Source: Acidobacteriota bacterium (GTDB lineage Bacteria > Acidobacteriota > Terriglobia > Bryobacterales > Bryobacteraceae). Taken from it: 64,000 bases of DNA. The position numbers and the translations under genes were made by a program. How positions within the stretch are numbered: the first letter of the stretch is position 1; the number at the start of each line of letters is the position of its first letter. Positions 1 through 64,000 of this stretch are shown piece after piece. Location of the stretch: contig CANIVU010000012.1 in assembly GCA_947470805.1 (NCBI GenBank), positions 1 to 64,000 on the forward strand, read 5' to 3'. The notes beneath the pieces are model-generated. The model was not told the origin of the DNA and made no database searches. It was given only the letters and a program-made list of their open reading frames with translations.

Positions 1-1479
1 CAGGGCGAGTCGTTCTCGATGGCGATTCTGGCGATCAAGACGAGCTGCTGGCGCAACGCGGTGAGCGCGCTGCATGGCGTTGTTTCGCGGGAGATGTGGC
101 AGGACCTGTGGCCGAACGTGCCGTCGTGGGAAGTGCCGATCACGCATGTGACGAACGGCGTGCATTTGCGGTCGTGGGTGAACGGCGATCTGGTGCAGCT
201 TTACGACAACTATCTGCAGCCTGACTGGCGCGAGAAGGCGACCGACCCGGAGACGTGGAAGCTGGTGGACGATATCCCGGATAACGAAATCTGGGACGCG
301 CACAAGAAGCGGAAGCGGCAGTTGATCACGTTCGTGCGGAACCGTTTGTTGAAGGGCGCACAGGCGCGGAAGACCTCTTCGCCGGAAGTGCGGCGGCTTT
401 CGGAGGCGCTAGATCCGGACGCGTTCACGATCGGATTCGCGCGGCGTTTTGCGACGTATAAACGCGCCACGTTGTTGTTGCGGGATCTGCCGCGGTTGAA
501 ACGGCTTTTGACGAATAACCGAATGCCCGTGCAGATTCTCATTGCCGGCAAGGCGCATCCGAAGGACATCCCAGGGAAGACGCTGATCCGCGAGATCTTC
601 CAGCTTTCGCGTGATCCGGAGATTGCCAACCGGCTGATTTTCGTTGAAGATTATTCGATCGCCGTGGCGCGGGAACTGGTGCACGGTGTGGACGTGTGGT
701 TGAACAATCCGCGGCGCGGCGAGGAAGCCTGCGGGACGTCAGGCATGAAGGCTGGCATCAACGGCGTGTTGAACGTTTCGATCCTCGATGGCTGGTTCGA
801 TGAGTCCGATGAAGTGTCGGGCGGGTGGGCGATCGGCGACCGCGAGGAGTATTCGGAAGACCAGGACGAGATCCACAATTCGTCGGTTCTTTCGCTGCTG
901 GAGAACGAGATTGTTCCGCTTTATTACGCCGCGCGGGCCGATGAGGTGCCGGTGGAATGGGTGAAGCGGATGAAGCAATCGATCAAGGCGTTGACGCCGC
1001 AGTACGATGCGCGGCGCATGCTGGACGACTACTCCCGACTGCTTTATAACCCTGCGCACGACTATCGGGCGGAGACGCGCAGCGATAATTTCACGCGCAG
1101 CCGGAATCGCGCGACCTGGGACAAACAGGTGCAGGCGGCTTGGCCGCAGGTGCGGTTTGTGGAGTTGAGTGGCGCGCCGCATGGGCCGGTGCTCTCCGGG
1201 CATCCGATGCCGATGCGGGTCGTGGTGGAACTGGCGGGGTTGGGCCCGAGTGACGTGCGGGTTGAGGCCGTCGTCGGGCGTATCGATTCCGCGGGCGCGT
1301 TGGAAGATACCGAGATCGTTTCGCTGCCGGCCATGGAGCAGATGGGGTCCGCTTGGGCCTTCGGCTGCAACTATGCGCCGACGCAGACGGGGCGACTGGG
1401 GTGTGCGTTCCGGATCTCCAGCAACCACTTCGATCATCCGTTGACGCGGCCCTGCAACGCGCTGTTGAAGTGGAGCTAA
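1..1479 (+). CDS. glgP: Alpha-glucan phosphorylase, C-terminal part (5' end outside window)
   Basis: The reading frame is open from the first base of the window, so the N-terminus lies upstream. The visible 492 residues are the C-terminal half of a GT35 alpha-glucan phosphorylase, which releases glucose 1-phosphate from glycogen or maltodextrin in the cytoplasm. Two things show this. SALHGVVSREMWQ sits near the start of the fragment. The PLP-lysine motif EACGTSGMKAGING lies at about residues 240-253 and is equivalent to EASGTGNMK of classical phosphorylases. The last 90 residues form a beta-rich tail typical of the long, actinobacterial-type subfamily. The gene ends one base before the convergent response-regulator gene. 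Maltodextrin or glycogen as substrate is inferred from the family. Confidence 0.9.
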   Translation, partial: QGESFSMAILAIKTSCWRNAVSALHGVVSREMWQDLWPNVPSWEVPITHVTNGVHLRSWVNGDLVQLYDNYLQPDWREKATDPETWKLVDDIPDNEIWDAHKKRKRQLITFVRNRLLKGAQARKTSSPEVRRLSEALDPDAFTIGFARRFATYKRATLLLRDLPRLKRLLTNNRMPVQILIAGKAHPKDIPGKTLIREIFQLSRDPEIANRLIFVEDYSIAVARELVHGVDVWLNNPRRGEEACGTSGMKAGINGVLNVSILDGWFDESDEVSGGWAIGDREEYSEDQDEIHNSSVLSLLENEIVPLYYAARADEVPVEWVKRMKQSIKALTPQYDARRMLDDYSRLLYNPAHDYRAETRSDNFTRSRNRATWDKQVQAAWPQVRFVELSGAPHGPVLSGHPMPMRVVVELAGLGPSDVRVEAVVGRIDSAGALEDTEIVSLPAMEQMGSAWAFGCNYAPTQTGRLGCAFRISSNHFDHPLTRPCNALLKWS

Positions 1480-1480
1480 C

Positions 1481-2083
1481 TTACAACCAGCCCTTGTGCC
1501 GCGCGATTCGCGCGGCCTCGGTGCGGTTGGCCGCGCCGAGTTTACTCATGATTTCGGATAGATAGTTGCGGACGGTGCCCTCGGATATTTCGAGTTCGAG
1601 GGCGATGGCCGCGCTGGTAGCTCCATCGGCTGCCAGACGCAGAACCTGGCGTTCGCGGTCGGTGAGAGGGTCGGCTTCGGTCCAGGCCTCAGTGGCGAGT
1701 TCGGGGTCGATGACACGGCTGCCGGCGTGGACTTTGCGAATGGCGTTGGCGAGCGTTGCAGCCGGCGCGTCCTTGAGCAGATAGCCGACGACGCCCGAGT
1801 CGAGGGCGCGGCGCAGGTAGCCGGGCCGGGCGAAGGTGGTCAGGATGATGACACGGGTGCGGGTCTGACTTTTGAGAGCGGAGGCAACTTCGAGGCCGGT
1901 GCGCTTGGGCATTTCGATATCCGTCAGCACGACATCGGGCCGGAGTTTGGCGGCCAGCGCGAGGGCCTCTTCACCGTCGCGCGCTTGCCCTACGACCTCG
2001 ATGTCGTCCTCCGTTTCGAGCAGTGCGGCGAGGGCCCCGAGGACCATCGACTGGTCTTCGGCAATCAGGACGCGTATCTTCAT
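1481..2083 (-). CDS. NarL/DesR-family response regulator
   Basis: A 200-residue cytoplasmic response regulator. The receiver domain covers about residues 1-120, with acidic residues E9 and D10, phospho-acceptor D55 (LTDIEMP) and a conserved lysine in the LLKDA segment. A LuxR-type helix-turn-helix follows at about 138-190 (LTDRERQVLRLAADG). Its start codon overlaps the stop of the upstream histidine kinase as ATGA, so the two are translationally coupled and are very probably cognate partners. It is the last gene of a four-gene operon with an ABC exporter, the arrangement seen for DesK/DesR-like pairs that control a neighbouring transporter. The target promoter is probably the one upstream of 4780, but no operator could be picked out. 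Confidence 0.92.
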   Translation of the reverse strand: MKIRVLIAEDQSMVLGALAALLETEDDIEVVGQARDGEEALALAAKLRPDVVLTDIEMPKRTGLEVASALKSQTRTRVIILTTFARPGYLRRALDSGVVGYLLKDAPAATLANAIRKVHAGSRVIDPELATEAWTEADPLTDRERQVLRLAADGATSAAIALELEISEGTVRNYLSEIMSKLGAANRTEAARIARHKGWL

Positions 2084-3174
2084 GCGGACGCCTCCAGGGG
2101 CAATCGGATGCGGATCTCCATGCCGTTTGAGGTGGTCTTCTCCATGGTGCCGCCGAGTAGCTCAATGCGTTCGCGCATGCCGGAAAGCCCGCTGCCTTCC
2201 GGATTGTTGCCGCCGCGGCCATCGTCGGTTAACCGCAGTTCCAAGCTGCCGGCGGCGCTCGACAGCGATAGCGTGGCCCGTTGCGCCTGGGCGTGGCGCA
2301 CGATGTTGGTGACGCCTTCCCGGATGGCGAGGGAGAGCACGTTTTCCTGCAGGGGTGTCAGCGGGCAGGGCTCGATGGTGGACTCCAGAATGACGTCCGC
2401 GGCGGCGAGCGCCGCGCGGGCCTGTTCCAATTCCGTGGCGAGCCCGGCGGAACGGTAGCCCTTCACAGCGGCGCGAACCTGTGCCAACGCGTCGCGGGAG
2501 ATCGTCTCCACGTCCCGAATTTCCAGGATGGCGCGGGCGCTGTCCCGCTCCGCGAGGCGGGAGGCGAGTTCGGACTTCAGCACGATGACGGAGAGCGTGT
2601 GCCCGAGCAAATCGTGCAGGTCGCGGGCGATTCGTTCGCGCTCGGCGATCTTGGCCAGGCGCTCGGTTTCCTCTTGCGCCATGGCCAGGCGACGATACAT
2701 CTGGCGCTGTTGTGTCAAGACAATCGACATGATTCCGATGAGCGCGGAGACGACCACGGCCGACGCCCAGAACATGACCGCCGGCTGGAGAAGATGCGCG
2801 GTTACGCCGATCGCCAGCAGCAAGGCCCCGAGATAGGCCCAGACTTGGGCAGGCTTCACTTCTGTCGCCAGGTGTCCAATGAACGAGGCGGAGTAGATGA
2901 AGAACACGCCGGCGCCGCCGTTCCATGGCGCGTAGGCGGCGCCGAGTGCGAAGAGTGCGGCGACTACCCACAGCACGCGGTATCCGCGCAACCAGTAGCC
3001 CCAGAAGTAGATCGGCAGGAAGACGGCAACGCCGGCGAGCGTTACCGTCCACGTGGATGCCGAGGCATGGGTTAATGCGGGAGAGGCCAGAAACTGGGCG
3101 AGATAGACCAGCCACAGGTACGGCAGCCAGCCACTGGGATTGGCGGGCGGCAGGAATGGATAGTGACGGTTCAT
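2080..3174 (-). CDS. DesK-like sensor histidine kinase
   Basis: A 364-residue membrane histidine kinase of the HisKA_3 type. Five or six hydrophobic segments fill about residues 15-155. The dimerisation/phospho-acceptor helix follows with H187 in ERIARDLHDLLGH. The HATPase domain has its N box around REGVTNIVRHA and G box DDGRGGNNPEGSGLSGMRER. The open frame extends further upstream, but the ATG at 3174 is preferred: it overlaps the stop of the permease gene as ATGA and begins a natural hydrophobic N-terminus. It probably senses a membrane or envelope state and phosphorylates the regulator encoded immediately downstream. The signal is unknown. Confidence 0.92.
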   Translation of the reverse strand: MNRHYPFLPPANPSGWLPYLWLVYLAQFLASPALTHASASTWTVTLAGVAVFLPIYFWGYWLRGYRVLWVVAALFALGAAYAPWNGGAGVFFIYSASFIGHLATEVKPAQVWAYLGALLLAIGVTAHLLQPAVMFWASAVVVSALIGIMSIVLTQQRQMYRRLAMAQEETERLAKIAERERIARDLHDLLGHTLSVIVLKSELASRLAERDSARAILEIRDVETISRDALAQVRAAVKGYRSAGLATELEQARAALAAADVILESTIEPCPLTPLQENVLSLAIREGVTNIVRHAQAQRATLSLSSAAGSLELRLTDDGRGGNNPEGSGLSGMRERIELLGGTMEKTTSNGMEIRIRLPLEASA

Positions 3175-3911
3175 CGAGCGGAATGGCGCCGCCACGCCAC
3201 GGCCGCGGCACCGAGGAGCAACACCGTCATGCCGGCGAGCACGGCCAAATGCATTCCCGTTTCCTCTCCGCTGCGTCGTCCCAGAATTGCCAAGGCCACC
3301 TCCACCACATGATACGGCGGAAGCACGGGGGCAATCTGCCGGACCCCGGCGGGCAATGCTTCCGCAGGGAGCCAGAGCCCGGAGATGATGGCCAGCGGAA
3401 ACGCGAGGAGGTTGATCATGCCCGGCGCCGATTGCGGGCTGGCGACAGCGCCGACCAGGAACCCTAACGCGCCGAAAGGGATTGCGGCGGCCGAGGTGAG
3501 CAGTGTGAGTTGCAGGATCTGCGCGGGCTCCAGATGGAGCCCGCCGGCGAATACGGCAAGCGCCATGAGCGTGCATTGAATGATGAAGCCGAACAGAATC
3601 GCGGTGGCGAGTTTGGCGGTGATGTAGGAGAACTGCGGCATGGGGCTGGCGCGTTTCACCTCCAGCCACCCGAGGCCGCGTTCGGCGGCGGTAATGGCGC
3701 CGATGCCCCAGAGGGCCGCGCAGAGCACGCCGAAGACGCAGTAGCCGGCCAGAAGCGTTTTGGCCGCGGCGCTAGTGAACCTGCCGACGGGCATGATCAG
3801 GCCGAAGAAGACATAAAACATGGGTGGCAGCAGCAGCGTGGGGACAGCGAAGCGCGGCATGCGCAGCAGCGACAGAAATTCGTAGCGGATTTCCAGAATG
3901 TAAGGTCTCAT
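3171..3911 (-). CDS. ABC-2 type transporter permease
   Basis: A 246-residue integral membrane protein with about six hydrophobic segments and the layout of ABC-2 permeases, which pair with a separate ATPase to export lipids, drugs or peptides. The start is set by the ATGA overlap with the upstream ATPase gene (ATG at 3911, TGA 3910-3908). The open frame continues upstream, but that stretch is antisense-like noise inside the ATPase gene. It is the second gene of the operon ATPase-permease-kinase-regulator. The substrate cannot be read from the sequence. Confidence 0.88.
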   Translation of the reverse strand: MRPYILEIRYEFLSLLRMPRFAVPTLLLPPMFYVFFGLIMPVGRFTSAAAKTLLAGYCVFGVLCAALWGIGAITAAERGLGWLEVKRASPMPQFSYITAKLATAILFGFIIQCTLMALAVFAGGLHLEPAQILQLTLLTSAAAIPFGALGFLVGAVASPQSAPGMINLLAFPLAIISGLWLPAEALPAGVRQIAPVLPPYHVVEVALAILGRRSGEETGMHLAVLAGMTVLLLGAAAVAWRRHSAR

Positions 3912-4780
3912 GCGGTCATCTCCAGGAAGGCCTGCTCCAGGCCGGGGGTGTTGATTTCGATTCCATGCAGGGCCGGGTCCAGGGGGAACAACTGCGCCAG
4001 GACACGATCCGGATTCTTGGTTAGAATTTGCAGGCCGGCGCCGAATGGCTCCACCTGATCGACTTCTTGCAGCGCGGCGACTGCTGCGGGGGGCAACGCT
4101 GTGACGCAGCGCAGGGACCGCTGCCCGGTGCGTGACTTGATCTCCTGGGCGGAGCCATCGGCGTGTGTGCGGCCGTTGTGGATGAGTACGACGCGATCGG
4201 CCAGTGCGTCGGCTTCTTCCAGATAGTGGGTGGTGAGCAGCACGCTGCCGCCGCGGGTGGCGTAGGCTCGTACGTGCTGCCAAAGCGCGCGGCGGCTTTC
4301 CACGTCGAGCCCGGCGGTTGGTTCGTCCAGGATCAGCAGGTCCGGATTGCCGCAAATCGCCAGGCCGAAGAGGACGCGCTGCTGTTGGCCGCCGGAGAGC
4401 GCGCCGAACTGACGGTTTTCGATGCCATGGAGGCCGGCTGCTTCGATGACTTCGGAAAGCGCCATCGGCTTCGGGTAGTAGCTGGAAAAAAGGTTGATGT
4501 GTTCGCGGACCCGGAGCGATTCCGGCACGCGCCCCACTTGGAGCATGATGCCCATGTGGGTCCGCGCCCGCTGTTCCCGCGGGTCGCGGCCGAAGACGCG
4601 CGCCACGCCGCTATCGGGCGTCACGAGCCCTAGCAGGCAGCGCACCGCGGTGGTCTTTCCGGCACCGTTGCGCCCGAGTAGCGCCAGGATCTGGCCGCGT
4701 TGAATCGTCAGGTTAAAGTTGTCGAGCGCCGTGATGGCCCCGAATCGTTTGGTTGTATCTCGCAGTTCCGCAATTACCAT
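3908..4780 (-). CDS. ABC transporter ATP-binding protein
   Basis: A 290-residue ATPase that energises the permease encoded next to it. It has Walker A GRNGAGKTT (about residue 38), signature LSGGQQQR, Walker B LLILDEPTAGLD and the switch histidine in LLTTHYLEEADAL. An alternative start lies 15 codons upstream at 4825. The ATG at 4780 is preferred because it is preceded by a strong GGGAGGA ribosome-binding site and gives the usual family N-terminus. It is the first gene of the four-gene operon, and its promoter must lie in the 106 bp shared with the divergent cytochrome gene. Confidence 0.93.
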   Translation of the reverse strand: MVIAELRDTTKRFGAITALDNFNLTIQRGQILALLGRNGAGKTTAVRCLLGLVTPDSGVARVFGRDPREQRARTHMGIMLQVGRVPESLRVREHINLFSSYYPKPMALSEVIEAAGLHGIENRQFGALSGGQQQRVLFGLAICGNPDLLILDEPTAGLDVESRRALWQHVRAYATRGGSVLLTTHYLEEADALADRVVLIHNGRTHADGSAQEIKSRTGQRSLRCVTALPPAAVAALQEVDQVEPFGAGLQILTKNPDRVLAQLFPLDPALHGIEINTPGLEQAFLEMTA

Positions 4781-4872
4781 TTGGGTCCTCCCGGAAGTAG
4801 ATTGCGGCTTTTTGCGAACTGCCACCAGTGTGCTTCGTCACTCCCGCGGGGTGACAATTGTCAGGTCTTTGA

Positions 4873-4878
4873 TACACT
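4873..4878 (+). promoter_or_regulatory. Candidate -10 box (TACACT) of the DUF1592 cytochrome gene
   Basis: TACACT ends eight bases before the GTG at 4887, so a transcript starting there would have almost no leader. No clear -35 box was found. Confidence 0.45.
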
Positions 4879-4886
4879 TCGGCAAC

Positions 4887-7379
4887 GTGCCTTTGTTCCT
4901 GCTATTTCTTGCTGCAGCGGCATTCGCCGGAGAGATGCCGCCCGAAGCGCGTGGCTTCCTGGATAAGAACTGCGCTGGTTGCCATCGCGGCGCTACGGCG
5001 CCAGGCGGTTTGGACGTGGCTGCGTTGCCGTTTGCGTTGGATGACGTGAACACTTTTTCGCGCTGGGTGCGTGTCTATGACGCTGTGCGGACCGGGGCGA
5101 TGCCACCGGGTGGGAAAGCCGTCGGCGGGCGCGACGCGTTTCTCGCCGCGCTGGGAGCGCCGTTGGCCGCTCATCAGCAAAGCCTCGCGGCCTCGCAGGG
5201 ACGGGCTGTGTTGCGGCGATTGAACCGCTACGAGTACGAGAATACCCTTCGCGATCTGCTGGCCGCGCCGTGGCTGCAATTGCGGGATTCACTGCCGGAG
5301 GATGGGGTTGTCAACCGCTTCAATAAAGTGGGGCAGGCGCTGGATGTTTCGCACGTGCAGATGGCGCGGTATATGGAGACGGCCGAGGCTGCGATGCGTC
5401 AGGTGCTGGCCGCGGCGCAGCAACCGGAGACGACGAAGCGATACTATGCGCGCGAGCAAAAACGGTTCCTGAATCGGATGCGCTACAGTTCGTTCAATAC
5501 GCATCCGGAGCGTGCCACTATCCCCGTATTGGGGTTCGAAGCACAGCCGGAAGTGCTGCACGAACGCGCGCCGATTACGGTGGGAGAGGCAGATCCGAAG
5601 ACGCGAGAGTTGGAGGCGTTCGCGACGCCGGCGAGCAACTATGTCGGCAATGAACATCACTTTGACCAGTTCGCGGCGACGGCTGGCGGACGATACCGGC
5701 TTCGCTTCAGCGCCTATTCGATTTGGATTCACACGCTGTACGGACCGGAGGGGCACAAGACCCGGCCCGCATGGTGGCGGCCGAATCGGGAGCTGACATC
5801 GCAAGGGCGCACGTCGGAGCCGGTGACCATTTATGCGCTGAGCCGGGGCGGAGAGAAGCGGCTGCTGGGTTCGTTTGACGTGAGTCCGGACCCGGCGGTG
5901 CATGCGTTGGACGTGAACTTATTGCCAGGGGAAATGATCCTGCCGGATGCCGCGCGGTTGTTCCGCTCGCGGCCGGGGTTCACGGGGAGCCCGGAGGCAT
6001 CGAGGGAAGGCATGCCGGGCGTGGCTTACCGGTGGATGGAGGTGACCGGGCCTTTTGCCAACGCTGCTTCCCGGCTGGGCGTTCGGCGCATGTTCAGCAA
6101 TCTGGACCCGGGGCAGGCAGACTCGAAACGGGATGCGGAGAAGTTGTTGCGGTCCTTCATGGTGCGCGCGTACCGTCGGCCACCCACGGAAGCGGAGGTG
6201 CAGCGGTATTTGAAGATCATTCAGGCGCAGGCGGGGAACCTTTCGGAGGCGATGATTGCCGGGTATGTGGCGGTGTTGTGCTCAGCGGGGTTTTTGTATT
6301 TGGAAGAAGCGCCGGGGAAGTTGAATGGCTATGCGTTGGCCAGCCGGCTATCATATTTTCTTTGGAACGGACCGCCGGACCGGCGACTACGCATGCTGGC
6401 CGCGCAGGGGGCGCTGCAGGATCCTGAAGTGCTGCGGGTGCAGACGGACCGGCTGTTGGATGACGCGCGGTCGCGGACGTTTGTGGATGCGTTTCTGGAT
6501 TACTGGCTTGATTTGCGGAAGCTGAACGACACAACGCCGGACCAGACGCTGTATCCGGACTACTATCTGGATGATCTGCTGACGGAGTCGGCGTTGCTCG
6601 AGACGCAGTTGTTTGTCCACCACGCGATCCGCAAGAACCTGCCATCGTCGACGTTGATCGATTCCAATTTCACGATGCTCAATTCGCACCTGGCGCGGCA
6701 CTATGGCTTGTTGCCGGTGGATGGCGTGGCGCTGCGGCAAGTGACGCTGCCGCCGGACAGTGTTCGCGGGGGACTGTTGACGCAGGCGAGCGTGTTGAAG
6801 GTGACCGCGAATGGCACTACGACATCGCCGGTGCTGCGCGGCGCCTGGATCATGGAGCGAATTCTCGGCGATCCGCCTCCGCCCCCGCCTCCGGGGGTTG
6901 GGGCCGTGGAACCGGACACGCGCGGCGCGACGACGATCCGTCAGCAACTGGATAAACACCGCGATAATCCGGGCTGCGCGAGTTGCCACAGCAAGATTGA
7001 TCCGCCTGGGTTCGCGTTGGAGAACTTCGATGTATTGGGCGGCTGGCGGGAACGGTATCGATCTACCGAAACCGGTGATGGCGTTAAGGGCCTTGGGAAG
7101 AATGGCCATACCTTCACCTTCAAGAATGGGCAGCCGGTGGATGCCACCGGGCCGGGGTTTCAGAACATTGTTGAACTGAAGAAACTGTTGCTCAAAGACG
7201 AGCGGCAAATTGCCCGGAACTTCGCTTCGCAACTGATCACCTACGCCACGGGCGCACCGGTTTCTTTTGGCGATCGCACTGCGGTGGATCGGATTCTCGC
7301 TGCTGCAGAGAAGGATCGATATGGGCTGCGTACCCTCATTCACCAGATTGTGCAGAGCGACCTTTTTACACACAAATAA
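4887..7379 (+). CDS. Secreted cytochrome c-like protein of the DUF1587/DUF1592/DUF1588/DUF1585 family
   Basis: An 830-residue exported protein. A hydrophobic signal segment at the N-terminus ends near FAGEMP. It is followed by a haem c motif, CAGCH, at about residues 30-34. Family landmarks come in the usual planctomycete/acidobacterial order: RLNRYEYENTLRDLL (DUF1587), LASRLSYFLW (DUF1592), CASCHSKIDPPGF (DUF1588, a second CxxCH) and a DUF1585-like end (QLITYATG). Members are always paired with a DUF1552 protein, as here three bases downstream. They are presumed periplasmic redox proteins, but no reaction is established. Codons in frame upstream allow earlier GTG or TTG starts. The GTG at 4887 is favoured by the signal peptide and by the nearby -10 box. 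Confidence 0.9.
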   Translation: MPLFLLFLAAAAFAGEMPPEARGFLDKNCAGCHRGATAPGGLDVAALPFALDDVNTFSRWVRVYDAVRTGAMPPGGKAVGGRDAFLAALGAPLAAHQQSLAASQGRAVLRRLNRYEYENTLRDLLAAPWLQLRDSLPEDGVVNRFNKVGQALDVSHVQMARYMETAEAAMRQVLAAAQQPETTKRYYAREQKRFLNRMRYSSFNTHPERATIPVLGFEAQPEVLHERAPITVGEADPKTRELEAFATPASNYVGNEHHFDQFAATAGGRYRLRFSAYSIWIHTLYGPEGHKTRPAWWRPNRELTSQGRTSEPVTIYALSRGGEKRLLGSFDVSPDPAVHALDVNLLPGEMILPDAARLFRSRPGFTGSPEASREGMPGVAYRWMEVTGPFANAASRLGVRRMFSNLDPGQADSKRDAEKLLRSFMVRAYRRPPTEAEVQRYLKIIQAQAGNLSEAMIAGYVAVLCSAGFLYLEEAPGKLNGYALASRLSYFLWNGPPDRRLRMLAAQGALQDPEVLRVQTDRLLDDARSRTFVDAFLDYWLDLRKLNDTTPDQTLYPDYYLDDLLTESALLETQLFVHHAIRKNLPSSTLIDSNFTMLNSHLARHYGLLPVDGVALRQVTLPPDSVRGGLLTQASVLKVTANGTTTSPVLRGAWIMERILGDPPPPPPPGVGAVEPDTRGATTIRQQLDKHRDNPGCASCHSKIDPPGFALENFDVLGGWRERYRSTETGDGVKGLGKNGHTFTFKNGQPVDATGPGFQNIVELKKLLLKDERQIARNFASQLITYATGAPVSFGDRTAVDRILAAAEKDRYGLRTLIHQIVQSDLFTHK

Positions 7380-7382
7380 GCC

Positions 7383-8651
7383 ATGAAACCACTCTCCCGC
7401 CGTCATCTGCTTCGCGCCGCTGGTGTCTCCTTTGCGCTGCCCTGGTTGGAGGCGCAAAACGCGCCAGCTCCGCGCCGGATGCTGGCCGTTTGTAACAATT
7501 TGGGCTTGCTGCCGAGTGGTTTTTTTCCTGCCAAGCCGGGTCGCGGGTATGAGTTGTCGCCGTACCTGAAAGTGCTGGAGCTGTACCGTGAAGAGTTCAC
7601 CGTGTTCAGCGGGGTTTCGCACCCGGACGTGGACGGCAGTCACTCTTCTGAGGTTTGCTTTCTGACGGCGGCGCCCCATCCGGCGAATGGCGGATTTCGC
7701 AATTCCATCTCGCTTGATCAGTTCATGGCGGACCGGATTGGCGTCCAGACGCGCTTCCCTTCGATCACGCTCGGCGTAAACGTGAATAAGGGGCAGCGCA
7801 GCTTAACGTGGACGGGCGCGGGCGTGATGATCGGGTGCGAAGATAGCGCGGCGAAAGTGTATCAGCGGTTGTTTTTGCAGGGTTCGGCGGAGGAAGTGGA
7901 GCGCCAGGTGGCGCGGTTGAAACTGGGGGAGAGTATTCTCGATTCGGTAGCCTCGCACGCGGGCGGGTTGAAGCAGACGTTGGGCGCGCAAGACCGGGCG
8001 CGGCTGGATCAGTATGAAACGGGTGTACGGGAGTTGGAGCGGCGCATGGTGTTGTCGCAAGCCTGGGAGCGGAAGCCCAAGCCGAAGACGTCGGAAGCGC
8101 AGCCAGTGGATCCGGACAACAGCCGTGCGTATATGGAGAAGACGCGCGTGATGTATGACCTGGCGCGGATGGCGTTTGAGACCGATTCCACACGGCTGAT
8201 TACGTTGTTCCTGGATAGTTCGAATTCGCCGGCGATTGATGTGAAGGGGGTTGAGATTACCGATGGGTATCACAACCTTTCACACCACGGAAAGAACGAG
8301 AGCAAGCTGAAGCAACTGGAGGCGATTGACACCTGGCACATGCGGTTGGTTGGAGAGTTGTTGGGCAAGCTGAAGGGCGTGCGCGAGGGTGGGGAAACGC
8401 TGTTGGACCGCAGCATGGTTCTCTATGGCAGCAACTTCGGCGACGCCAATAAACACACGACCACGAACATGCCGGTGATCCTTGCGGGAGGCGGATTTCA
8501 GCACGGGCAACACCTGGCGTTTGACCAGAACCGTAACTATCCGCTGCCGAACCTTTTCGTCAGTATGTTGCAGCGGATGGGCATTCCCGCGGACAAGTTC
8601 GCCAGTTCCACCGGTACGATGCGCGGGCTGGAGTTGAAGGGCGGCGCATGA
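7383..8651 (+). CDS. DUF1552 family Tat-exported protein
   Basis: A 422-residue protein that starts with a twin-arginine signal (SRRHLLRAAG) and so is folded before export. It belongs to DUF1552, a family related in fold to alkaline-phosphatase/sulfatase-like proteins (DUF1501 group). It is almost always encoded directly after a DUF1592 cytochrome, and the spacing here is three bases. The pair is presumed to act together in the periplasm, but its substrate is unknown. The stop overlaps the next start (ATGA at 8648), so the gene is part of a longer operon. Confidence 0.9.
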   Translation: MKPLSRRHLLRAAGVSFALPWLEAQNAPAPRRMLAVCNNLGLLPSGFFPAKPGRGYELSPYLKVLELYREEFTVFSGVSHPDVDGSHSSEVCFLTAAPHPANGGFRNSISLDQFMADRIGVQTRFPSITLGVNVNKGQRSLTWTGAGVMIGCEDSAAKVYQRLFLQGSAEEVERQVARLKLGESILDSVASHAGGLKQTLGAQDRARLDQYETGVRELERRMVLSQAWERKPKPKTSEAQPVDPDNSRAYMEKTRVMYDLARMAFETDSTRLITLFLDSSNSPAIDVKGVEITDGYHNLSHHGKNESKLKQLEAIDTWHMRLVGELLGKLKGVREGGETLLDRSMVLYGSNFGDANKHTTTNMPVILAGGGFQHGQHLAFDQNRNYPLPNLFVSMLQRMGIPADKFASSTGTMRGLELKGGA

Positions 8652-8983
8652 CGGCCGCTGGGTTTCGAAAGCTGGCGCTGGGGTTGCCCGAGGCGACGGA
8701 GGGCACGCATCACGGTGTTGTGGATTTTCGTGTTGGCGGAAAAATCTTCGCAACCTTGGCCTACGAAAAGCAGGGGTGTGGCGTGCTGTTGTTGACTGCC
8801 GCGGAGCAGGAGGGAATGGTGGCCGATGCGCCGGAGATTTTCTCGCCCGTACTTAACGCCTGGGGGCGGCAGGGGGCGACGTTGGTGCGCCTGGCTGTCG
8901 TGAAACCGGATATCCTCGAAGCTGCGCTTCGGACTGCGTGGCTCCGGCGCGCGCCTAAAAAACTACTGGATTCCAAGACATGA
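8648..8983 (+). CDS. MmcQ/YjbR family protein
   Basis: A 111-residue cytoplasmic protein matching the YjbR double-wing fold family: an opening helix with LPEATEGTHHG, then FRVGGKIFATL, and a C-terminal LRTAWLRRAPKKL. The family is called DNA-binding from its fold, but its role is unproven. It is joined to both neighbours by ATGA overlaps and so is translated with secreted cytochrome genes. This is an unexpected cytoplasmic partner in that operon. Confidence 0.85.
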   Translation: MTAAGFRKLALGLPEATEGTHHGVVDFRVGGKIFATLAYEKQGCGVLLLTAAEQEGMVADAPEIFSPVLNAWGRQGATLVRLAVVKPDILEAALRTAWLRRAPKKLLDSKT

Positions 8984-11118
8984 GACGCCTCCTTTTTCTG
9001 CTACTGGCCGCGGTCCTCGGCGTTGCCCAACCGCCCACGCAACAACGTGTTCCATGGACAACTTCGCGTTTGATCGGCGCCCCGGATCCGCCTTCGCCGT
9101 TTCGGTTGACGCGTGCGTTTCCGCAGGTGAAGTTCAAGGGCCCCGTGTTCATTGCGCAGGACCCGTTGTCGGATCGACTGTTCGTTGCCGAATACGATGG
9201 GTTGATCTACAGCTTCCAGCCCAAGGACACAACGGGCAAGAAGGATCTGTTTTTGGATCTCGGCCGAGGGATTTCCGCCTTCTCCTTTCACCCGAAATAC
9301 GCCGAGAATGGACAGGTTTTCGTGTTCAGCCACGCGGACAACAAACTGGATTCGCGCGTCGGCCAAATGAGCCAGATCTACCGTTATCAGTTGGAGCGCG
9401 GCAGCAACCCGCCGCGACTGGACCCGGCGTCAAAGACCACGATCATTGAGTGGCCGTCCGGCGGGCACAATGGCGGTGAGGCGATTGTGGGCCCGGATGG
9501 GCATCTGTATGTTTCCACTGGCGATGGCACCAGTGGATCGGACGTCAACAACTCGGGCCAGAACCTGACCGATCTGCACAGCGTGATGATGCGCTTGGAT
9601 ATTGAGCACCCGGCCGCGGGCCGTAACTACGGCATCCCCAAAGACAATCCGTTTGTGAACACGCCCGGTGCGCGACCGGAGATATGGGCCTATGGATATC
9701 GCAATCCGTGGCGCTTCAGTTTTGACCCGAAGAGCGGGCTGCCGTGGGTTGGCGATGTTGGCCAGGATATATGGGAGATGATCGAAATCTCCAACAAGGG
9801 GAGCAATCACGGCTGGAGTGTTCGCGAAGGTTCGCACCCCTTTCATCCCAATGCGGAGAAGGGGCCGACGCCGTTTACGAACCCGATCGTGGAGCATCAC
9901 CATACAGAGTGCCGGTCCATTACGGGCGGCTATGTGTACCAGGGTGACAAGTTCCCGGAGTTGAAAGGCGCCTACATTTACGGTGATTACGAGTACGGCA
10001 AGATGTGGGGCCTGCGTTACAACCAGGGAACTAAGAAGGTCACCTGGCATAAAGAGTTGCTCGATAGCAATGTGAAAATCTCCAGTTTTGGCGTGGGCCG
10101 GGATGGGTCCTTCTACGCGCTAGATTACGGCACCGGAGAGATCTTTGAATTAGAACGGCGGCCGGCAGAGGCACCTCTACCGGCGTTTCCACGCAAGTTG
10201 AGCCAGACCGGATTGTTTGAGAAAGTACGCGGACACAAGATCGCGGCGGGCGTGATTCCGTATTCGATTAATGCGCCGTTCTGGTCCGATGGTGCGCACA
10301 AGGAACGGTTCATTGCCGTGCCCCCAACGGCCAAAATCACCTTTGACGAAAAGGCCGATGTGGCGTGGGCGTTTGATGATGGATCGGTGACGGTGAAGTC
10401 GTTCTCGCTCGACATGGAAGAAGGGAACGCCGCGTCGCGGAAATACATTGAGACGCGTATTGTCGTGAAGCAGGAGAACCATTGGGTGGGGTATTCCTAC
10501 GTCTGGAATGAAGACCAGTCGGATGCGACGTTGGTAGCCGCTGGCGGGTTGGACAAGACGTACAAAGTCAAAGAGTCGAACGGTAACGTTCGCAAGCAGG
10601 CGTGGCATTACCCCAGCCGTAATGAATGCATGTTCTGCCATTCGCGCGCGGCGGCGTTCGTCCTTGGACTCACAACAGGGCAGATGAATCGGGCGAATCA
10701 GATGCAGAATTACGCGCAAATGGGGCTGTTTACGAAGCCGCTGCCGACGGCGGAGTTGCCTGCGTATCCGGATCCCTTCGATACGAAAGCCGATATCAAT
10801 CACCGCGCGAAAACCTATCTGCAGGTCAATTGCGCTATGTGCCATGTGGCGGACGGTGGCGGCAACTCGCCGATGGAATTGGGCTATCGAACACCGCTTG
10901 AGAAGGCCGGTATCGTGGCTGTCTCGCCGACGCACGAGACGTTAGGGATCGACGGCGCGAAGCTGGTGAATCCGGGTTCGCCGGAGCGATCTGTCCTCTA
11001 TCGCCGCATCACTCGCAGAGGCGAATATCAGATGCCTCCCACCAGCACCAACCGCGTCGATACCGCGGGCGCGAAACTCATTGAAGACTGGATCCGGCAA
11101 CTGCCCCATGCGAATTGA
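8980..11118 (+). CDS. PQQ-type sugar dehydrogenase fused to a c-type cytochrome domain
   Basis: A 712-residue protein with a signal peptide (about residues 1-18). A glucose/sorbosone dehydrogenase beta-propeller follows at about residues 40-385, with SGGHNGGEAIVGPDGHLYVSTGDG and EIWAYGYRNPWRFSFD, the usual PQQ-site landmarks. The C-terminal region, from about 400 on, carries CMFCH near 551 and CAMCH near 618, consistent with haem c attachment. Electrons from sugar oxidation could pass directly to the attached haem. The start overlaps the yjbR stop. Substrate specificity cannot be deduced. Confidence 0.88.
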   Translation: MRRLLFLLLAAVLGVAQPPTQQRVPWTTSRLIGAPDPPSPFRLTRAFPQVKFKGPVFIAQDPLSDRLFVAEYDGLIYSFQPKDTTGKKDLFLDLGRGISAFSFHPKYAENGQVFVFSHADNKLDSRVGQMSQIYRYQLERGSNPPRLDPASKTTIIEWPSGGHNGGEAIVGPDGHLYVSTGDGTSGSDVNNSGQNLTDLHSVMMRLDIEHPAAGRNYGIPKDNPFVNTPGARPEIWAYGYRNPWRFSFDPKSGLPWVGDVGQDIWEMIEISNKGSNHGWSVREGSHPFHPNAEKGPTPFTNPIVEHHHTECRSITGGYVYQGDKFPELKGAYIYGDYEYGKMWGLRYNQGTKKVTWHKELLDSNVKISSFGVGRDGSFYALDYGTGEIFELERRPAEAPLPAFPRKLSQTGLFEKVRGHKIAAGVIPYSINAPFWSDGAHKERFIAVPPTAKITFDEKADVAWAFDDGSVTVKSFSLDMEEGNAASRKYIETRIVVKQENHWVGYSYVWNEDQSDATLVAAGGLDKTYKVKESNGNVRKQAWHYPSRNECMFCHSRAAAFVLGLTTGQMNRANQMQNYAQMGLFTKPLPTAELPAYPDPFDTKADINHRAKTYLQVNCAMCHVADGGGNSPMELGYRTPLEKAGIVAVSPTHETLGIDGAKLVNPGSPERSVLYRRITRRGEYQMPPTSTNRVDTAGAKLIEDWIRQLPHAN

Positions 11119-12214
11119 TCGAATCACTCTCACCCACGTCCGTATCCCGCTTGGCGAGCCGTTTCGCATTTCGAACGGCGAGGTGGCGGAGAAAGATGGC
11201 ATCGTTGTCGCCGTGGAATCGGAAGGGCTCACCGGTTACGGCGAGTCGTCGCCGATGGCCGGCAGTTTCTATTCCGACGATACGCCGGAGTCCTGCTGGC
11301 AGCAGTTGACTGGTTCGTTGTGTCCCGCCATCGTGGGGCGGGAGTTTGAGAGTCTGGATGCTGCGAGTAGCTGGATTGACGCGCAACCGGGCAGCAACTT
11401 CGCCAAAGTGGGTCTGGAAACCGCGTTGTGGGATGTCGAAGCCCAACGGCGCGAATTGCCGTTGCACCGGTTACTGGGTGCGACGCGCGACTATGCCGAG
11501 TCCGGGCTTGCCGTTGGACTGTACGACTCGACCGAACAGTTGCTGGCGACGATCGCGAAGTACCTGCCTGACGGGTACAAGCGCGTTAAGATCAAAATCT
11601 GCCCGGGGCATGATGTGGAATTGGTAGCGGCCGTGCGTGCGCGGTTCGGCGACATTCCGTTGATGACCGATGCAAATGCCTCGTATACGTTGGCGGACGC
11701 GGCGGTCTATCAGAAGCTTGATGAATACGGACTGCGGATGTACGAGCAGCCGTTGGCGGGCATAGCGCTGGGAGACTCTGCGATCCTGCAATCGCAAATC
11801 AAAACGCCCATCTGTCTTGATGAAAGCCTGGAGACTTTCGCGGCCCTGGAACGGGCGGCGGAACTGGGTTCGTTCCGGATTGCCAACATCAAGATTCAGC
11901 GCGTCGGTGGCTTCCGGAATGCTTTAGCGATTTACAACCGATGCCTGGAACTTGGGCTGTCGATCTGGGTCGGGACGATGCCGGAGTTGGGGATTGGGCA
12001 GGCGCAGGGCGCGGCGCTGTCGGCGCTGGCGGGATGCGATTATCCTACCGACGTGGAGGCGAGTCTGCGTTGGTTCCGTGATGACTTAATGGATCCTTTC
12101 CTGGAGGTGCGCAACGGGCGGATTGAACTGCCTTCGACCCCAGGACTGGGCTATGCGATCAACGAAGAAAAACTACAGCGCTACTTCGTGGCGCGACAGG
12201 TGATTTCGAAATGA
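11108..12214 (+). CDS. menC: Enolase-superfamily enzyme, MenC-like (o-succinylbenzoate synthase / N-succinylamino acid racemase)
   Basis: A 368-residue TIM-barrel enzyme. The catalytic KxK is in RVKIKICPG (about residue 160). The metal ligands are in TDANASYT, the YEQPL segment and CLDES, and the second-half lysine is in NIKIQRVGG. The closing motif GTMPELGIGQAQ resembles the menC2/NSAR group. The ATG at 11108 overlaps the end of the dehydrogenase gene. Menaquinone synthesis would be the default role, but the gene sits in a catabolic-looking operon with an aldolase and no other men genes. A racemase or epimerase activity on an N-acyl amino acid or dipeptide is therefore equally possible. Confidence 0.82.
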   Translation: MRIDRITLTHVRIPLGEPFRISNGEVAEKDGIVVAVESEGLTGYGESSPMAGSFYSDDTPESCWQQLTGSLCPAIVGREFESLDAASSWIDAQPGSNFAKVGLETALWDVEAQRRELPLHRLLGATRDYAESGLAVGLYDSTEQLLATIAKYLPDGYKRVKIKICPGHDVELVAAVRARFGDIPLMTDANASYTLADAAVYQKLDEYGLRMYEQPLAGIALGDSAILQSQIKTPICLDESLETFAALERAAELGSFRIANIKIQRVGGFRNALAIYNRCLELGLSIWVGTMPELGIGQAQGAALSALAGCDYPTDVEASLRWFRDDLMDPFLEVRNGRIELPSTPGLGYAINEEKLQRYFVARQVISK

Positions 12215-12969
12215 AAAACCGTTGGGACACTCTCACCCAGGGCGACACGCTGATGGGCTCTTTCATCTCCACCGGATATCCGGTCAATACCGAATTGATG
12301 GGCCTCGCCGGGTTCGATTTCCTAATCATCGATCTGGAACATGGCATGGGCTCGGAGCGAGATATTCTCTCGCAGTTGCACGCACTGCAGGCCACTCAGT
12401 CGATTCCCGTTGTGCGCGTGGAGTCGCATGATAAGCAGCGCGCGCATCGCCTGTTGGACCTTGGCGTCCAAGGCATCATGTTCCCGCGCGTCAACACGGC
12501 TGAGGAGGCTGCCGCGTGCGTCGCCGCTATGCGTTATCCGCCCGATGGCGTCCGCGGCGTGGCCACGATCGTTCGTGCCGCCGGTTACGGCACCCACTTC
12601 AATCACTACCGTGGTGAATCGAAAACGAACTTGCTGACGATCATTCAGATTGAGAGTGCTGAGGCGGTAGAAAACGTGGAAGCGATCGCTGCCGTGGAAG
12701 GCGTTGATGTCCTGTTCGTGGGACCGATGGATCTATCGACCAGCCTGGGCATCTTCCGCCAGTACGATCATCCGCTTTTCCTGGATGCTTTAGCGAAGAC
12801 GCTTGCCGCCGCGCGTCAACACAACCGCACATCCGGCATCCTGCTTCCTAGCGTCGACACCACACGGCACTACCGCGATATGGGCTTTCGCTTCCTGACC
12901 GCGGGCACTGATGTGGCGTTACTAAAAGCCGCCGCTACACAGCTCGTGAAGGATCTTCGCTCCGCCTGA
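12211..12969 (+). CDS. HpcH/HpaI aldolase family protein
   Basis: A 252-residue class II pyruvate-dependent aldolase of the HpcH/HpaI/GarL type. The motifs are FLIIDLEHG (base and metal region near residue 40), VRVESHD, GVQGIMFPRV with the phosphate/arginine loop, IIQIESAEAVENV (metal ligand E) and DVLFVGPMDLSTSLG (metal ligand D). It should cleave a 2-oxo-4-hydroxy acid to pyruvate and an aldehyde. It is the last gene of the operon that begins at 4887 and is coupled by ATGA to menC. Its 3' end overlaps the convergent MFS gene by 35 bp. A sugar-acid pathway with that carrier is a reasonable inference. Confidence 0.9.
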   Translation: MKNRWDTLTQGDTLMGSFISTGYPVNTELMGLAGFDFLIIDLEHGMGSERDILSQLHALQATQSIPVVRVESHDKQRAHRLLDLGVQGIMFPRVNTAEEAAACVAAMRYPPDGVRGVATIVRAAGYGTHFNHYRGESKTNLLTIIQIESAEAVENVEAIAAVEGVDVLFVGPMDLSTSLGIFRQYDHPLFLDALAKTLAAARQHNRTSGILLPSVDTTRHYRDMGFRFLTAGTDVALLKAAATQLVKDLRSA

Positions 12970-14143
12970 CCATCACCATATAGGCAAAAATTCCCAGCAT
13001 CAGCCAGAAGCCTACGGCCTTGATCGGGGCGTCGAAACTGCCGGTTTGCTTGATCATCCATCCCGTTAGCCACGGTGCCACGCTGCCCGCCAGATTGGCC
13101 GCCGTGTTTTGAATCGCCACCGGGACGGCGCCAGGCATCAGCGTCTGGGTCAGCGCCCAATAGTTCGCTGTCGCCAGGCCCAGGCCGCACAACGACGCGA
13201 CGGTAAGTCCGATCATCCATTCCTTCGAATCCGTGAAGACGCTCAACGTCTGCAACGCCGCCATCAGGAAACCCGCAACCGTAAACGCTCGCCGTACCGC
13301 GATCGCGTTCATGCCTCGCGAAATCAGGCGGTCCGCCGCCCAGCCGCCGATCGCGGCAACCAGCGCCATTCCGCCGAACGATACCCCCACGAACCAGTTC
13401 GACTTCGCAATCGACATGCCGTGTGTTTTCTGGAAATACTGCGGCATCCAGGTCATGCAGTAATAGACGAAGTACATGTAGCAGTAGGTGCCCAGGATGA
13501 TGCCCCACATTACGCGGCTCTTCAACGCGGCGCCAAGCTTGATGCTCTCCGCCTTCGTCCCGCTCGTCGCCGCCATCGCTGCCGGATCGTCCTTGCGAAC
13601 CCACGTCAGCCACGGACCAAGCCACAGCAAACTGCCCACGCCCATCATCAGAAACATCGCCTGCCAGCCCTGCGTCGCCACCAGATACGCAGCGAGCGGA
13701 AGGCCGACAGCCGGACCGATCTTGGTGCCGGTCATGTAGACGCCAACCGCGAAGCCACGCTCTTTCTCAGCGAAGTGTTCGCGAATGTAGCGGAGCGAGG
13801 ACGACGTCACGACGCTTTCACCCAGGCCGACAACCAAGCGTGTTGCCACCAGTGCCCACAGGCCCGAAACAAACACCGTCAACGCCGATGCGATGCTCCA
13901 CAACAAGATGCCCGCCGTGTACAGCAACCGCACCCCACGACGATCCACCAGCATACCGGCGGGAATTTGTCCCAGCGTGTATGTCCAGAAAAAGGCCGAC
14001 ATCGCCATACCCTGCTGCTCTTCATCCAGGTGCAGCGCCTTGCCGATCTCGGGCATTGCCGACGTCAAATTGACGCGATCTGTATACGCGATTACCATGC
14101 CGAGGCTTAGCCACAGGACGACCCACCAACGCTTCTGATTCAT
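12935..14143 (-). CDS. MFS transporter, anion:cation symporter (hexuronate/tartrate-like) family
   Basis: A 402-residue inner-membrane carrier with about 12 hydrophobic segments. AYTDRVNLTSAMPEIGKAL in the first helix is diagnostic of the ACS subfamily (ExuT, GudP, TtuB-like). The loop 2-3 motif GMLVDRRGVRLL and the GLGESVVTSS segment also fit. It probably imports a sugar acid or related organic anion. Its 3' end overlaps the aldolase gene by 35 bp on the opposite strand, a plausible functional link because aldolases of that family finish sugar-acid pathways. It carries its own -10 box seven bases before the ATG. Confidence 0.9.
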   Translation of the reverse strand: MNQKRWWVVLWLSLGMVIAYTDRVNLTSAMPEIGKALHLDEEQQGMAMSAFFWTYTLGQIPAGMLVDRRGVRLLYTAGILLWSIASALTVFVSGLWALVATRLVVGLGESVVTSSSLRYIREHFAEKERGFAVGVYMTGTKIGPAVGLPLAAYLVATQGWQAMFLMMGVGSLLWLGPWLTWVRKDDPAAMAATSGTKAESIKLGAALKSRVMWGIILGTYCYMYFVYYCMTWMPQYFQKTHGMSIAKSNWFVGVSFGGMALVAAIGGWAADRLISRGMNAIAVRRAFTVAGFLMAALQTLSVFTDSKEWMIGLTVASLCGLGLATANYWALTQTLMPGAVPVAIQNTAANLAGSVAPWLTGWMIKQTGSFDAPIKAVGFWLMLGIFAYMVMVRRSEDPSRAV

Positions 14144-14150
14144 CCGTTCT

Positions 14151-14156
14151 ACTCTA
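14151..14156 (-). promoter_or_regulatory. Candidate -10 box (TAGAGT) of the MFS gene
   Basis: TAGAGT, seven bases, then ATG at 14143. There is no ribosome-binding site between the box and the start. Confidence 0.5.
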
Positions 14157-14159
14157 TCC

Positions 14160-16007
14160 CTATTCGCGATCCCAAGGCTGCCGCAGCGTTGCTTCGTTCG
14201 CGTACCGCTTCACCCGCAACTCCACACGGTCCCCGGCGCCTGCCGCGAGCTTTACGGTTAATACGGGTCCGTTTACCTGTACCGTCTTGCCACCAACTGT
14301 CGCGGAAATGATCTGATGCTCCCCGTACGCACCGGCCTGCACCTCCACGGTCCGCGGTTCCACGGAGCTGACATTCACCAGCCGAACCGAGACCGAATCC
14401 GCCGTAAAACTCTCCACCAGCGCTGCGACATCTTCCGGCAATCCACTGCGCCGCCGCACCGGATCGAAGTAACGAACCCGAGCGTGCAGCGTCCAGATGT
14501 TGCCAGTCAAATATGAGCCTAAGGTGAGTTTCGACAACGCATCGGTCGCCGCCGGGTTCTGGCCCATCAGGTAGTCGGCTAATCGTGTATCGGCGGAGGT
14601 GTCGTCGGTTTCGATCTCCTGTATCTGCTCGCGGACGAATTTCAAGTCCTGCCGCAGTGCCCGTTCGGGGTAACCGGCATCCTTGCCTTCCAGAAACGAA
14701 ACCCAGCCATCGCCCGCAAACTTCTCGCGATCTTTCGGGTCCATCGACCACAAATAGATCTCGGTCAACCGGTTCGCAAACAGGTTCGGCGTCCAGTTGT
14801 ACCACTCCTCTTTTCCACCCGTGTATTTGTGTCCGCGAGGATCACCGAAGCCGGTGGGGATCAGCGTCTTGCCATCCACCACTTTCTTGTTCGCGTACAT
14901 ATTCTCCATCTGCTTGCGCAGTGTCGCGACGTACCCGGCGTCACCCTTGCTCAACAAATACGCATTCCCAAATCCAGGCCACGATCCCGCGTCGAACGTA
15001 TTGCGATGCGCCATCGCATCAATCTCGCCGTCATAAATCGTGAAGTTCCAGCCGTACGTGCCCTTGTACCACTTGCCGCCATACTCGCCGCCCACCTGCC
15101 CATTCAGGCCAATGTTTGTGGGGATATTCCCGCCATTCGCGTCGGTGCGCTGCTTCCACGCGCCCACATACTCCAGAACCCAATCCTTGTACTTTTTCTC
15201 CCCGGTCAGCATATACGCGTTCGTCGCCAAGCCCGTCGCCGCCAGATTCAAGGGATGATCGCCCACGCTGTCCAGATACTCCGCGCAGTGCGCCAGCATC
15301 TTGTCGTAGACCGACATCAAATCCACCATCCCGCCGCGCCCCTGCTTGCCGTGTAGCAGGTGGAATGTACCTGCTACCGGATCACCGACCCAGTCGTACG
15401 TCGTGGCCTTGTGCAGCATCGGACCCTTCGAGCCGGACCAGATACTCTTGATGATCTTCTGCTTCGGATCGTAGTTCGGCGCCTCCGGATCCTCATTCAT
15501 ATACATCCCGGCGAACCGTTTCATCCGTGTCCGGAAGACGGGATCGTTCGGATCCGACAGGCCCAGGAACATGAACCCGCGCATGCCCTCGCCCGTATGA
15601 AACCAGTCGGACTGCGTGACGAATTCCCTGTGATACGCCCCGTTTTCGGCGATCTTCGTCTTCACCGTCCGCATTTCCTTGTACTGCAGCAGGTGGCCTT
15701 CCAAGGCCTTCTTGTACGAAGCCAGCACCGAGTCGGACCCTCCCAGCGCGTGCAGCAGCGTCCAGTTGTAGAAGGTCTCAATCGCGTCATCGGGGCCGTC
15801 CAGCGTGCCCCATCGCGGCGTATGCAGCAGGTAACCGCGCGAGTCCAGATATTTCCCCGCGAAGCGGTCGCAGGCAAGAGAACTCTGTTTCAATAACTCC
15901 CGTTCCAACAGCGCCCACGTGGGCGGCGACTGCTGGGTATCAATCCGAACAGCCGGCTGAGCCATGCAGCCCAATCCGATCAACAGCGTCGAAAGCAGAA
16001 CTCTCAT
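14160..16007 (-). CDS. Secreted protein of unknown function, probable alpha-toroid carbohydrate-active fold
   Basis: A 615-residue protein with a signal peptide or lipobox-like start (LLIGLGCMAQ). It is rich in aromatic and W/Y-x-W patterns (FYNWTLLHALGG, SDWFHTGEGMRG, EEWYNWTPNLFANR) and alternates helices in a way that suggests an (alpha/alpha)n barrel like those of polysaccharide lyases or hydrolases. The last 100 residues look like a beta-sandwich. I do not recognise a named family. It is coupled by an ATGA overlap to the upstream amidohydrolase, and the MFS carrier gene follows 16 bp downstream. Together these suggest uptake and breakdown of a plant- or microbe-derived carbohydrate. Confidence 0.8.
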   Translation of the reverse strand: MRVLLSTLLIGLGCMAQPAVRIDTQQSPPTWALLERELLKQSSLACDRFAGKYLDSRGYLLHTPRWGTLDGPDDAIETFYNWTLLHALGGSDSVLASYKKALEGHLLQYKEMRTVKTKIAENGAYHREFVTQSDWFHTGEGMRGFMFLGLSDPNDPVFRTRMKRFAGMYMNEDPEAPNYDPKQKIIKSIWSGSKGPMLHKATTYDWVGDPVAGTFHLLHGKQGRGGMVDLMSVYDKMLAHCAEYLDSVGDHPLNLAATGLATNAYMLTGEKKYKDWVLEYVGAWKQRTDANGGNIPTNIGLNGQVGGEYGGKWYKGTYGWNFTIYDGEIDAMAHRNTFDAGSWPGFGNAYLLSKGDAGYVATLRKQMENMYANKKVVDGKTLIPTGFGDPRGHKYTGGKEEWYNWTPNLFANRLTEIYLWSMDPKDREKFAGDGWVSFLEGKDAGYPERALRQDLKFVREQIQEIETDDTSADTRLADYLMGQNPAATDALSKLTLGSYLTGNIWTLHARVRYFDPVRRRSGLPEDVAALVESFTADSVSVRLVNVSSVEPRTVEVQAGAYGEHQIISATVGGKTVQVNGPVLTVKLAAGAGDRVELRVKRYANEATLRQPWDRE

Positions 16008-16906
16008 TTCGGAAACCTCCAGATGCGTAACGCGTTTTCACCCAGCATCAGCGCCCGGTCGGCTTCGCTGTAGAACGAACAGTATTTGTCCACGAACTCC
16101 AACTCTTTGTCCATCGGCAATTCCCATCGCGGCCTCGGATATCCCGTGCCCCAGATGAGCTGCCGCCCGCCAAACTCTTCGTAAATGGCCTTATAAAACG
16201 GCCATGTGTCTTCGTACGGATACTTCTTCAACTCCGTCATCTCATAGGGCTCGGAGTTGCTGATCCACACCTGCTTGAATTTTTTCAACCGGAACATTTT
16301 CTTGAACTCCGGCCACGGATCGGCCAGTTTCAAGTCCGGTTTCCCCGCGTGATCAATGACCACTTTCACGCCCGGAAACCGCCCGCACATCTCTTCCAAC
16401 ATCGGCATCTGGTGCGGCAGGATGTAGTAGTTGAACACCGCGCCAAGCTTCTCTGCTTCCTTCCACAGCGGGTAGTGTTCCTTCGAATTCAGCCACGTCG
16501 ATTTCGGATGATAGATCGGGCTGAACCGCATGCCCTGAAACCCGTGCTCCTTCACCCAATAGCGCAACCGCTCGTGCACCTTCGGGTCCAGCGGATCAAT
16601 CAGCCCATGCGCCACAAACAACTTTGGATACTTGCGCAACGCGTAGGATGTATACAACGGGTTCCAGCCGTAGTAGCGCGGCGTCACCAGCACCGCGTAC
16701 TTCAGCCCGAACTCCTTCATCTGTTCGACCTGATTTTCAATTGGCCCCTGCACCGGAACGCTTTTCAAATCGGGCCGCTCCGGATGGGCGAAGGGGAAGC
16801 GCGGATCGTTCGTCCACACCTCCAGGTGCGTGTCAATTATCAGACGCGCCTTCGCCTTCAACGCGCCCGCCAGCGGCGCCGCAAGTAGACTTCGCCGGGA
16901 AAACAT
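16004..16906 (-). CDS. Amidohydrolase family (TIM-barrel) protein with Tat signal
   Basis: A 300-residue protein. The N-terminus FSRRSLLAAPLAGA is a short twin-arginine-type signal. Next comes an amidohydrolase-2 type barrel with IIDTHLEVW (a DTH version of the metal-binding DxH), a GMRFSP strand, VVIDHAGKPD and a late GTGYPRPRWELP, where other members have GSDYP. The first motif lacks the second histidine of HxH (DTHLE), so metal binding may differ from classical members. The family includes lactonases and decarboxylases. It is the first gene of the pair with the secreted toroid-like protein. Confidence 0.85.
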   Translation of the reverse strand: MFSRRSLLAAPLAGALKAKARLIIDTHLEVWTNDPRFPFAHPERPDLKSVPVQGPIENQVEQMKEFGLKYAVLVTPRYYGWNPLYTSYALRKYPKLFVAHGLIDPLDPKVHERLRYWVKEHGFQGMRFSPIYHPKSTWLNSKEHYPLWKEAEKLGAVFNYYILPHQMPMLEEMCGRFPGVKVVIDHAGKPDLKLADPWPEFKKMFRLKKFKQVWISNSEPYEMTELKKYPYEDTWPFYKAIYEEFGGRQLIWGTGYPRPRWELPMDKELEFVDKYCSFYSEADRALMLGENALRIWRFPK

Positions 16907-16913
16907 ACCCGAT

Positions 16914-16919
16914 AGTGTA
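16914..16919 (-). promoter_or_regulatory. Candidate -10 box (TACACT) of the amidohydrolase gene
   Basis: TACACT is separated by seven bases (ATCGGGT) from the ATG at 16906. A TTGACA at 16933-16938 is only 13 bases upstream and is also coding sequence of the previous gene, so it is probably not a -35 box. Confidence 0.5.
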
Positions 16920-16926
16920 TGCGAGG

Positions 16927-17568
16927 TTAGCTTGTCAATCCATTGCGAATTGCAAATCGCACAATATCGCCCGTGTTGTGCAGGTTTAGCTTTTCCATCA
17001 CGCTGCCCCGGTGGCTCTCCACCGTGTACACACTCAGATTCAGCGCCGTCGCGATCTCCTTGTTTGACTTCCCATCGGCGATCATCGTCAGGATCTCCCG
17101 CTCCCGGCTGGTCAACTGATCGATCGGGTTCGCCACATGCTTGCGATAGTCCGCCAACACCGCGTCCGATACCGCCGGGCTCAGGAATGCTTCTCCCCGA
17201 GATACCGCCCGAATCGCCCGCAACAGATCCTCGTCCTCGGAATCCTTGATCAGATACCCCCGCGCCCCGGCGCGCAAAATCTCCCGCACATACACGGCGT
17301 CGCTATGCATGCTCAGGCCAATCACCTTCGTGTTCTTCAGTTCCGCGCAGATCTGCCGCGTTCCCTCGATGCCATTTAACTCCGGCATCGATACATCCAT
17401 CACCACCACGTCCGGCGTCAATCGCCGCGCCTCGTCGATCGCCTCGCGCCCGGTCTTGGCCTCGCCGATCACCTCCATATCCGGTTGCGACTCCAGCAGC
17501 ATTCGTACGCCACGCCGCAGGATCGTATGATCGTCAGCCAACAATACTCGTATCTTCTGATTCGGCAT
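16927..17568 (-). CDS. NarL-family response regulator
   Basis: A 213-residue regulator. The receiver has DD at residues 12-13 (LLADDHTILRRG), phospho-acceptor D58 (VVMDVSMPELNG) and the lysine in YLIKDSEDED. The LuxR helix-turn-helix is LTSREREILTMIADGKSNKEIA. The track-style longer start would add an arginine-rich extension. The ATG at 17568 is preferred because the receiver then begins normally and GGAAGTGG lies just before it. It overlaps the 3' end of the histidine kinase by 35 bp, marking them as a pair. The targets are unknown. Confidence 0.92.
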   Translation of the reverse strand: MPNQKIRVLLADDHTILRRGVRMLLESQPDMEVIGEAKTGREAIDEARRLTPDVVVMDVSMPELNGIEGTRQICAELKNTKVIGLSMHSDAVYVREILRAGARGYLIKDSEDEDLLRAIRAVSRGEAFLSPAVSDAVLADYRKHVANPIDQLTSREREILTMIADGKSNKEIATALNLSVYTVESHRGSVMEKLNLHNTGDIVRFAIRNGLTS

Positions 17569-18580
17569 CCACTTCCACTTTCGCCAGCGGCGCTTCGACA
17601 CGGATACGAAGGCCACCCTCTTTCCGATTCTCCACCAACAGTTCCCCGTTCACCTGCCGCGCACGGGAACGCATTCCCACCATTCCCAGGCTTGAGTTCC
17701 GTCTCTCTGTTCGCGTCCCCAAGCCACGCCCATTGTCGGTAATTGTCAGCACGATCGTACTTTCATTCGCTGTCAATTCCACCCACGCGTCCGTTGCCTC
17801 GGCATGTCGCGCGATGTTGGTCAGCGCTTCCTGCGTAATCCGGAAGAAATGAGTCTCCAAACCCTCCGCCAGTCGCCCCGCGAAGTTCGATTGGTAGTCC
17901 ACCGGAATCTGCGTTCGCTGGCTGAATCGCTCGCACAACCATCGCAGTCCCGGGTCCAGCCCGAAGTCGTCCAGAATCACCGGCCGCAAAACCTGTGACA
18001 GCTTCCGCACATCCTGCAACAACTCATCCACAACGCCCACGCACTCCTGCCGGATCGACCCGAACTCCGCATCCTTTACCCGGTTCAACATCCCCCGCAA
18101 CCCCGTCAACGATTGGCCTAACTCGTCATGCATCTCATGCGAAAATCGCCGCGCCATTTTCTCGTGCGTGTCCAGCATGTGCCACGAAACATGTGCCAGT
18201 TCCGACGCCTGCCACTCCAGCTTCGCAAATGTCTTCTGGATGATCCAAATCGTCATCCCCGCCGTCCCTGCCGCCAGTAGAATGCAGATTCCCAATACCC
18301 ACACCAGGCCATCCAGCAAAGCTTGTGTCTGCGCGACAATCCGCGCTTCCAACGCCAACCCGCGCTGCGTATCCACCACATGCTCCCGCACCAGCGCCTG
18401 CGCCGAATCCTGAATTTCGTTGGATCGGTCGTAACCCAAATACGCCGCCAACAAAACCAGCGCCACCACTAACCCAAACCCGACAATCGAAACGCGCAGA
18501 ACGGCCGACCGCGACAACAGCGGCTCTACCGCGAGATCCATCGGCGGAGGCGCCGGAGGTGGCAAATCGGAGCTGGACAT
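17534..18580 (-). CDS. NarX-like sensor histidine kinase (HisKA_3)
   Basis: A 348-residue sensor with two transmembrane helices, at about 25-48 and 88-108. They bracket a short extracytoplasmic loop, so it may sense through the membrane rather than with a large ligand domain. The phospho-acceptor is H in RRFSHEMHDELGQSL, and the HATPase motifs are RITQEALTNIARHA and ITDNGRGLG. Either the ATG at 18580 or a GTG at 18613 could start translation, and neither has a strong ribosome-binding site. The downstream regulator is its likely partner. Confidence 0.9.
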   Translation of the reverse strand: MSSSDLPPPAPPPMDLAVEPLLSRSAVLRVSIVGFGLVVALVLLAAYLGYDRSNEIQDSAQALVREHVVDTQRGLALEARIVAQTQALLDGLVWVLGICILLAAGTAGMTIWIIQKTFAKLEWQASELAHVSWHMLDTHEKMARRFSHEMHDELGQSLTGLRGMLNRVKDAEFGSIRQECVGVVDELLQDVRKLSQVLRPVILDDFGLDPGLRWLCERFSQRTQIPVDYQSNFAGRLAEGLETHFFRITQEALTNIARHAEATDAWVELTANESTIVLTITDNGRGLGTRTERRNSSLGMVGMRSRARQVNGELLVENRKEGGLRIRVEAPLAKVEVDAESEDTSIVG

Positions 18581-18754
18581 TGGTATGGCACCACGCCGTC
18601 CCCAGTATGGCACCCGCCACTCCGAAACACCCTCCCCCCGGCAGGGGAGAAATCGTACCCGCTAAGGGGGAACGCGTACCCCTGCTAAGCCTCGCGACTC
18701 TACTCCCTCAAGGCGATGTTCTCAACGCCGCCGCACCGCCATGCTGAAGAAGCA

Positions 18755-20011
18755 ATGGTAAAACTAGTCACCGGGCTCCTCCTCTTTGTCCCGCTCCTCT
18801 TCTCGCAAAACGCCCCACTAACAATGGAACAGGCCGTTCAGGAAGCCCTCGCCAACAACCTCGAACTGGCCAGCCAGCGGTTCAACGTTTCAGTCGCCGA
18901 AACCCGCGCCATCACAGCGAATCTCCGGCCCAATCCGGTTCTCAGCGTCTCCGGCCAGACCCTCAATGTCCTGGGCGCCACCTACAGCGTCAACAGCCCC
19001 GCCGGACCCAATCAACTCAACGTTCACACCGATTTCCCCATTGAGCGAGGCCACAAGCGCGAAGAGCGCACCGCCGTCGCCAAACAGGAAAAGACCCTCG
19101 CCGAACTCGGCGTGCGCGAGATGATGCGCCAGGTCATCTTCAGCGTGCAGAGCGCCTTCGTCGACGTCCAGCAGGCGGACGAAAATCTGAAACTCGCTCA
19201 GGAAAACCTGCAGCGCTTGGAGGGCGTTGTCACCATCAATGAAGCCCGCCTGAAGAGCGGCGACCTCGCCAAGGTCGAACTCGAACGCTCCCAGGTCGCA
19301 GCGCTCCAGTTCCGCGCCGCCGTACAACAGGCCCAACTCCAAGTGGATCAGGCCAAGACCCAACTCCAGTTCCTCCTCGGGCGCAAACAGGCCGTGCCAA
19401 ACCTGGCCATCGCCGGCCCCTTCCGTCGCGAAGGTGCCCCGCCAGCGCCGGCCGAAATGACCCGCCTCGCCCTCGATCGCCGGCCCGATTTCCTCCTCTT
19501 CCAACAGTCCCAGTCTCGATCCCGGGCCGACCTCCGCCTCCAACTCGCCAACGGCAAAGTGGACTACTCAGTCGGTACCGAATACACACACCAGCGTGCC
19601 TACGGCGTGGGCGGCAGTTCGCTCGGTGTCTACTTCAGCGTGCCCCTGCCCGTCTTCAACAGGAACCAGGGCGAGATCCTCCGCGCCCAGCGTGAAATCG
19701 AACAGGGCTCCGCCCGCATCGAAGCCCAGCGGGCCTTTATCACCAACGAAATCGACAAGGCCTACCGCCAATACACCGTCGCCCAGCAACTGCTGACAAG
19801 CGTCGAAACCGGAATCCTCGCCAAGGCCCTTAGCGTCCGGGACACAACCGAGTACTCATACCGCCGCGGCGAAGCCAGCCTCGTCGAATTCCTCGACGCC
19901 CAGCGCGCCTTCAACGACGCCATGCAGACCTACAACGACGCGCGCGCCAACTTCGCCCGCAGCCTTTATTTGCTCGACACCGTCTCCGGCGCCACCGTGA
20001 GCGGTTCCTAA
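18755..20011 (+). CDS. Outer-membrane efflux protein (TolC/CzcC type)
   Basis: A 418-residue TolC-family channel with a signal peptide (about 1-18) and two OEP repeats marked by MEQAVQEALANNLEL and later MTRLALDRRPDFL. Long coiled-coil stretches include VQQAQLQVDQAKTQLQFLLGRK and a terminal VEFLDAQRAFNDAMQTYNDA. The internal ATG at 18755, preceded by GAAGAAG, is chosen because the longer frame would place 13 unrelated residues before the signal peptide. It is the first gene of a tripartite efflux operon followed by a periplasmic adaptor and an RND pump. Confidence 0.92.
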   Translation: MVKLVTGLLLFVPLLFSQNAPLTMEQAVQEALANNLELASQRFNVSVAETRAITANLRPNPVLSVSGQTLNVLGATYSVNSPAGPNQLNVHTDFPIERGHKREERTAVAKQEKTLAELGVREMMRQVIFSVQSAFVDVQQADENLKLAQENLQRLEGVVTINEARLKSGDLAKVELERSQVAALQFRAAVQQAQLQVDQAKTQLQFLLGRKQAVPNLAIAGPFRREGAPPAPAEMTRLALDRRPDFLLFQQSQSRSRADLRLQLANGKVDYSVGTEYTHQRAYGVGGSSLGVYFSVPLPVFNRNQGEILRAQREIEQGSARIEAQRAFITNEIDKAYRQYTVAQQLLTSVETGILAKALSVRDTTEYSYRRGEASLVEFLDAQRAFNDAMQTYNDARANFARSLYLLDTVSGATVSGS

Positions 20012-20023
20012 AGGGAGATCACA

Positions 20024-21175
20024 ATGACAAGGAACATCGCTCTACTCACCCTCTTCGCACTCCTCGCCGCCTGCGGCAAAGCTCCGGAAGTCCACGTGGA
20101 GAAGAAGCCCGAAGCCCCTGCCCCGAAGTCCGGCCAGGTCGTGATTCCGCCCGATTCTCCCCAACTCGCGCAGATCAAAACCGAACTCGTGGCCGCGGTC
20201 CAAGTGCCCGTCGACACCGTCTCCGCCCCCGGCAAAGTGGAGGCCAATCCCAACCGCACCTCGCACATCGCCCTTCCTCTTACAGGCCGCGTCACCTCCG
20301 TCATCCCCAAAATCGGCGACTACGTGCAACAAGGCCAACCGCTCCTCACCATCGAAAGTTCCGACGCCGACGCGGCCGTCTCCGCCTCCCAACAGGCGCA
20401 GTCCGTCGTCACCCAATCCAAGTCCGCGCTCGCCAAAGCGCAGATGGATCTCGACCGCCAGAAGGATCTGTTTGAGCACGGTGCCGTTCCGCAAAAGGAA
20501 GTCCTCAACGGCCAGGCAATCGTCAATCAGGCACAAGCCAGCGTGGAGCAATCCCAGGCTGCATTCGAACAATCCAAACGACGCCTCCAAATCCTCGGCA
20601 TAGCCCCGGGCAGCTACGGCCAGCGCATCACCGTGCGCGCCCCCATCGCCGGCAAAGTGCTGGAAATGTCGGTCGTCAACGGCGAGTTCCGCAATGACTT
20701 AAGCGCCCCCGTGATGACCATCGCCGATCTGAGCGCCGTTTGGATCACCTCTGAAGTCCCCGAAACCTCCATCCGCCTCGTCAAACCCGGCGAACCCGTC
20801 CGCATCGAACTCGCCGCCTATCCCGGAGAAACCTTCCGCGGTCGCGTAGCGCTCATCGGCGACATCGTCGATCCCGACTCCCGCACCGTCAAAGTCCGCG
20901 CCGAAATGCCGAATCCAGGAGCCCGCCTGAAGCCCGACATGTTCGGCAACATCCAGCTCTCCGAACAAACCGAACTCCGCCCCACCGTCCCAGCCGCCGC
21001 CGTGATCTCCACCGAAGGCCGCGCCTACGTCTGGCGCGAAACGGCCAAAGGTACCTTCGAAAAAGTCACCGTCACCACCGGCATCCAAGTCGCCGATCGC
21101 GTCGCCATTCTCTCCGGCCTCAACGCCGGCGACCGTGTCGTCACCGACGGCGTCATGCTGCTCTCCGCCAACTAG
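20024..21175 (+). CDS. RND efflux periplasmic adaptor (CusB/CzcB-like) lipoprotein
   Basis: A 383-residue membrane-fusion protein that bridges the inner-membrane pump and the outer-membrane channel. It begins with a lipoprotein signal (FALLAAC). The lipoyl/hairpin core runs from about 70 to 200 (GRVTSVIPKIGDYVQQGQPLLTIE), with a coiled coil around 105-170, and beta-barrel domains follow. AAAGGGAG precedes the ATG. It lies 12 bp after the TolC-type gene and 9 bp before the pump. Confidence 0.93.
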   Translation: MTRNIALLTLFALLAACGKAPEVHVEKKPEAPAPKSGQVVIPPDSPQLAQIKTELVAAVQVPVDTVSAPGKVEANPNRTSHIALPLTGRVTSVIPKIGDYVQQGQPLLTIESSDADAAVSASQQAQSVVTQSKSALAKAQMDLDRQKDLFEHGAVPQKEVLNGQAIVNQAQASVEQSQAAFEQSKRRLQILGIAPGSYGQRITVRAPIAGKVLEMSVVNGEFRNDLSAPVMTIADLSAVWITSEVPETSIRLVKPGEPVRIELAAYPGETFRGRVALIGDIVDPDSRTVKVRAEMPNPGARLKPDMFGNIQLSEQTELRPTVPAAAVISTEGRAYVWRETAKGTFEKVTVTTGIQVADRVAILSGLNAGDRVVTDGVMLLSAN

Positions 21176-21184
21176 GAGCCCCAC

Positions 21185-24100
21185 GTGATTGCACAACTTC
21201 TCCGCTTCGCCCTCCGGCAGCGATTCATCACCATCCTGATCGGGCTCACCCTGATCGGCGCCGGCATTTTCGCCTTCACGCAGCTCAAGATTGAAGCCTA
21301 TCCCGACATCTCCGATACGCAGGTCGTCGTCATCTCCCAGTTCCCCGGCCGCGCCGCCGAAGAGGTGGAGCAGCAGGTCACCGTCCCCATTGAACGCGCG
21401 CTCAACAGCGCGCCCAACGTCATCGCCCGCCGCTCCCGCACCATCTTCGGCCTCTCCGTCGTCGAGCTCACGTTTGACTACGGCACAAACGATTACTTCG
21501 CCCGCCAGGTGGTCCTCGAAAAGCTGCGCGATGCCGATCTGCCCGACGGCGTCACGCCCGCTCTCGGCCCGCTCTCCACGCCCATCGGCGAACTCTATCG
21601 CTACACGCTCAGCGGCGGCGGCCTCGATTCCCGAAAGCTCCGGGAACTGGAAGACTGGGTCGTCGAACCCCGGTTTCTACAGGTCCCCGGCGTAGCCGAC
21701 GTCACTCCCTTCGGCGGCCTCATCAAGCAGTACCAGATCCAAATCGATCCCCTCGCCCTCGCCAAATACAGCCTCTCCATTAATCAAATCTCTGACGCCG
21801 TGAAGGCGAACAACAGCAACGCCGGCGGCGCCATGCTCGATAATCACCAGCAGTCGATGGTCATCCGCGGCGTCGGTCTCATCCAGAACACGGCCGACAT
21901 CGAACACGTCGTCGTCGCCGAATTCAAAGGCGTTCCCGTCTTCGTCAAGGACGTCGCCAAGGTCCAACTCGGTGACGCTCCCCCCACCGGTATCTTCGGC
22001 GCCGGCCCCACCAGCGGCGGCGTCGAAGGCATCGTGCTCATGCGCCGCGGCGAGAACCCCTCGGAAGTCCTGAAATCCATCAAGGCCGCCGTCGACGATC
22101 TCAACACCAACCGCCTTCCCAAGGGCGTCACCATCACGCCCATCTACGACCGAACCGACCTGGTCAACAACACCCTCGGCACCGTCTCCCACACCCTGCT
22201 CGAAGGCCTCGGCATCGTTCTCCTCGTCCTCTTTGTCTTCCTCGGCAGCGCCCGCGCCGCCCTGCTGACCGCCGTCACCATCCCCCTGTCGCTCCTCTTC
22301 GCCTTCGTCTGCATGCACTTCTCCGGCATCCCCGCCAATCTGCTCAGTCTTGGCGCGCTGGATTTCGGCATCATCGTGGACGCCACGCTGGTCATGGTGG
22401 AGCACGTCCTCCACACCCTGCACGAACGCCAATCGGAACCCGGCTTCGTGGAAAACGGCGGCGTCTTCGCCGCCATTCGGGATGCGGCCCTCGAAGTCGA
22501 ACGACCCATCTTCTTCTCGCTGCTCATCATCATCTCTGCCTACATTCCCCTCTTCACGCTCGAACGTGTCGAACGAAAACTCTTCACGCCCATGGCCTTC
22601 ACGGTCTGCTACGCGCTACTCGGCTCCATGCTGCTCGCGCTCACGCTCATCCCCGTGCTCGCCACCTACCTCTTCCGCAACGGCGCCAAAAGCTGGGAAA
22701 ACCCCATCCTGCCGTGGCTCGGCCGTCGCTATGAAAGCGTCCTCGCCCGAGTCCTGAAAGCCCCGCTCGCCGTCTTCGGCGCCTCGGCCGCCATCGTCGT
22801 CGCCAGCTTCGCGCTCGCCGGCGCCCTCGGTATCGAATTCCTCCCCAACCTCGACGAAGGCGTCATCTGGGTCCGCGCCAATCTCCCGGCCGGCATCTCG
22901 CTCGAAAAATCCGCCAACGTCGCCAATCAAATTCGCGGCATCATCAGCCAGTATCCGGAGGTCCAACTCGTCAGCTCCCAGTCTGGCCGCAACGACGCCG
23001 GTACCGATCCCTACGGCCCCAATCGCAACGAGTTCTTCCTCGCCCTGAAGCCGTACGACACTTGGCCCGACGGCATGGACAAACAGAAGTTCATCGAAGT
23101 GCTCAGCAAAAAGCTGAACGAACAAATCCCCGGCGCGGCCTTCAGTTTCACGCAACCCATCGTCGATAACGTCACCGAATCGGTCACCGGTTCCGCGGCC
23201 GATCTCGCCGTCATCATCCGCGGTCCCGATCTGGCCACCCTCCGCCAATCCGCGCGCAAGACACTCGCGGTCATCAAGCAGGTGCCCGGCGCCGCCGATA
23301 CCGCCATCGAACAGGAAGAGGACCAGTCCCAACTCCGCCTCCGTATCGATCGCCAGACTGTCGCCCGCTACGGCATCAATGTCCGCGACGTGCAGGACGT
23401 AATCGAAATGGCCATCGGCGGACGCGCCGCCGGCACGATGTTCGAGGGCGAACGCCGCTTCGACATCACCGTTCGCTACATTCCCGAAGCCCGCACCAAC
23501 ATCGCCGCCATCGGCAACGTTCTCATCCCCACTCGCGAAGGCGGCCGCGTACCGTTAAACCAACTCGCCGAAATCAAAGTGGTCAACGGCGCCAGCATTA
23601 TCGCCCGCCGCGAGAATCAACGCCAGATCACCGTCCGCACCAACATCCGCGGACGCGATCAGGGCAGCTTCGTTTCCGACGCACAGAAGCGCTTCACGGC
23701 CGACGTCCAACTCCCGTCCGGCTACGAGGTCAGCTGGGGCGGCCAGTTTGAAAATCTCCAACGCGCGCAAAAGCGGCTCAGCGTCATTCTTCCCATCACC
23801 ATCGCCATCATCTTCGTCCTGCTGTTCTTCATGTTCGGCTCGGCGAAATACGCCGGCATGGTGCTGATGAACGTGCCGTTTTCGCTTGTCGGCGGCATCC
23901 TGTTCCTCTACATTCGCGGCATCAATCTCAGCGTCTCGGCCGCCGTCGGCTTCATCAGCCTCTTCGGTGTCGCCGTCATGAGCGGTGTGCTGGTCATTGC
24001 CGAAATCAATCGCCTGCGCCGCACGCAGCCGGAACGAACCGTGCAATGGTGTATCGTCCAAGGGGCGCTCGGTCAACTGCGTCCCGTGCTGCTCATGGTC

Positions 24101-24271
24101 GTCGTTGCGCTCCTCGGTATGGTGCCCGCCGCGCGCGCCAGCGGCATCGGCTCCGATGTCCAGCGCCCGCTCGCCACCGTTGTCGTCGGCGGCCTGCTCT
24201 CCACTCTGTTCCTCACACTCCTAGCCCTGCCCAGCATGTACGCCCTCACCATTCGCACGGAGACGAAATGA
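21185..24271 (+). CDS. Heavy-metal-type RND efflux pump (CusA/CzcA family)
   Basis: A 1028-residue inner-membrane pump starting with GTG after TAGGAG. The N-terminal LKIEAYPDISDTQVVV and FPGRAAEEVEQQVTVPIE are typical of heavy-metal efflux (HME) members. There are twelve hydrophobic segments in two halves separated by large periplasmic loops. The TM4 region reads ALDFGIIVDATLVMVEH. Its aspartate is equivalent to a proton-relay residue, although the DFG-IVDA form has fewer acidic residues than the DFGIIVDG-AVVMVE of CzcA. The metal cannot be assigned. DUF190, a PII-like family often linked to such pumps, is coupled downstream by ATGA. Confidence 0.93.
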   Translation: MIAQLLRFALRQRFITILIGLTLIGAGIFAFTQLKIEAYPDISDTQVVVISQFPGRAAEEVEQQVTVPIERALNSAPNVIARRSRTIFGLSVVELTFDYGTNDYFARQVVLEKLRDADLPDGVTPALGPLSTPIGELYRYTLSGGGLDSRKLRELEDWVVEPRFLQVPGVADVTPFGGLIKQYQIQIDPLALAKYSLSINQISDAVKANNSNAGGAMLDNHQQSMVIRGVGLIQNTADIEHVVVAEFKGVPVFVKDVAKVQLGDAPPTGIFGAGPTSGGVEGIVLMRRGENPSEVLKSIKAAVDDLNTNRLPKGVTITPIYDRTDLVNNTLGTVSHTLLEGLGIVLLVLFVFLGSARAALLTAVTIPLSLLFAFVCMHFSGIPANLLSLGALDFGIIVDATLVMVEHVLHTLHERQSEPGFVENGGVFAAIRDAALEVERPIFFSLLIIISAYIPLFTLERVERKLFTPMAFTVCYALLGSMLLALTLIPVLATYLFRNGAKSWENPILPWLGRRYESVLARVLKAPLAVFGASAAIVVASFALAGALGIEFLPNLDEGVIWVRANLPAGISLEKSANVANQIRGIISQYPEVQLVSSQSGRNDAGTDPYGPNRNEFFLALKPYDTWPDGMDKQKFIEVLSKKLNEQIPGAAFSFTQPIVDNVTESVTGSAADLAVIIRGPDLATLRQSARKTLAVIKQVPGAADTAIEQEEDQSQLRLRIDRQTVARYGINVRDVQDVIEMAIGGRAAGTMFEGERRFDITVRYIPEARTNIAAIGNVLIPTREGGRVPLNQLAEIKVVNGASIIARRENQRQITVRTNIRGRDQGSFVSDAQKRFTADVQLPSGYEVSWGGQFENLQRAQKRLSVILPITIAIIFVLLFFMFGSAKYAGMVLMNVPFSLVGGILFLYIRGINLSVSAAVGFISLFGVAVMSGVLVIAEINRLRRTQPERTVQWCIVQGALGQLRPVLLMVVVALLGMVPAARASGIGSDVQRPLATVVVGGLLSTLFLTLLALPSMYALTIRTETK

Positions 24272-24573
24272 AAAAGCTGCAATTGTCCATCTATCTGAAA
24301 GAGACCGATCGCAAGGACGACATACCGCTCCACGAACTCATCGTCCGCCGCCTGCTCCACTCCGGTATCGCCGGTGCCTCCGTCATGCGCGGCATCATGG
24401 GCTACGGCCGCCACGGCCATGTACATCGCACGCGCCTGTTCGGTGTCTCTGACGATCGCCCCATCGTCATCATCGCCGTCGACGATCACGACCGCATTCT
24501 CGCCTTCCTCCCCGAACTCAAGGCGCTCCTTCCCGGCGGCCTCATCACGATCACAGAGGTGGAAACGTTGTGA
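24268..24573 (+). CDS. DUF190 family PII-like protein
   Basis: A 101-residue cytoplasmic protein of DUF190, a family with the ferredoxin-like PII fold. The pattern is LSIYLKETDRKDD at the start, then HELIVRRLLHSGIAGASVMRGIMGYG and a C-terminal LLPGGLITITEVE. Proteins of this fold often regulate membrane transporters by binding nucleotides. It is translationally coupled to the RND pump (ATGA at 24268) and to the small membrane protein (GTGA at 24570), so regulation of the pump is a reasonable but untested inference. The longer open frame beginning at 24046 is the out-of-frame end of the pump gene. Confidence 0.88.
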   Translation: MKKLQLSIYLKETDRKDDIPLHELIVRRLLHSGIAGASVMRGIMGYGRHGHVHRTRLFGVSDDRPIVIIAVDDHDRILAFLPELKALLPGGLITITEVETL

Positions 24574-24806
24574 CCGCCCACGCCGTCTGCGGCGCTCTGG
24601 CGGCACTCGCCGCGCGCCTCCTGCTTCCCGGCCACAGCCCGGAAAGCTATCTCCTGCCCATCGCCCTCGGCGCCGCCGGCGGCATCGCCGCCGATTGGTT
24701 CGGCCGCCGCGCCCACCTCTATCTCCCCAACCAACCCGCCAGTTGGGCCATGTCCGTCCTCGGCTCCATGGCGTTTTTATTGGTCTACGGCGTCATCGGA
24801 CACTAA
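24570..24806 (+). CDS. Small membrane protein, 78 residues, unknown function
   Basis: It starts with GTG overlapping the DUF190 stop. Two or three hydrophobic stretches (CGALAALAARLLL, YLLPIALGAAGGIAADW, MSVLGSMAFLLVYGVIG) predict an inner-membrane protein. The glycine-rich middle recalls GlsB/YeaQ proteins, but the match is too weak to name it. Its position suggests an accessory subunit or regulator of the efflux system. Confidence 0.7.
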   Translation: MTAHAVCGALAALAARLLLPGHSPESYLLPIALGAAGGIAADWFGRRAHLYLPNQPASWAMSVLGSMAFLLVYGVIGH

Positions 24807-24814
24807 ACTAAAGT

Positions 24815-26650
24815 GTGCCCGCTGAAACCGCCCCGCAGCCTTTCCAGGGAGTCATAAAGACCCTCCTCCGCCTTGCCCAAAACTACAAGGGCCAGTTCGC
24901 GGTCATCAGCCTCTTCGCCCTCCTCGCCACCGCCGCCGATCTTCTCCAACCGCTCGTCTACCGCCGCGCCATCAACGCCGTCGCCGGCCTGTTCGTCGAT
25001 CAAGCCACCACCCAGCAAATCCTCGCCCCGCAAACACCGGAACAAACTCTAAACACCCTCGTCCAATCCGTCGTCCTGCTCTTCTTCATCTCCGTCATCG
25101 GCTACTTCTTCTCCCTGCGTTCGGACTACTACGGCGCCAAAGTCGCCAGCACCATGGAGGCCAATCTCATCGTCTCCACCTTCGGCCACGTTCTCCGCCT
25201 CCCCACTTCCTTCTTCGCCCGCCGCGCCAGCGCCGGCATCGCCAAACGCATCGATCAGTCCGACCAACTCGCCCCCGTTGTCCACGCCTTCTCCCAGCAA
25301 ATCGCCCCCGAAGCCATCCGCCTCGTCGGCATCTGCGCCATCATGTTCTCCGAAAACTGGGAGATGGCGCTCGTCTCGCTCTCCATGCTCCCGCCGTATC
25401 TGTGGATCGCCCGCCGCTCCGCGCTCCGCATGAAGACCGGCCTGGAACCCTACTACGAGCTCTGGGAAAACATCTCCGCCCGCATTACCGGCGCACTCGC
25501 CAACGTCAAAACCGTCAAGCTCTCCGGCGCCGAAGCCCGCGAAGAGGATCGTCTCGATCGCGAAGCCCACTACGCCTACGGCGTCTACATCGAACGCATC
25601 CGCACCGCCCACCGTTACTACATCTGGCAGAGCGCGCTCAGCAATCTCAGCAAGTCGATGGTCCTGGGCTACGGCGGCTGGCTCGTCCTCCGCCATCGCC
25701 TCACGCCCGGCGACGTCGTCATGTTCGCCGCCTATCTCGACCGCCTCTTCGCCCCCGTCGACTCACTCAACAGCATCGCCGTCAGCCTCCAGCAACATCT
25801 CATCTCCCTCACCCGCGCCATCCGCCTCCGCGACGAAGGCCCCACCGAAGCCCCCGGCGCCGACCTCGCCCCCGGCCCGGGCCGCGTCGAATTCCGCAAT
25901 GTCCGCTTCGGCTACGTCCCCGACCGCGAAGTCCTCAAAGGTCTCAACCTCATCCTCGAACCCGGCAAGACAACCGCCCTCGCCGGACCCTCCGGTGCCG
26001 GCAAAACCACCACCGCCGATCTGCTGCTAAAACTCTTCGAACCCGACTCCGGCGAAATTCTCATCGACGGCCATTCCATCGCCGAAACCGGCCCCGCCCC
26101 GGTCCGCCGCGCCATCGGCGTCGTGGCGACGGACGGAGCCGTCTTCCGCGGCACACTAGCCGACAACATCCGCTACAAACGCCCGACGGCTACTAAGGAG
26201 GAGGTGCTCGAAGCCGCCCACGCCGCCGGCCTGAGCCGTCTGCTGGAACGCCTGCCCGAGGGCCTCGAAACCGAGATCGGCGAAAACGGCGTCGGCCTCT
26301 CTGTCGGCGAACGTCAGCGTCTGCAAATCGCCCGCATCCTGGCCGACAATCCGCGTCTCCTCGTCCTCGACGAAGCCACCGCCAACCTCGACTACGCCAC
26401 CGAACTCGAGGTCAAACAGTCCCTGCTCAATCTCAATCCCCGCCCCACCACGCTCATCATCGCCCACCGCTACACCATGATCAAGGAAGCCGATTACGTC
26501 TACGTGTTAAAGGACGGCCAAGTCTCCGAAGAAGGCACGCCCGATCAACTCATCGCCGCCAACGGCTGGTTCTCCCAACTCGCCCAGCAATCCGGCCAGT
26601 CCGAACCCGCGCCCGCCCAGCCCGAAGCCGAAGAGGAAGACGAGGATTAG
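24815..26650 (+). CDS. ABC exporter, fused permease and ATPase (ABCB/MsbA-like)
   Basis: A 611-residue half-transporter expected to act as a homodimer in the inner membrane. The N-terminal ABC_membrane domain, with about six helices, covers residues 25-320. The ATPase follows with Walker A GPSGAGKTT (about residue 393), signature LSVGERQRLQIAR, Walker B LLVLDEATANLD and the histidine in LIIAHRYTM. The signature is LSVGE rather than LSGGQ. The C-terminus is an acidic tail of about 15 residues. It starts with GTG 8 bp after the preceding gene, with TAAACT five bases before that GTG. The substrate is unknown. Confidence 0.92.
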   Translation: MPAETAPQPFQGVIKTLLRLAQNYKGQFAVISLFALLATAADLLQPLVYRRAINAVAGLFVDQATTQQILAPQTPEQTLNTLVQSVVLLFFISVIGYFFSLRSDYYGAKVASTMEANLIVSTFGHVLRLPTSFFARRASAGIAKRIDQSDQLAPVVHAFSQQIAPEAIRLVGICAIMFSENWEMALVSLSMLPPYLWIARRSALRMKTGLEPYYELWENISARITGALANVKTVKLSGAEAREEDRLDREAHYAYGVYIERIRTAHRYYIWQSALSNLSKSMVLGYGGWLVLRHRLTPGDVVMFAAYLDRLFAPVDSLNSIAVSLQQHLISLTRAIRLRDEGPTEAPGADLAPGPGRVEFRNVRFGYVPDREVLKGLNLILEPGKTTALAGPSGAGKTTTADLLLKLFEPDSGEILIDGHSIAETGPAPVRRAIGVVATDGAVFRGTLADNIRYKRPTATKEEVLEAAHAAGLSRLLERLPEGLETEIGENGVGLSVGERQRLQIARILADNPRLLVLDEATANLDYATELEVKQSLLNLNPRPTTLIIAHRYTMIKEADYVYVLKDGQVSEEGTPDQLIAANGWFSQLAQQSGQSEPAPAQPEAEEEDED

Positions 26651-26844
26651 GCCGAGACCTTCCGCAACCGTCCGCCCAAAAACACCAACAGCGTCGCCAC
26701 CGGCCAAACGGCCGCCACCGCCGCCACCGGGCTCAGAATCCCGTCCATCCCGCCCTTCCAGCAAAAGTACAACGCCCCTCCCGCCTGCACCGCGCCGATT
26801 GCCATTAACAACGTCCCCGCCATCGCCAGATGTCGTCTCTTCAT
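26647..26844 (-). CDS. Small two-helix membrane protein, unknown function
   Basis: A 65-residue protein with two hydrophobic segments (LAMAGTLLMAIGAVQAGGALYF shortened here to residues 5-26, and about 35-57) and basic ends, consistent with an inner-membrane protein. The ATG at 26844 is preferred over an upstream start at 26883. Its stop overlaps the end of the ABC exporter gene on the other strand. The function cannot be inferred and expression is uncertain. Confidence 0.5.
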   Translation of the reverse strand: MKRRHLAMAGTLLMAIGAVQAGGALYFCWKGGMDGILSPVAAVAAVWPVATLLVFLGGRLRKVSA

Positions 26845-26943
26845 CACCCGGCCAGAATGCCAGAAGCACGGCGATCTGTCCATCGGGCAGCCACCTTAGC
26901 GCGTCCATCGGTCACTCACCCGACATCTCCGCGCCACTCCAGT

Positions 26944-26949
26944 TATCAT
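26944..26949 (+). promoter_or_regulatory. Candidate -10 box (TATCAT) of the small ORF at 26957
   Basis: TATCAT is followed by seven bases and the ATG. The box is the main support that the short downstream frame is a real gene. Confidence 0.45.
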
Positions 26950-26956
26950 ATTTCTG

Positions 26957-27184
26957 ATGCCGCCCCCCACGATCAACTCCTGGATCGACACCGCCGTCGC
27001 CGTCGCCCAAGCCGGCGGCCTCCCCGACTTCATCGAAGAGTTCCGCATGGCCGCCTGCCTCGGCATCTACCGCCCCAACTCGCCCCACGCCGATCTCATG
27101 CGCGACATCCTCCCCGTTCTCCGCGAACAAGGCGACCTCGATCACTGGTTCGATTTCCTCCTCGACCTGCAACAAACCGCCTGA
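26957..27184 (+). CDS. Hypothetical protein, 75 residues
   Basis: A short acidic protein (INSWIDTAVAVAQAGGLPDFIEEFRMA, of which the FIEEF region is probably helical) with no signal peptide or known motif. Codon use is C-ending like its neighbours, and a -10 box lies just before the ATG. It ends 19 bp before the sulfatase gene, which has its own box. Confidence 0.6.
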   Translation: MPPPTINSWIDTAVAVAQAGGLPDFIEEFRMAACLGIYRPNSPHADLMRDILPVLREQGDLDHWFDFLLDLQQTA

Positions 27185-27190
27185 ATCCCG

Positions 27191-27196
27191 TATACT
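27191..27196 (+). promoter_or_regulatory. Candidate -10 box (TATACT) of the sulfatase gene
   Basis: TATACT is separated by seven bases (AACCGCG) from the ATG at 27204. The interval contains no ribosome-binding site. Confidence 0.55.
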
Positions 27197-27203
27197 AACC
27201 GCG

Positions 27204-28859
27204 ATGCAGCGACGCCAGTTCCTCCGCGCGGCCCTCGGTTCGGCCGCCCTCTCCTTGAAAGCCGCCCCCGCCCCTCGGCCCAATATTATTCTCATCATGG
27301 CCGACGATCTAGGCTTCTCCGACATCGGCCCCTACGGCAGCGAAATCGCCACCCCCACGCTCGATACCCTCGCCAAGAACGGCCTCCGCTTCAGCCAGTT
27401 CTACAACACCGCTCGCTGCTGCCCCACCCGCGCCTCGCTCATGACCGGCCTCTACCCGCACCAGGCGGGCATCGGCCACATGATGAACGACTACAACCGC
27501 CCCGGCTACCGCGGCGACCTCAACCGCACCTCCGTCACCATCGCCGAAGTCCTCCGCCCCGCCGGCTATCGCACCGCCATGTGCGGCAAGTGGCACGTCA
27601 CCCCGCAAACGGCCGACAACCATAACTGGCCCCTCCAGCGCGGCTTCGAAAAATTCTACGGCACCATCGCCGGCGCCGGCAGCTTCTGGGACCCCGCCAC
27701 TCTCACCCGCGACAACACCCCCATCCGTGCCGATCGCAATGACTTCTACTACACCGAAGAGCTCGGCAAACAGGGCGCCAAATACATCGACGAACTCGCC
27801 GGCAAGCCCGATCCCTTCTTCCTCTACATGGCCTTCACCGCGCCCCACTGGCCCATGCACGCGCCGGAGGCGACCATCGCCAAATACAAGGATCGCTACA
27901 AGGCCGGCTGGGACGCTCTCCGCGCCGAACGCCATGCCCACCAGAAGAAGATGGGCGTCGTAAAGTCCAAGTGGGAACTCTCCCCCCGCGCTCCCGAAGT
28001 GCCCAAGTGGGAGGACATCCCGAACAAGGACTGGCACATCCGCCGCATGGCCGTCTACGCCGCCATGATTGATCACCTCGACCAAAGCATCGGCAAGCTC
28101 GTCGCCAAGCTCAAGGAAAAGAACCAACTCGATAACACCCTGATCTTCTTCCTCGCCGATAACGGCGGCTGCGCCGAAGGCATGGCCCCGCGCAACGAAA
28201 ACGACAACAACCCCAATACCTCGTCCCGCCCCCTCAAAACCCTCGACGGCCGCGACGTCAAAATCGGCAACGACCCCAAGGTGATGCCCGGCGCTGCCGA
28301 CACCTATCAGAGCTACGGCCCCGAATGGGCCCACGCCTCAAATACCCCGTTCCGGCTCTATAAGCACTTCGTTCACGAAGGCGGCATTTCCAGCCCGCTC
28401 ATCATCCATTGGCCGAAAGTCGTGAAGGCCAAGAACACCTTCACCGACCAACCCGGCCACCTCATCGACATTATGGCCACCTGTGTCGACGTCGCCGGCG
28501 CCACCTATCCCGCCGAGTTCAAAGGCGAGAAGATTACGCCCCTCGAAGGCCAGAGCCTGAAGCCGGTCTTCGAAGGCAAGAAGCGCCAGGGCCACGAAGC
28601 CATCTATTGGGAGCACGAAGGCAACCAGGCCATCCGTATGGGCCAGTGGAAACTGGTGAAGCGCCACGGCACGGAGTGGGAGCTTTACGACATCGATAAC
28701 GACCGCACGGAGCTGAACAACCTCGCCGGCAAGGAAACCGCCCGCGTGGAGATGATGTCGGCAAAATGGGAGGCATGGGCCAAGCGCGCCAACGTCCTCC
28801 CCTGGCAGTCCTGGCAACCCCCGCAGACCAACCAAAAGAAGAAAAAGAAGCAGGCCTAG
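27204..28859 (+). CDS. Arylsulfatase, Tat-exported
   Basis: A 551-residue type I sulfatase that hydrolyses sulfate esters in the periplasm or outside the cell. The Tat signal is RRQFLRAALGSAAL. The metal-binding start is ILIMADDLGFSD. The catalytic motif CCPTRASLMTG near residue 74 contains the C-x-P-x-R core whose cysteine becomes formylglycine, so an FGE or anSME maturase elsewhere in the genome is required. MCGKWHV supplies the K/H pair, and LIFFLADNGG is the second metal motif. The C-terminal tail is lysine-rich. The natural substrate (algal or animal sulfated glycan) is unknown. Confidence 0.94.
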   Translation: MQRRQFLRAALGSAALSLKAAPAPRPNIILIMADDLGFSDIGPYGSEIATPTLDTLAKNGLRFSQFYNTARCCPTRASLMTGLYPHQAGIGHMMNDYNRPGYRGDLNRTSVTIAEVLRPAGYRTAMCGKWHVTPQTADNHNWPLQRGFEKFYGTIAGAGSFWDPATLTRDNTPIRADRNDFYYTEELGKQGAKYIDELAGKPDPFFLYMAFTAPHWPMHAPEATIAKYKDRYKAGWDALRAERHAHQKKMGVVKSKWELSPRAPEVPKWEDIPNKDWHIRRMAVYAAMIDHLDQSIGKLVAKLKEKNQLDNTLIFFLADNGGCAEGMAPRNENDNNPNTSSRPLKTLDGRDVKIGNDPKVMPGAADTYQSYGPEWAHASNTPFRLYKHFVHEGGISSPLIIHWPKVVKAKNTFTDQPGHLIDIMATCVDVAGATYPAEFKGEKITPLEGQSLKPVFEGKKRQGHEAIYWEHEGNQAIRMGQWKLVKRHGTEWELYDIDNDRTELNNLAGKETARVEMMSAKWEAWAKRANVLPWQSWQPPQTNQKKKKKQA

Positions 28860-28926
28860 CCACCAGATTTCCCTGGGAGCCGTGCTACCGGAAAATTCCC
28901 TGATTTGGGAATTCTCCGGTGGTTCG
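28860..28926 (-). repeat. Dispersed intergenic repeat, copy d (minus orientation)
   Basis: Read on the minus strand this stretch contains GAATTCCC-6 nt-GGGAATTT, then TCCGGTAGCACGGCTCCCAGG and GAAATCTGG. The same order occurs at 48.67-48.91 and 55.72-55.77 kb. The first part can form a 7 bp stem. It follows the sulfatase stop directly. Confidence 0.65.
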
Positions 28927-28975
28927 ATGACCACATTTCCACCGCAACCGCGCTAGTCTATTCAGCGACACCACT

Positions 28976-29686
28976 ATGCGCGCCCAAGTCTTCCTCGGCG
29001 GCGCCGCCGGCCTCACCACCTGGCGCCGCGACATCGCCATCCCCGCCCTCGAAGCCGCCGGCATTACCTACTACAATCCCCAACTCGCCCTCGGCGAATG
29101 GTCCGAAGCCTGTGAAGCTGCCGAGATGCAGGCCAAAGACGAAGCCGATATCCTCCTCTTCGTCATCAACGCCGAAACCCGTGGCGTCGCCACCGTCGCC
29201 GAAGTGGCCTACTACATGGGCCTCGGCCGCCAACTCGCCCTCGCCATCACCGACATCCCCGCCAACGCCACCCTCTACAACGCCCCCCTAAATCAACCCG
29301 AAATCGATGACCTCAACCGCGGCCGCATCTTCCTCCGCACCATGGCGCGCCAGCACCACATCCCCGTCCATACCACCGTCGAAGCTGCCGTCGAATACAC
29401 CATCCGCCGCCTCCAACACCGCGAAGACATCCACTCGATCCTCGCCGACATCCGCTTCCCCAACTGCGCCTTCCACCTCGAAACCAACGGCGAAGCCCAT
29501 CTCCTCCAAATCCGCTCCACCGTCAACAATTTCACCGGCCGCAAGTGGCACATCGAACCCACCGCCACCCGTGCCGAAATCGTCCGCACCGCCCTAAAAG
29601 CCGCGCTCACTTGGCAGGAACACGAAGCCCGCGAATCCTTCACCTATCGCGGCAAGCCCGTTCACGGTCCCCACTTCGATATCTAG
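28976..29686 (+). CDS. Nucleoside 2-deoxyribosyltransferase-like protein with an extra C-terminal domain
   Basis: A 236-residue cytoplasmic protein. Residues 1-130 match the nucleoside 2-deoxyribosyltransferase-like (Nuc_deoxyri_tr2) pattern: VFLGGAAGLTTWRRDIAIPAL, YYNPQLALGEW, ADILLFVINAETRG and VAEVAYYMGLGRQLALAI. This is a Rossmann-like fold that binds nucleotide derivatives. Residues 150-236 form a separate alpha/beta segment that I do not recognise (NCAFHLETNGEAHLLQIRS region). Related folds occur in nucleotide salvage and in bacterial defence sensors, but no defence gene is nearby. It stands alone between the sulfatase and a convergent oxygenase, whose stop overlaps its own. Confidence 0.75.
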   Translation: MRAQVFLGGAAGLTTWRRDIAIPALEAAGITYYNPQLALGEWSEACEAAEMQAKDEADILLFVINAETRGVATVAEVAYYMGLGRQLALAITDIPANATLYNAPLNQPEIDDLNRGRIFLRTMARQHHIPVHTTVEAAVEYTIRRLQHREDIHSILADIRFPNCAFHLETNGEAHLLQIRSTVNNFTGRKWHIEPTATRAEIVRTALKAALTWQEHEARESFTYRGKPVHGPHFDI

Positions 29687-30543
29687 CAACACTCCGCGCA
29701 CCAAACCCCCAACCCCTTCCGCTTCCACTCTTCTTCCCCAAAGTGCAGCGGCGCCGGCCGCAACACCCGATGCGCATGCGCCCCGCCCATCCCCGCCGGA
29801 ACCACCGTATCCAAAGACGGATTCAAAAAGAACGGCAACGAAATCCGCTCCCGTGCTTTCGTCGTCACTCGGTGCGGCGTCGCCTGAAAATACCCGCAAC
29901 TGGCAAACTGCAGTATCTCCCCTAGGTTTACCAGCAGCGTCCCCGCCCGCGGTTCCGCCGCCACCCACTCACCCTCCGGCGTGCAAACCTCCAGCCCGCC
30001 CGTCGTGTCCTGCAGCAACAGCGTTACCCAACTAAAATCCACATGCGCCGCCACCCCCGGTCGCGCTACGCCTTCCGGCGCCGCGTGATACTGAATCATC
30101 TTCAGCAGCAAATACGCCCGCTCTTCCGCTCCCATCAACGCCCCGAAATGGCGCAGCACGTCCCGCCCCACGCGCTCCAAATCGGCCATCAACTCCATCA
30201 CCATCTCTTTCCAAAACAGATCCGCCGGCCACAGGTTCGGCCCGCGCAAGGCATCATAAATAGCACCGCCCACCACGGCCTCCTCCTCCCGCCCAAAGTG
30301 AATCTGCTCCCGCCAGTCCCGTTCATTCTTCATCTCGCTGTACCCGCGAAAATGCGGTGACCCCTCGATCGCCAACGCCCGCTTCGCCTCCGCCCGCATA
30401 GCGAAAAACACCCGCGCCGCCTCAATCGCAAACGCGCACCGCTCCGCCGGGAACAGCGGATGCTGCAAATAGAAACTCCCAAACTCGCGCGCCACCGCGC
30501 ACAAGTTCTCCGACCCAATATCAACGACCGGCAGTCTTTGCAA
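29683..30543 (-). CDS. 2-oxoglutarate/Fe(II)-dependent oxygenase, isopenicillin N synthase-like
   Basis: About 286 residues. The double-stranded beta-helix core has the iron ligands H-x-D (AAHVDFSWVTLLLQD) and a distal histidine in ATPHRVTTKARERISLPFF, which also supplies the R-x-S that binds 2-oxoglutarate. The N-terminal LPVVDIG is the usual family opening. No ATG fits. A TTG at 30543 inside the end of the PQQ gene, giving a 23 bp overlap, is the best start. A TTG at 30591 is the alternative. The substrate is unknown, and the overlap suggests co-expression with the PQQ-propeller gene. Confidence 0.85.
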   Translation of the reverse strand: MQRLPVVDIGSENLCAVAREFGSFYLQHPLFPAERCAFAIEAARVFFAMRAEAKRALAIEGSPHFRGYSEMKNERDWREQIHFGREEEAVVGGAIYDALRGPNLWPADLFWKEMVMELMADLERVGRDVLRHFGALMGAEERAYLLLKMIQYHAAPEGVARPGVAAHVDFSWVTLLLQDTTGGLEVCTPEGEWVAAEPRAGTLLVNLGEILQFASCGYFQATPHRVTTKARERISLPFFLNPSLDTVVPAGMGGAHAHRVLRPAPLHFGEEEWKRKGLGVWCAECC

Positions 30544-31819
30544 TCTTGTAGATCCTCGTAGCCGTGCGAATGTACAAACTGTCCCCGGCAATCGCCGGCG
30601 TTGCCATCGCCATCTCGTTCAACGAATTCTTCCCCAATAACTCAAACTTCGCGCCCGCCGAAACCACGAACGTGTCCCCGTCTTCGCTCAACAAAAACAG
30701 CTTCCCGTTCGATGCCCAAGGCGACGCCGTGAATGCTGCCGCTGCCGGATCAATTCGCTGCTTCCCGAAAATCTCCTTCCCTGTCCGCGCATCGTGACAG
30801 GTCAAAAATCCCCGGTCCAGCAGAGTGTAATAGTAATCTCCATACAGAATCGGCGACGGGTTGTACGGACCCGCTTGCGGCAACTTCCACGCTATAAACG
30901 TATCGGTCAAAACGCCGCGAGCTCCAGGTTTAATTACGAATACTGGCCGGTTCTCATCGCCCACATATCCCGACGTCAAATACAACAGCCCATGCTTGGT
31001 CATCGGCGTCGGAATCACAATCGAGCTCATCCCGCCCATCTCCCAAATCAACTTCCCGTCCAAATCGTAAGACCGGTTCTTCACCGTCCCCGTCGTCACA
31101 ATCTCCGTCTTCCCGTCGTGCTCCCAAATGAACGGCGTCGACCAATTCGACTTCTCCCCCTCCCGCGCCGTCTTCCAAATCACCTTCCCCGTCTTCGCCT
31201 CCACGGCCATTAAATAGCTCGCCGTGTCGTTGTCGTTCACCACATACAGCCGCCCCTGGTGCAGCACCGGCGAAGCCGCTGTCCCCCACCCATACCGCGT
31301 CTCCACCGCCGCCGATGGCAATGTCCAAACCGTCTTCCCATTCCGGTCCAACGCAAACAGCCCCACCTGCGCAAAGTAAAAATACACCCGCTCCCCATCG
31401 GTCACCGGCGTCTCCGACGCGAACGAATTCTTCAAATGACGCGACCCCGGCGGCACGCCCTTGAACAACTCCCGCTGCCAGACAATCTTCCCCGTCTTCG
31501 TATCCAGCGCCACCGCCATAAACCGGTGTTCGTCGTTGACCTTCCCCCGGTTCCCCCCGAAATACAGCCCCTTCTTCATCTCCTCAATGGGGCCGCTCGA
31601 GATAGCCGTCGTCACATACAGCCGGTCGCCCCACACCACCGGGGACGACCACCCCACCCCCGGCACCGCCGTCTTCCACGCCACATTTTCCGTCTCACTC
31701 CACTTGTCCGGGAACCGCGCATCGTCGGCCACGCCCATCGCCCCCGGCCCGCGGAACTGCGGCCAGTGCTCCCCCGCCGTCAACGTCAGCGCACCCAGTA
31801 CAACCAGTAGAAATCGCAT
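30521..31819 (-). CDS. Secreted PQQ-binding-like beta-propeller protein
   Basis: A 432-residue exported protein with a signal peptide (about 1-16) followed by HWPQFRGPGAMGV. This opening is characteristic of the outer-membrane-assembly-like PQQ propellers common in planctomycetes and acidobacteria. Several repeats of the type ALDTKTGKIVWQRE, AVEAKTGKVIWKT and CHDARTGKEIFGK form the blades. Whether it binds a cofactor or is purely structural is unknown. The internal ATG at 31819 is chosen over a much longer open frame because it starts the signal peptide and is preceded by GGAGGGA. Confidence 0.88.
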   Translation of the reverse strand: MRFLLVVLGALTLTAGEHWPQFRGPGAMGVADDARFPDKWSETENVAWKTAVPGVGWSSPVVWGDRLYVTTAISSGPIEEMKKGLYFGGNRGKVNDEHRFMAVALDTKTGKIVWQRELFKGVPPGSRHLKNSFASETPVTDGERVYFYFAQVGLFALDRNGKTVWTLPSAAVETRYGWGTAASPVLHQGRLYVVNDNDTASYLMAVEAKTGKVIWKTAREGEKSNWSTPFIWEHDGKTEIVTTGTVKNRSYDLDGKLIWEMGGMSSIVIPTPMTKHGLLYLTSGYVGDENRPVFVIKPGARGVLTDTFIAWKLPQAGPYNPSPILYGDYYYTLLDRGFLTCHDARTGKEIFGKQRIDPAAAAFTASPWASNGKLFLLSEDGDTFVVSAGAKFELLGKNSLNEMAMATPAIAGDSLYIRTATRIYKIAKTAGR

Positions 31820-31826
31820 TCCCTCC

Positions 31827-31832
31827 ACTCTA
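31827..31832 (-). promoter_or_regulatory. Candidate -10 box (TAGAGT) of the PQQ-propeller gene
   Basis: TAGAGT, seven bases (GGAGGGA), ATG at 31819. Here the interval also looks like a ribosome-binding site, so this gene is not clear-cut leaderless. Confidence 0.4.
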
Positions 31833-31839
31833 CCCCGCT

Positions 31840-34800
31840 CTACCGCGGGATAGGCAGCGTCCCCAGGTTCAACTTCGTCAACACCGCATTCCACACCGGC
31901 ACCTGCGTCCGCAGGAACGCCTTCACGCCCGGCAAGTTGTCGTTGTACTCCTTCTCCACCTCGGCGAAATGCGCCACCTGCTGCGGCAGCGGCGCCGCGT
32001 TCGGCCCGTCGATGATGCCGCTCAAATTCACCAACCGCTCGGCCAGCCCCGGCGCATCTTCCAACCGGTTCGCCGTCGCCGGCAGGCCAATTTTCAAAGT
32101 CTCCTGGTCCAGCGCCTTCTGCCAATCCGCCAGCGGCCCCAGTTGCCCGCGCAACCCCGTCTCCGCCCGCCCCCGCGTCTCCATCGCCCGGATCTGATCC
32201 TTCAACGCATCGATCGCCTTCAGCGTCGTGTTCACTTCCGACTGCATATCCCGCAGCTTCAGCCCATACGTCAACTGCTCCTGCAAATCCGCCGCCGAAG
32301 CCGTCAAGCCCGGGTCCAAACGAACCTCAAACTTCTCTTCCAACTTCGTCGTTCCCACCGTCAGCCGCACCGTGTACACACCCGGCGCCGCCTTCGGCCC
32401 ACGCGCCACGCCCGGGCCCTCTTCCGCCCCTTCCGCCGCCGCCCGCCGAATCTTCGGCCCCTCGTGCCGCAAATCCCAAACCAGCCGTTGCAACCCGGCC
32501 GTCCGTGCCGCCGGCGCAGCCGCGCGCCCCCGCCCGCCGGTAGCCTCGCTCACCTCCCGGATCACCTTCCCCGACGCATCCACAATCTCCACCTTCGCCG
32601 TCCCCGTCCCGGCCACCGAAAAGGTAATCGGCGCGCCATACCGTGGATTGGCGCCCTTGAACACCTTGGACCCCCCATCGTCCATTCCGCCCCCCGCGCC
32701 CCGGTTCGCAAACCGGTACGTCACCCGCGGCGCATAGAGCTTCGTTCCCTCACCCGGCGGCTGCTGCAGCGCCGCAATGTCGTCCAGAATCAGAATGCTT
32801 CGCCCATGCGTGCCCAGAATCAAATCGTTCTCCCGCGGGTGCACGACAATATCGTGAATCGCCACATTCGGTAGATTCTTCGCCGCCAGCCGCTGCCAGC
32901 TCCCGCCCGCGTTCCACGAAACAAACAATCCCACCTCGGTCCCCGCATACAGCAGTTGCGGGTTCTTCGGGTCCTCCCGCACCACATGTACATACGCCTT
33001 CGCCGGCAGCCCGTTCGTCACCCGCGCAAAGGTCTTCCCGGTATCGGTGGTCTTGAAAATATGCGGCCCGTAGTCGTCCCAGAAGTGCCGGTCCAGCGCC
33101 ACATAAGCCGTCGTGGCGCTCGTCCGCGAAGGCTCCACATGCGACACCCACGACTCATTCAACTCCTTCGGCAAATTCCCCACTACGTTGTTCCACGTCT
33201 TCCCGCTGTCCGGCGTCACCTGCACATTCCCGTCATCGGTCCCCACCCACACCACGCCCGCCTTCGCCGGCGATTCCCCAATCGACACAATCGTCCCGTG
33301 ATTCTCCGCCGTCGAATTGTCGTACCAGATCGGCCCCCCGGCCGACTTCATCCGCTCCCGGATATTCCGCGTCAGGTCCGGGCTGATCGGCTCCCACGAC
33401 CGTCCGAAATTCCGCGTCTGGAACAGCGCGCTGCCGCCGAAAAACACCGTCTGCCCGCCATGCGGCGAATTCACAATCGGCGTGTTCCAGTTGAACCGGT
33501 ACTTCAAATCGCCCACGCGCCCCGCCTGCGGTTGCGGCGCGACAGCCTGCTGCTCCCCCGTCTCAATGTTCGTCATCGACAGCCGCCCGCCCTGCGATTC
33601 CGTCAGGAACACATTCGGGTTGTCCGGATGCGCCGAGGCAAAGAACCCATCGCCGCCCGTCACCATCTTCCAGTCCGAAGGCGCAATCGATCCGGCTCTG
33701 TTCCGTGACGGCCCCGTCCACGTCCCGTTGTCCTGCAACCCGCCCGTGATGTTATAAAACGGCAGCCGGTTGTCCGCATGCACCGCGTAATACTGCGCCA
33801 GCGGAATGTTCAAAATGCTCTCCCATGAATCCCCGCGATTGTTCGAAAGCGAAATCCCCCCGTCCGATCCCGCCCACATCCGCGCAGGGTTCAACGGATC
33901 AATCCATAGCGAGTGAAAGTCGATGTGAATCCCCCCCGCCGTCGCCTTGAACGTCTTCCCCGCATCGGTCGAAATCTGCAATAGCGAGGCCACCGCGTAC
34001 ACCCGGTTCTCCTCCACCGGATCCACCCGCAGGTCGGCATAATAGAACCCCCGCGCCACCACCTCCCGCGCCCGCGTCATCTCCGCAAACGTGTCGCCAC
34101 CGTCCGTCGAACGATACAGCGTCCCCTCTTTCGATTCCGCCGCCAGATACACCACCGACGGGTTCGACGGCGCCACCTTCACCCCCACCCGTCCAATCAA
34201 CTTCGGCAATCCCTTCTCCAACTTCTTCCAAGTCCGCCCGCCATCGGTCGAACGAAACACGCCGCTCTTCTCGCTCCCCGACGTGTGATTCCACGCCTTC
34301 CGTTCAAACCGCCACATCGCCGCATACAACACATTCGGATTCTTCGGATTGATCTCCAGATCCGCGCACCCATGCCCGCTATCCACAAATAGCGTCCGCT
34401 GCCAAGTCTTCCCGCCATCAGTGGTCATGAACACGCCCCGCTCCTCGTTCGGCCCGGACTGGTGCCCCACCGCGCATACATACGCCACCTCCGGATCCAG
34501 CGGATTCACCAGCACCCGCGCAATGTGCTCCGTATCGGCCAGCCCCATATGCTTCCAACTCTTGCCCCCGTCCGTCGATTTGTAGACCCCATCGCCGAAC
34601 GACACGCTGTTGCGCATATTCGCCTCGCCCGTGCCCAGCCACACTACTTCCGGGTTCCGTGGGTCCAGCGCCAAATCGCCCACCGAAATCGTAGTCTTGT
34701 CGTCGAACAACGACGCCCACGTCATCCCCCCGTCCAGCGTCTTCCACAGTCCGCCCCCGCCCGTGCCCACATAGACGACGTTTGGATTCCCAGGCACGCC

Positions 34801-34932
34801 TTCGATGTCGGACACCCGCCCGCCCATCGTCGTCGGGCCCACCGCCCGGAACGACAGCGTCTCGAATACCTTCGGATCGCTCGGCTGCGCCAACGCCGCG
34901 ACCGCGGCCAAAAGGACGGCAAAAATACGCAT
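31840..34932 (-). CDS. Large secreted Asp-box (BNR/sortilin-like) beta-propeller protein
   Basis: A 1030-residue exported protein with a signal peptide (about 1-16). The first 750 residues carry many Asp-box repeats of the form STDGGKSWKHMG, TTDGGKTWQRT, STDGGRTWKK, TPDSGKTWNN and TTDTGKTFAR, as in VPS10/sortilin or xyloglucanase-type propellers. The rest is a predicted beta domain (IVDASGKVIREV) and a helical C-terminal region of about 200 residues. Acidobacteria encode many such proteins, loosely annotated as glycosyl hydrolases, and catalysis is not shown. The open frame runs far upstream, but the ATG at 34932 begins the signal peptide. It is transcribed divergently from the mannanase gene with only 51 bp between start codons. 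Confidence 0.88.
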   Translation of the reverse strand: MRIFAVLLAAVAALAQPSDPKVFETLSFRAVGPTTMGGRVSDIEGVPGNPNVVYVGTGGGGLWKTLDGGMTWASLFDDKTTISVGDLALDPRNPEVVWLGTGEANMRNSVSFGDGVYKSTDGGKSWKHMGLADTEHIARVLVNPLDPEVAYVCAVGHQSGPNEERGVFMTTDGGKTWQRTLFVDSGHGCADLEINPKNPNVLYAAMWRFERKAWNHTSGSEKSGVFRSTDGGRTWKKLEKGLPKLIGRVGVKVAPSNPSVVYLAAESKEGTLYRSTDGGDTFAEMTRAREVVARGFYYADLRVDPVEENRVYAVASLLQISTDAGKTFKATAGGIHIDFHSLWIDPLNPARMWAGSDGGISLSNNRGDSWESILNIPLAQYYAVHADNRLPFYNITGGLQDNGTWTGPSRNRAGSIAPSDWKMVTGGDGFFASAHPDNPNVFLTESQGGRLSMTNIETGEQQAVAPQPQAGRVGDLKYRFNWNTPIVNSPHGGQTVFFGGSALFQTRNFGRSWEPISPDLTRNIRERMKSAGGPIWYDNSTAENHGTIVSIGESPAKAGVVWVGTDDGNVQVTPDSGKTWNNVVGNLPKELNESWVSHVEPSRTSATTAYVALDRHFWDDYGPHIFKTTDTGKTFARVTNGLPAKAYVHVVREDPKNPQLLYAGTEVGLFVSWNAGGSWQRLAAKNLPNVAIHDIVVHPRENDLILGTHGRSILILDDIAALQQPPGEGTKLYAPRVTYRFANRGAGGGMDDGGSKVFKGANPRYGAPITFSVAGTGTAKVEIVDASGKVIREVSEATGGRGRAAAPAARTAGLQRLVWDLRHEGPKIRRAAAEGAEEGPGVARGPKAAPGVYTVRLTVGTTKLEEKFEVRLDPGLTASAADLQEQLTYGLKLRDMQSEVNTTLKAIDALKDQIRAMETRGRAETGLRGQLGPLADWQKALDQETLKIGLPATANRLEDAPGLAERLVNLSGIIDGPNAAPLPQQVAHFAEVEKEYNDNLPGVKAFLRTQVPVWNAVLTKLNLGTLPIPR

Positions 34933-34941
34933 ATGGGGGAG

Positions 34942-34947
34942 ATTGTA
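34942..34947 (-). promoter_or_regulatory. Candidate -10 box (TACAAT) of the Asp-box gene
   Basis: TACAAT lies nine bases before the ATG at 34932, inside a 51 bp divergent intergenic region shared with the mannanase promoter. Confidence 0.5.
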
Positions 34948-34970
34948 GCGGGTTTTCCAGCCCAATCGCA

Positions 34971-34976
34971 TACAAT
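34971..34976 (+). promoter_or_regulatory. Candidate -10 box (TACAAT) of the mannanase gene
   Basis: TACAAT lies seven bases before the ATG at 34984. The two divergent boxes are 23 bases apart, so polymerases on the two promoters would exclude each other. Confidence 0.55.
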
Positions 34977-34983
34977 GCCCTCC

Positions 34984-36738
34984 ATGGCCTCCACTCGCGT
35001 GTGGGTCGGGCTCGTCCTGGCCGTCTCCGTTAACGCCCAGCGAACGCTCCCCGCCAACGCCGTCACCGCCCGTGAAAATCCCGGTATTGCAATGACTTCC
35101 TCCCGCCAACTCCCGCCCATCAACGACGGCGAATTCGTCCGCCGCCAGGGCGCCCTCCTCACCCTCAACGGTAAACCCTTCCGCTTCCACGGCAACAACA
35201 ACTATTACAACCAGGCCGACGTCGCCTACGGCCGCATCGCCGGTGTCGAAGAGACCTTCGACAAAATGGTCTCCCTCGGCCTCACCGTCGTCCGCGCCAA
35301 CGCCCACAACGACCATCCGCCCGCCCAGGACCCCGCCGCCATCCAATCCGCTCCCGGCGTCTACAACGAAGCCAACCTCGTTGCCCTCGATCGCTCCATC
35401 GCCCTCGCCAAATCCCGCAACCTCCGCCTGATCCTCAAATTCACCAACAACTGGGACGCCTACGGCGGCATCCGCCGCTACGTCGCCTGGCACCTCGGCC
35501 GAACGCCAACCCAGTCCGAATCCGCTCTCTTCTATACCGAGCCCCGCATCAAGGAGTGGTATCGAAACTACGTCCGCACCATCATCGATCGCCGTAACAC
35601 CATCACCGGCGTCACCTACCGCAACGAACCCGCCATCCTCGCCTGGGAACTCGGCAACGAACTCCGCAACCCCGGCAGCGCCAACGCCCTTCTCGCCTGG
35701 ACCGCCGAGATGGCGGCCTTCATAAAACAGCTCGATGCCAATCACCTCATCGCCGACGGCGGCGAAGGCTTCGATGACGACCCGTCCCTCTACCCCGGCA
35801 TCTCCAACCGCTACACCGTCTCGGGCTCCGATGGCTGCAGCTTCCATCGCCTCGCCCAGATCCCCGAACTCGACCTCCTCAGCTACCACCTCTACCCCAC
35901 CAACTGGCGCATGAACGACGATGCCGATACCGTCCTCTACATCCGTCGCCACGAAGAGATCGCCCGCCAAAACGGCAAAGTCGCCTACCTCGGCGAATAC
36001 GGCAAAACCGGCGCCGATCCCGCCCGCGCCGCCATCTTCCAGCGCTGGCTCCAAGCCGCCACCAACGACCATGCCTCCTCCGGCGTCATGCTCTGGCACC
36101 TCATCAGCGATGCCAAAACCGACTCCGAGGGCTACCAGCTCTACTGCCCCCAACACGCCGATTCCTGCACCGCCATCCGCCAATCCGCCGAAGCCCTGGC
36201 CGCCGCCCCCGTCGTCACCAACGCCGCCAGCTTCCAACCCATCACCCTCGCCCCCGCCTCCATCGCCACCCTGTTCGGTCCCAATCTAGCCAACACCCAA
36301 CTCACCCTGACCGACTCTGCCAACCGCGCACACCCCATCACCCAGTCCTTTGCCAACGACACTCAAATCAACTTCCTGATCCCCGAAAATGCCCAAACCG
36401 GCCCCGCCATTCTCCGTGTGACACGCAACGGCCAAACCCAATCCAGCGCCGCCATGCGGCTCTCAAAAACCGCCCCCGGCATCTTCGTCAATGGGCCCCA
36501 GCCCGCCACCCCCACCGGCATCGTCACCCTCTACGCCACCGGCCTCCGCGCCCTCGAAACAATCACCGCCACCGTCAACAACGAACCCGTCGAAATCCTC
36601 TACGCCGGCCCCCAAAACCAATACCCCGGCCTCGACCAAATCAACCTCCGCCTTCCCCCCAATCTCCCCGCTGCCCCCACGCTCCAAATCACCGTCGACG
36701 GTCTCCCAGCCAACCCCGTCCAACTCACTGTCCGTTAG
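34984..36738 (+). CDS. Secreted GH5-type beta-mannanase with Solibacter C-terminal domain
   Basis: A 584-residue exported protein with a signal peptide at about 1-19. The glycoside hydrolase family 5 barrel covers about residues 45-400. The acid/base glutamate is in LAWELGNELRN and the nucleophile in YLGEYGKTG, and FRFHGNNNYY at the first strand is typical of GH5 mannanases. From about 410, VVTNAASFQPITLAPASIA, LFGPNLANTQ, TQINFLIPENAQTGPA and SKTAPGIFVNG identify the TIGR03437 C-terminal domain described from Solibacter. This is the strongest taxonomic marker in the window. It should degrade plant or fungal mannan outside the cell. Its end overlaps the convergent haem-binding gene by 14 bp. 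Confidence 0.92.
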   Translation: MASTRVWVGLVLAVSVNAQRTLPANAVTARENPGIAMTSSRQLPPINDGEFVRRQGALLTLNGKPFRFHGNNNYYNQADVAYGRIAGVEETFDKMVSLGLTVVRANAHNDHPPAQDPAAIQSAPGVYNEANLVALDRSIALAKSRNLRLILKFTNNWDAYGGIRRYVAWHLGRTPTQSESALFYTEPRIKEWYRNYVRTIIDRRNTITGVTYRNEPAILAWELGNELRNPGSANALLAWTAEMAAFIKQLDANHLIADGGEGFDDDPSLYPGISNRYTVSGSDGCSFHRLAQIPELDLLSYHLYPTNWRMNDDADTVLYIRRHEEIARQNGKVAYLGEYGKTGADPARAAIFQRWLQAATNDHASSGVMLWHLISDAKTDSEGYQLYCPQHADSCTAIRQSAEALAAAPVVTNAASFQPITLAPASIATLFGPNLANTQLTLTDSANRAHPITQSFANDTQINFLIPENAQTGPAILRVTRNGQTQSSAAMRLSKTAPGIFVNGPQPATPTGIVTLYATGLRALETITATVNNEPVEILYAGPQNQYPGLDQINLRLPPNLPAAPTLQITVDGLPANPVQLTVR

Positions 36739-37237
36739 CCGCCGCTGCCGCCAGCTTCCGCTTCAACACCAATAACTTCTTTCCCTCGCGCTGCGTCCAC
36801 CCGCAAAAGTCCTTCTTGTCGGCGTCGTTCAGCATCGCCTCGCTGTGCAAAAACACATACTCCGGCTTCGGCATCCGACCCACCGTGACATCCGCGCACG
36901 ATGCCGCCAGCATCCCCACCGCCAACTGCAACTTCTTCCCCGCCTGCTCCGTCCACGAGCTGAAATTCATCACCTCCCGCGCCTTCTCCACATCCTTCGC
37001 TATCAGCCACGAAACCGGCGCCACACGGGAATACCATGGCCACTTCGTGTCGTTCGAATGGCAGTTCCAACAGGAGCGTTGCAGTATCTTGTCCATCTCT
37101 TCCGGAACCTCCACCTGGTTCCGCAACGCTGCCGTCGCAGGCGCCACCGGGTTCGTCCGCGGGAAAACAGGCACCGCCTGCAACACCACAAACACGCCTG
37201 CCACAGCCATCCCAGCCCACCGTAAATATTTCTTCAT
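36725..37237 (-). CDS. Haem-binding domain protein (single CxxCH), exported
   Basis: A 170-residue protein with one N-terminal membrane or signal helix (about 7-24). A haem_bd-type domain follows with CWNCHSNDTKWPWYSRVAPVSW (motif residues about 55-76; CxxCH at the start). The conserved NFSSWT and MPKPEYVFLHSEAML segments continue to the C-terminus. Such proteins attach one haem c in the periplasm. The electron partner is unknown. The ATG at 37237 is chosen because it begins the basic-hydrophobic signal. Confidence 0.86.
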   Translation of the reverse strand: MKKYLRWAGMAVAGVFVVLQAVPVFPRTNPVAPATAALRNQVEVPEEMDKILQRSCWNCHSNDTKWPWYSRVAPVSWLIAKDVEKAREVMNFSSWTEQAGKKLQLAVGMLAASCADVTVGRMPKPEYVFLHSEAMLNDADKKDFCGWTQREGKKLLVLKRKLAAAAANGQ

Positions 37238-37284
37238 GTGTTTGCAGGAGAGCCTATACCACGCGGCCCAGTAGCGGCAACTGA

Positions 37285-37290
37285 TAAACT
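37285..37290 (+). promoter_or_regulatory. Candidate -10 box (TAAACT) of the CehA-type gene
   Basis: TAAACT ends eight bases before the ATG at 37299. The 61 bp between this gene and the divergent haem-binding gene holds no other obvious signal. Confidence 0.5.
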
Positions 37291-37298
37291 CCCTGAAA

Positions 37299-38810
37299 AT
37301 GCCACGGCTCTGGATGTTCCTCGCCCTCACCGTCACCCTCGCCCTCGCCCAACTCCGCCAAACCCAAACCACCGCCCACCTCCAACTCACCTCCAACTAC
37401 CCCACTCGCATCTACCTCCAGAAATCTGAAAAGCCCTTCCGCCTCTTCCCCGTCGACGCCATTCTCCCCATCAAAGTCGATCTCTTCTACCGCGATACCC
37501 TCTGGCGCCGCACACCCAACCCGCAGACCCTCGAAGTCGCCGCTAACGACCAGTCCCACTTCTACCTGCTCTCGAAAACCGCCACCTTCGATCTCCCCCC
37601 CGGCGATTACAAAATCGAAGCCTACCGCGGCCTTTTCTTCACCCCCATCACCCAATCTTTCACTCTCAAACCCGGCGAAACCAAACCCATCAACCTAACC
37701 CTCACCCGCTGGAACGAATCCACCAAAAACTGGCTCTCCGGCGACGATCACATCCACCTCCCCCGCACCGTCGCCGAAAACCAGACGTTCCTCCAATGGC
37801 TCGAAGCCGAAGATCTCAACGTCGCCAATTTCCTCCAGCTCCAACGCCAAATCGACGCCGCGCCCCAATACGCCTTCGGCCCCGCCGGCGAAGCCAAGAG
37901 CAAAGGCTACTCCATCCGCTCCGGCCAGGAGTCCCGCAGCGAATACTATGGCCACATCGAACTCCTCGGCGGGAACCAAATCGTCCGCCCGCTCAGCGTC
38001 GGCTCCATGTACGCCAACGAACCCGCTGCCGCCCCCTGGCCCGCCGAAATCTTCAAGAAGGGCAAGGCCGCCGCCGCACTCACCGGCTACGCTCACTTCC
38101 ATGGCTCCATGGCCCATTCCACACTCCTCATGGACCTGGCTCTTAACAACATCCAATTCCTCGAAGTCTTCCAGTTCGGCAAGCTCTGGACCGAAGAGTG
38201 GTACGAACTCCTCAATGCCGGCTTCCGCGTCACCGGCATCGCCGGCAGCGATTTCCCCGTCCCCCTCGGCCGCTTCCTCCCCTGGCCCAAACACATCCCC
38301 CTCCTCGGTCCCGAACGTACGCTGGTGAAGGCGCAACCCGGCCAATCCGCCTACACCGCCTGGGCCGCCGCCGTCGCCAAAGGAGAGGTAACAGTTTCCA
38401 ACGGCCCGCTCGTCGAAATCACCAAAAACGGCAACGAAATCACCGCCACCGCGACCTTCCATCAGGACATCGAGACCTTCGAACTGGTCCGCAACGGCGA
38501 AGTCATCGCCACCGCCAAGACCGGAAAATCACTCACCCTGAAAGCCCCCGCCACCGAGGCCTGGTATGCCGCCCGCGCTGCGTTGAAGAAGGTGGACGGC
38601 GAACCCCAAGTCCAAGGCCACACCAACCCCCTCTACATCGGCAACCCCAAGCCCGACCCCGCCACCCGCGCCAAACTTGCCGCCCGCTGGCAGGCCGAAG
38701 TGGCCTATTACAAATCCGCCAACCTCCCCTTCTCGACGGACGCCGAACGCCAGCAGTTCTTTTCCCAGGCCGAACAGGCACTTTCTGCCCTCACGATGCA
38801 AGAGCGGTAA
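37299..38810 (+). CDS. CehA/McbA-family metallohydrolase (PHP-like), secreted
   Basis: A 503-residue protein with a signal peptide (about 1-18). A beta-sandwich N-terminal domain extends to about 135. The PHP-type metal-binding motif WLSGDDHIHLP follows near residue 145, a variant of GDxHxH. Later histidine and aspartate clusters are GYAHFHGSMAHS and GIAGSDFPVPLG. The C-terminal part has a beta domain (FELVRNGEVIATAKTG). The family includes carbaryl hydrolase CehA, but most members have unknown substrates. It is followed 55 bp later by the VanZ-like gene. Confidence 0.85.
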   Translation: MPRLWMFLALTVTLALAQLRQTQTTAHLQLTSNYPTRIYLQKSEKPFRLFPVDAILPIKVDLFYRDTLWRRTPNPQTLEVAANDQSHFYLLSKTATFDLPPGDYKIEAYRGLFFTPITQSFTLKPGETKPINLTLTRWNESTKNWLSGDDHIHLPRTVAENQTFLQWLEAEDLNVANFLQLQRQIDAAPQYAFGPAGEAKSKGYSIRSGQESRSEYYGHIELLGGNQIVRPLSVGSMYANEPAAAPWPAEIFKKGKAAAALTGYAHFHGSMAHSTLLMDLALNNIQFLEVFQFGKLWTEEWYELLNAGFRVTGIAGSDFPVPLGRFLPWPKHIPLLGPERTLVKAQPGQSAYTAWAAAVAKGEVTVSNGPLVEITKNGNEITATATFHQDIETFELVRNGEVIATAKTGKSLTLKAPATEAWYAARAALKKVDGEPQVQGHTNPLYIGNPKPDPATRAKLAARWQAEVAYYKSANLPFSTDAERQQFFSQAEQALSALTMQER

Positions 38811-38853
38811 CCGACGCGAAACCAGCAACCCACCTCCTCGCCGCTGTACCATA

Positions 38854-38859
38854 TAGCGT
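38854..38859 (+). promoter_or_regulatory. Candidate -10 box (TAGCGT) of the VanZ-like/STT3 operon
   Basis: TAGCGT ends six bases before the ATG at 38866. TACCAT at 38847-38852 is a competing hexamer 13 bases upstream of the start. Confidence 0.4.
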
Positions 38860-38865
38860 CGGAAT

Positions 38866-39711
38866 ATGACCAAACTTCTGCAGTGGCTCCACGCACACAA
38901 GGCCTTCGTCTGGCCGCTGGTCTTCGTCTACACGCTCGCGGTCTCGTTCCCGCATCTGATTGTGCAGAACTGGATGCGCTCCATCATGGGGACGACTGTC
39001 GCTGAATACGGGGTCTTCTATGGCCGCTTGGCCTTTATCGCTGCCGCCCTCATCGCCGGTTTCACTATCTCGTATCTCCTCGCCCTGAAAAAACATCCCG
39101 CCCGCCGCGACCTCCTCATCGCCTGGGCCGCCACGCTGGTAATGGCCTACCTTGCCTGGAAATACCTCAGCGTCAACAACTCGGAACTGGTCCACTTCGT
39201 GCAATACGCCATTCCTGGCGTCGTACTTATCGCCCTAACACGCTCCGTCACCGATTCGCTCGCCTGGCTCCTCATCATGGGCGGCTTTGACGAGGGATAT
39301 CAATTCTGGGGAATCAATCCCACCTGGGGTATTCCCTGGGACTTCAACGACATCGTCATGGACCTCTTCGGCGGCGCCTTCGGTGTCTTCTTCGGCCTCG
39401 GCTTCCTCCGCACCGTCCCTGCCCGAGCCATCAACTGGCGCCGTCCCGGCATCATCACGCTCGCCTCCATCTACGCCACCGGTGCCCTCCTTCTCGCCAC
39501 CGGTTTCGTGCTGCTCTATGAGGACAAAGCCAATCCCAACTACTGGTTCTCCCTCAGCCGCCTCCGCAACAAAAGCTTCTGGTTCTATGACGCCACTTGG
39601 GGCCCCAGGACTGTTCACGCCATCGCAATTGAAGAAGGCCTTGTTATCGTCCTCCTCATCCTCGCCCTGTACTCTATCTTCGACCGGCGCCACGAGGTCA
39701 TCGACCAGTGA
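38866..39711 (+). CDS. VanZ-like integral membrane protein
   Basis: A 281-residue protein with about seven hydrophobic segments. The central part ELVHFVQYAIPG, then FDEGYQFWGINPTWGIPWDFNDIVMDLFGGAFGV (spanning about residues 146-178), follows the VanZ pattern of paired acidic residues between helices (DEGxQ, DxxDxxxD, G). VanZ proteins confer low-level teicoplanin resistance in Gram-positives, but the wider family is poorly understood and often accompanies envelope glycoconjugate genes. Its stop overlaps the STT3 start as GTGA, so the two are translated together. Confidence 0.75.
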   Translation: MTKLLQWLHAHKAFVWPLVFVYTLAVSFPHLIVQNWMRSIMGTTVAEYGVFYGRLAFIAAALIAGFTISYLLALKKHPARRDLLIAWAATLVMAYLAWKYLSVNNSELVHFVQYAIPGVVLIALTRSVTDSLAWLLIMGGFDEGYQFWGINPTWGIPWDFNDIVMDLFGGAFGVFFGLGFLRTVPARAINWRRPGIITLASIYATGALLLATGFVLLYEDKANPNYWFSLSRLRNKSFWFYDATWGPRTVHAIAIEEGLVIVLLILALYSIFDRRHEVIDQ

Positions 39712-41705
39712 GGTCAACCCGCTGGGCCCTCGCCCTGGCCTGCGCCATCGCCTTCTGCTTCCGCGCCCTGGTTCCCCTCTATAACGTCTTCCAGGCCGGC
39801 TTCATCAACTTCCAGGAAACCGACGCCTGGTTCCATGTCCGCGTCATGGAGCACCTCGTCCGCCACTTCCCCTTCCGTCTCCAGGTCGATCCCTACGGCT
39901 CCATCCTCGACGGCCAGCGTGTCGACACCGGCCCCTTCTACGACTGGATCCCCGCCCTCCTCGCCCTCCCGTTCCCGGACGAACTCCAAACCATCGCCGC
40001 CTGGTATCCGGCCATCCTCGGCGTGTTTATCATCGTTGCCGTCTACTTCCTCGCACAAGCCCTATTCGACGAAACCACCGCCGCCCTCGCCGCCCTCGTC
40101 GCCGCTGTGCTCCCCGGCCACTTCCTCGCCGTCTCCAGCCTCGGCTTCACGGACCATCACGTCATGGAGAGCCTGCTCTCCCTCCTCGTTCTCTACTTCC
40201 TCGTCCTACGCCGCCACATCGCCGCCGGCCTCACCCTGGCCGCCTATCTGCTCACCTTCGTCGGCGGTGCGTTCCTCGTTGCCATTGTCATCGCCTGGGC
40301 CGCCTATGGCTTCCTGCGCGATCCCAAGGACGTCGACTACGCCCCCAACCTCCCCATCGTCTTCGCCATCCCCCTGGTCCTCGCCGCGCCGTTCCATCAG
40401 ATTCTCTGGATGGAATACACCCTCGCCGCCCTCGCCGGCGGCATCGCCTTAACCGCTGGCGCCGCCCTCTGCCGTCGCTTTCCTTACCCCCGCGCCATCT
40501 GGCTCGCCGCCATCGCCGTCGCAACCGCTGCCGTCATCGTCGCCATCCCCCAGTCGCTTCAAATTCTCCGCTACCTTGCCCCCTCCCGTTCCGGGGCCGC
40601 CGCCGGCGTCGGCGAACTCCAATCCATGTGGTTCATCAAGGGCTACTTCTCTCTCGAATGGCCGTGGATGGAGTTCGGTGGCGTTCTCATCCTCGCCATG
40701 GCCGGTATCCCCGTTCTCTTCGAAATCGCCGTCCGCAACCGTCGCCCCGCGCTGGCCCTATTCACCCTCTGGAGCCTCTCCGTCTTCGGCATGGCTATGA
40801 TGCAAGTCCGCATGGCCTACTACTTCGCCCCCGCCGCCGCGATCGTCGCCGCTTATCTCCTCGTCCGCGCCTGGAACACCGTCGCCACAAAACTGCGTCC
40901 CATCGTCATCCTCGCCGCCATTGGTCTCGTATTCGCCCCCAACGTCTGGCGCCTCCTCCTCGGCCCGCCCAATCCCCCCATCGCTGTCAACGCCCCCTGG
41001 CGCGACGCGCTCGACTGGCTTCGTTCCCAAACCCCCGAGCCCTTTGGCGATCCCGCCGCCTACTACGCCAGCAACGTCGATCCCCAATCGGTCCGCTACG
41101 GCGTCCTCTCCTGGTGGGACTACGGCTACTGGATCACCGCCATCGGACGCCGCGTGCCGTTAACCAACCCAACCCAAAAGAACGCCTCCGTCGCCGCGAC
41201 GTTTTTCCTGGCCCAGTCGGAGCCAGAGGCGATGAAGGTCATGGACCAGTGGCGCCAGCGGTATGTCATGCTGGACGATCGTTTGGCCGACGCCATCTTC
41301 CCCGTGCTCTTCAATTTCCACCCGTCCGCCCGCCGTGCGGAGTATCTGGTGGAAGGCTACGAACGCCAACCCGACGGAAAGCTGGAACTCCGCCGCTTCT
41401 ACCGCGATGCCTACTACCAAACCATGGTGGCCCGCCTCGGTCGTGGCGGAGCATCCGCCCCAGGAACCGGACCTTCGTCCGTCGTGCTGCTATCCGCTCC
41501 TGGAGCGGTGTACAAGCAAATCGCCCATTTCACGAACATCCAGGACGCCCAGCGCATCCAACAGCGTTGTGCCCGCGAAGGCTGTGTTCTGGTAGGGGAC
41601 AAGCCAGACCAGCCCATCTTCCCCATCGAACCGCTGGCGCAACTGAAGCAGGTCTACCCCACCACCCGTGGCCCCGCCTCCGTCTCGATCTTCGACCGAC
41701 CCTAG
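39708..41705 (+). CDS. STT3/AglB/PglB-type oligosaccharyltransferase
   Basis: A 665-residue polytopic membrane enzyme with about 12-13 hydrophobic segments and a C-terminal soluble domain from about 430. The catalytic landmarks of STT3 enzymes are present. An early acidic loop has ETDAWFHVRVMEH (metal ligand D near residue 39). GFTDHHVMESLL is the second metal motif. GVGELQSMW is a candidate for the glutamate of external loop 5. WWDYGYW near residue 469 is the hallmark sequon-binding motif. Such enzymes transfer a lipid-linked glycan to asparagine in N-X-S/T on the outer face of the membrane. It starts with GTG coupled to the VanZ-like gene. A PEP-CTERM protein rich in sequons is encoded tail-to-tail 8 bp away. 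Glycan-assembly genes are not in the window. Confidence 0.85.
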   Translation: MRSTRWALALACAIAFCFRALVPLYNVFQAGFINFQETDAWFHVRVMEHLVRHFPFRLQVDPYGSILDGQRVDTGPFYDWIPALLALPFPDELQTIAAWYPAILGVFIIVAVYFLAQALFDETTAALAALVAAVLPGHFLAVSSLGFTDHHVMESLLSLLVLYFLVLRRHIAAGLTLAAYLLTFVGGAFLVAIVIAWAAYGFLRDPKDVDYAPNLPIVFAIPLVLAAPFHQILWMEYTLAALAGGIALTAGAALCRRFPYPRAIWLAAIAVATAAVIVAIPQSLQILRYLAPSRSGAAAGVGELQSMWFIKGYFSLEWPWMEFGGVLILAMAGIPVLFEIAVRNRRPALALFTLWSLSVFGMAMMQVRMAYYFAPAAAIVAAYLLVRAWNTVATKLRPIVILAAIGLVFAPNVWRLLLGPPNPPIAVNAPWRDALDWLRSQTPEPFGDPAAYYASNVDPQSVRYGVLSWWDYGYWITAIGRRVPLTNPTQKNASVAATFFLAQSEPEAMKVMDQWRQRYVMLDDRLADAIFPVLFNFHPSARRAEYLVEGYERQPDGKLELRRFYRDAYYQTMVARLGRGGASAPGTGPSSVVLLSAPGAVYKQIAHFTNIQDAQRIQQRCAREGCVLVGDKPDQPIFPIEPLAQLKQVYPTTRGPASVSIFDRP

Positions 41706-41713
41706 ATACGCGT

Positions 41714-42438
41714 TTAAACCCGTTTCCGGAACCACGCCAGCCCCGCCAAGCTCGCACCGAGGATCAGCAACGTTGCCGGTTCCGGAACCGGCGATGTCGC
41801 ATCGCCCACCCCCAGGAACAGGCTGTCCGGCAAACTGATCGACGAACTGGCATTCATCGTTCCAATCGTCAGCCGCATGCTCATCGACATATTCGTCGCG
41901 TACTTGATATCCACGCCCTGGTCCAAGTAGGAGAACACCGGGTCGATCGACAGATTTCCCGCCACCATCGTGGAGACTTCCACCCCCCGGTCCACGCTCA
42001 TGTTGTAGCTCATGAAGCCCGAACTTGCCCCCCCCTCGACGTACCTTCCACCCCGCCAAAAACAGGCAAAAATGGCCCATTGGCGTCCACTCCACCCAGA
42101 AAAAGATCTGCCACAATCAGGAAGGTGCCCTGGCACGCTATCCTCGATACACAAGCGATCGTGGCATTCGAAAACCGCAACTCCAACGGCCCCGCAATCG
42201 GCTGTCCCACTTCGAATGGCTGCCCGCCGGCAAGCAAAAACACATCGCCGCTGAACGAAAAGCCATTCGTTGGCGTATTGGCAATGGAGAACGGAGAATC
42301 CAAGGGCGCAAACGTCACCGGCAGTCCAAAAGGCACCCCTTGGGCGCGCAATTGATAGGAGCTCACGCTCGTGATCGATCCGCCAAACACTGAAACACTA
42401 AAGACCAATCCGCACAATATACGTAAGTAAAACAACAT
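41714..42438 (-). CDS. PEP-CTERM sorted surface protein, frame interrupted at a G8 run
   Basis: The first part, from the ATG at 42438, encodes a signal peptide (about 1-19) and about 120 residues of beta-rich sequence, then runs into TGA at 42010. The second part lies in another frame and ends with VPEPATLLILG, a hydrophobic helix and RKRV, the classical PEP-CTERM exosortase signal. The frames meet at eight G (C on the printed strand, 42028-42035). Nine G would join them into one protein of about 240 residues. The joined product has five N-X-S/T sequons (NAT, NMS, NLS, NMS, NAS). It may be a true mutation, a phase-variable tract, slippage or a sequencing error. No exosortase gene is visible. 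Confidence 0.7.
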
Positions 42439-44773
42439 GGATCAGATTATAACAGGTGGACTTGGGAGCGATCTCCGCTTCACCGCGCGCGCTGCGGCGC
42501 CAGCCGGGCTTTTTCGCCGTGGCTGTTTGCACGTTAGCCCTCGGCGTTGCATCGACAACCGCCGTCTTTTCGTTGTTCTACCAGGTCCTGCTGCGCACTC
42601 TCCCTGTGCCCGAACCCCGCGAACTGGTCGTCTTCCATGCCGATAATCTGGACCTTCCCGGCAGTGTCAGCAAGGACAACTCCGAATCGGTCTTCTCCTA
42701 TCCGATGTACACGCGTCTCCGGGACGGGATGCCTAGCTGGCTAGGTATCGCCGCCCGCAGCAGCTCCTCCGGGCAACTTCTCACCGAGGGCGGGACCGAG
42801 CGAGTTCGCATCGAAATCGTCTCCGGGAACTTCTTCGAGACCCTCAAACTCACCCCGTTCGCAGGCCGGCTTTTTAGTACCGCGGACGACTCGGTGCGGG
42901 GCGGAAACGCCGTCATCGTGCTCTCGCATGGCTAGTTTTTGCGTCATTTTGGTGCCAAAAGTACCGTTTTAGGCACCAAAATCACCCTTTCTGGACACGT
43001 TTTTGAGGTCATTGGAGTGGCTCCGGAGGGGTTTAAGGGGGTCCTCGGAGGGGACGATCCGGAGGTGTACCTGCCTATCTCCATGCGCGCGGTGATCAAC
43101 CCCGGCTGGGACGGCTTCGACCGGCCTAACGTCCGCTGGCTCAACATCTTAGGCCGGCTGCCGGCCAATCACGACACCGCCTCGGTGCATCCGCTGTTCT
43201 CCGCCATCGTCCGCGACCACGTCGAACAGGCCAAAATCACCAACCAAAACGTCCGCCAACGCATTGAAAAAGCAACACTTACCCTCCTGCCAGCCGCCTC
43301 CGGGCTCAATGAACTGAAGCGCCAGTGGCAGGAGCCGCTGGTGGTGTTGCTGGCGATGGTCTCGCTGCTGTTCCTGATCGCCTGCGCCAATCTCGCTAAC
43401 TTGTTGCTGGCACGAGGGGTTAACCGGAATCGGGAGATCTCGATCCGTGTTTCCCTGGGTGCCACCCGCGCCCGCATCATTCGCCTTTTATTGATGGAAA
43501 CCGCCGCTATTACCGTTACCGGAGCCGCGATTGGTGCCGTTTTAGCACCGGTTTTGGTGGATTTATTGATCCGTTCCATCGCCGATGACGATGGCGGAAG
43601 CGGCTGGCTGGACGCGAAGTTGAGCCTGCCAGTCCTTTTGTTTTCAATGGGTTTGGCGGGATTGAGTACACTGCTCGCTGGATTGGTGCCGGCGCGGCAG
43701 TTCTTCGTCGCTGCGCAGGTTGCTATGTCCCTTGTTTTGTTGACGGTAGCCGGGTTGTTCGGGCGCAGCCTGGGGAACCTGCTGCAGTTCGATCCGGGGT
43801 TCCAGGCGCGGGAGTTGGCGCTGTTTTCAACCAGCCCGAAGCGGGCGGAGTTTATCGCGGAGGTCGAACAGCGTCTGGCGGCCTTACCGGGTGTGAAATC
43901 AGTGAGTTACGCCGAATTCGGGCCGCTCCAAAACTCGACATCGAGCTCCAATATTCAACTCGAAGGCTACCGGGCCGGCGAGGAAGAGAACATGGACTGC
44001 AACGTAATGGTCGTGGGCCCTAAGTACTTCGAAACATTGGGGACAGCGCTGTTATCGGGGCGGGGTGGCGAGGTCCGGGACGGGGCGGAGGCGCCAAAAG
44101 TGGCAGTGGTGAACCAGGCGTTCGTGAAGCGGTTTTTGAAGCCCGGTGAGAACGTGATCGGTCGGCATTTGTCGATTGGCGGGGGGAATGTACCGCTGGA
44201 TATTGAGATCATCGGCATCGCGACGGACACCAAGCACGGCTCGCTCCGGGAGACGGTTGCGCCGACATTTTTTCTTTCTTATCAACAACGTATGGACAAC
44301 CGGCGGCGGCTCCCGCAAGCCACCTTCTTCGTTCGTTCGGTGCGCCCGGTGCCCGCGACGGCGCTTCGCGCCGTCGTTAACGCCGCCGATCCGCTCGTGC
44401 CGGTGTACAACATACGAATGATGGAAAAGGCTGTCGACCGGTCCATTTCGACCGACCGGCTGATCGCGGGGCTTTCGGTGGGGTTTGGTGTTCTGGCGCT
44501 ACTGATTACGGCGGTGGGGCTGTACGGCGTCTTGAGCTATTTGACGCGGCAACGGACGAAGGAGTTTGGCATCCGGATGGCGCTCGGGTCCTCGCGGCAG
44601 CTGTCGGGGCCGGCCGGGCGATTGCGGCGCAGTTGTTCGGCGTTGCGGGGCTGGATCCGGTGGTGCTGATGGCCGCGCCGGCGGTGCTGGCGGTGGTGGC
44701 GCTGTTGGCTGCCGCCTGGCCTTCGATGAAGGCGGCGGCGGTCCAACCAAGCGAAGTATTACGGCATGAGTAG
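42437..44773 (+). pseudogene. Orphan MacB/FtsX-type ABC permease (ADOP family), degraded
   Basis: The original product would be an 800-residue acidobacterial duplicated orphan permease: an N-terminal helix, a MacB periplasmic domain, FtsX helices (LIACANLANLLLARG), then a second periplasmic/FtsX unit (GLYGVLSYLTRQRTKEFGIRMALG). Four lesions are visible. (1) DLRFTAR and ALRRQPGFF are in different frames around the GC run near 42485, consistent with loss of one GC unit. (2) TAG at 42933-42935 replaces an expected tryptophan after VLSHG. (3) About 25-30 residues are missing between LVPAR and QFFVAAQ near 43.69 kb. (4) After MALGSSRQ near 44.6 kb the rest (AIAAQLFGV to PSEVLRHE) is in another frame with about 30 residues lost. 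A GTG at 42456 begins the longest surviving frame. Confidence 0.8.
42446..42451 (-). promoter_or_regulatory. -10 box (TATAAT) of the PEP-CTERM gene
   Basis: A perfect TATAAT, seven bases (CTGATCC), then ATG at 42438. It is the best-matching hexamer among the boxes found next to start codons in this window. Confidence 0.6.
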
Positions 44774-44796
44774 TTTTGGCGGGCGCTCGCGCATGA

Positions 44797-45315
44797 ATGG
44801 GCATGAAGCCCTATATGCTCTTGATTGCTTTGACATTGATGGCGGCCGAACCGGTGCAGTTCCTTGGCAAACCGTACCGTTTGGCCGCCTTTAGCCACAA
44901 GGTGAATCCGCTGTGGGAGTTCACGGCGCCGAATGAGACGGTGGAGAACTGGTCGACGCTGTTGACGATTGTGGACCGGCCGGATGCGAAGACCAGGCCC
45001 GACCTGGACCGGCTGGCGCAGGGGATCATGGACACCTACAAGGGCAACGGCGGTAAGGTGTTGATGGCGAAGACCTTCGCGGGCGCGGATGGCGTGCCGT
45101 ATAACTACATGGTTGTGGCGTTTGAGCAGCCGGCGCAGAAGCGGTATGAGCTGAACTTCGTGAAGGCGGCGATGGGAGCGAAGAACGCCTATATGGCGAT
45201 TTATGGGGTCCGCGTGAAGGACGCGAAGACGTTCTTGAACGAGCACTCGGCCGAGATCGGGAAGGCGCTGGAGAAGGCGCAGTTGCCGCCAGTGGCCGCG
45301 TTGCCGCGGAAGTAG
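44797..45315 (+). CDS. Hypothetical secreted protein
   Basis: 172 residues (170 if the second ATG at 44803 is used). A short hydrophobic start (PYMLLIALTLMAAEP) looks like a signal peptide. The mature part has VQFLGKPYRLAAFSHKVN and a regular alpha/beta pattern with YNYMVVAFEQPAQKRYELNF, but no recognisable family or catalytic motif. G-ending codons match the right-hand flank rather than the block to its left. It is convergent with the WG-repeat gene, whose stop is 2 bp away. Confidence 0.65.
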   Translation: MGMKPYMLLIALTLMAAEPVQFLGKPYRLAAFSHKVNPLWEFTAPNETVENWSTLLTIVDRPDAKTRPDLDRLAQGIMDTYKGNGGKVLMAKTFAGADGVPYNYMVVAFEQPAQKRYELNFVKAAMGAKNAYMAIYGVRVKDAKTFLNEHSAEIGKALEKAQLPPVAALPRK

Positions 45316-45316
45316 G

Positions 45317-46465
45317 TCAGCGGCGGCGCTTGGACTGGTCGGAGTAGGTGAAGACGGGTTTCCCGGACTTTTCGATGTAGGACCACTGGGCGCTGTAGTA
45401 GTCGATGCCGGTGCGGACGTGGGCGAGGCCCAGGACGAAGCTGGTGGCGGCATCGAACTCGCCGGGGATGGCGCGGTTGCCTTGTTTGTCGATGAAGCTG
45501 TATTTGCCCTTTTTGTCGGTGATTACGGCTAGCCCTTCAGAGAAGCTGTCGGCGCTAGAGAGGGTGGGCGGGATGACGAACTTGCCGGACTTGTCGATGA
45601 AGCCGACTTTGCCTCCTTTTACCACCCATGCGAGGCCTTCGGAGAAGGGGCTGGCTCGTTCGAACTGCATGGGGATTTGGATGACGCCGGCTGTGTCCGT
45701 GTAGCCCCAGGCTTTGCCGTTGCCCACCGGGGCCAGGCCTTCGGAGAACTCTCTGACGTCAATGAATTCGGGGTTGCGCGTGAGCGCGCCTTGCTTGTCG
45801 AGGATAGCGTAGCGGCAGCGCTTGGGTGTCACGGGCGTGGCGCCATAGGGGATGAAGCTGGCGGGGGAGCAGGCTCCGAGGTCTACTCGTTCGCAGGGGC
45901 CTTCGGTGACCCAGGCGTGCCCATCGGTGAACGGGGTGGCGTGGGAGAATTTGGCGGGGATTTGGAATGTGCCGGTGTGGTCGATGTAGCCGTAGCGGCC
46001 TTCCAGCAAGACGAGGGCGAGGCCGTCGCTGAAATCGCTGGCCTGTTCGAAGCGGGCTGGGATGGCGAGTTTGCCGGTGGTATCGATGTGACCGGTGGTT
46101 TTAGTTTCGGGGAAGTACCGTTTGGCGAGGCCTTCGGCGAAATCGCCGGCGGTGAGGTAGTGGGACTTGGCGACGGGCTTGCCGGTCGTGTCGATGTAGA
46201 CGTCGGTATCGTCTTTTAGGGTGACTTTGGCCAGGCCGTTGAAGAAGTCGCCGTCTTTGCCGGACCCGACGCGGAGTTGGGGCGGGATGACGATCTTGCC
46301 TTCGCGGTTGATGTAGCCGGCGCCGTTGCGTTCTTCGATGACGAAGCGGAAGAGCGGCGTGTCGGACCGTTTGCTTTTCGGCCAGGCGGGGTAGGACAGG
46401 GAGCAGCCCAGGATTTCGGTAAAGCCGAGCAGGAAGACGAGGGCGATTGTGCTGCGGTGCGGCAT
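45317..46465 (-). CDS. WG-repeat lipoprotein
   Basis: A 382-residue protein. The N-terminal hydrophobic segment ends in EILGCS, a possible lipobox. At least six WG-type repeats follow, each with a G-[YFH]-I-D-x-x-G-x-[FL]-x-I-P core: GYINREGKIVIPP, GHIDTTGKLAIPA, GYIDHTGTFQIPA, GYTDTAGVIQIPM, GFIDKSGKFVIPP and SFIDKQGNRAIPG. Such repeats form beta propeller-like surfaces of unknown binding role. The ATG at 46465 is 10 bp from the divergent polymerase start. A longer open frame upstream is antisense to the polymerase and is rejected. Confidence 0.85.
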   Translation of the reverse strand: MPHRSTIALVFLLGFTEILGCSLSYPAWPKSKRSDTPLFRFVIEERNGAGYINREGKIVIPPQLRVGSGKDGDFFNGLAKVTLKDDTDVYIDTTGKPVAKSHYLTAGDFAEGLAKRYFPETKTTGHIDTTGKLAIPARFEQASDFSDGLALVLLEGRYGYIDHTGTFQIPAKFSHATPFTDGHAWVTEGPCERVDLGACSPASFIPYGATPVTPKRCRYAILDKQGALTRNPEFIDVREFSEGLAPVGNGKAWGYTDTAGVIQIPMQFERASPFSEGLAWVVKGGKVGFIDKSGKFVIPPTLSSADSFSEGLAVITDKKGKYSFIDKQGNRAIPGEFDAATSFVLGLAHVRTGIDYYSAQWSYIEKSGKPVFTYSDQSKRRR

Positions 46466-46468
46466 AAT
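46463..46468 (+). promoter_or_regulatory. Candidate -10 box (CATAAT) of the DNA polymerase gene
   Basis: CATAAT ends seven bases before the GTG at 46476. Its first three bases are the reverse complement of the WG-repeat gene's ATG, so promoter and divergent start codon share DNA. Confidence 0.5.
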
Positions 46469-46475
46469 ACGAGCG

Positions 46476-48704
46476 GTGGAGCCCAGTTTAAACGAAGACG
46501 AATGGCTGTGGGGCTGGGACCCGACGCCGGGCATTGTCTCCGTTTGGGCGGAGGGCACGGGGCGGGCTGTGGTTTGGCGGCGGATTCCGGAGACGGGCGC
46601 GCTGGTGCGGGAGGAGGCGCGGTTTCGGCCTTGGGTGGTGTTGGATTCTGTTGAGGGCCTGCCGGCGGATGTTGTGGTGCGGGAGTTGGATGGACCGGGG
46701 GAGTTGCGGTACTTCGTCACCGCGGTGGATGGGCGGGCGATTCCTTCCGGCGTTCGGGAGCGGGCGGTGCTGGCGCTATCGCCCGAAGAACAGTATCTGG
46801 TTTCGACGGGGCGGACGTATTTCCGGGATCTGGCATTTGACCAGTTGCGGCGGATGCAGTTTGACTTGGAGACAACCGGACTGACGCCGGAGGACAACCG
46901 GATTTTCATGATCGCGGTGCGGGAGCCATCGGGGGATTGTTCGGTGTTGGAGGGGGAGGAGGAGGAGGTGATCCGGCGGTTGGTGGAGTGCGTGCGGGCG
47001 GCGGATCCGGACGTGATTGAGAACCACAATTTGCAGGGGTTTGACTTGCCGTTTTTGGAGCATCGGGCGCGGGTGTTGGGAGTGCCGTTGGCATTGGGGC
47101 GGATGCCGGGGATGGCGCTGCGGGAACGGCCTTCGCGTCGGAAACGGATGCGGTTTGTGACGCCGGGGCGGGAGTTGATTGACACGCTGGACGCGGTGAT
47201 GCGGTATGACTTCGCGGCGCGGGATTTGCCGGACCATGGGCTGAAGAGTGTGGCTCGGCATTTTGGGTTGGCTACGGAAGACCGGGAGTACATTCAGGGG
47301 GATCGGATCTTTGCGGTCTACCAGAGCGACCCGGAGCGGGTGCGAAGGTATGCCACCTCGGATGTTCAGGAGGTGGCCGGGGTGGCGCGGATGCTGGGCG
47401 GGGCGGCGTTTGCGTTGGCGCGGATGGCGCCACGGCGGTATGAGCGGCTGGCGGACGCCGGAGCGGCGACTGGAGTGATTGACCCGCTGTTGGTGCGGGC
47501 GTATTTGCGGATGGGGAAGGCGTTGCCGGCGCACCGGGAGGGGGACGGGACGCCGCACAGCGGGGCGGCGCTGCACCTGTTTGCGAGCGGGGTGGCGCGG
47601 CGGATTGTGAAGGCCGATGTGGCGAGCCTGTATCCGTCGTTGATGCGGGCGTACCGGATTGGGCCGGCGCGGGATCACATGGGGGTGTTGTTGGCGCTGG
47701 TGGACCGGTTGGTGGAGCGGCGGTTGGCGGCGAAGGCGGCGGCGCGGGCGGCGGCGGCCGGGTCCGATGAGCGGTTCACGCAGGAGGCGCTTTCGGCGGC
47801 GATGAAGTTGGTCGTGAACACTGCCTATGGGTATTTGGCGGCGGGGGATGGGTTGACGCGGTTTGCCGATGTGCATGCGGCGAATGAAGTGACACGGCGG
47901 GGGCGGGAGACGCTGGGGCTGATGTGCCGGGAGTTGGCGGCGCGCGGGGTGACGTTATTGGAAGCCGATACCGATGGGGTGTATTTTGCGGTGCCGGAGA
48001 GCTGGACGGAGGCCGATGAGCGGCGGGTGGTGAGCGAGGTGGACGGGTTGTTGCCGCCGTTGGTGCATTTGGAGTTTGACGGGCGGTATGCGGCGATGTT
48101 GTCGCACGAGCCGAAGAATTATGCGCTGTTGACGTATGGCGGGGAGTTGTTGCTGCGCGGGGTGGCGTTCCGGTCGAGCCGGGCGGAGCCGTTTGGGGAG
48201 GCGTTTTTGCGGCGGGCGATTGGGCGGTTGTTGGCGGGAGATATTGTGGGCGTGCGAGAGGCGTATTGCGAGACGCTCGATTCGTTGCGGCGGCGGGAGT
48301 TGCCGACGTTCGCGGTGTCGTCGCGGGTGCGGTTGACGAAGGGGCCGGAGCGGTATTTGGAGGCGCGGGAGGCGCGGCGGGAGTTGGCTTACGAGGCGTT
48401 GTTGGCTTGTGGGCGGACGGCTTGGAGTGTTGGGGATAAGGTGCGGGTGTACCGGACGCAGAGCGGGGCGGGCGGGGTGGTGGACGAGGACGTGGCGGAC
48501 AAGCGGGATTACGATGTGGAGCGGTATGCGCGGCTGTTGCGGGACACGTTTGTATCGAGGTTGGCGCGGGCGTTTACGGCGGAGGATTTTGGGGTGGTGT
48601 TTGCCGAGCCGGGGCAGATGTCGTTATTTGGGAAGGAGGTGGGGGCGGTGCGGGCGGTGTTGACGAGGGTAGGGGAATTCGGGGATCAAGGGGAATTCCG
48701 GTAG
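46476..48704 (+). CDS. polB: Family B DNA polymerase (Pol II type)
   Basis: A 742-residue replicative-fold polymerase with all active-site motifs. Proofreading exonuclease: Exo I FDLETTGL (about residue 129), Exo II ENHNLQGFDLPF (about 182), Exo III YATSDV (about 291). Polymerase: motif A DVASLYPSLM (about 380), motif B KLVVNTAYGYL (about 443), motif C EADTDGVYF (about 498). Near the C-terminus QMSLFG (about 714) matches the bacterial beta-clamp-binding pattern QL(S/D)LF, as at the end of E. coli Pol II. A role in translesion or repair synthesis is likely. The GTG at 46476 is preferred to the GTG at 46449 because of the -10 box. The last 100 bases are duplicated downstream. Confidence 0.9.
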   Translation: MEPSLNEDEWLWGWDPTPGIVSVWAEGTGRAVVWRRIPETGALVREEARFRPWVVLDSVEGLPADVVVRELDGPGELRYFVTAVDGRAIPSGVRERAVLALSPEEQYLVSTGRTYFRDLAFDQLRRMQFDLETTGLTPEDNRIFMIAVREPSGDCSVLEGEEEEVIRRLVECVRAADPDVIENHNLQGFDLPFLEHRARVLGVPLALGRMPGMALRERPSRRKRMRFVTPGRELIDTLDAVMRYDFAARDLPDHGLKSVARHFGLATEDREYIQGDRIFAVYQSDPERVRRYATSDVQEVAGVARMLGGAAFALARMAPRRYERLADAGAATGVIDPLLVRAYLRMGKALPAHREGDGTPHSGAALHLFASGVARRIVKADVASLYPSLMRAYRIGPARDHMGVLLALVDRLVERRLAAKAAARAAAAGSDERFTQEALSAAMKLVVNTAYGYLAAGDGLTRFADVHAANEVTRRGRETLGLMCRELAARGVTLLEADTDGVYFAVPESWTEADERRVVSEVDGLLPPLVHLEFDGRYAAMLSHEPKNYALLTYGGELLLRGVAFRSSRAEPFGEAFLRRAIGRLLAGDIVGVREAYCETLDSLRRRELPTFAVSSRVRLTKGPERYLEAREARRELAYEALLACGRTAWSVGDKVRVYRTQSGAGGVVDEDVADKRDYDVERYARLLRDTFVSRLARAFTAEDFGVVFAEPGQMSLFGKEVGAVRAVLTRVGEFGDQGEFR

Positions 48705-48713
48705 CCCGGCACC
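48601..48713 (+). repeat. Direct duplication, copy 1: polB 3' end plus intergenic element (copy a)
   Basis: This copy runs from TTGCCGAGCC in the polymerase gene through its stop to GGTAGCCCGGCACC. The second copy begins 179 bp downstream, with one single-base indel and roughly four fifths identity by eye. Confidence 0.7.
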
Positions 48714-48779
48714 CCCCTTCGCCCTTCGGGCTTCGGAGGGCAAGCCACGGGGAATCTGGGGGGCGGTTGGCGCTGGTGC
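48714..48779. other. Insert with hairpin between the two duplicated segments
   Basis: It holds CGCCCTTCGGGC, which folds as a GCCC/GGGC hairpin, and a wider GCCCT/AGGGC arm. It ends in GGGGAATCTGGGG, the 3' part of the dispersed element. There is no T-tract, so a rho-independent terminator is not supported. Confidence 0.4.
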
Positions 48780-48891
48780 TTGCCGAGCCGGGGTGGGTGC
48801 CGTTGTTTGGGAGGGATGTGGGGCGGCGCGGAAGGTGTTGACGCGAGTCGGGGAATTCGGGGAGCAGGGGGAATTCCGGTAGCCCGGCACC
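48780..48891 (+). repeat. Direct duplication, copy 2 (non-coding polB fragment plus element copy b)
   Basis: It is the degenerate second copy of 48601-48713. It no longer encodes protein. Its distal half, GGAATTCGGGGAGCAGG to CCCGGCACC, followed by GGGGAAATCTGGGG, is the cleanest plus-strand copy of the dispersed element after the 55.7 kb one. Confidence 0.7.
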
Positions 48892-48906
48892 AGGGGAAAT
48901 CTGGGG

Positions 48907-49236
48907 TCAGTCTACTGTGAGGAGTTGCAGGTGGCTGGCGAGTTCGGTGATGCGGGCTATGGGGAGGGCTCTGAGGGTGACGCGAATTTGGGGTGGGAGG
49001 GTGGGGTTTGGGTGGAGGAAGCATTCGATGGCGGCGGCGCTGAGGCGGAAGCTTTCTACCGCCTTATGGGAGCCGTGGCCGTTGATTTCGAAGTGGAGGC
49101 CGGTGGGGGAGTCGGCCTCCAGGGTGAGGGTGATGTACTGCTTGTCCGCTGGGGTTTCGCGGCGCAGGGTGAGAGAGCGCACGTGGGTGTTCTCTTCCCA
49201 GGTGAAGCTGGTGGCTTCGAATTCCAACACGTCCAT
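48907..49236 (-). CDS. Hypothetical protein, 109 residues
   Basis: A small cytoplasmic protein with alternating beta patterns (HVRSLTLRRETPADKQYITL, LEADSPTGLHFEINGHG) and no signal peptide, cysteines in motifs or known family. A -10 box seven bases before the ATG and normal codon use for the region support it as a gene. The upstream metallo-beta-lactamase gene ends 5 bp away and reads in the same direction, so it could also be co-transcribed. Confidence 0.65.
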   Translation of the reverse strand: MDVLEFEATSFTWEENTHVRSLTLRRETPADKQYITLTLEADSPTGLHFEINGHGSHKAVESFRLSAAAIECFLHPNPTLPPQIRVTLRALPIARITELASHLQLLTVD

Positions 49237-49241
49237 ACTGC

Positions 49242-50111
49242 TTACGGTAGCGCGACGCGGGGGAAGATGGTGAAGCGGGAGAGTTCCTGGCGGCGGGGTT
49301 TGCCCTTCATTTCGGCCAGGGCGGATTGGAGTTCGAGCAGGTCGCCGCGGGAGAGTTCGAGGACGGCTTCGTCGGGCTGGTAGACCGTACGGACTTTGTA
49401 GTCGTTGAACGGCGTGCGGGCCTGTTCGATGTGGGTGCCGAGGACGTGGGCGATAGGGCGGTCCTTGGCGAAGTTGACGAGACGGTCGATGGATTTGACG
49501 TATTCGGGAAAGTTGCGGACGTAGAGGCGGCCGGGGTAGACGGTATCGCCGGTGAGGAGGAGGCCGGTTTGGCGGTCGTATAAGGCCATGTCGGCGGCGT
49601 CGTGACCGGGGATGGGGATGGCGTCGAGCTGGCGGGCGCCACCGAGGTCGATGACGCCGAGTTTTTCGGGCCAGCCGGGCATGGCGAGCGCCTTTTCGAT
49701 CTCGTCGGGCTTGGCGGGGACGACGGTGACGTTGGGGAGGGCGGCGAGTTGCTTATCGCCGGAGACGTGATCGCCGTGGGAGTGGGAGTGGACGACGAGG
49801 AGGGGCGGGACGGGTTTGTTGTTCCGCTTGGCCCATTGGGCGAGGAGGTTGGGGATGAGGCGGTCGATGTCGGTCTTGCCGGCGCCGGTGTCCTGGAGGA
49901 GGGCCTTGTTTTCTCCGAAGATCAAATAGAGAAACGGCTTTTCGTAGTTGGTGCAGCCGCTTTCGCGGATGATCCAGGTGTTCGGGTTGTATTCGTGGAC
50001 CTGCCAGTCCGGCACTTCGGTGCAGTTGGGGCCGCTGGGGCGCCACTGGCGGGGGAGGGTTCCCATTTGCAGGGATTCGATGGCGAGCAGAAGGCCTATG
50101 AAGGCGTGCAT
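49242..50111 (-). CDS. Secreted metallo-beta-lactamase-fold hydrolase
   Basis: A 289-residue protein with an N-terminal signal (HAFIGLLLAIESL). The metal-binding motif HSHSHGDHVSG near residue 110 is the HxHxDH signature. A later histidine is in IPGHDAADMALYD, GLLLTGDTVYPG gives the bridging aspartate, and HVLGTHIEQ gives the last ligand. The family covers glyoxalase II, lactonases and beta-lactamases, and specificity cannot be assigned. Translation probably starts at the ATG at 50111 behind GGAG. Confidence 0.88.
   Translation of the reverse strand: MHAFIGLLLAIESLQMGTLPRQWRPSGPNCTEVPDWQVHEYNPNTWIIRESGCTNYEKPFLYLIFGENKALLQDTGAGKTDIDRLIPNLLAQWAKRNNKPVPPLLVVHSHSHGDHVSGDKQLAALPNVTVVPAKPDEIEKALAMPGWPEKLGVIDLGGARQLDAIPIPGHDAADMALYDRQTGLLLTGDTVYPGRLYVRNFPEYVKSIDRLVNFAKDRPIAHVLGTHIEQARTPFNDYKVRTVYQPDEAVLELSRGDLLELQSALAEMKGKPRRQELSRFTIFPRVALP
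49244..49249 (-). promoter_or_regulatory. Candidate -10 box (TACCGT) of the small ORF ending at 48907
   Basis: TACCGT is seven bases before the ATG at 49236 and lies within the last codons of the upstream gene. Confidence 0.35.
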
Positions 50112-50170
50112 TGTTTTCTCCGTGTGAATTGCGGCTTCGCACGGGGACGCCTTTCTCCACTATAAAGCGA

Positions 50171-50176
50171 TAGGCT
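50171..50176 (+). promoter_or_regulatory. Candidate -10 box (TAGGCT) of the aldehyde dehydrogenase gene
   Basis: TAGGCT ends six bases before the ATG at 50183. TATAAA at 50161-50166 is an alternative hexamer. Confidence 0.4.
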
Positions 50177-50182
50177 GTCGGT

Positions 50183-51601
50183 ATGGAATTTCAATTGTTT
50201 GTGGGTGGTTCGTTTCGGGCTGGCGTGGCGGTGCGGGATGTGCGGGTTCCATATGACGGGACTGTGTTTGCGCGGGTGCATATTGGGGATGCTGCGTTGG
50301 TGGGGGAGGCGGTGACGGCGGCGCGGAAGGGGTTGATTGTGATGCGCGGGCTGACGCGGGCTCGGCGGGCGGAGATTTTATTGGACGTTCGGCGGCGGTT
50401 GTTGGAAGACTCCCAGCGAATGGCGGTGGCGATTGCGTCTGAGTGCGGGAAGCCGTTGCGGGAGGCGCAGTTGGAGGTGTCGCGCGGGGCGGGGACGCTG
50501 TTGTTTTCGGCGCAGGAGGCGTTGGCGCTGGCGGGGGAGGAGGTGCCGGTGGATGCGTCGGCACACGGGGCGGGGCGGATGGGGATGGTGATCCGGGAGC
50601 CCCTGGGGGTGATCGGGGCGATTACGCCGTTCAATTTTCCTCTGAATTTGGCGCTGCATAAGATTGGGCCGGCGCTGGCGGGCGGGAATGCGGTGGTGCA
50701 TAAGCCGGCCTCGGCGACGCCGGTGTCGGCGTTGCTGCTGGCGTCGTATTTTGCGGAGGCGGGGTTGCCGGCGGGGGCGCTGAATGTGGTGCCGGGGCCG
50801 GGGGCGGAGTTGGGCGAGGCGCTGGCGCGGCATCCGGATGTGGCGATGATTACGTTTACGGGGAGCCCGGAGGTGGGGGTTCGTTTGCGGGAGATTGCGG
50901 GATTGAAGCGGGTGACGTTGGAGTTGGGGAGTAATTCGGCGGTGATTGTGGAGGCGGACGCGGATCTGGACTTGGCGGTGCCGCTGTGTGTGAGCGGGGC
51001 GTTTGCGCATTCGGGGCAGGTTTGTATTTCGGTGCAGCGGATCTTCGTGCACTCGTCGCGGTTTGAGGAGTTTGTGGAGCGGATGGCGGCCGGGGCGGGC
51101 GCGCTGCGGCAGGGGCCGCCGGTGGAGGAGGCGACGCAGGTGAGTTCGCTGATCAACGAGGGCGAGGCGGTTCGGGTTGCTTCGTGGATCGATGAGGCGG
51201 TGGGGGCGGGGGCGCGGTTGGTGACGGGCGGGGAGCGGGAGGGGACGCGGATGCGGCCGGCGGTGCTGACGGATGTGCCGGCGGCGGCGAAGTTACTGGC
51301 GAAGGAGGCGTTTGGGCCGGTGGCGGGTGTGAACCGATTTGGGGACTTGGATGAGGCGATTGGGATGGTGAACGCCAGCGACTACGGGCTGCAGGCGAGC
51401 ATTTTCACGCGGGACATCGGGAAGGCGTTCCGGGCGGCGCGGGAGGTGGAAGTGGGCGGGTTCATGATCAACGACGTGCCGCAGTTCCGGGCGGACCAGA
51501 TGCCGTATGGAGGAGTGAAGTTGAGCGGGACGGGCCGGGAGGGCCCGCACTATGCGATTGAGGAGATGACGGAGCGGAAGCTTATTATCTGGCGGGTTTA
51601 G
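50183..51601 (+). CDS. NAD(P)-dependent aldehyde dehydrogenase
   Basis: A 472-residue cytoplasmic enzyme of the ALDH superfamily. The NAD-binding part has ITPFNFPLNL and FTGSPEVG. The general base glutamate is in LELGSNSAVIV and the catalytic cysteine in SGQVCISVQRI. The closing EAFGPVAGV and MPYGGVKLSGTGREG are standard. GSN after the glutamate (rather than GGK/GGN) and the overall pattern resemble the lactaldehyde/glyceraldehyde-phosphate (non-phosphorylating) branch. The substrate is unassigned. It is convergent with flgL, and the stop codons overlap. Confidence 0.92.
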   Translation: MEFQLFVGGSFRAGVAVRDVRVPYDGTVFARVHIGDAALVGEAVTAARKGLIVMRGLTRARRAEILLDVRRRLLEDSQRMAVAIASECGKPLREAQLEVSRGAGTLLFSAQEALALAGEEVPVDASAHGAGRMGMVIREPLGVIGAITPFNFPLNLALHKIGPALAGGNAVVHKPASATPVSALLLASYFAEAGLPAGALNVVPGPGAELGEALARHPDVAMITFTGSPEVGVRLREIAGLKRVTLELGSNSAVIVEADADLDLAVPLCVSGAFAHSGQVCISVQRIFVHSSRFEEFVERMAAGAGALRQGPPVEEATQVSSLINEGEAVRVASWIDEAVGAGARLVTGGEREGTRMRPAVLTDVPAAAKLLAKEAFGPVAGVNRFGDLDEAIGMVNASDYGLQASIFTRDIGKAFRAAREVEVGGFMINDVPQFRADQMPYGGVKLSGTGREGPHYAIEEMTERKLIIWRV

Positions 51602-52503
51602 CGGATAAAGTCGAAGACGGTGCGGCGGTCTTCCTGGGCCTGGGCCTGGAGGGCCGCCTGCCGGTGGGTGGCGGCGTCCTGGAGTTCGAGGATGGATTCG
51701 GCCAGGTCAGCCCCTTCGGTGTCGGCGATTTGGGCTTGGAGTGAGATGACCTTTTTTTCGGCGGCGGAGGTGGCGCCGGCGATTTGGTTTTGGACGGAGC
51801 CGTAGTAGGCGAGTTGTTCGTTGAGATGGTCGAGGGAAGTGCCGATGTTGGCGACGGCGGCTTCGATGGCGGCCTGGTCATCGGCCAGGAGTGCGACGCG
51901 GAGGCTGTTGACGGCGGTGAAGGCGTTTTTCGCCGGGGTGGTGTTATCGAAGATTTCCTGGCCGGTGTGGGCGACGGAGAGGCGGACGCCGGAGGAGTCA
52001 GCGATTTGTCGGGTGGCATTGCCGCCGGCGTAGGGATCGGTACCGGAGGGGGTGGTGAGATTGATGGTGTAGGGCGGGGCCTGATCGGCGGAACCGGCGA
52101 AGATGTAGCGGCCGTCGATGGCGGTGTTGGAGATATTGACCAGTTGGCGGTAGAGGGATTCCACTTCGCCGGCGATGACTTTGCGGCTGCTGGTGGAGGC
52201 GGTGCCAGTGAGGCCCTGGGAGCCGAGGACGCGGATGCGTTCGACGGCTTTGATTCCGTTTTGAACGGCGATTTCGGCGGAGTCGACCTCCGTCTTGGTG
52301 CGGCTGAGATTGGCTTTGGTTTGTTGGGTGGAGGCGAGTTCGGCGCGGGACTGGAGAAGCACGCCAATCTGATCGGGCTGATCGGAGATGGTGTTCATGC
52401 GCAGGCCGCTCGATAGCTGGCGTTGCGCGCGATCGGCACGGTTCTGGATGCGATTCAGATCGTCTAGAAAGGCGGCGTGTTTGGCGTCGAGAAAGGTGAG
52501 CAT
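51598..52503 (-). CDS. flgL: Flagellar hook-associated protein 3 (hook-filament junction)
   Basis: A 301-residue structural protein related to flagellin. The N-terminal coiled segment (LNRIQNRADRAQRQLSSGLRMN) and the matching C-terminal helix (LAESILELQDAATHRQAALQA, residues in the last 40) form the D0/D1 domains that polymerise at the hook-filament junction. It is exported by the flagellar type III system, not by Sec, in line with the absence of a signal peptide. It is the last gene of the flgMNKL operon, 8 bp after flgK. No csrA or fliW follows, unlike in many bacteria. Confidence 0.92.
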   Translation of the reverse strand: MLTFLDAKHAAFLDDLNRIQNRADRAQRQLSSGLRMNTISDQPDQIGVLLQSRAELASTQQTKANLSRTKTEVDSAEIAVQNGIKAVERIRVLGSQGLTGTASTSSRKVIAGEVESLYRQLVNISNTAIDGRYIFAGSADQAPPYTINLTTPSGTDPYAGGNATRQIADSSGVRLSVAHTGQEIFDNTTPAKNAFTAVNSLRVALLADDQAAIEAAVANIGTSLDHLNEQLAYYGSVQNQIAGATSAAEKKVISLQAQIADTEGADLAESILELQDAATHRQAALQAQAQEDRRTVFDFIR

Positions 52504-52511
52504 GGCAGTCC

Positions 52512-53876
52512 CTAACGGAGCATGTTGATCAATGTATCGGTGAGGCTGTTGAGTACCGACATTACCTGGCCGGCGGCCTGAAAGCCTTTTTGGAGCTGGA
52601 GGAGCTTGGTGGCTTCGATGTTGATATCGACGCCGGAGAACTCCGCGCGGACGCTTTGGGCTTGTTGGAGGAGTTGTTTTTGGAGGGCGCCGTTCGTTTT
52701 TTCGGCGTTCAGGCGATCCCCGACGTTGCTGGTGAGTTCGGCGAAGTATTGGGCGGAGGTGAGGCCGCCGAAGATGCCGGTGGTCTGGAGATCAAAGAGG
52801 TTGAGCGCATTTGTGTTGCCACCGGGATCGCCAACGGCTGCCGCGGCCAGTTCAGGGGCGGTGATGTTGGTTGTCGCCAAAGTGGCGGCGGCGCCGATGC
52901 CGGCGTTGTAGAAGAAAAGGGCTTTGGTGGGAGCGGCACCGGTTTGGTCGATACCAGCGTTGAGGGTGGCGTTGACGTTATCGGCGAACCCTTGGGCGAG
53001 GGTGTTTAGGCGGTTCTCGTAATCTGGGAGCAGGTTATTGCGGAAGTCGAGAACGGCACCCAACTTTCCCTGGTCGATGCGCTTGGTGATATCGATACCG
53101 TCGGAATCGAGGATTTGATAGGAGTTGCCGGCATTGGCGACTTGGATGGGCCACTGGTGATTGCCGATGACGGCGGCGGTTTGGCCACCGATGAATACGG
53201 AGACAGAGCCATCTTCCTGGGGGAGAGCCGTGAAATCGACATACTGCGCGAGTTCTTCGAGTTTGGCGTGGAGGCTGGAATCGAGGCCTGCGTCGCCGGA
53301 ACCTGCAAGACTTTCACGTCGCTGGGTGTTCAGGGAGACGATGTCGCTTGTCAGCCGGTTTATTTTTTGGACGGTGGTCGAGATCTCGGCACCGGCGCGA
53401 CCGGCAGCGTCACCGAGTTCGAGCGTGGTTTGGTTAAAACTTTGGGCCAGACCGGCCGCGCGATCGAGCACCTGGCGGCGGGCGACGGAATTGTTCGGAG
53501 CGATGGACCATTGGCTGACCGTGGAGAAGAACTGGTCCATTTGACCGGTGATGCCTGCGCCGTTGGCGAGAGGGAAGGTTCGTTCGATCTCCGTCATTTT
53601 GGCGCTGAGCGTGTCGGAGTAGCCGGCTTTATGCTGGGTTTTCCAGACTGCGGATTCAACGAAGGCGTCTCGTGAGGAGGCCATGGGTCCGGAGGTGACA
53701 CCGCCGGAGGTAGCGTTGGTATTGGGGTTGTATGGGTTGGCGACGAGGCTGGCCTCCTGGCGGGCGTATCCGACCGTGGAGGCGTTGACGATGTTGTTTT
53801 CAACAACGCTCAGTGACCGCTGCAGAGCGCGCATGGCGCCTGCGGTTGAGACCATCGATGTGAAAATACTGCCCAT
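52512..53876 (-). CDS. flgK: Flagellar hook-associated protein 1
   Basis: A 454-residue junction protein between hook and filament. The N-terminus (SMVSTAGAMRALQRSLSVVE, then NNIVNASTVGYARQEA) is the conserved flg_bb_rod region. The C-terminus has the FlgK/FlgE-type helix (NIEATKLLQLQKGFQAAGQVMSV). It begins 12 bp after flgN, whose product is its expected export chaperone. It is slightly shorter than enterobacterial FlgK (about 547), which means a reduced central domain. Confidence 0.93.
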   Translation of the reverse strand: MGSIFTSMVSTAGAMRALQRSLSVVENNIVNASTVGYARQEASLVANPYNPNTNATSGGVTSGPMASSRDAFVESAVWKTQHKAGYSDTLSAKMTEIERTFPLANGAGITGQMDQFFSTVSQWSIAPNNSVARRQVLDRAAGLAQSFNQTTLELGDAAGRAGAEISTTVQKINRLTSDIVSLNTQRRESLAGSGDAGLDSSLHAKLEELAQYVDFTALPQEDGSVSVFIGGQTAAVIGNHQWPIQVANAGNSYQILDSDGIDITKRIDQGKLGAVLDFRNNLLPDYENRLNTLAQGFADNVNATLNAGIDQTGAAPTKALFFYNAGIGAAATLATTNITAPELAAAAVGDPGGNTNALNLFDLQTTGIFGGLTSAQYFAELTSNVGDRLNAEKTNGALQKQLLQQAQSVRAEFSGVDINIEATKLLQLQKGFQAAGQVMSVLNSLTDTLINMLR

Positions 53877-53888
53877 ACTTATTTCGTT

Positions 53889-54245
53889 TCAGGCTTCGAT
53901 TGAGAGTTCGTGGCGATTGGTTGCGGTTCTGGTGAAGGCCCCGTTGGATTGATAAGCCGGCGGGGGCTGAAGGAGATCCGCCCATTCCTGACAGTAGGCA
54001 AGGCCCTGGTCCGTGAGCACGCCGGCATCGCGGAGTTCGGCTCGGAAACGCAGGAGCGCTTTCTCCAGATTGCGTTGTTCACCGGGCGGGAGCCGGTCCG
54101 CATTTTGGAGAGAGGTGGCGAGGCCTTGCAAGGAGCGGAGCGCGGCTTCCAGATGTTCCAGCGCGTCTGATGTTGCCAGCGTAGCCAATGCGGTCTTGGC
54201 ATCGACGAGACTGGGGACGGCGGCTGGAGAGAGCGATTCCTGCAT
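53889..54245 (-). CDS. flgN: FlgN-like flagellar export chaperone
   Basis: A 118-residue, mostly helical and acidic protein with leucine-rich heptads (ALEHLEAALRSLQGLATSLQ). Sequence similarity to FlgN is low, as is usual for this family. The assignment rests on size, helical character and position between flgM and flgK, the hook-junction protein it would escort to the type III export gate. A competing longer frame on the same strand (53879-54385) is out of phase and proline/serine/arginine-rich, and is rejected. Confidence 0.75.
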   Translation of the reverse strand: MQESLSPAAVPSLVDAKTALATLATSDALEHLEAALRSLQGLATSLQNADRLPPGEQRNLEKALLRFRAELRDAGVLTDQGLAYCQEWADLLQPPPAYQSNGAFTRTATNRHELSIEA

Positions 54246-54251
54246 GGGGAG

Positions 54252-54596
54252 TTACGGCTTCTTCGGGCCGTCTCCTTCAGGTGTCGCTGTGGGGTCGAGC
54301 AGCGTGTCGGAGATGATGCCGCTGGCGATGTCGTGCGGGTTCGGGTTGTAGTTGCCGGCGGCGAAATCGGCGGAGAGCCGATCAAGATGGGCGGCGCGTT
54401 CCGGCGAGTCGGAGAGGGCGCCTTGCAAGGCAGCGGCGAGGGGCGAGAGATTCACTTCGTCAGCTCCTCCTGCTCTGCCGGCGCCAGCGGCGGCACGAGC
54501 GGCGCGCGTCTGCGCGGTGGCGGCTGTTTCCTGGGTTTTGGCGGCATCCTGCGCCGAGACGGCGCGGGAGTCCTGGTATCCGTGATTGATCTTCAT
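54252..54596 (-). CDS. flgM: Anti-sigma-28 factor FlgM
   Basis: A 114-residue protein. The N-terminal half is alanine-rich and disordered. The C-terminal half has the FlgM core, EVNLSPLAAAL, then RAAHLDRLSADFAAGNYNPNPHDIASGII, of which the G-x-Y-x-x-x-x-x-D-I-A pattern binds sigma-28. It holds FliA inactive until it is exported through the finished hook. GGAGGGA lies 11 bases before the ATG. It is the first gene of the operon behind a promoter of the very sigma factor it inhibits, giving negative feedback. Confidence 0.88.
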   Translation of the reverse strand: MKINHGYQDSRAVSAQDAAKTQETAATAQTRAARAAAGAGRAGGADEVNLSPLAAALQGALSDSPERAAHLDRLSADFAAGNYNPNPHDIASGIISDTLLDPTATPEGDGPKKP

Positions 54597-54659
54597 TTGA
54601 ATTCGGTCCCTCCGGTTGGGAGAAATGCCGCAGAGGACGTGAGCCCTCTAGTAACTCTC

Positions 54660-54686
54660 TTATCGGCAAGTGTATGCGGTTTTTGA
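54660..54686 (-). promoter_or_regulatory. Sigma-28 (FliA) promoter of flgMNKL
   Basis: On the minus strand TCAA, 15 bases, GCCGATAA. The -10 part is identical to the enterobacterial sigma-28 consensus, the spacer is exact, and TCAA matches TAAA in three of four positions. It predicts a start near 54652 and a leader of about 55 nt before flgM. Confidence 0.8.
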
Positions 54687-55088
54687 GCCCAACTTTTTTG
54701 CATTCGACTAAGGATAATCTGAGTCGGCGGTTCGGTAGGCCAAAGGCTGTCGTTCCCAGGTGCCTGAAGCAGGTGGCCTTGCGTATAGTAGGGAGTGAGG
54801 CAATCATACATGCGGTGTTTCCTCTTTCTGGCTGCCGGTGGGCGGTAATGGTCTCCGCGATGAAACGTATGCAAGTGGGGTGCCAGACGGAGGGATGGTG
54901 GGGTGTGGCTCAGGATTGTGTAGATTTGGCATGGTTAAGGAGACTCCGATGGGCTGCATTGACACACTAGTCCACTCGGTATCGCCGGGGGCTGTGCGGA
55001 GTTGGAACAGTGATTTGTCTGAAATGGGTGCGACTTTCCCGAAAGGGGACGGCGGGTGGTGGCGGGAAATTGACGGGGTGACGAAAAA
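54687..55088. other. 402 bp without a convincing gene
   Basis: It lies between the divergent flagellar promoter and the cytochrome gene. A plus-strand frame from 54838 encodes a glycine-rich sequence without codon bias or motif and is not accepted. GATAATCT near 54712 and TATAGT at 54784 could be -10 boxes, but no gene begins close to either. Nothing else is recognisable. Confidence 0.5.
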
Positions 55089-55715
55089 ATGACGGGATGG
55101 TTGGTGGTTTTGCTGGTGATTGCAGGGGTGGCGTGGGGGCATGACGCGCCGACGACGAAGTTGACTTGGACGCGGGAGATTTCGCGGTTGGTGACGCAGC
55201 GGTGTGTGGGTTGTCATCAGCCGGGCGGGGTGGCGCCGTTTTCGTTGCGGACGTATGCGGAGGCGCGGCCGTGGGCGGTGGCGATTAAGGAAGAAGTTTT
55301 GCAGCGGAAGATGCCGCCGTGGCCGGCGGCGAAGGGGTTTGGTTCGTTTGCGAATGACATTTCGATGCCGCAGGAGAAGATCAACCGGTTGGCGGAGTGG
55401 GCCGAGGGGGGCGCGCCGGAGGGGGAGGCGATGTATTTGCGGCCGACGTTTGCGGTGCCGGTTTGGCGGGCGGCGGCGCGGCCGGCGGGGCGGTTGGTAC
55501 GGCTGGAGGGGCGATTGGCCGGGGCGGTGACGGTGTTGGCGGTGCGGGGTGTGGGCGCCGGGAAATCCTGGGCGGAGTTGGGGGATGGGCGCGTGGTGCC
55601 GTTGGTTTGGTTGACGGGGGCGGGGAAGCCGCAGTGGTTGGTTTGCAGGGAGCCGGTGGTGTTGCCGGCGGGGACGGTGATTCGCGGCCTGGGGTTGGAT
55701 GCGGTGGTTCGGTGA
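55089..55715 (+). CDS. Exported c-type cytochrome-like protein (single CxxCH)
   Basis: A 208-residue protein with a signal peptide (about 1-17, VVLLVIAGVAWG). The haem motif CVGCHQPGG follows at about residues 39-47, then VAPFSLRTYAEARPWA and the axial-methionine candidate KMPPWPA. This is the pattern of the cytochromes often fused to or encoded beside DUF-type monooxygenases in acidobacteria. Residues 130-208 form a beta-rich C-terminal domain of unknown role. It starts with ATG at 55089 after GGGGTGA. Confidence 0.82.
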   Translation: MTGWLVVLLVIAGVAWGHDAPTTKLTWTREISRLVTQRCVGCHQPGGVAPFSLRTYAEARPWAVAIKEEVLQRKMPPWPAAKGFGSFANDISMPQEKINRLAEWAEGGAPEGEAMYLRPTFAVPVWRAAARPAGRLVRLEGRLAGAVTVLAVRGVGAGKSWAELGDGRVVPLVWLTGAGKPQWLVCREPVVLPAGTVIRGLGLDAVVR

Positions 55716-55721
55716 ATTCCT

Positions 55722-55770
55722 AAATTGCGGAATTTTCCGGTAGCCCGGCTCCCAGGGGAATCCTAGGCGA
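55722..55770 (+). repeat. Dispersed intergenic repeat, copy c
   Basis: AATTCCTAAATTGCGGAATT, then TTCCGGTAGCCCGGCTCCCA and GGGGAATCC. It differs from the minus-strand copy at 28.9 kb in only a few positions of the core. It sits between two convergent genes. Confidence 0.65.
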
Positions 55771-56569
55771 GGGGGGAGGCGGCGAGGTCGAAACGGGCGG
55801 TGTTGACTTGGCCGTTGCGTTGGAACTGGGCCCAGAGGGTGTATTGGCCCGGGCGGGGGAAGATGACGTTGAACTGGATTTGGTTCTGATAGGGGTCCCA
55901 GGCGGGATGGACGTGGACGAGGTCGAGCAAGTCCTCGCTGGCGGTGAGGAGGTGGCCCCAGGCGCCGAGCCAGGGTTGGACGCCTTCCATTGGGTCGAGG
56001 TCGAAGAAGAGCATGGTGCGGAGGCCGGCGATGGGTTTGGCGGGGTCGGTACGGAGGGTTACTTTCAGGTTGGGGGTTTGCGGCTTTTCGAAGGGTTGCG
56101 GGGGGCCTTGGGCGTGGAGGGTGGCTGGGATGAGCTGCGGGGTGCCGCCGGCGGGATAGAAGTCCGTTAGGAGGCGGTAGAAGCCTGGGAGGGGGAGTTG
56201 GGTGTGGAAGCGGAAGTAGCCGCCAGGTTCGGGTTCGGGGTGTTCGTGGGCGAAGTATTGGCGGTCTTCGGAGATAAGGAACAGGTGGAGGCGTTTTTCG
56301 TGGATCTGTTCGAACTTTTCGATTCGCTTGTTGGTCTTGGGGTGGGTGACGTGGAGGCGGAGGGCGGTGGTTTGGGTGGTCTTGGGGGCGTTGGGGATGA
56401 CTTCGACGTGTAGGCGGTATTCGAGGGGGTCGGGGAGGCCGGGGACGAGACTCATGCCGCATTTGGGGCAGCGGCCGGGGAGCTTGGCGTGGACGTCGGG
56501 GTCCATGGGGCAGGTGAAGTCGGGGAGGGATTGCGCGGCTAGGAGGGGGAGGAATTGGCGGCGGCGCAT
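55763..56569 (-). CDS. Heavy-metal-binding-domain protein, exported
   Basis: A 268-residue protein. The start MRRRQFLPLLAAQ resembles a short Tat-like signal. Residues 18-42 hold the heavy-metal-binding domain (FTCPMDPDVHAKLPGRCPKCGM, abbreviated: CPMDP...CPKCGM) found at the N-terminus of CusB- and CopA-type proteins. The remainder is a two-lobed beta-sandwich with histidine clusters (AHEHPEP, DLVHVHPAWDP), which may bind copper or another metal. It follows the hypothetical gene at 56574 by 4 bp and lacks a ribosome-binding site, so it may be translated by coupling. Confidence 0.82.
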   Translation of the reverse strand: MRRRQFLPLLAAQSLPDFTCPMDPDVHAKLPGRCPKCGMSLVPGLPDPLEYRLHVEVIPNAPKTTQTTALRLHVTHPKTNKRIEKFEQIHEKRLHLFLISEDRQYFAHEHPEPEPGGYFRFHTQLPLPGFYRLLTDFYPAGGTPQLIPATLHAQGPPQPFEKPQTPNLKVTLRTDPAKPIAGLRTMLFFDLDPMEGVQPWLGAWGHLLTASEDLLDLVHVHPAWDPYQNQIQFNVIFPRPGQYTLWAQFQRNGQVNTARFDLAASPLA

Positions 56570-56573
56570 GGTT

Positions 56574-57332
56574 TTAGTATGGGATGATTGGCTGCGTTTT
56601 GTCTGGGTAGGGGCGGCCGGTTTTGGGGTTGCAGAAGTTGGGGCGTTGGGTGGGGGCTTCAATGTAGGTGAGTTGCTGGGGGCTCCACGTGAGGACTTTG
56701 CAGGAGTGTTTTGCAGGTGACTCGGGTGGTTCTTCGCGGATGGTGTGATGGATTAGCCAAGGGCCGGATTGGCTGAGTTCGATTTTCTCCGTGTGCTCTG
56801 GCGGTGGGAGTCCGATCCACCGGTCCGTGACTTCGAAGGCCTTGTGCAGGCTGCCGCCGCGGAGGTGGAAAAACGTCCGGGTGTCGAGGGCACTGCCGCT
56901 GCCGCCGAGGTCGCGGCGGGCGATGAGGAAGATGGGCGCGTTTTCGGTTAGTTTGTGGACACGGATGAAGTTGGTGTCGTGCGCGTAACAGTGCCGTTCG
57001 CACATCATGTTGCCGACGAGGTTCCAGGTCTTCTTCCAGTCGAAGATGAATGCGAAGTAGTCCCGCTCTGATTCCATGTAGGCGATGAGGATGGCTTCGA
57101 GTTCGGGGTCGTCATCGAGTTGGACCCAGCGGATGGAGATGTCGCGGACGGGCATGGGGTATTCGAGTTTGCAGGCGAAGACGCTGAGCGCATGGCAGTC
57201 CGCCGGTGGCATGGGCGGTTTGGTGGTGCGAAGGCTGAGGGCGATTTGATCGGGGGTGAATTGCAGGGGAACAACAGGCAATGCTTCGGCGCCAGTTAGC
57301 ATGGCGCCGAAGAGTGCGAGAAGGCGGAACAC
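56574..57332 (-). CDS. Hypothetical secreted protein
   Basis: A 252-residue protein with a signal peptide (LLALFGAMLTGAEA) and a GTG start. It has several cysteines (CHALSVFACKLEYP, MMCERHCYAHD) that could form disulfides, and beta-strand patterns with VQLDDDPELEAILIAY, resembling FG-GAP/VCBS-like calcium-type loops, but no named family. It is 9 bp downstream of the SDR gene and 4 bp upstream of the metal-binding protein gene, in the same operon. Confidence 0.7.
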   Translation of the reverse strand: MFRLLALFGAMLTGAEALPVVPLQFTPDQIALSLRTTKPPMPPADCHALSVFACKLEYPMPVRDISIRWVQLDDDPELEAILIAYMESERDYFAFIFDWKKTWNLVGNMMCERHCYAHDTNFIRVHKLTENAPIFLIARRDLGGSGSALDTRTFFHLRGGSLHKAFEVTDRWIGLPPPEHTEKIELSQSGPWLIHHTIREEPPESPAKHSCKVLTWSPQQLTYIEAPTQRPNFCNPKTGRPYPDKTQPIIPY

Positions 57333-57341
57333 GGCCGTGGA

Positions 57342-58130
57342 TTAGTAGGCGGGTTCGAAGGGCCAGTTGGCGGTGGTGGTGTAGCCACCGTCGACGGCGA
57401 TGACCTGGCCGGTGACGTAATCGGACGCCGGGGCCGAGAGGTAGACGGCGAGGCCGGCGAGATCTTCGGGCGTGCCCATGCGAGGGTTGGCTTGGGCGCC
57501 GTGGAGCCAGTCGTGCATGTGCTTGGGCTTCCACATGTCCTGGTTCAGAGCCGTGAGGATGAAGCCGGGGGCAATGCAGTTGACCTGCACGTTGTATTGG
57601 CCCCATTCGGCGGCCTGGACGCGGGTGAGGCCGGCGAGGCCTGCCTTGCTGATGGCGTACACGCTGAGGAAGGGGATGCCCAACAGCGACATGAGGCTGC
57701 CGATGTGGATGATCTTGCCGCCCTTGCCGCCTTCGACCATGCCGCCGCCGATGTGCTGGCAGAGCTCGAAGATGCCGTGGAGATTGATGCCGAGGATGCG
57801 GTCGTACTCTTCCTTCGTGTAGTCCTGCATTCGGCGGCGGACGTTGGTGCCGGCGACGTTGATGAGGATATCGGTGTGGCCACGGAACTCGGCGGCGAAG
57901 GCGCGGATGGAGTCCGAGTCGGCCATGTCGACGGAGCGGGAGTCGGCCGAGTAGCCTTGTGCCTTGAGGGCGGCGACTTCTTCGGCGAGCTTGTCGGCGC
58001 TGCGGGCGGCGAGGATCGTGTGCGCGCCGGCGGCGGCGATTTCCTTGGCGATCGCAAGACCGATACCACGGCTGGCGCCTACGACGAGAGCGGTCTTACC
58101 TTTGAGGGAGAACAGGGATTCAAGAGACAT
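57342..58130 (-). CDS. Short-chain dehydrogenase/reductase, gluconate 5-dehydrogenase-like
   Basis: A 262-residue classical SDR. The cofactor motif is VVGASRGIGLAIA, NVAG is present in INVAGTNVRRR, the catalytic serine is in IGSLMSLLG and the Y-x-x-x-K is YAISK. The terminal GQVIAVDGGYTT is standard. The G5DH-like pattern suggests oxidation of a sugar acid or keto-sugar. The ATG at 58130 overlaps the end of the membrane spermidine-synthase-like gene by 11 bp. Confidence 0.92.
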   Translation of the reverse strand: MSLESLFSLKGKTALVVGASRGIGLAIAKEIAAAGAHTILAARSADKLAEEVAALKAQGYSADSRSVDMADSDSIRAFAAEFRGHTDILINVAGTNVRRRMQDYTKEEYDRILGINLHGIFELCQHIGGGMVEGGKGGKIIHIGSLMSLLGIPFLSVYAISKAGLAGLTRVQAAEWGQYNVQVNCIAPGFILTALNQDMWKPKHMHDWLHGAQANPRMGTPEDLAGLAVYLSAPASDYVTGQVIAVDGGYTTTANWPFEPAY

Positions 58131-60495
58131 TTTGGGATCTGTGATGAGAGGTGTTTTTGATGATGATGAGTGCGCCGATGTACAGGGCGCCGCCCAAGAG
58201 CAGCGTCTCACGCAGTCCAAGGTATATCGCAAAAAAGATTGCCGCGGCGGAGCCGAGGACGCTCGATGCCGCATTGAGCGACCAGGCCCAGCGGACGGAG
58301 GGCTTGTGGAACGTCTCCAGGCGGGCCAATCCTTGCGGGAATGGCATGCCCATGCAGAAGCCGGCTGGGGCGATTAAAAGCACCGTAAGCAGCATCTTCA
58401 CGGGCAGCGGGAGACCGACGAGCGCGGTGGTGATGTGCGATGCGGAGAAGGCCAGCATGGCGACCAGAACGCTGACCAAGCCGAGGGCGCGCATGAGCTT
58501 GTTGTCATCGTCGCCGATGTACTTGCCGCTCAGGAAACTGCCGCAGCCGCTGGCGACCAGCATGCTGAAAATGATGACCGTGAGCGCGTAGGTGGGGTGG
58601 CCGAGGAACAAGACGAACTTCTGGATGAGCGCGACTTGGATCAGGATGTAGCCGACGCCGATGCAGAGGAAATACATGAGGAACTGCAGCACGCCTTTTT
58701 CGCGCGGTAGGCGGGTGCCTAGGACTAGTGGGGGGAGCGCGAGGATGATCAGTGTCGCCAACAGGCTGATGCCGACGAGGGAGAAGAGCATGGGGACGGC
58801 GCGGTTGATCTTGTAATCGGCGCTGTCCTTGTTCATGGTCGTCAGGAAGTTCCACAGGTCGCGCGGCTGCACGGTGTAGAAGAAGAAGGGCCGGTTGTCA
58901 TCGACGGCGGTGACGTCGAAGGGATAGTTTTCCAGCCAATTATCGAGGTTTTTCGCAAGCAGCGCCTGGCCGAAGGGATTCTTCGAGCCATCGCCGGGCA
59001 GATAGATCTGCTGGAAGCGGGAGGAGGCGATGATGGACTGCGCGCGGGCAACGTCGGCATCGGTGAAGGGCTTGCGGCTGATGAGAACCGTGTCGCGGGC
59101 GCCCCAGCCTTCGAGCTCTTTTTGCGAGCCTTCGCGGATGACCATGACGTGGCGTTGGGGCTCGTTTTCACCGAGTTTGGCGAGGGCTTCGCGGGCGAGG
59201 ATGAGAAGGCGGACGGATTCGCGGGGAGGGTCGAAACCCCAGCGGGTGATGGCGAGGACGCCGTCGTTATTGAGGTGGGAGAGATAGTCGTAGAAGGCGT
59301 CGGTGGTGTAGAGATTGTTCTCTGACAGAGCGAATGCTCCGGCGGCGGTGGAGGCCCAGGTGTCGACCAGGGTGGCCTGCAGGACGCTGTATTTTTCTTC
59401 ACTGCGACGGACGAAGCTGCGACCATCCTCTTCGAAGATGCGGATGCCGGGGCGGCGGTAGAGGTTGCGGCTGATCCAGGCGAAGTCGCCGCGCATGACG
59501 GTGGTGGCGATGATGGGATTGATCTCGACGCCGGTGATGTCTTTAGAGCCTGAGGCGAGGGCGCGGGCGACGTCCCAGCCGCCGCCGGGCCCGATGATGA
59601 GGGTCTTGGCGCCGGGGCGCATGACGTAGGGGAAGGCCGGGCCTTGCTGGGTGAGGTCCTTCAACTGGTCGGGCGTGAGGGCGTCGACGTTGAAGTCCAT
59701 GATGCCGGTGGAGGCGTCGGCATCGATGACGATTTGGGTTTGGCCGCTGTTCTTTTCTTTGGCGACGGAGATGCGCGAGAAGGTGTTCCACTTGACGAAG
59801 ATTTCGTTATCGAGTGCCTGACCTTTGGCGTAATGGACGTCGATCCAGTGGCTCTTGGTGTTGAGGACAATGAGGACCGTGAGCAGGAGCGCGAGGGCGA
59901 CGGAGGCGGCGCGGAGGGGCGGGTGGCCATCGAGGTTGTACCAGATGGCGGCGCCGACGGCGAAGAGGACGGCGGCGGCGATGACGGTATTGGGGCCGCC
60001 GAAATTATTGAGCAGCGGGATGAGGAGCAGGCAGCCGCCGGCGGCGCCGAGGAGGTCGAAGAAATAAACGCGGTCGATGCGTTCTATGGTTTCCGAGATG
60101 GCGAGTGAAACGATGGCGCCGGCGAGGAAGAAGGGGAGGGCGCTGAAGAAATAGACGGCGGCGAGGGTGGCGTTGGTGAGTTCCTGGCCGCGGGTGAGGA
60201 TGAAGATGACGCTGATGAGCGGCATCACGGCGTTGACCAGGGACAATCGGCCGAGCTTGCGGAAGAGCGGCGCGGGTTGTGCCGCGATTACATAGGAGAA
60301 AACGCCGCCGGCGCCGAGGCCGAACAGGGCGATGGAAATGGCCAGGAAGGCGAAGTGGTAGTAGAAAACTACGGAGAAAATCCGGGTCATCGCCAGTTCG
60401 AGCAAAAGCGTGGCCATGGTGGTGAAGGCCACCCCCATATAAACTTGGGGCCAACTGGTCGTGACGGAATCGTGGGAGGTCGTGATTCGGGACAA
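58120..60495 (-). CDS. Spermidine synthase-like domain between membrane segments
   Basis: A 791-residue membrane protein. About seven hydrophobic segments cover residues 18-215. A soluble spermidine/spermine synthase-like Rossmann domain follows, with LIIGPGGGWDVARAL near residue 295, acidic GVEINP and EEDGRSFVRR. Six to seven further membrane segments occupy residues 555-780. Such proteins are predicted to bind S-adenosylmethionine-type substrates, but polyamine synthesis has not been shown for this architecture. The TTG at 60495 lies six bases from a -10 box. The first ATG in frame is at residue 20, and the soluble start could differ. Confidence 0.82.
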   Translation of the reverse strand: MSRITTSHDSVTTSWPQVYMGVAFTTMATLLLELAMTRIFSVVFYYHFAFLAISIALFGLGAGGVFSYVIAAQPAPLFRKLGRLSLVNAVMPLISVIFILTRGQELTNATLAAVYFFSALPFFLAGAIVSLAISETIERIDRVYFFDLLGAAGGCLLLIPLLNNFGGPNTVIAAAVLFAVGAAIWYNLDGHPPLRAASVALALLLTVLIVLNTKSHWIDVHYAKGQALDNEIFVKWNTFSRISVAKEKNSGQTQIVIDADASTGIMDFNVDALTPDQLKDLTQQGPAFPYVMRPGAKTLIIGPGGGWDVARALASGSKDITGVEINPIIATTVMRGDFAWISRNLYRRPGIRIFEEDGRSFVRRSEEKYSVLQATLVDTWASTAAGAFALSENNLYTTDAFYDYLSHLNNDGVLAITRWGFDPPRESVRLLILAREALAKLGENEPQRHVMVIREGSQKELEGWGARDTVLISRKPFTDADVARAQSIIASSRFQQIYLPGDGSKNPFGQALLAKNLDNWLENYPFDVTAVDDNRPFFFYTVQPRDLWNFLTTMNKDSADYKINRAVPMLFSLVGISLLATLIILALPPLVLGTRLPREKGVLQFLMYFLCIGVGYILIQVALIQKFVLFLGHPTYALTVIIFSMLVASGCGSFLSGKYIGDDDNKLMRALGLVSVLVAMLAFSASHITTALVGLPLPVKMLLTVLLIAPAGFCMGMPFPQGLARLETFHKPSVRWAWSLNAASSVLGSAAAIFFAIYLGLRETLLLGGALYIGALIIIKNTSHHRSQNVS

Positions 60496-60501
60496 GTAAC
60501 T

Positions 60502-60507
60502 ATGGTA
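60502..60507 (-). promoter_or_regulatory. Candidate -10 box (TACCAT) of the spermidine synthase-like gene
   Basis: TACCAT, six bases, TTG at 60495. If correct, it implies leaderless initiation on TTG or translation from a downstream ATG after a leader of about 60 nt. Confidence 0.35.
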
Positions 60508-60523
60508 ATTGATGTAAGGCCAT

Positions 60524-62542
60524 TTACATCATGGCGGTTGGCGGAGCGGGTTCGTCGGGGCTGCCCGCGTTGGCGATGGGGACCGAGATCATGTTGATCG
60601 CCATGAGGGCAAGAACGCCGAGGCCGACGAAATAACTGGGCTCTTTGAAGAACTCCGGCAGCGGGATTTCGCCCAACGCGAAGCCGGCGACGACAAGGCC
60701 CATGAGGCCTTCGCCGGCGATCATGCCACTGGCGATCAAGATGCCGATGTTTTCGCTGCGGGCGCGCTGGCCTTCGTTGTGGCCCTTGCTGGCGGCGATG
60801 CGATCGGCGATGCCGCGGAAGATGCCGCCGACGTAGATGGCAAACGTGGTTGCGAAGGGCAGATACATGCCGACGCTGACGAGCATGGGGCTGCGGACCT
60901 GCATCATGATCATGCCGAGGCCCATGAAAATGCCCATGATCACGAGCGGCCAGGCCATGTCGCCACCGACGATGCCCTGGGCGATGAGCGCCATGAGGCC
61001 GGACTGGGGGGCGGGGAGCTTGGCGTCACCGAAGCCGATGCCACCTTGTTTGATGTTGGCCTGGTGGAGCAGCATCAACGGGAAGAACATGACGAGGGAG
61101 GAGACGACGACGGAGAGCAGTTCCACCCACTGAATGGTGCGCGGAGTGCCGCCGAGGATGTAGCCGACCTTGAAATCTTGTAGAAGTTCGCCGGCGACGG
61201 CGGCGGAGACGCAGCCCACGGCGGCCACGGCGAGAACGACGGCCACGCCTTCGGGGCCACCGACGCCGAGGCTCACCATGAGGAGGGCGGCGATCAGGAG
61301 GGTAGACAGAGTCAGGCCGCTGACGGGGTTGTTGGACGACCCGATCATGCCGGTGAGCGAGCCGGAGACGGTGGCGAAGAAGAACCCGGTGATCAACATG
61401 ACGACGGCGGCTACGGTGGCGATCCAGATAGCGCCGGCGAAGTAGTAGTAGACGGCGATCATGGCCAGGAATGTCAGGCCGATCAGGCCGAAGACGGACT
61501 TCGAGCTCATGTATTGTTCGGTGCGGTTTTCCTTGTCGATGGCCGGGCCGGCGCCGCGAAGCTCGGCGAAGGCGCGGCCGAGGCCGACGCTCAGATTCTT
61601 GCGCATTTTCCAGAGCGTATTGGCGGCGCCGACGAGCATGCCGCCGACGGCGATGGGTCGAACGATATAGCGCCAGACGGCGGCGGCGAGGGCTTGCCAA
61701 TCGCCTTCGGCGGCGCCGGGCGGGAGGAATTTCTGGAGGTCGTCACCGAGGAAGTAGATCAGCATCGGGATAAGGAATCCCCAGGCGAGGACGCCACCGG
61801 AGAAGTTGAGGGCGGCGAGTTTGGGCCCGATGATGTAGCCGACGCCGATGTAGGCGGGGCTGATGGTGGGAGCGGCGGCCATGGTGACGCCGCCAACGTT
61901 CAAAGCGCGCTGATCGGAGCCCAGCTTGACGGTAGTGCGGCCGAGGTTGCCGATGTGGAAGAGGAAATTGCGGTCGGGCTCGAACAGCTTCATGACGCCG
62001 AGGATGTAGACGCCGGCGCCGGTGGCCATGTTGATAAAGAGGAATTTGGCGGCTTTGGAGGCGGATTGGCCAGCCTTATGGATTTCGGCGGCGGCGACGG
62101 ATTCGGGGAACGGGAGGTCGTCGTCTTCGACCATGACGCGGCGGACGAGGGAGACGAAGAGGACGCCGAGGACGCCGCCGACGAGCATGAGGGCGGTGGA
62201 TTTCAGGTAGCCATGTTCGACGTCGAAGACGGGCCAGGCGCGGGAGATGACGAAGGCGGGGATGGTGAAGATGGCGCCGGCGGCGATGGATTCGCCGATC
62301 GACCCGGCAGTGCGGGCGAGGTTCTCTTCGAGAATGGTTCCGCGTTTGAAGCGGAGCAGGGCCATGCCGATGACGGCGGCCGGGTAGGTGGCGGCGATTG
62401 TGATGCCGGCCTTGAGCCCGAGATAGGCATTGGCGGCGCCAAGGATGACGCTCATCAGGAGGCCGAGACCGACGGCGAAGTAGGAGAACTCCGTCATTTT
62501 GCGGTCGATCGGGACGTAGGGGACGTGTTTTTTCTGGCTCAC
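60524..62542 (-). CDS. OPT family oligopeptide/metal-chelate transporter
   Basis: A 672-residue inner-membrane carrier with about 16 hydrophobic segments. The N-terminal region reads AANAYLGLKAGITIAATYPAAVIGMALLR (about residues 37-65), followed by EENLARTAGSIGESIAAGAIFTIPA, the hallmark of prokaryotic OPT proteins. A conserved NNPVSGLTLSTLL comes later. OPT carriers import small peptides or metal-siderophore complexes with protons. It starts with GTG after AAGGAG and is divergent from the SDR gene by 72 bp. Confidence 0.92.
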   Translation of the reverse strand: MSQKKHVPYVPIDRKMTEFSYFAVGLGLLMSVILGAANAYLGLKAGITIAATYPAAVIGMALLRFKRGTILEENLARTAGSIGESIAAGAIFTIPAFVISRAWPVFDVEHGYLKSTALMLVGGVLGVLFVSLVRRVMVEDDDLPFPESVAAAEIHKAGQSASKAAKFLFINMATGAGVYILGVMKLFEPDRNFLFHIGNLGRTTVKLGSDQRALNVGGVTMAAAPTISPAYIGVGYIIGPKLAALNFSGGVLAWGFLIPMLIYFLGDDLQKFLPPGAAEGDWQALAAAVWRYIVRPIAVGGMLVGAANTLWKMRKNLSVGLGRAFAELRGAGPAIDKENRTEQYMSSKSVFGLIGLTFLAMIAVYYYFAGAIWIATVAAVVMLITGFFFATVSGSLTGMIGSSNNPVSGLTLSTLLIAALLMVSLGVGGPEGVAVVLAVAAVGCVSAAVAGELLQDFKVGYILGGTPRTIQWVELLSVVVSSLVMFFPLMLLHQANIKQGGIGFGDAKLPAPQSGLMALIAQGIVGGDMAWPLVIMGIFMGLGMIMMQVRSPMLVSVGMYLPFATTFAIYVGGIFRGIADRIAASKGHNEGQRARSENIGILIASGMIAGEGLMGLVVAGFALGEIPLPEFFKEPSYFVGLGVLALMAINMISVPIANAGSPDEPAPPTAMM

Positions 62543-62614
62543 GAGGAAGGCTCCTTGGGGCGGTTACCGGGAACGAGGTACATTCTAGCGCGGCTTCGAT
62601 ACAATCGTGGAGAA

Positions 62615-63364
62615 ATGACTACACCTTTTCGTCAGGATGGCCGGGTCGCGATGGTGACCGGCGGTGCAAGTGGTATCGGGGAGGCGACCAGTCGCGTGTT
62701 TGCGGCGGCGGGCGCGACGGTGCTGATTGCCGATATTGATATGGCGCGGGCCGAGAAGTTGGCCGCGGAGTTGCCTGGAGCTCGGGCGGTACGGTGCGAC
62801 GTCACCGATGAGGCTGGGATCCGGGACTTGTTTGCCGGCCTGGAAGGGTTGGACGTTCTGGTGAACAATGCCGGAATTGGGTTGGTTGGCACGGTGGAAG
62901 ATACCGAGACGGCCGATTTTGAGCGGCTGATGCGGGTGAACGTGACGGGGCCGTTCCTGGTGACCAAATATGCGATGCCGCATTTGTTGAAGTCGTCGGG
63001 ACGGATTGTGAATATTGGGAGCGTGGCGGGGCTGATTGGGGTGAAGAAGCGGTTTGCCTATTGCGCGACGAAGGGTGCCGTTGTGGCGATGACGCGGCAG
63101 TTGGCGGTGGACTATCCGACGCAGATCCGGGTGAATTGTGTTTGCCCGGGGACGGTGGATTCGCCGTTTGTGGAAGGGTATTTGGAGAAGTACCACAAGC
63201 ATGAGAAGGAAAAAGTCCGGGCGGAGCTGAATCAGCGGCAGCCGATCGGGCGATTGGGCAAGCCGGAAGAGATTGCGAATCTGGCGCTGTACCTGTCTTC
63301 TGACGAGGCTGGATTTGTGAATGGGAGCGTGGTTTCGATCGACGGAGGGTGGACGGCTGCCTAG
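62615..63364 (+). CDS. Short-chain dehydrogenase/reductase
   Basis: A 249-residue classical SDR. The features are VTGGASGIGEATSRVF, acidic IADIDMA (NAD preference), NNAGIGLVG, catalytic serine in IGSVAGLIG, YCATK and the terminal GSVVSIDGGWTAA. VNCVCPGTVDSPF follows the pattern of sugar-alcohol or 2-keto-3-deoxy-fuconate-type dehydrogenases (UcpA/FabG-like). GGAG and a possible -10 box TACAAT (62600-62605, nine bases from the ATG) lie upstream. Confidence 0.93.
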   Translation: MTTPFRQDGRVAMVTGGASGIGEATSRVFAAAGATVLIADIDMARAEKLAAELPGARAVRCDVTDEAGIRDLFAGLEGLDVLVNNAGIGLVGTVEDTETADFERLMRVNVTGPFLVTKYAMPHLLKSSGRIVNIGSVAGLIGVKKRFAYCATKGAVVAMTRQLAVDYPTQIRVNCVCPGTVDSPFVEGYLEKYHKHEKEKVRAELNQRQPIGRLGKPEEIANLALYLSSDEAGFVNGSVVSIDGGWTAA

Positions 63365-63579
63365 GTTTATCCTGGTAACCCGAGTATCCTCCTAATGGTG
63401 GGCGCAAGTGGCGTCGATACAATAGGTAAGCGGCGCCACTGCGAAGTAGTTTCTAGGTCGTTTTTTGATTGACTACTAGTACTGGAGTCGGTCAAAATAG
63501 CAGGCAACAAGACACAGGGTTCGTAGTACGAATGGGCGGGTCTCAAGTCCGGAACAATGCAAGGAAGGATTTTGTTTTG
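63365..63579. other. 215 bp intergenic region upstream of the penicillin-binding protein
   Basis: It has no gene. TTGACT at 63469-63474, 18 bases and CAAAAT at 63493-63498 form a plausible housekeeping promoter. A ribosome-binding site, AAGGAAGG, lies at 63561-63568. TACAAT at 63418-63423 is an alternative box. Confidence 0.4.
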
Positions 63580-64000
63580 ATGACAGATTTGAGTGTTCTC
63601 ACGGCGCGCTGGCGGATGGTACTTGCTGGATTGGTTTTTTTGCTTTTCGCGATTCCCGCGCTGGCGATTCCTTCCAAAAAGCAGCCGGTTCGGAAGAAGA
63701 CTGCTGTCACGTCGAAAACGACGAAGGCGGTGGTGAAGACGGCGGCGGCGACCAAACGGGCTCCCGCGGTTGCGTCGAAGAAGCGCGCTTTGGCGCGTAC
63801 CCGGACTGGACGGGCTGGCACGGTATCCGGCGGACCTTGGAAAGAACCCACCTTTGCTGACTCCACGAAGGGAGACGATATCGCCGGGGAGGACCTGACG
63901 ATTCGCCAGGCCGCGGTGAACGCTCTTGGGCCGTATAACGGAAGTGTTGTGGTTGCGGACCCGAAAACGGGACGGATTTTGACGATTGTGAACCAGAAGC
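63580..64000 (+). CDS. Penicillin-binding transpeptidase, N-terminal part (3' end outside window)
   Basis: The frame is open to the window end (140 codons). A hydrophobic membrane or signal segment covers about residues 14-31 (MVLAGLVFLLFAIPALA). A lysine/alanine-rich linker follows to about 75, then IRQAAVNALGPYNGSVVVADPKTGRILTIVNQ. The latter is the start of a transpeptidase domain of the FtsI/PBP2 or class D beta-lactamase-like type, just before the catalytic SxxK expected downstream. The basic low-complexity linker resembles peptidoglycan- or DNA-binding tails and may span the periplasm. The start at 63580 is the first ATG after AAGGAAGG, 11 bases away. Confidence 0.75.
   Translation, partial: MTDLSVLTARWRMVLAGLVFLLFAIPALAIPSKKQPVRKKTAVTSKTTKAVVKTAAATKRAPAVASKKRALARTRTGRAGTVSGGPWKEPTFADSTKGDDIAGEDLTIRQAAVNALGPYNGSVVVADPKTGRILTIVNQK

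Follow-up and report, generated by a model that had tools for sequence, protein, structure and literature searches.

Few descriptions of bacterial N-glycosylation exist beyond Campylobacter and related bacteria. PglB enzymes of the Campylobacter type act on the extended sequon D/E-X-N-X-S/T. In archaea, the S-layer glycoprotein of Haloferax is sorted by its C terminus and is both N-glycosylated and cut by an archaeosortase (PMC4245038). The bacterial exosortase/PEP-CTERM system was tied to exopolysaccharide genes in its founding description, and the part of that paper drawn on here names no oligosaccharyltransferase (PMC1569441). Known VanZ makes cells bind lipoglycopeptide antibiotics less (PMC7146870). 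A literature search found no paper describing a module of STT3, VanZ-like and PEP-CTERM genes.

The window analysed here is a stretch of 64,000 nucleotides of acidobacterial DNA, in which an STT3-type gene lies between a VanZ-like gene and a PEP-CTERM gene. Judged from their sequences and distribution, we consider it fairly probable that the three genes act together as a dedicated module for N-glycosylation, in which an AglB-like transferase would serve its own family of PEP-CTERM substrates. The STT3 gene (39708..41705, plus strand) encodes 665 amino acids, and its GTG start overlaps the stop codon of the VanZ-like gene (38866..39711, plus strand; 281 amino acids) by 4 bp, the sequence GTGA being shared as the preliminary description had stated. 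The STT3 protein matched the AglB core PF22627 (E 6e-18, 65.7 bits; cut-off 27) and PF02516 (E 3.4e-14, 53.6 bits; cut-off 24.5). The first acidic motif E37-T38-D39 is encoded at 39816..39824, the second metal motif D149-H150-H151, which corresponds in an alignment to DHH in the AglB of A. fulgidus, at 40152..40160, E303, which we take to be the glutamate of the external loop motif of the SVSE/TIXE type, at 40614..40616, and the WWDYG motif (residues 469-473, located by sequence and alignment) at 41112..41126, all on the plus strand. In an alignment of 11 rows E37, D39, D149-H150-H151, E303, R368 and W469-W470 were invariant and D471 nearly so, so that the WWDYG and acidic motifs reported previously were recovered and the metal-binding residues were retained. 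The WWDYG motif was changed to WWDFG, WWDAG or WWDTG in some STT3 proteins of the module, and to WWGSG in one genome (G133). The gene was under purifying selection (omega 0.15-0.16). A search for a mobile origin found STT3 in one of 72,556 plasmid records, and that one was haloarchaeal.

By its domains and catalytic motifs the protein appears to be an archaeal-type (AglB-like) oligosaccharyltransferase, and glycan transfer is its predicted activity. The AglB core and the metal and WWDYG motifs are common to it and to archaeal AglB and the archaeosortase A-associated STT3. The window STT3 differs from these in being bacterial, in reaching only 324.1 bits (E 2.2e-96) of the 450 bits of the TIGR04154 cut-off, and in having a VanZ-like protein and a family of PEP-CTERM proteins as its companions. 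It resembles PglB in the predicted reaction and the class of sequon. The marks of a PglB-type enzyme were not found: the STT3-PglB core PF21436 stayed below its cut-off (14.2 bits versus 23), and among the 53 sequons of 12 putative substrates only 3 carried an acid at position -2; the lack of a preference for an acid there fits an AglB-like enzyme. Unlike PglB systems, the window locus has no pgl cluster, and genes for glycan assembly were not identified at the module.

The PEP-CTERM gene lies on the minus strand and ends at 41714, 8 bp tail-to-tail from the stop of the STT3 gene, as described before. It is not a single open frame; its N- and C-terminal parts change frame at a run of G near 42030. 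The N-terminal part (42010..42438) holds a start resembling a signal peptide, a region with two cysteines and the sequon NAT (42160..42168), its last few codons lying past the frame break. The open reading frame with the C-terminal part extends over 41714..42154, the true part running from about 42030 down, and contains the sequons NMS (41996..42004), NLS (41948..41956), NMS (41885..41893) and NAS (41846..41854) as well as an LPDS motif; it also encodes the PEP-CTERM anchor (41723-41791, residues 122-144 of that frame; PF07589, 30.5 bits, cut-off 20.7). A relative (L164) has an intact copy, and in comparison with it the gene was under purifying selection on either side of the break (omega 0.15 and 0.06). 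The structural model of the protein was poor (pLDDT 55.7).

The five sequons had been called an excess, and shuffling bore this out, since 1.35 were expected for the window protein (p = 0.007). In a set of five members of the PEP-CTERM family (c3) 21 sequons were counted versus 10.6 expected (p 0.001), and in a set of six (c10) 27 versus 12.3, a count reached in none of 2000 shuffles; these p values overstate independence because the members of both sets are mutual relatives. Two unlinked members of the family (G071 and G111) together had 9 sequons versus 5.04 expected (p 0.044). Taken singly, some members had no significant excess (L072, p 0.19; L076a, 0.30; L076b, 0.28; G071, 0.30). PEP-CTERM genes close to STT3 outside the main sets (L073, L078 and two in L080) had no clear excess either (9 versus 7.0), and the anchored-looking neighbours at a planctomycete STT3 locus (L189) had 1 sequon versus 1.3 expected.

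The enrichment was confined to the STT3-linked PEP-CTERM family. The genome contains 49 PEP-CTERM loci over the cut-off; 8 gave no open reading frame, and after short or motif-less frames and the window's own protein had been dropped, the remaining 32 proteins had no excess, with 66 sequons versus 80.6 expected. The same held for congeners lacking STT3, in which 25 proteins were scored from 30 loci (4 without an open reading frame) and 49 sequons were found versus 67.2 expected. Open reading frame calls, choice of starts and the signal-peptide filter for these counts relied on simple scripts of our own. PEP-CTERM proteins in general were therefore rejected as substrates, as sequons were at or below expectation in both control sets. 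The proposal that the neighbouring PEP-CTERM protein is a local substrate, in contrast, is one that the enrichment in the linked family appears to uphold.

In a relative (L162) the PEP-CTERM copy has several deletions. There, as in the window, the gene is broken while STT3 is intact and under the purifying selection given above, which suggests that the cell may be able to do without the PEP-CTERM protein, or that the enzyme may have further substrates. The STT3 could accordingly serve many envelope proteins as a general oligosaccharyltransferase, with the PEP-CTERM neighbour as one substrate or a co-regulated bystander, and two genomes (G055 and G146) in which the STT3/VanZ-like pair is present and the substrate family was not detected fit such an enzyme. 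Against it stand the other PEP-CTERM proteins, with sequons at or below expectation, and 120 secreted-like proteins from the window and 400 kb of the genome; none of these 120 had an excess at p 0.01 (sum 218 sequons versus 226.9 expected). General substrates need not be enriched in sequons, so these flat controls weigh little, and we regard a general role as less likely than a dedicated module.

The distribution of the genes was determined in 200 genomes of the family. STT3 matches were present in 24, including short remnants in G149 and G158, and VanZ-like matches in 17, including a weak one in G089. All 11 genomes with both had them adjacent (Fisher 5e-8), in two of them with PEP-CTERM genes alone in between, and according to our own gene calls the two genes overlapped by 4 bp in six genomes. 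A homologous PEP-CTERM gene directly adjoined the pair in 6 of the 11 genomes and lay about 1.5 kb away in a seventh, its order relative to the pair varying between genomes; the neighbourhood is thus conserved among relatives. A profile of the PEP-CTERM family built without the anchor (A4) found the family in 10 of the 200 genomes; STT3 and VanZ-like genes are both present in 9 of these (Fisher 4.6e-13), with the limit that 7 of the 9 are training loci of the profile or their close kin. Of the remaining three genomes (G071, G111 and G145), two fall among the module genomes (p ~0.001). Profile searches scored the best candidates of each genome only (e.g. the best 15 of 39), so absences are not absolute.

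It is very improbable that chance alone made neighbours of an acquired STT3, a VanZ-like gene unrelated to it and one PEP-CTERM gene out of about 49, with a sequon count due to compositional noise. The patchy occurrence of STT3, the plentiful PEP-CTERM genes and a single-protein p value of just 0.007 would suit this explanation, but several genera have the same three families together, in varied gene orders and at STT3 identities of 29-56%, and the deep STT3 tree speaks against a single recent transfer.

The VanZ-like protein could instead be the partner of the PEP-CTERM protein in sorting, anchoring or lipid modification, while STT3 acts elsewhere. The two genes adjoin in four loci (L072, L076, L082 and L156); by our own gene calls the end of the PEP-CTERM gene and the start of the VanZ-like gene share 1 bp in L082 and L156 and are directly contiguous in L072. 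VanZ-like genes also occur in five genomes in which STT3 was not detected (G020, G030, G087, G151 and G198). However, the PEP-CTERM family was undetected in these five as well, both other genes are present in 9 of the 10 genomes that contain the family, and the sequon excess points to STT3, which makes this partnership improbable.

In the dedicated module that we favour, the PEP-CTERM protein would be exported, the STT3/AglB-like enzyme would place a lipid-linked glycan on the asparagine of several of its N-X-S/T sites at the outer face of the inner membrane, and the single exosortase of the genome would process the anchor. The VanZ-like protein would partner the transferase and most likely present, move or recycle the carrier lipid. 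The reaction and the sequence of its steps are inferred, as are the glycan, the carrier and the VanZ-like role. An exosortase gene, which the preliminary description had suggested looking for, was found (PF09721, E 1.1e-70, at G000:C33). With this gene and the PF07589 anchor the genome resembles the described exosortase system, from which it differs in having its substrate-like protein linked to STT3 and its exosortase on another contig than the module. All 23 genomes tested had an exosortase, which thus has no discriminating value. A transferase gene physically linked to a likely substrate with a sequence signature is directly testable and offers a ready acceptor for glycoproteomics; the module would join exosortase sorting and STT3 glycosylation, envelope systems usually handled separately.

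A second type of STT3 in the family (L064, L065, L066, L068, L077 and L080), related to the window STT3 by tree, is flanked by an ABC transporter and GT4-type glycosyltransferases (with a GT28 type in 5 of 6) and not by a VanZ-like gene. None of the 24 STT3 loci had a VanZ-like gene together with this flank. Tentatively, and with more doubt than assent, the VanZ-like protein may replace the ABC flippase and glycosyltransferases and deliver the lipid-linked glycan to a transferase reserved for a single family of sortable surface proteins, as a separately arisen bacterial counterpart of the AglB/archaeosortase glycoprotein pairing. If delivery is its function, a native biochemical role would thereby be found for the VanZ superfamily. 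At the planctomycete locus a VanZ-like gene also adjoins STT3; it was not counted as a full module because the neighbours had no sequon excess and a Pfam search with one of them gave no match.

The module is a genetic handle on VanZ-like proteins, and linkage to STT3 distinguishes the window protein from known VanZ. This polytopic membrane protein has the conserved motifs VNNSE..H..QY, DE..Q, DFND, LSR and WG...H, and may handle glycan or lipid as had been proposed. As to the VanZ-like label, a Pfam search of the window protein gave no VanZ match, but 7 of 8 aligned members (the window protein among the 8) matched PF04892 at up to E 1, with a best E of 6.1e-6. The match is weak, at 25.5 and 28.2 bits in the two members with bits given versus a cut-off of 30.1, and covers the region H..QY / DE..Q / D...N. 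The predicted structure had a mean pLDDT of 86.2, and a fold search with it gave no PDB matches at E 0.001 (best VIA Z 3.8, uninformative). No relatives were found on viral contigs. As a separate observation, the VanZ-like protein was fused to an alpha-L-fucosidase in one genome.

The 3' end of the VanZ-like gene (38866-39711, plus strand) overlapped the start of the STT3 gene (39708-41705, plus strand) by GTGA. On the opposite strand, a gap of 8 bp separated the STT3 stop codon from the end of a PEP-CTERM gene at 41714. The source genome comprised 8.7 Mb in 220 contigs. Among named records, those closest to the window in STT3 were acidobacterial metagenome contigs: L162 (93% identity, best segment) and L164, Candidatus Sulfopaludibacter sp. 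SbA3 (90%). The window STT3 possessed an AglB-type core (PF22627, E 6e-18) and matched TIGR04154 with an E value of 2e-96, yet under the cut-off; A. fulgidus AglB, of known structure, also aligned with it (phmmer E 3.6e-37). In an 11-row alignment E37, D39, D149-H150-H151, E303, R368 and the WWD positions were conserved. In some STT3 proteins of such modules WWDYG was replaced by WWDFG, WWDAG, WWDTG or WWGSG, and this drift may have altered sequon reading.

Among 200 genomes sampled from the same family, STT3 matches were present in 24, short remnants included, and matches to the VanZ-like protein in 17, one of them weak. Both occurred in 11 genomes and were neighbours in all 11; in G172 and G195 nothing but PEP-CTERM genes separated them. 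When the search was taken beyond the family to 396 genomes across the phylum, VanZ-like matches were obtained in eight, and two of these besides the window's own, in G516 and G216, were strong. The VanZ-like gene adjoined STT3 in divergent orientation in genome G516, and the two also adjoined each other in the Phycisphaerales record L189. Five family genomes (G020, G030, G087, G151 and G198) had a VanZ-like gene without an STT3 match; the neighbours of such genes (L151-L155; genera g20, g24 and g30) varied. All that was kept of STT3 in the congener G149 was a 57-residue match to the C terminus (L160:8023-8190), possibly a remnant of decay. The C terminus of a nearby gene resembled the corresponding end of the CehA-like gene that lies upstream of the window's module (37299-38810).

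PEP-CTERM genes were located directly beside the pair in six genomes (the source genome, G078, G125, G133, G172 and G195) and at a distance of about 1.5 kb in G052. Ahead of the anchor, the proteins from these seven genomes had in common a stretch with two Cys residues and an LPDS-like motif, the latter absent from all 32 other PEP-CTERM proteins tested in the source genome. With the family member P0003 as query, the best matches, anchor-only ones aside, were in STT3-positive genomes. A profile lacking the anchor matched 10 of the 200 genomes, nine of which were among the 11 with the pair (Fisher 4.6e-13); because most of these matches had been in its training set, the fair test of co-occurrence was provided by G071, G111 and G145, two of which were module genomes with the PEP-CTERM gene not adjacent to STT3. 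At L102:6735-9951 (contig C33) the sole exosortase of the source genome was two genes from a BacA-type undecaprenyl-diphosphatase, both called by Pfam; the ORF between them appeared by eye to be pyruvate kinase-like.

Sequons (N-X-S/T) were compared with expectations from shuffling each mature sequence, and the reversed motif was also counted. The window PEP-CTERM protein had 5 sequons versus 1.35 expected (p 0.007). The first set of linked proteins (window, L063, L072 and two from L076), from which L164 was excluded as a near-copy (5 versus 1.72), gave 21 versus 10.6, with 14 reversed (p 0.001), and the second (four from L082, two from L156) 27 versus 12.3, with 15 reversed (0 of 2000 shuffles). 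PEP-CTERM proteins encoded near STT3 but outside these sets (L073, L078 and two from L080) gave 9 versus 7.0, and the anchored-looking neighbours in L189 1 versus 1.3. Unlinked family members in G071 and G111 reached 9 versus 5.04 (p 0.044), and that of G145, a genome without STT3, 3 versus 2.93. The excess was among the weakest in G133 (3 versus 1.9 in each of two proteins), whose module STT3 (L170) carries WWGSG; a tie between the two is suggestive at most. No excess was found in the 32 other PEP-CTERM proteins of the source genome (66 versus 80.6; reversed, 83), in 25 from eight same-genus genomes lacking STT3 (49 versus 67.2; reversed, 81) or in secreted-like proteins of the window plus 400 kb (218 versus 226.9; 0 of 120 at p 0.01). 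As the linked sets exceeded expectation whereas these controls did not, the excess is peculiar to the STT3-linked family. When the DNA alignment was inspected by eye, four of the five window sequons could be matched to sites in L164 and L162, the last of them displaced by two residues; one NMS was missing in L162.

The preliminary description had proposed the PEP-CTERM protein as a local substrate of the transferase, and this is the best-supported reading: STT3 would glycosylate the linked protein at several Asn residues, before or during exosortase processing. The data show residue conservation, gene linkage, co-occurrence and sequon counts; from these we infer the reaction, the glycan and what the VanZ-like protein does. 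Full-text searches of mostly open-access literature yielded no description of the module and nothing on STT3 together with PEP-CTERM, or on oligosaccharyltransferase with Acidobacteria and N-glycosylation; publications holding both VanZ and oligosaccharyltransferase were, judged by title, unrelated. Polyisoprenol-based N-glycosylation is termed uncommon in bacteria in a passage of PMC4973528.

Of the 24 family STT3 loci compared (window, L063-L082 and L156-L158), 11 had a VanZ-like neighbour, six an ABC transporter with glycosyltransferases, seven neither and none both. The six (L064, L065, L066, L068, L077 and L080), which carry a second type of STT3 and have GT4-type and, in five of them, GT28-type glycosyltransferases, look like fuller glycan assembly loci. 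In a 66-row tree the VanZ-linked STT3 proteins of the family fell within a 20-row set (SH-aLRT 95), inside which an ABC-linked group was nested; those of L287 (G516) and L189 were placed elsewhere. Because of this pattern of neighbours it may be speculated that the VanZ-like protein, for which a part in glycan or lipid handling had been suggested, replaces the flippase side of the pathway. In G216 a VanZ-like domain (PF04892, E 2.2e-5) and an alpha-L-fucosidase domain (PF01120, E 5e-75) were joined in one 763-aa protein (L278:557-2848, contig C219), and the fusion, also found in L286, is a hint that this branch of VanZ-like proteins is involved with glycans.

The reading frame of the window PEP-CTERM gene shifted at a G run; the copy in L164 was intact, and that in L162 had several deletions. 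The next gene, ABC-permease-like (42456-44669), was likewise broken in the window, where it comprised two ORFs against a single one of 818 aa in L164, so some breaks may be sequence errors; together they suggest assembly indel errors or local decay. Relative to L164, omega was 0.146 and 0.057 on the two sides of the PEP-CTERM break and 0.164 for STT3, indicating purifying selection, which was less strong for the VanZ-like gene (0.325).
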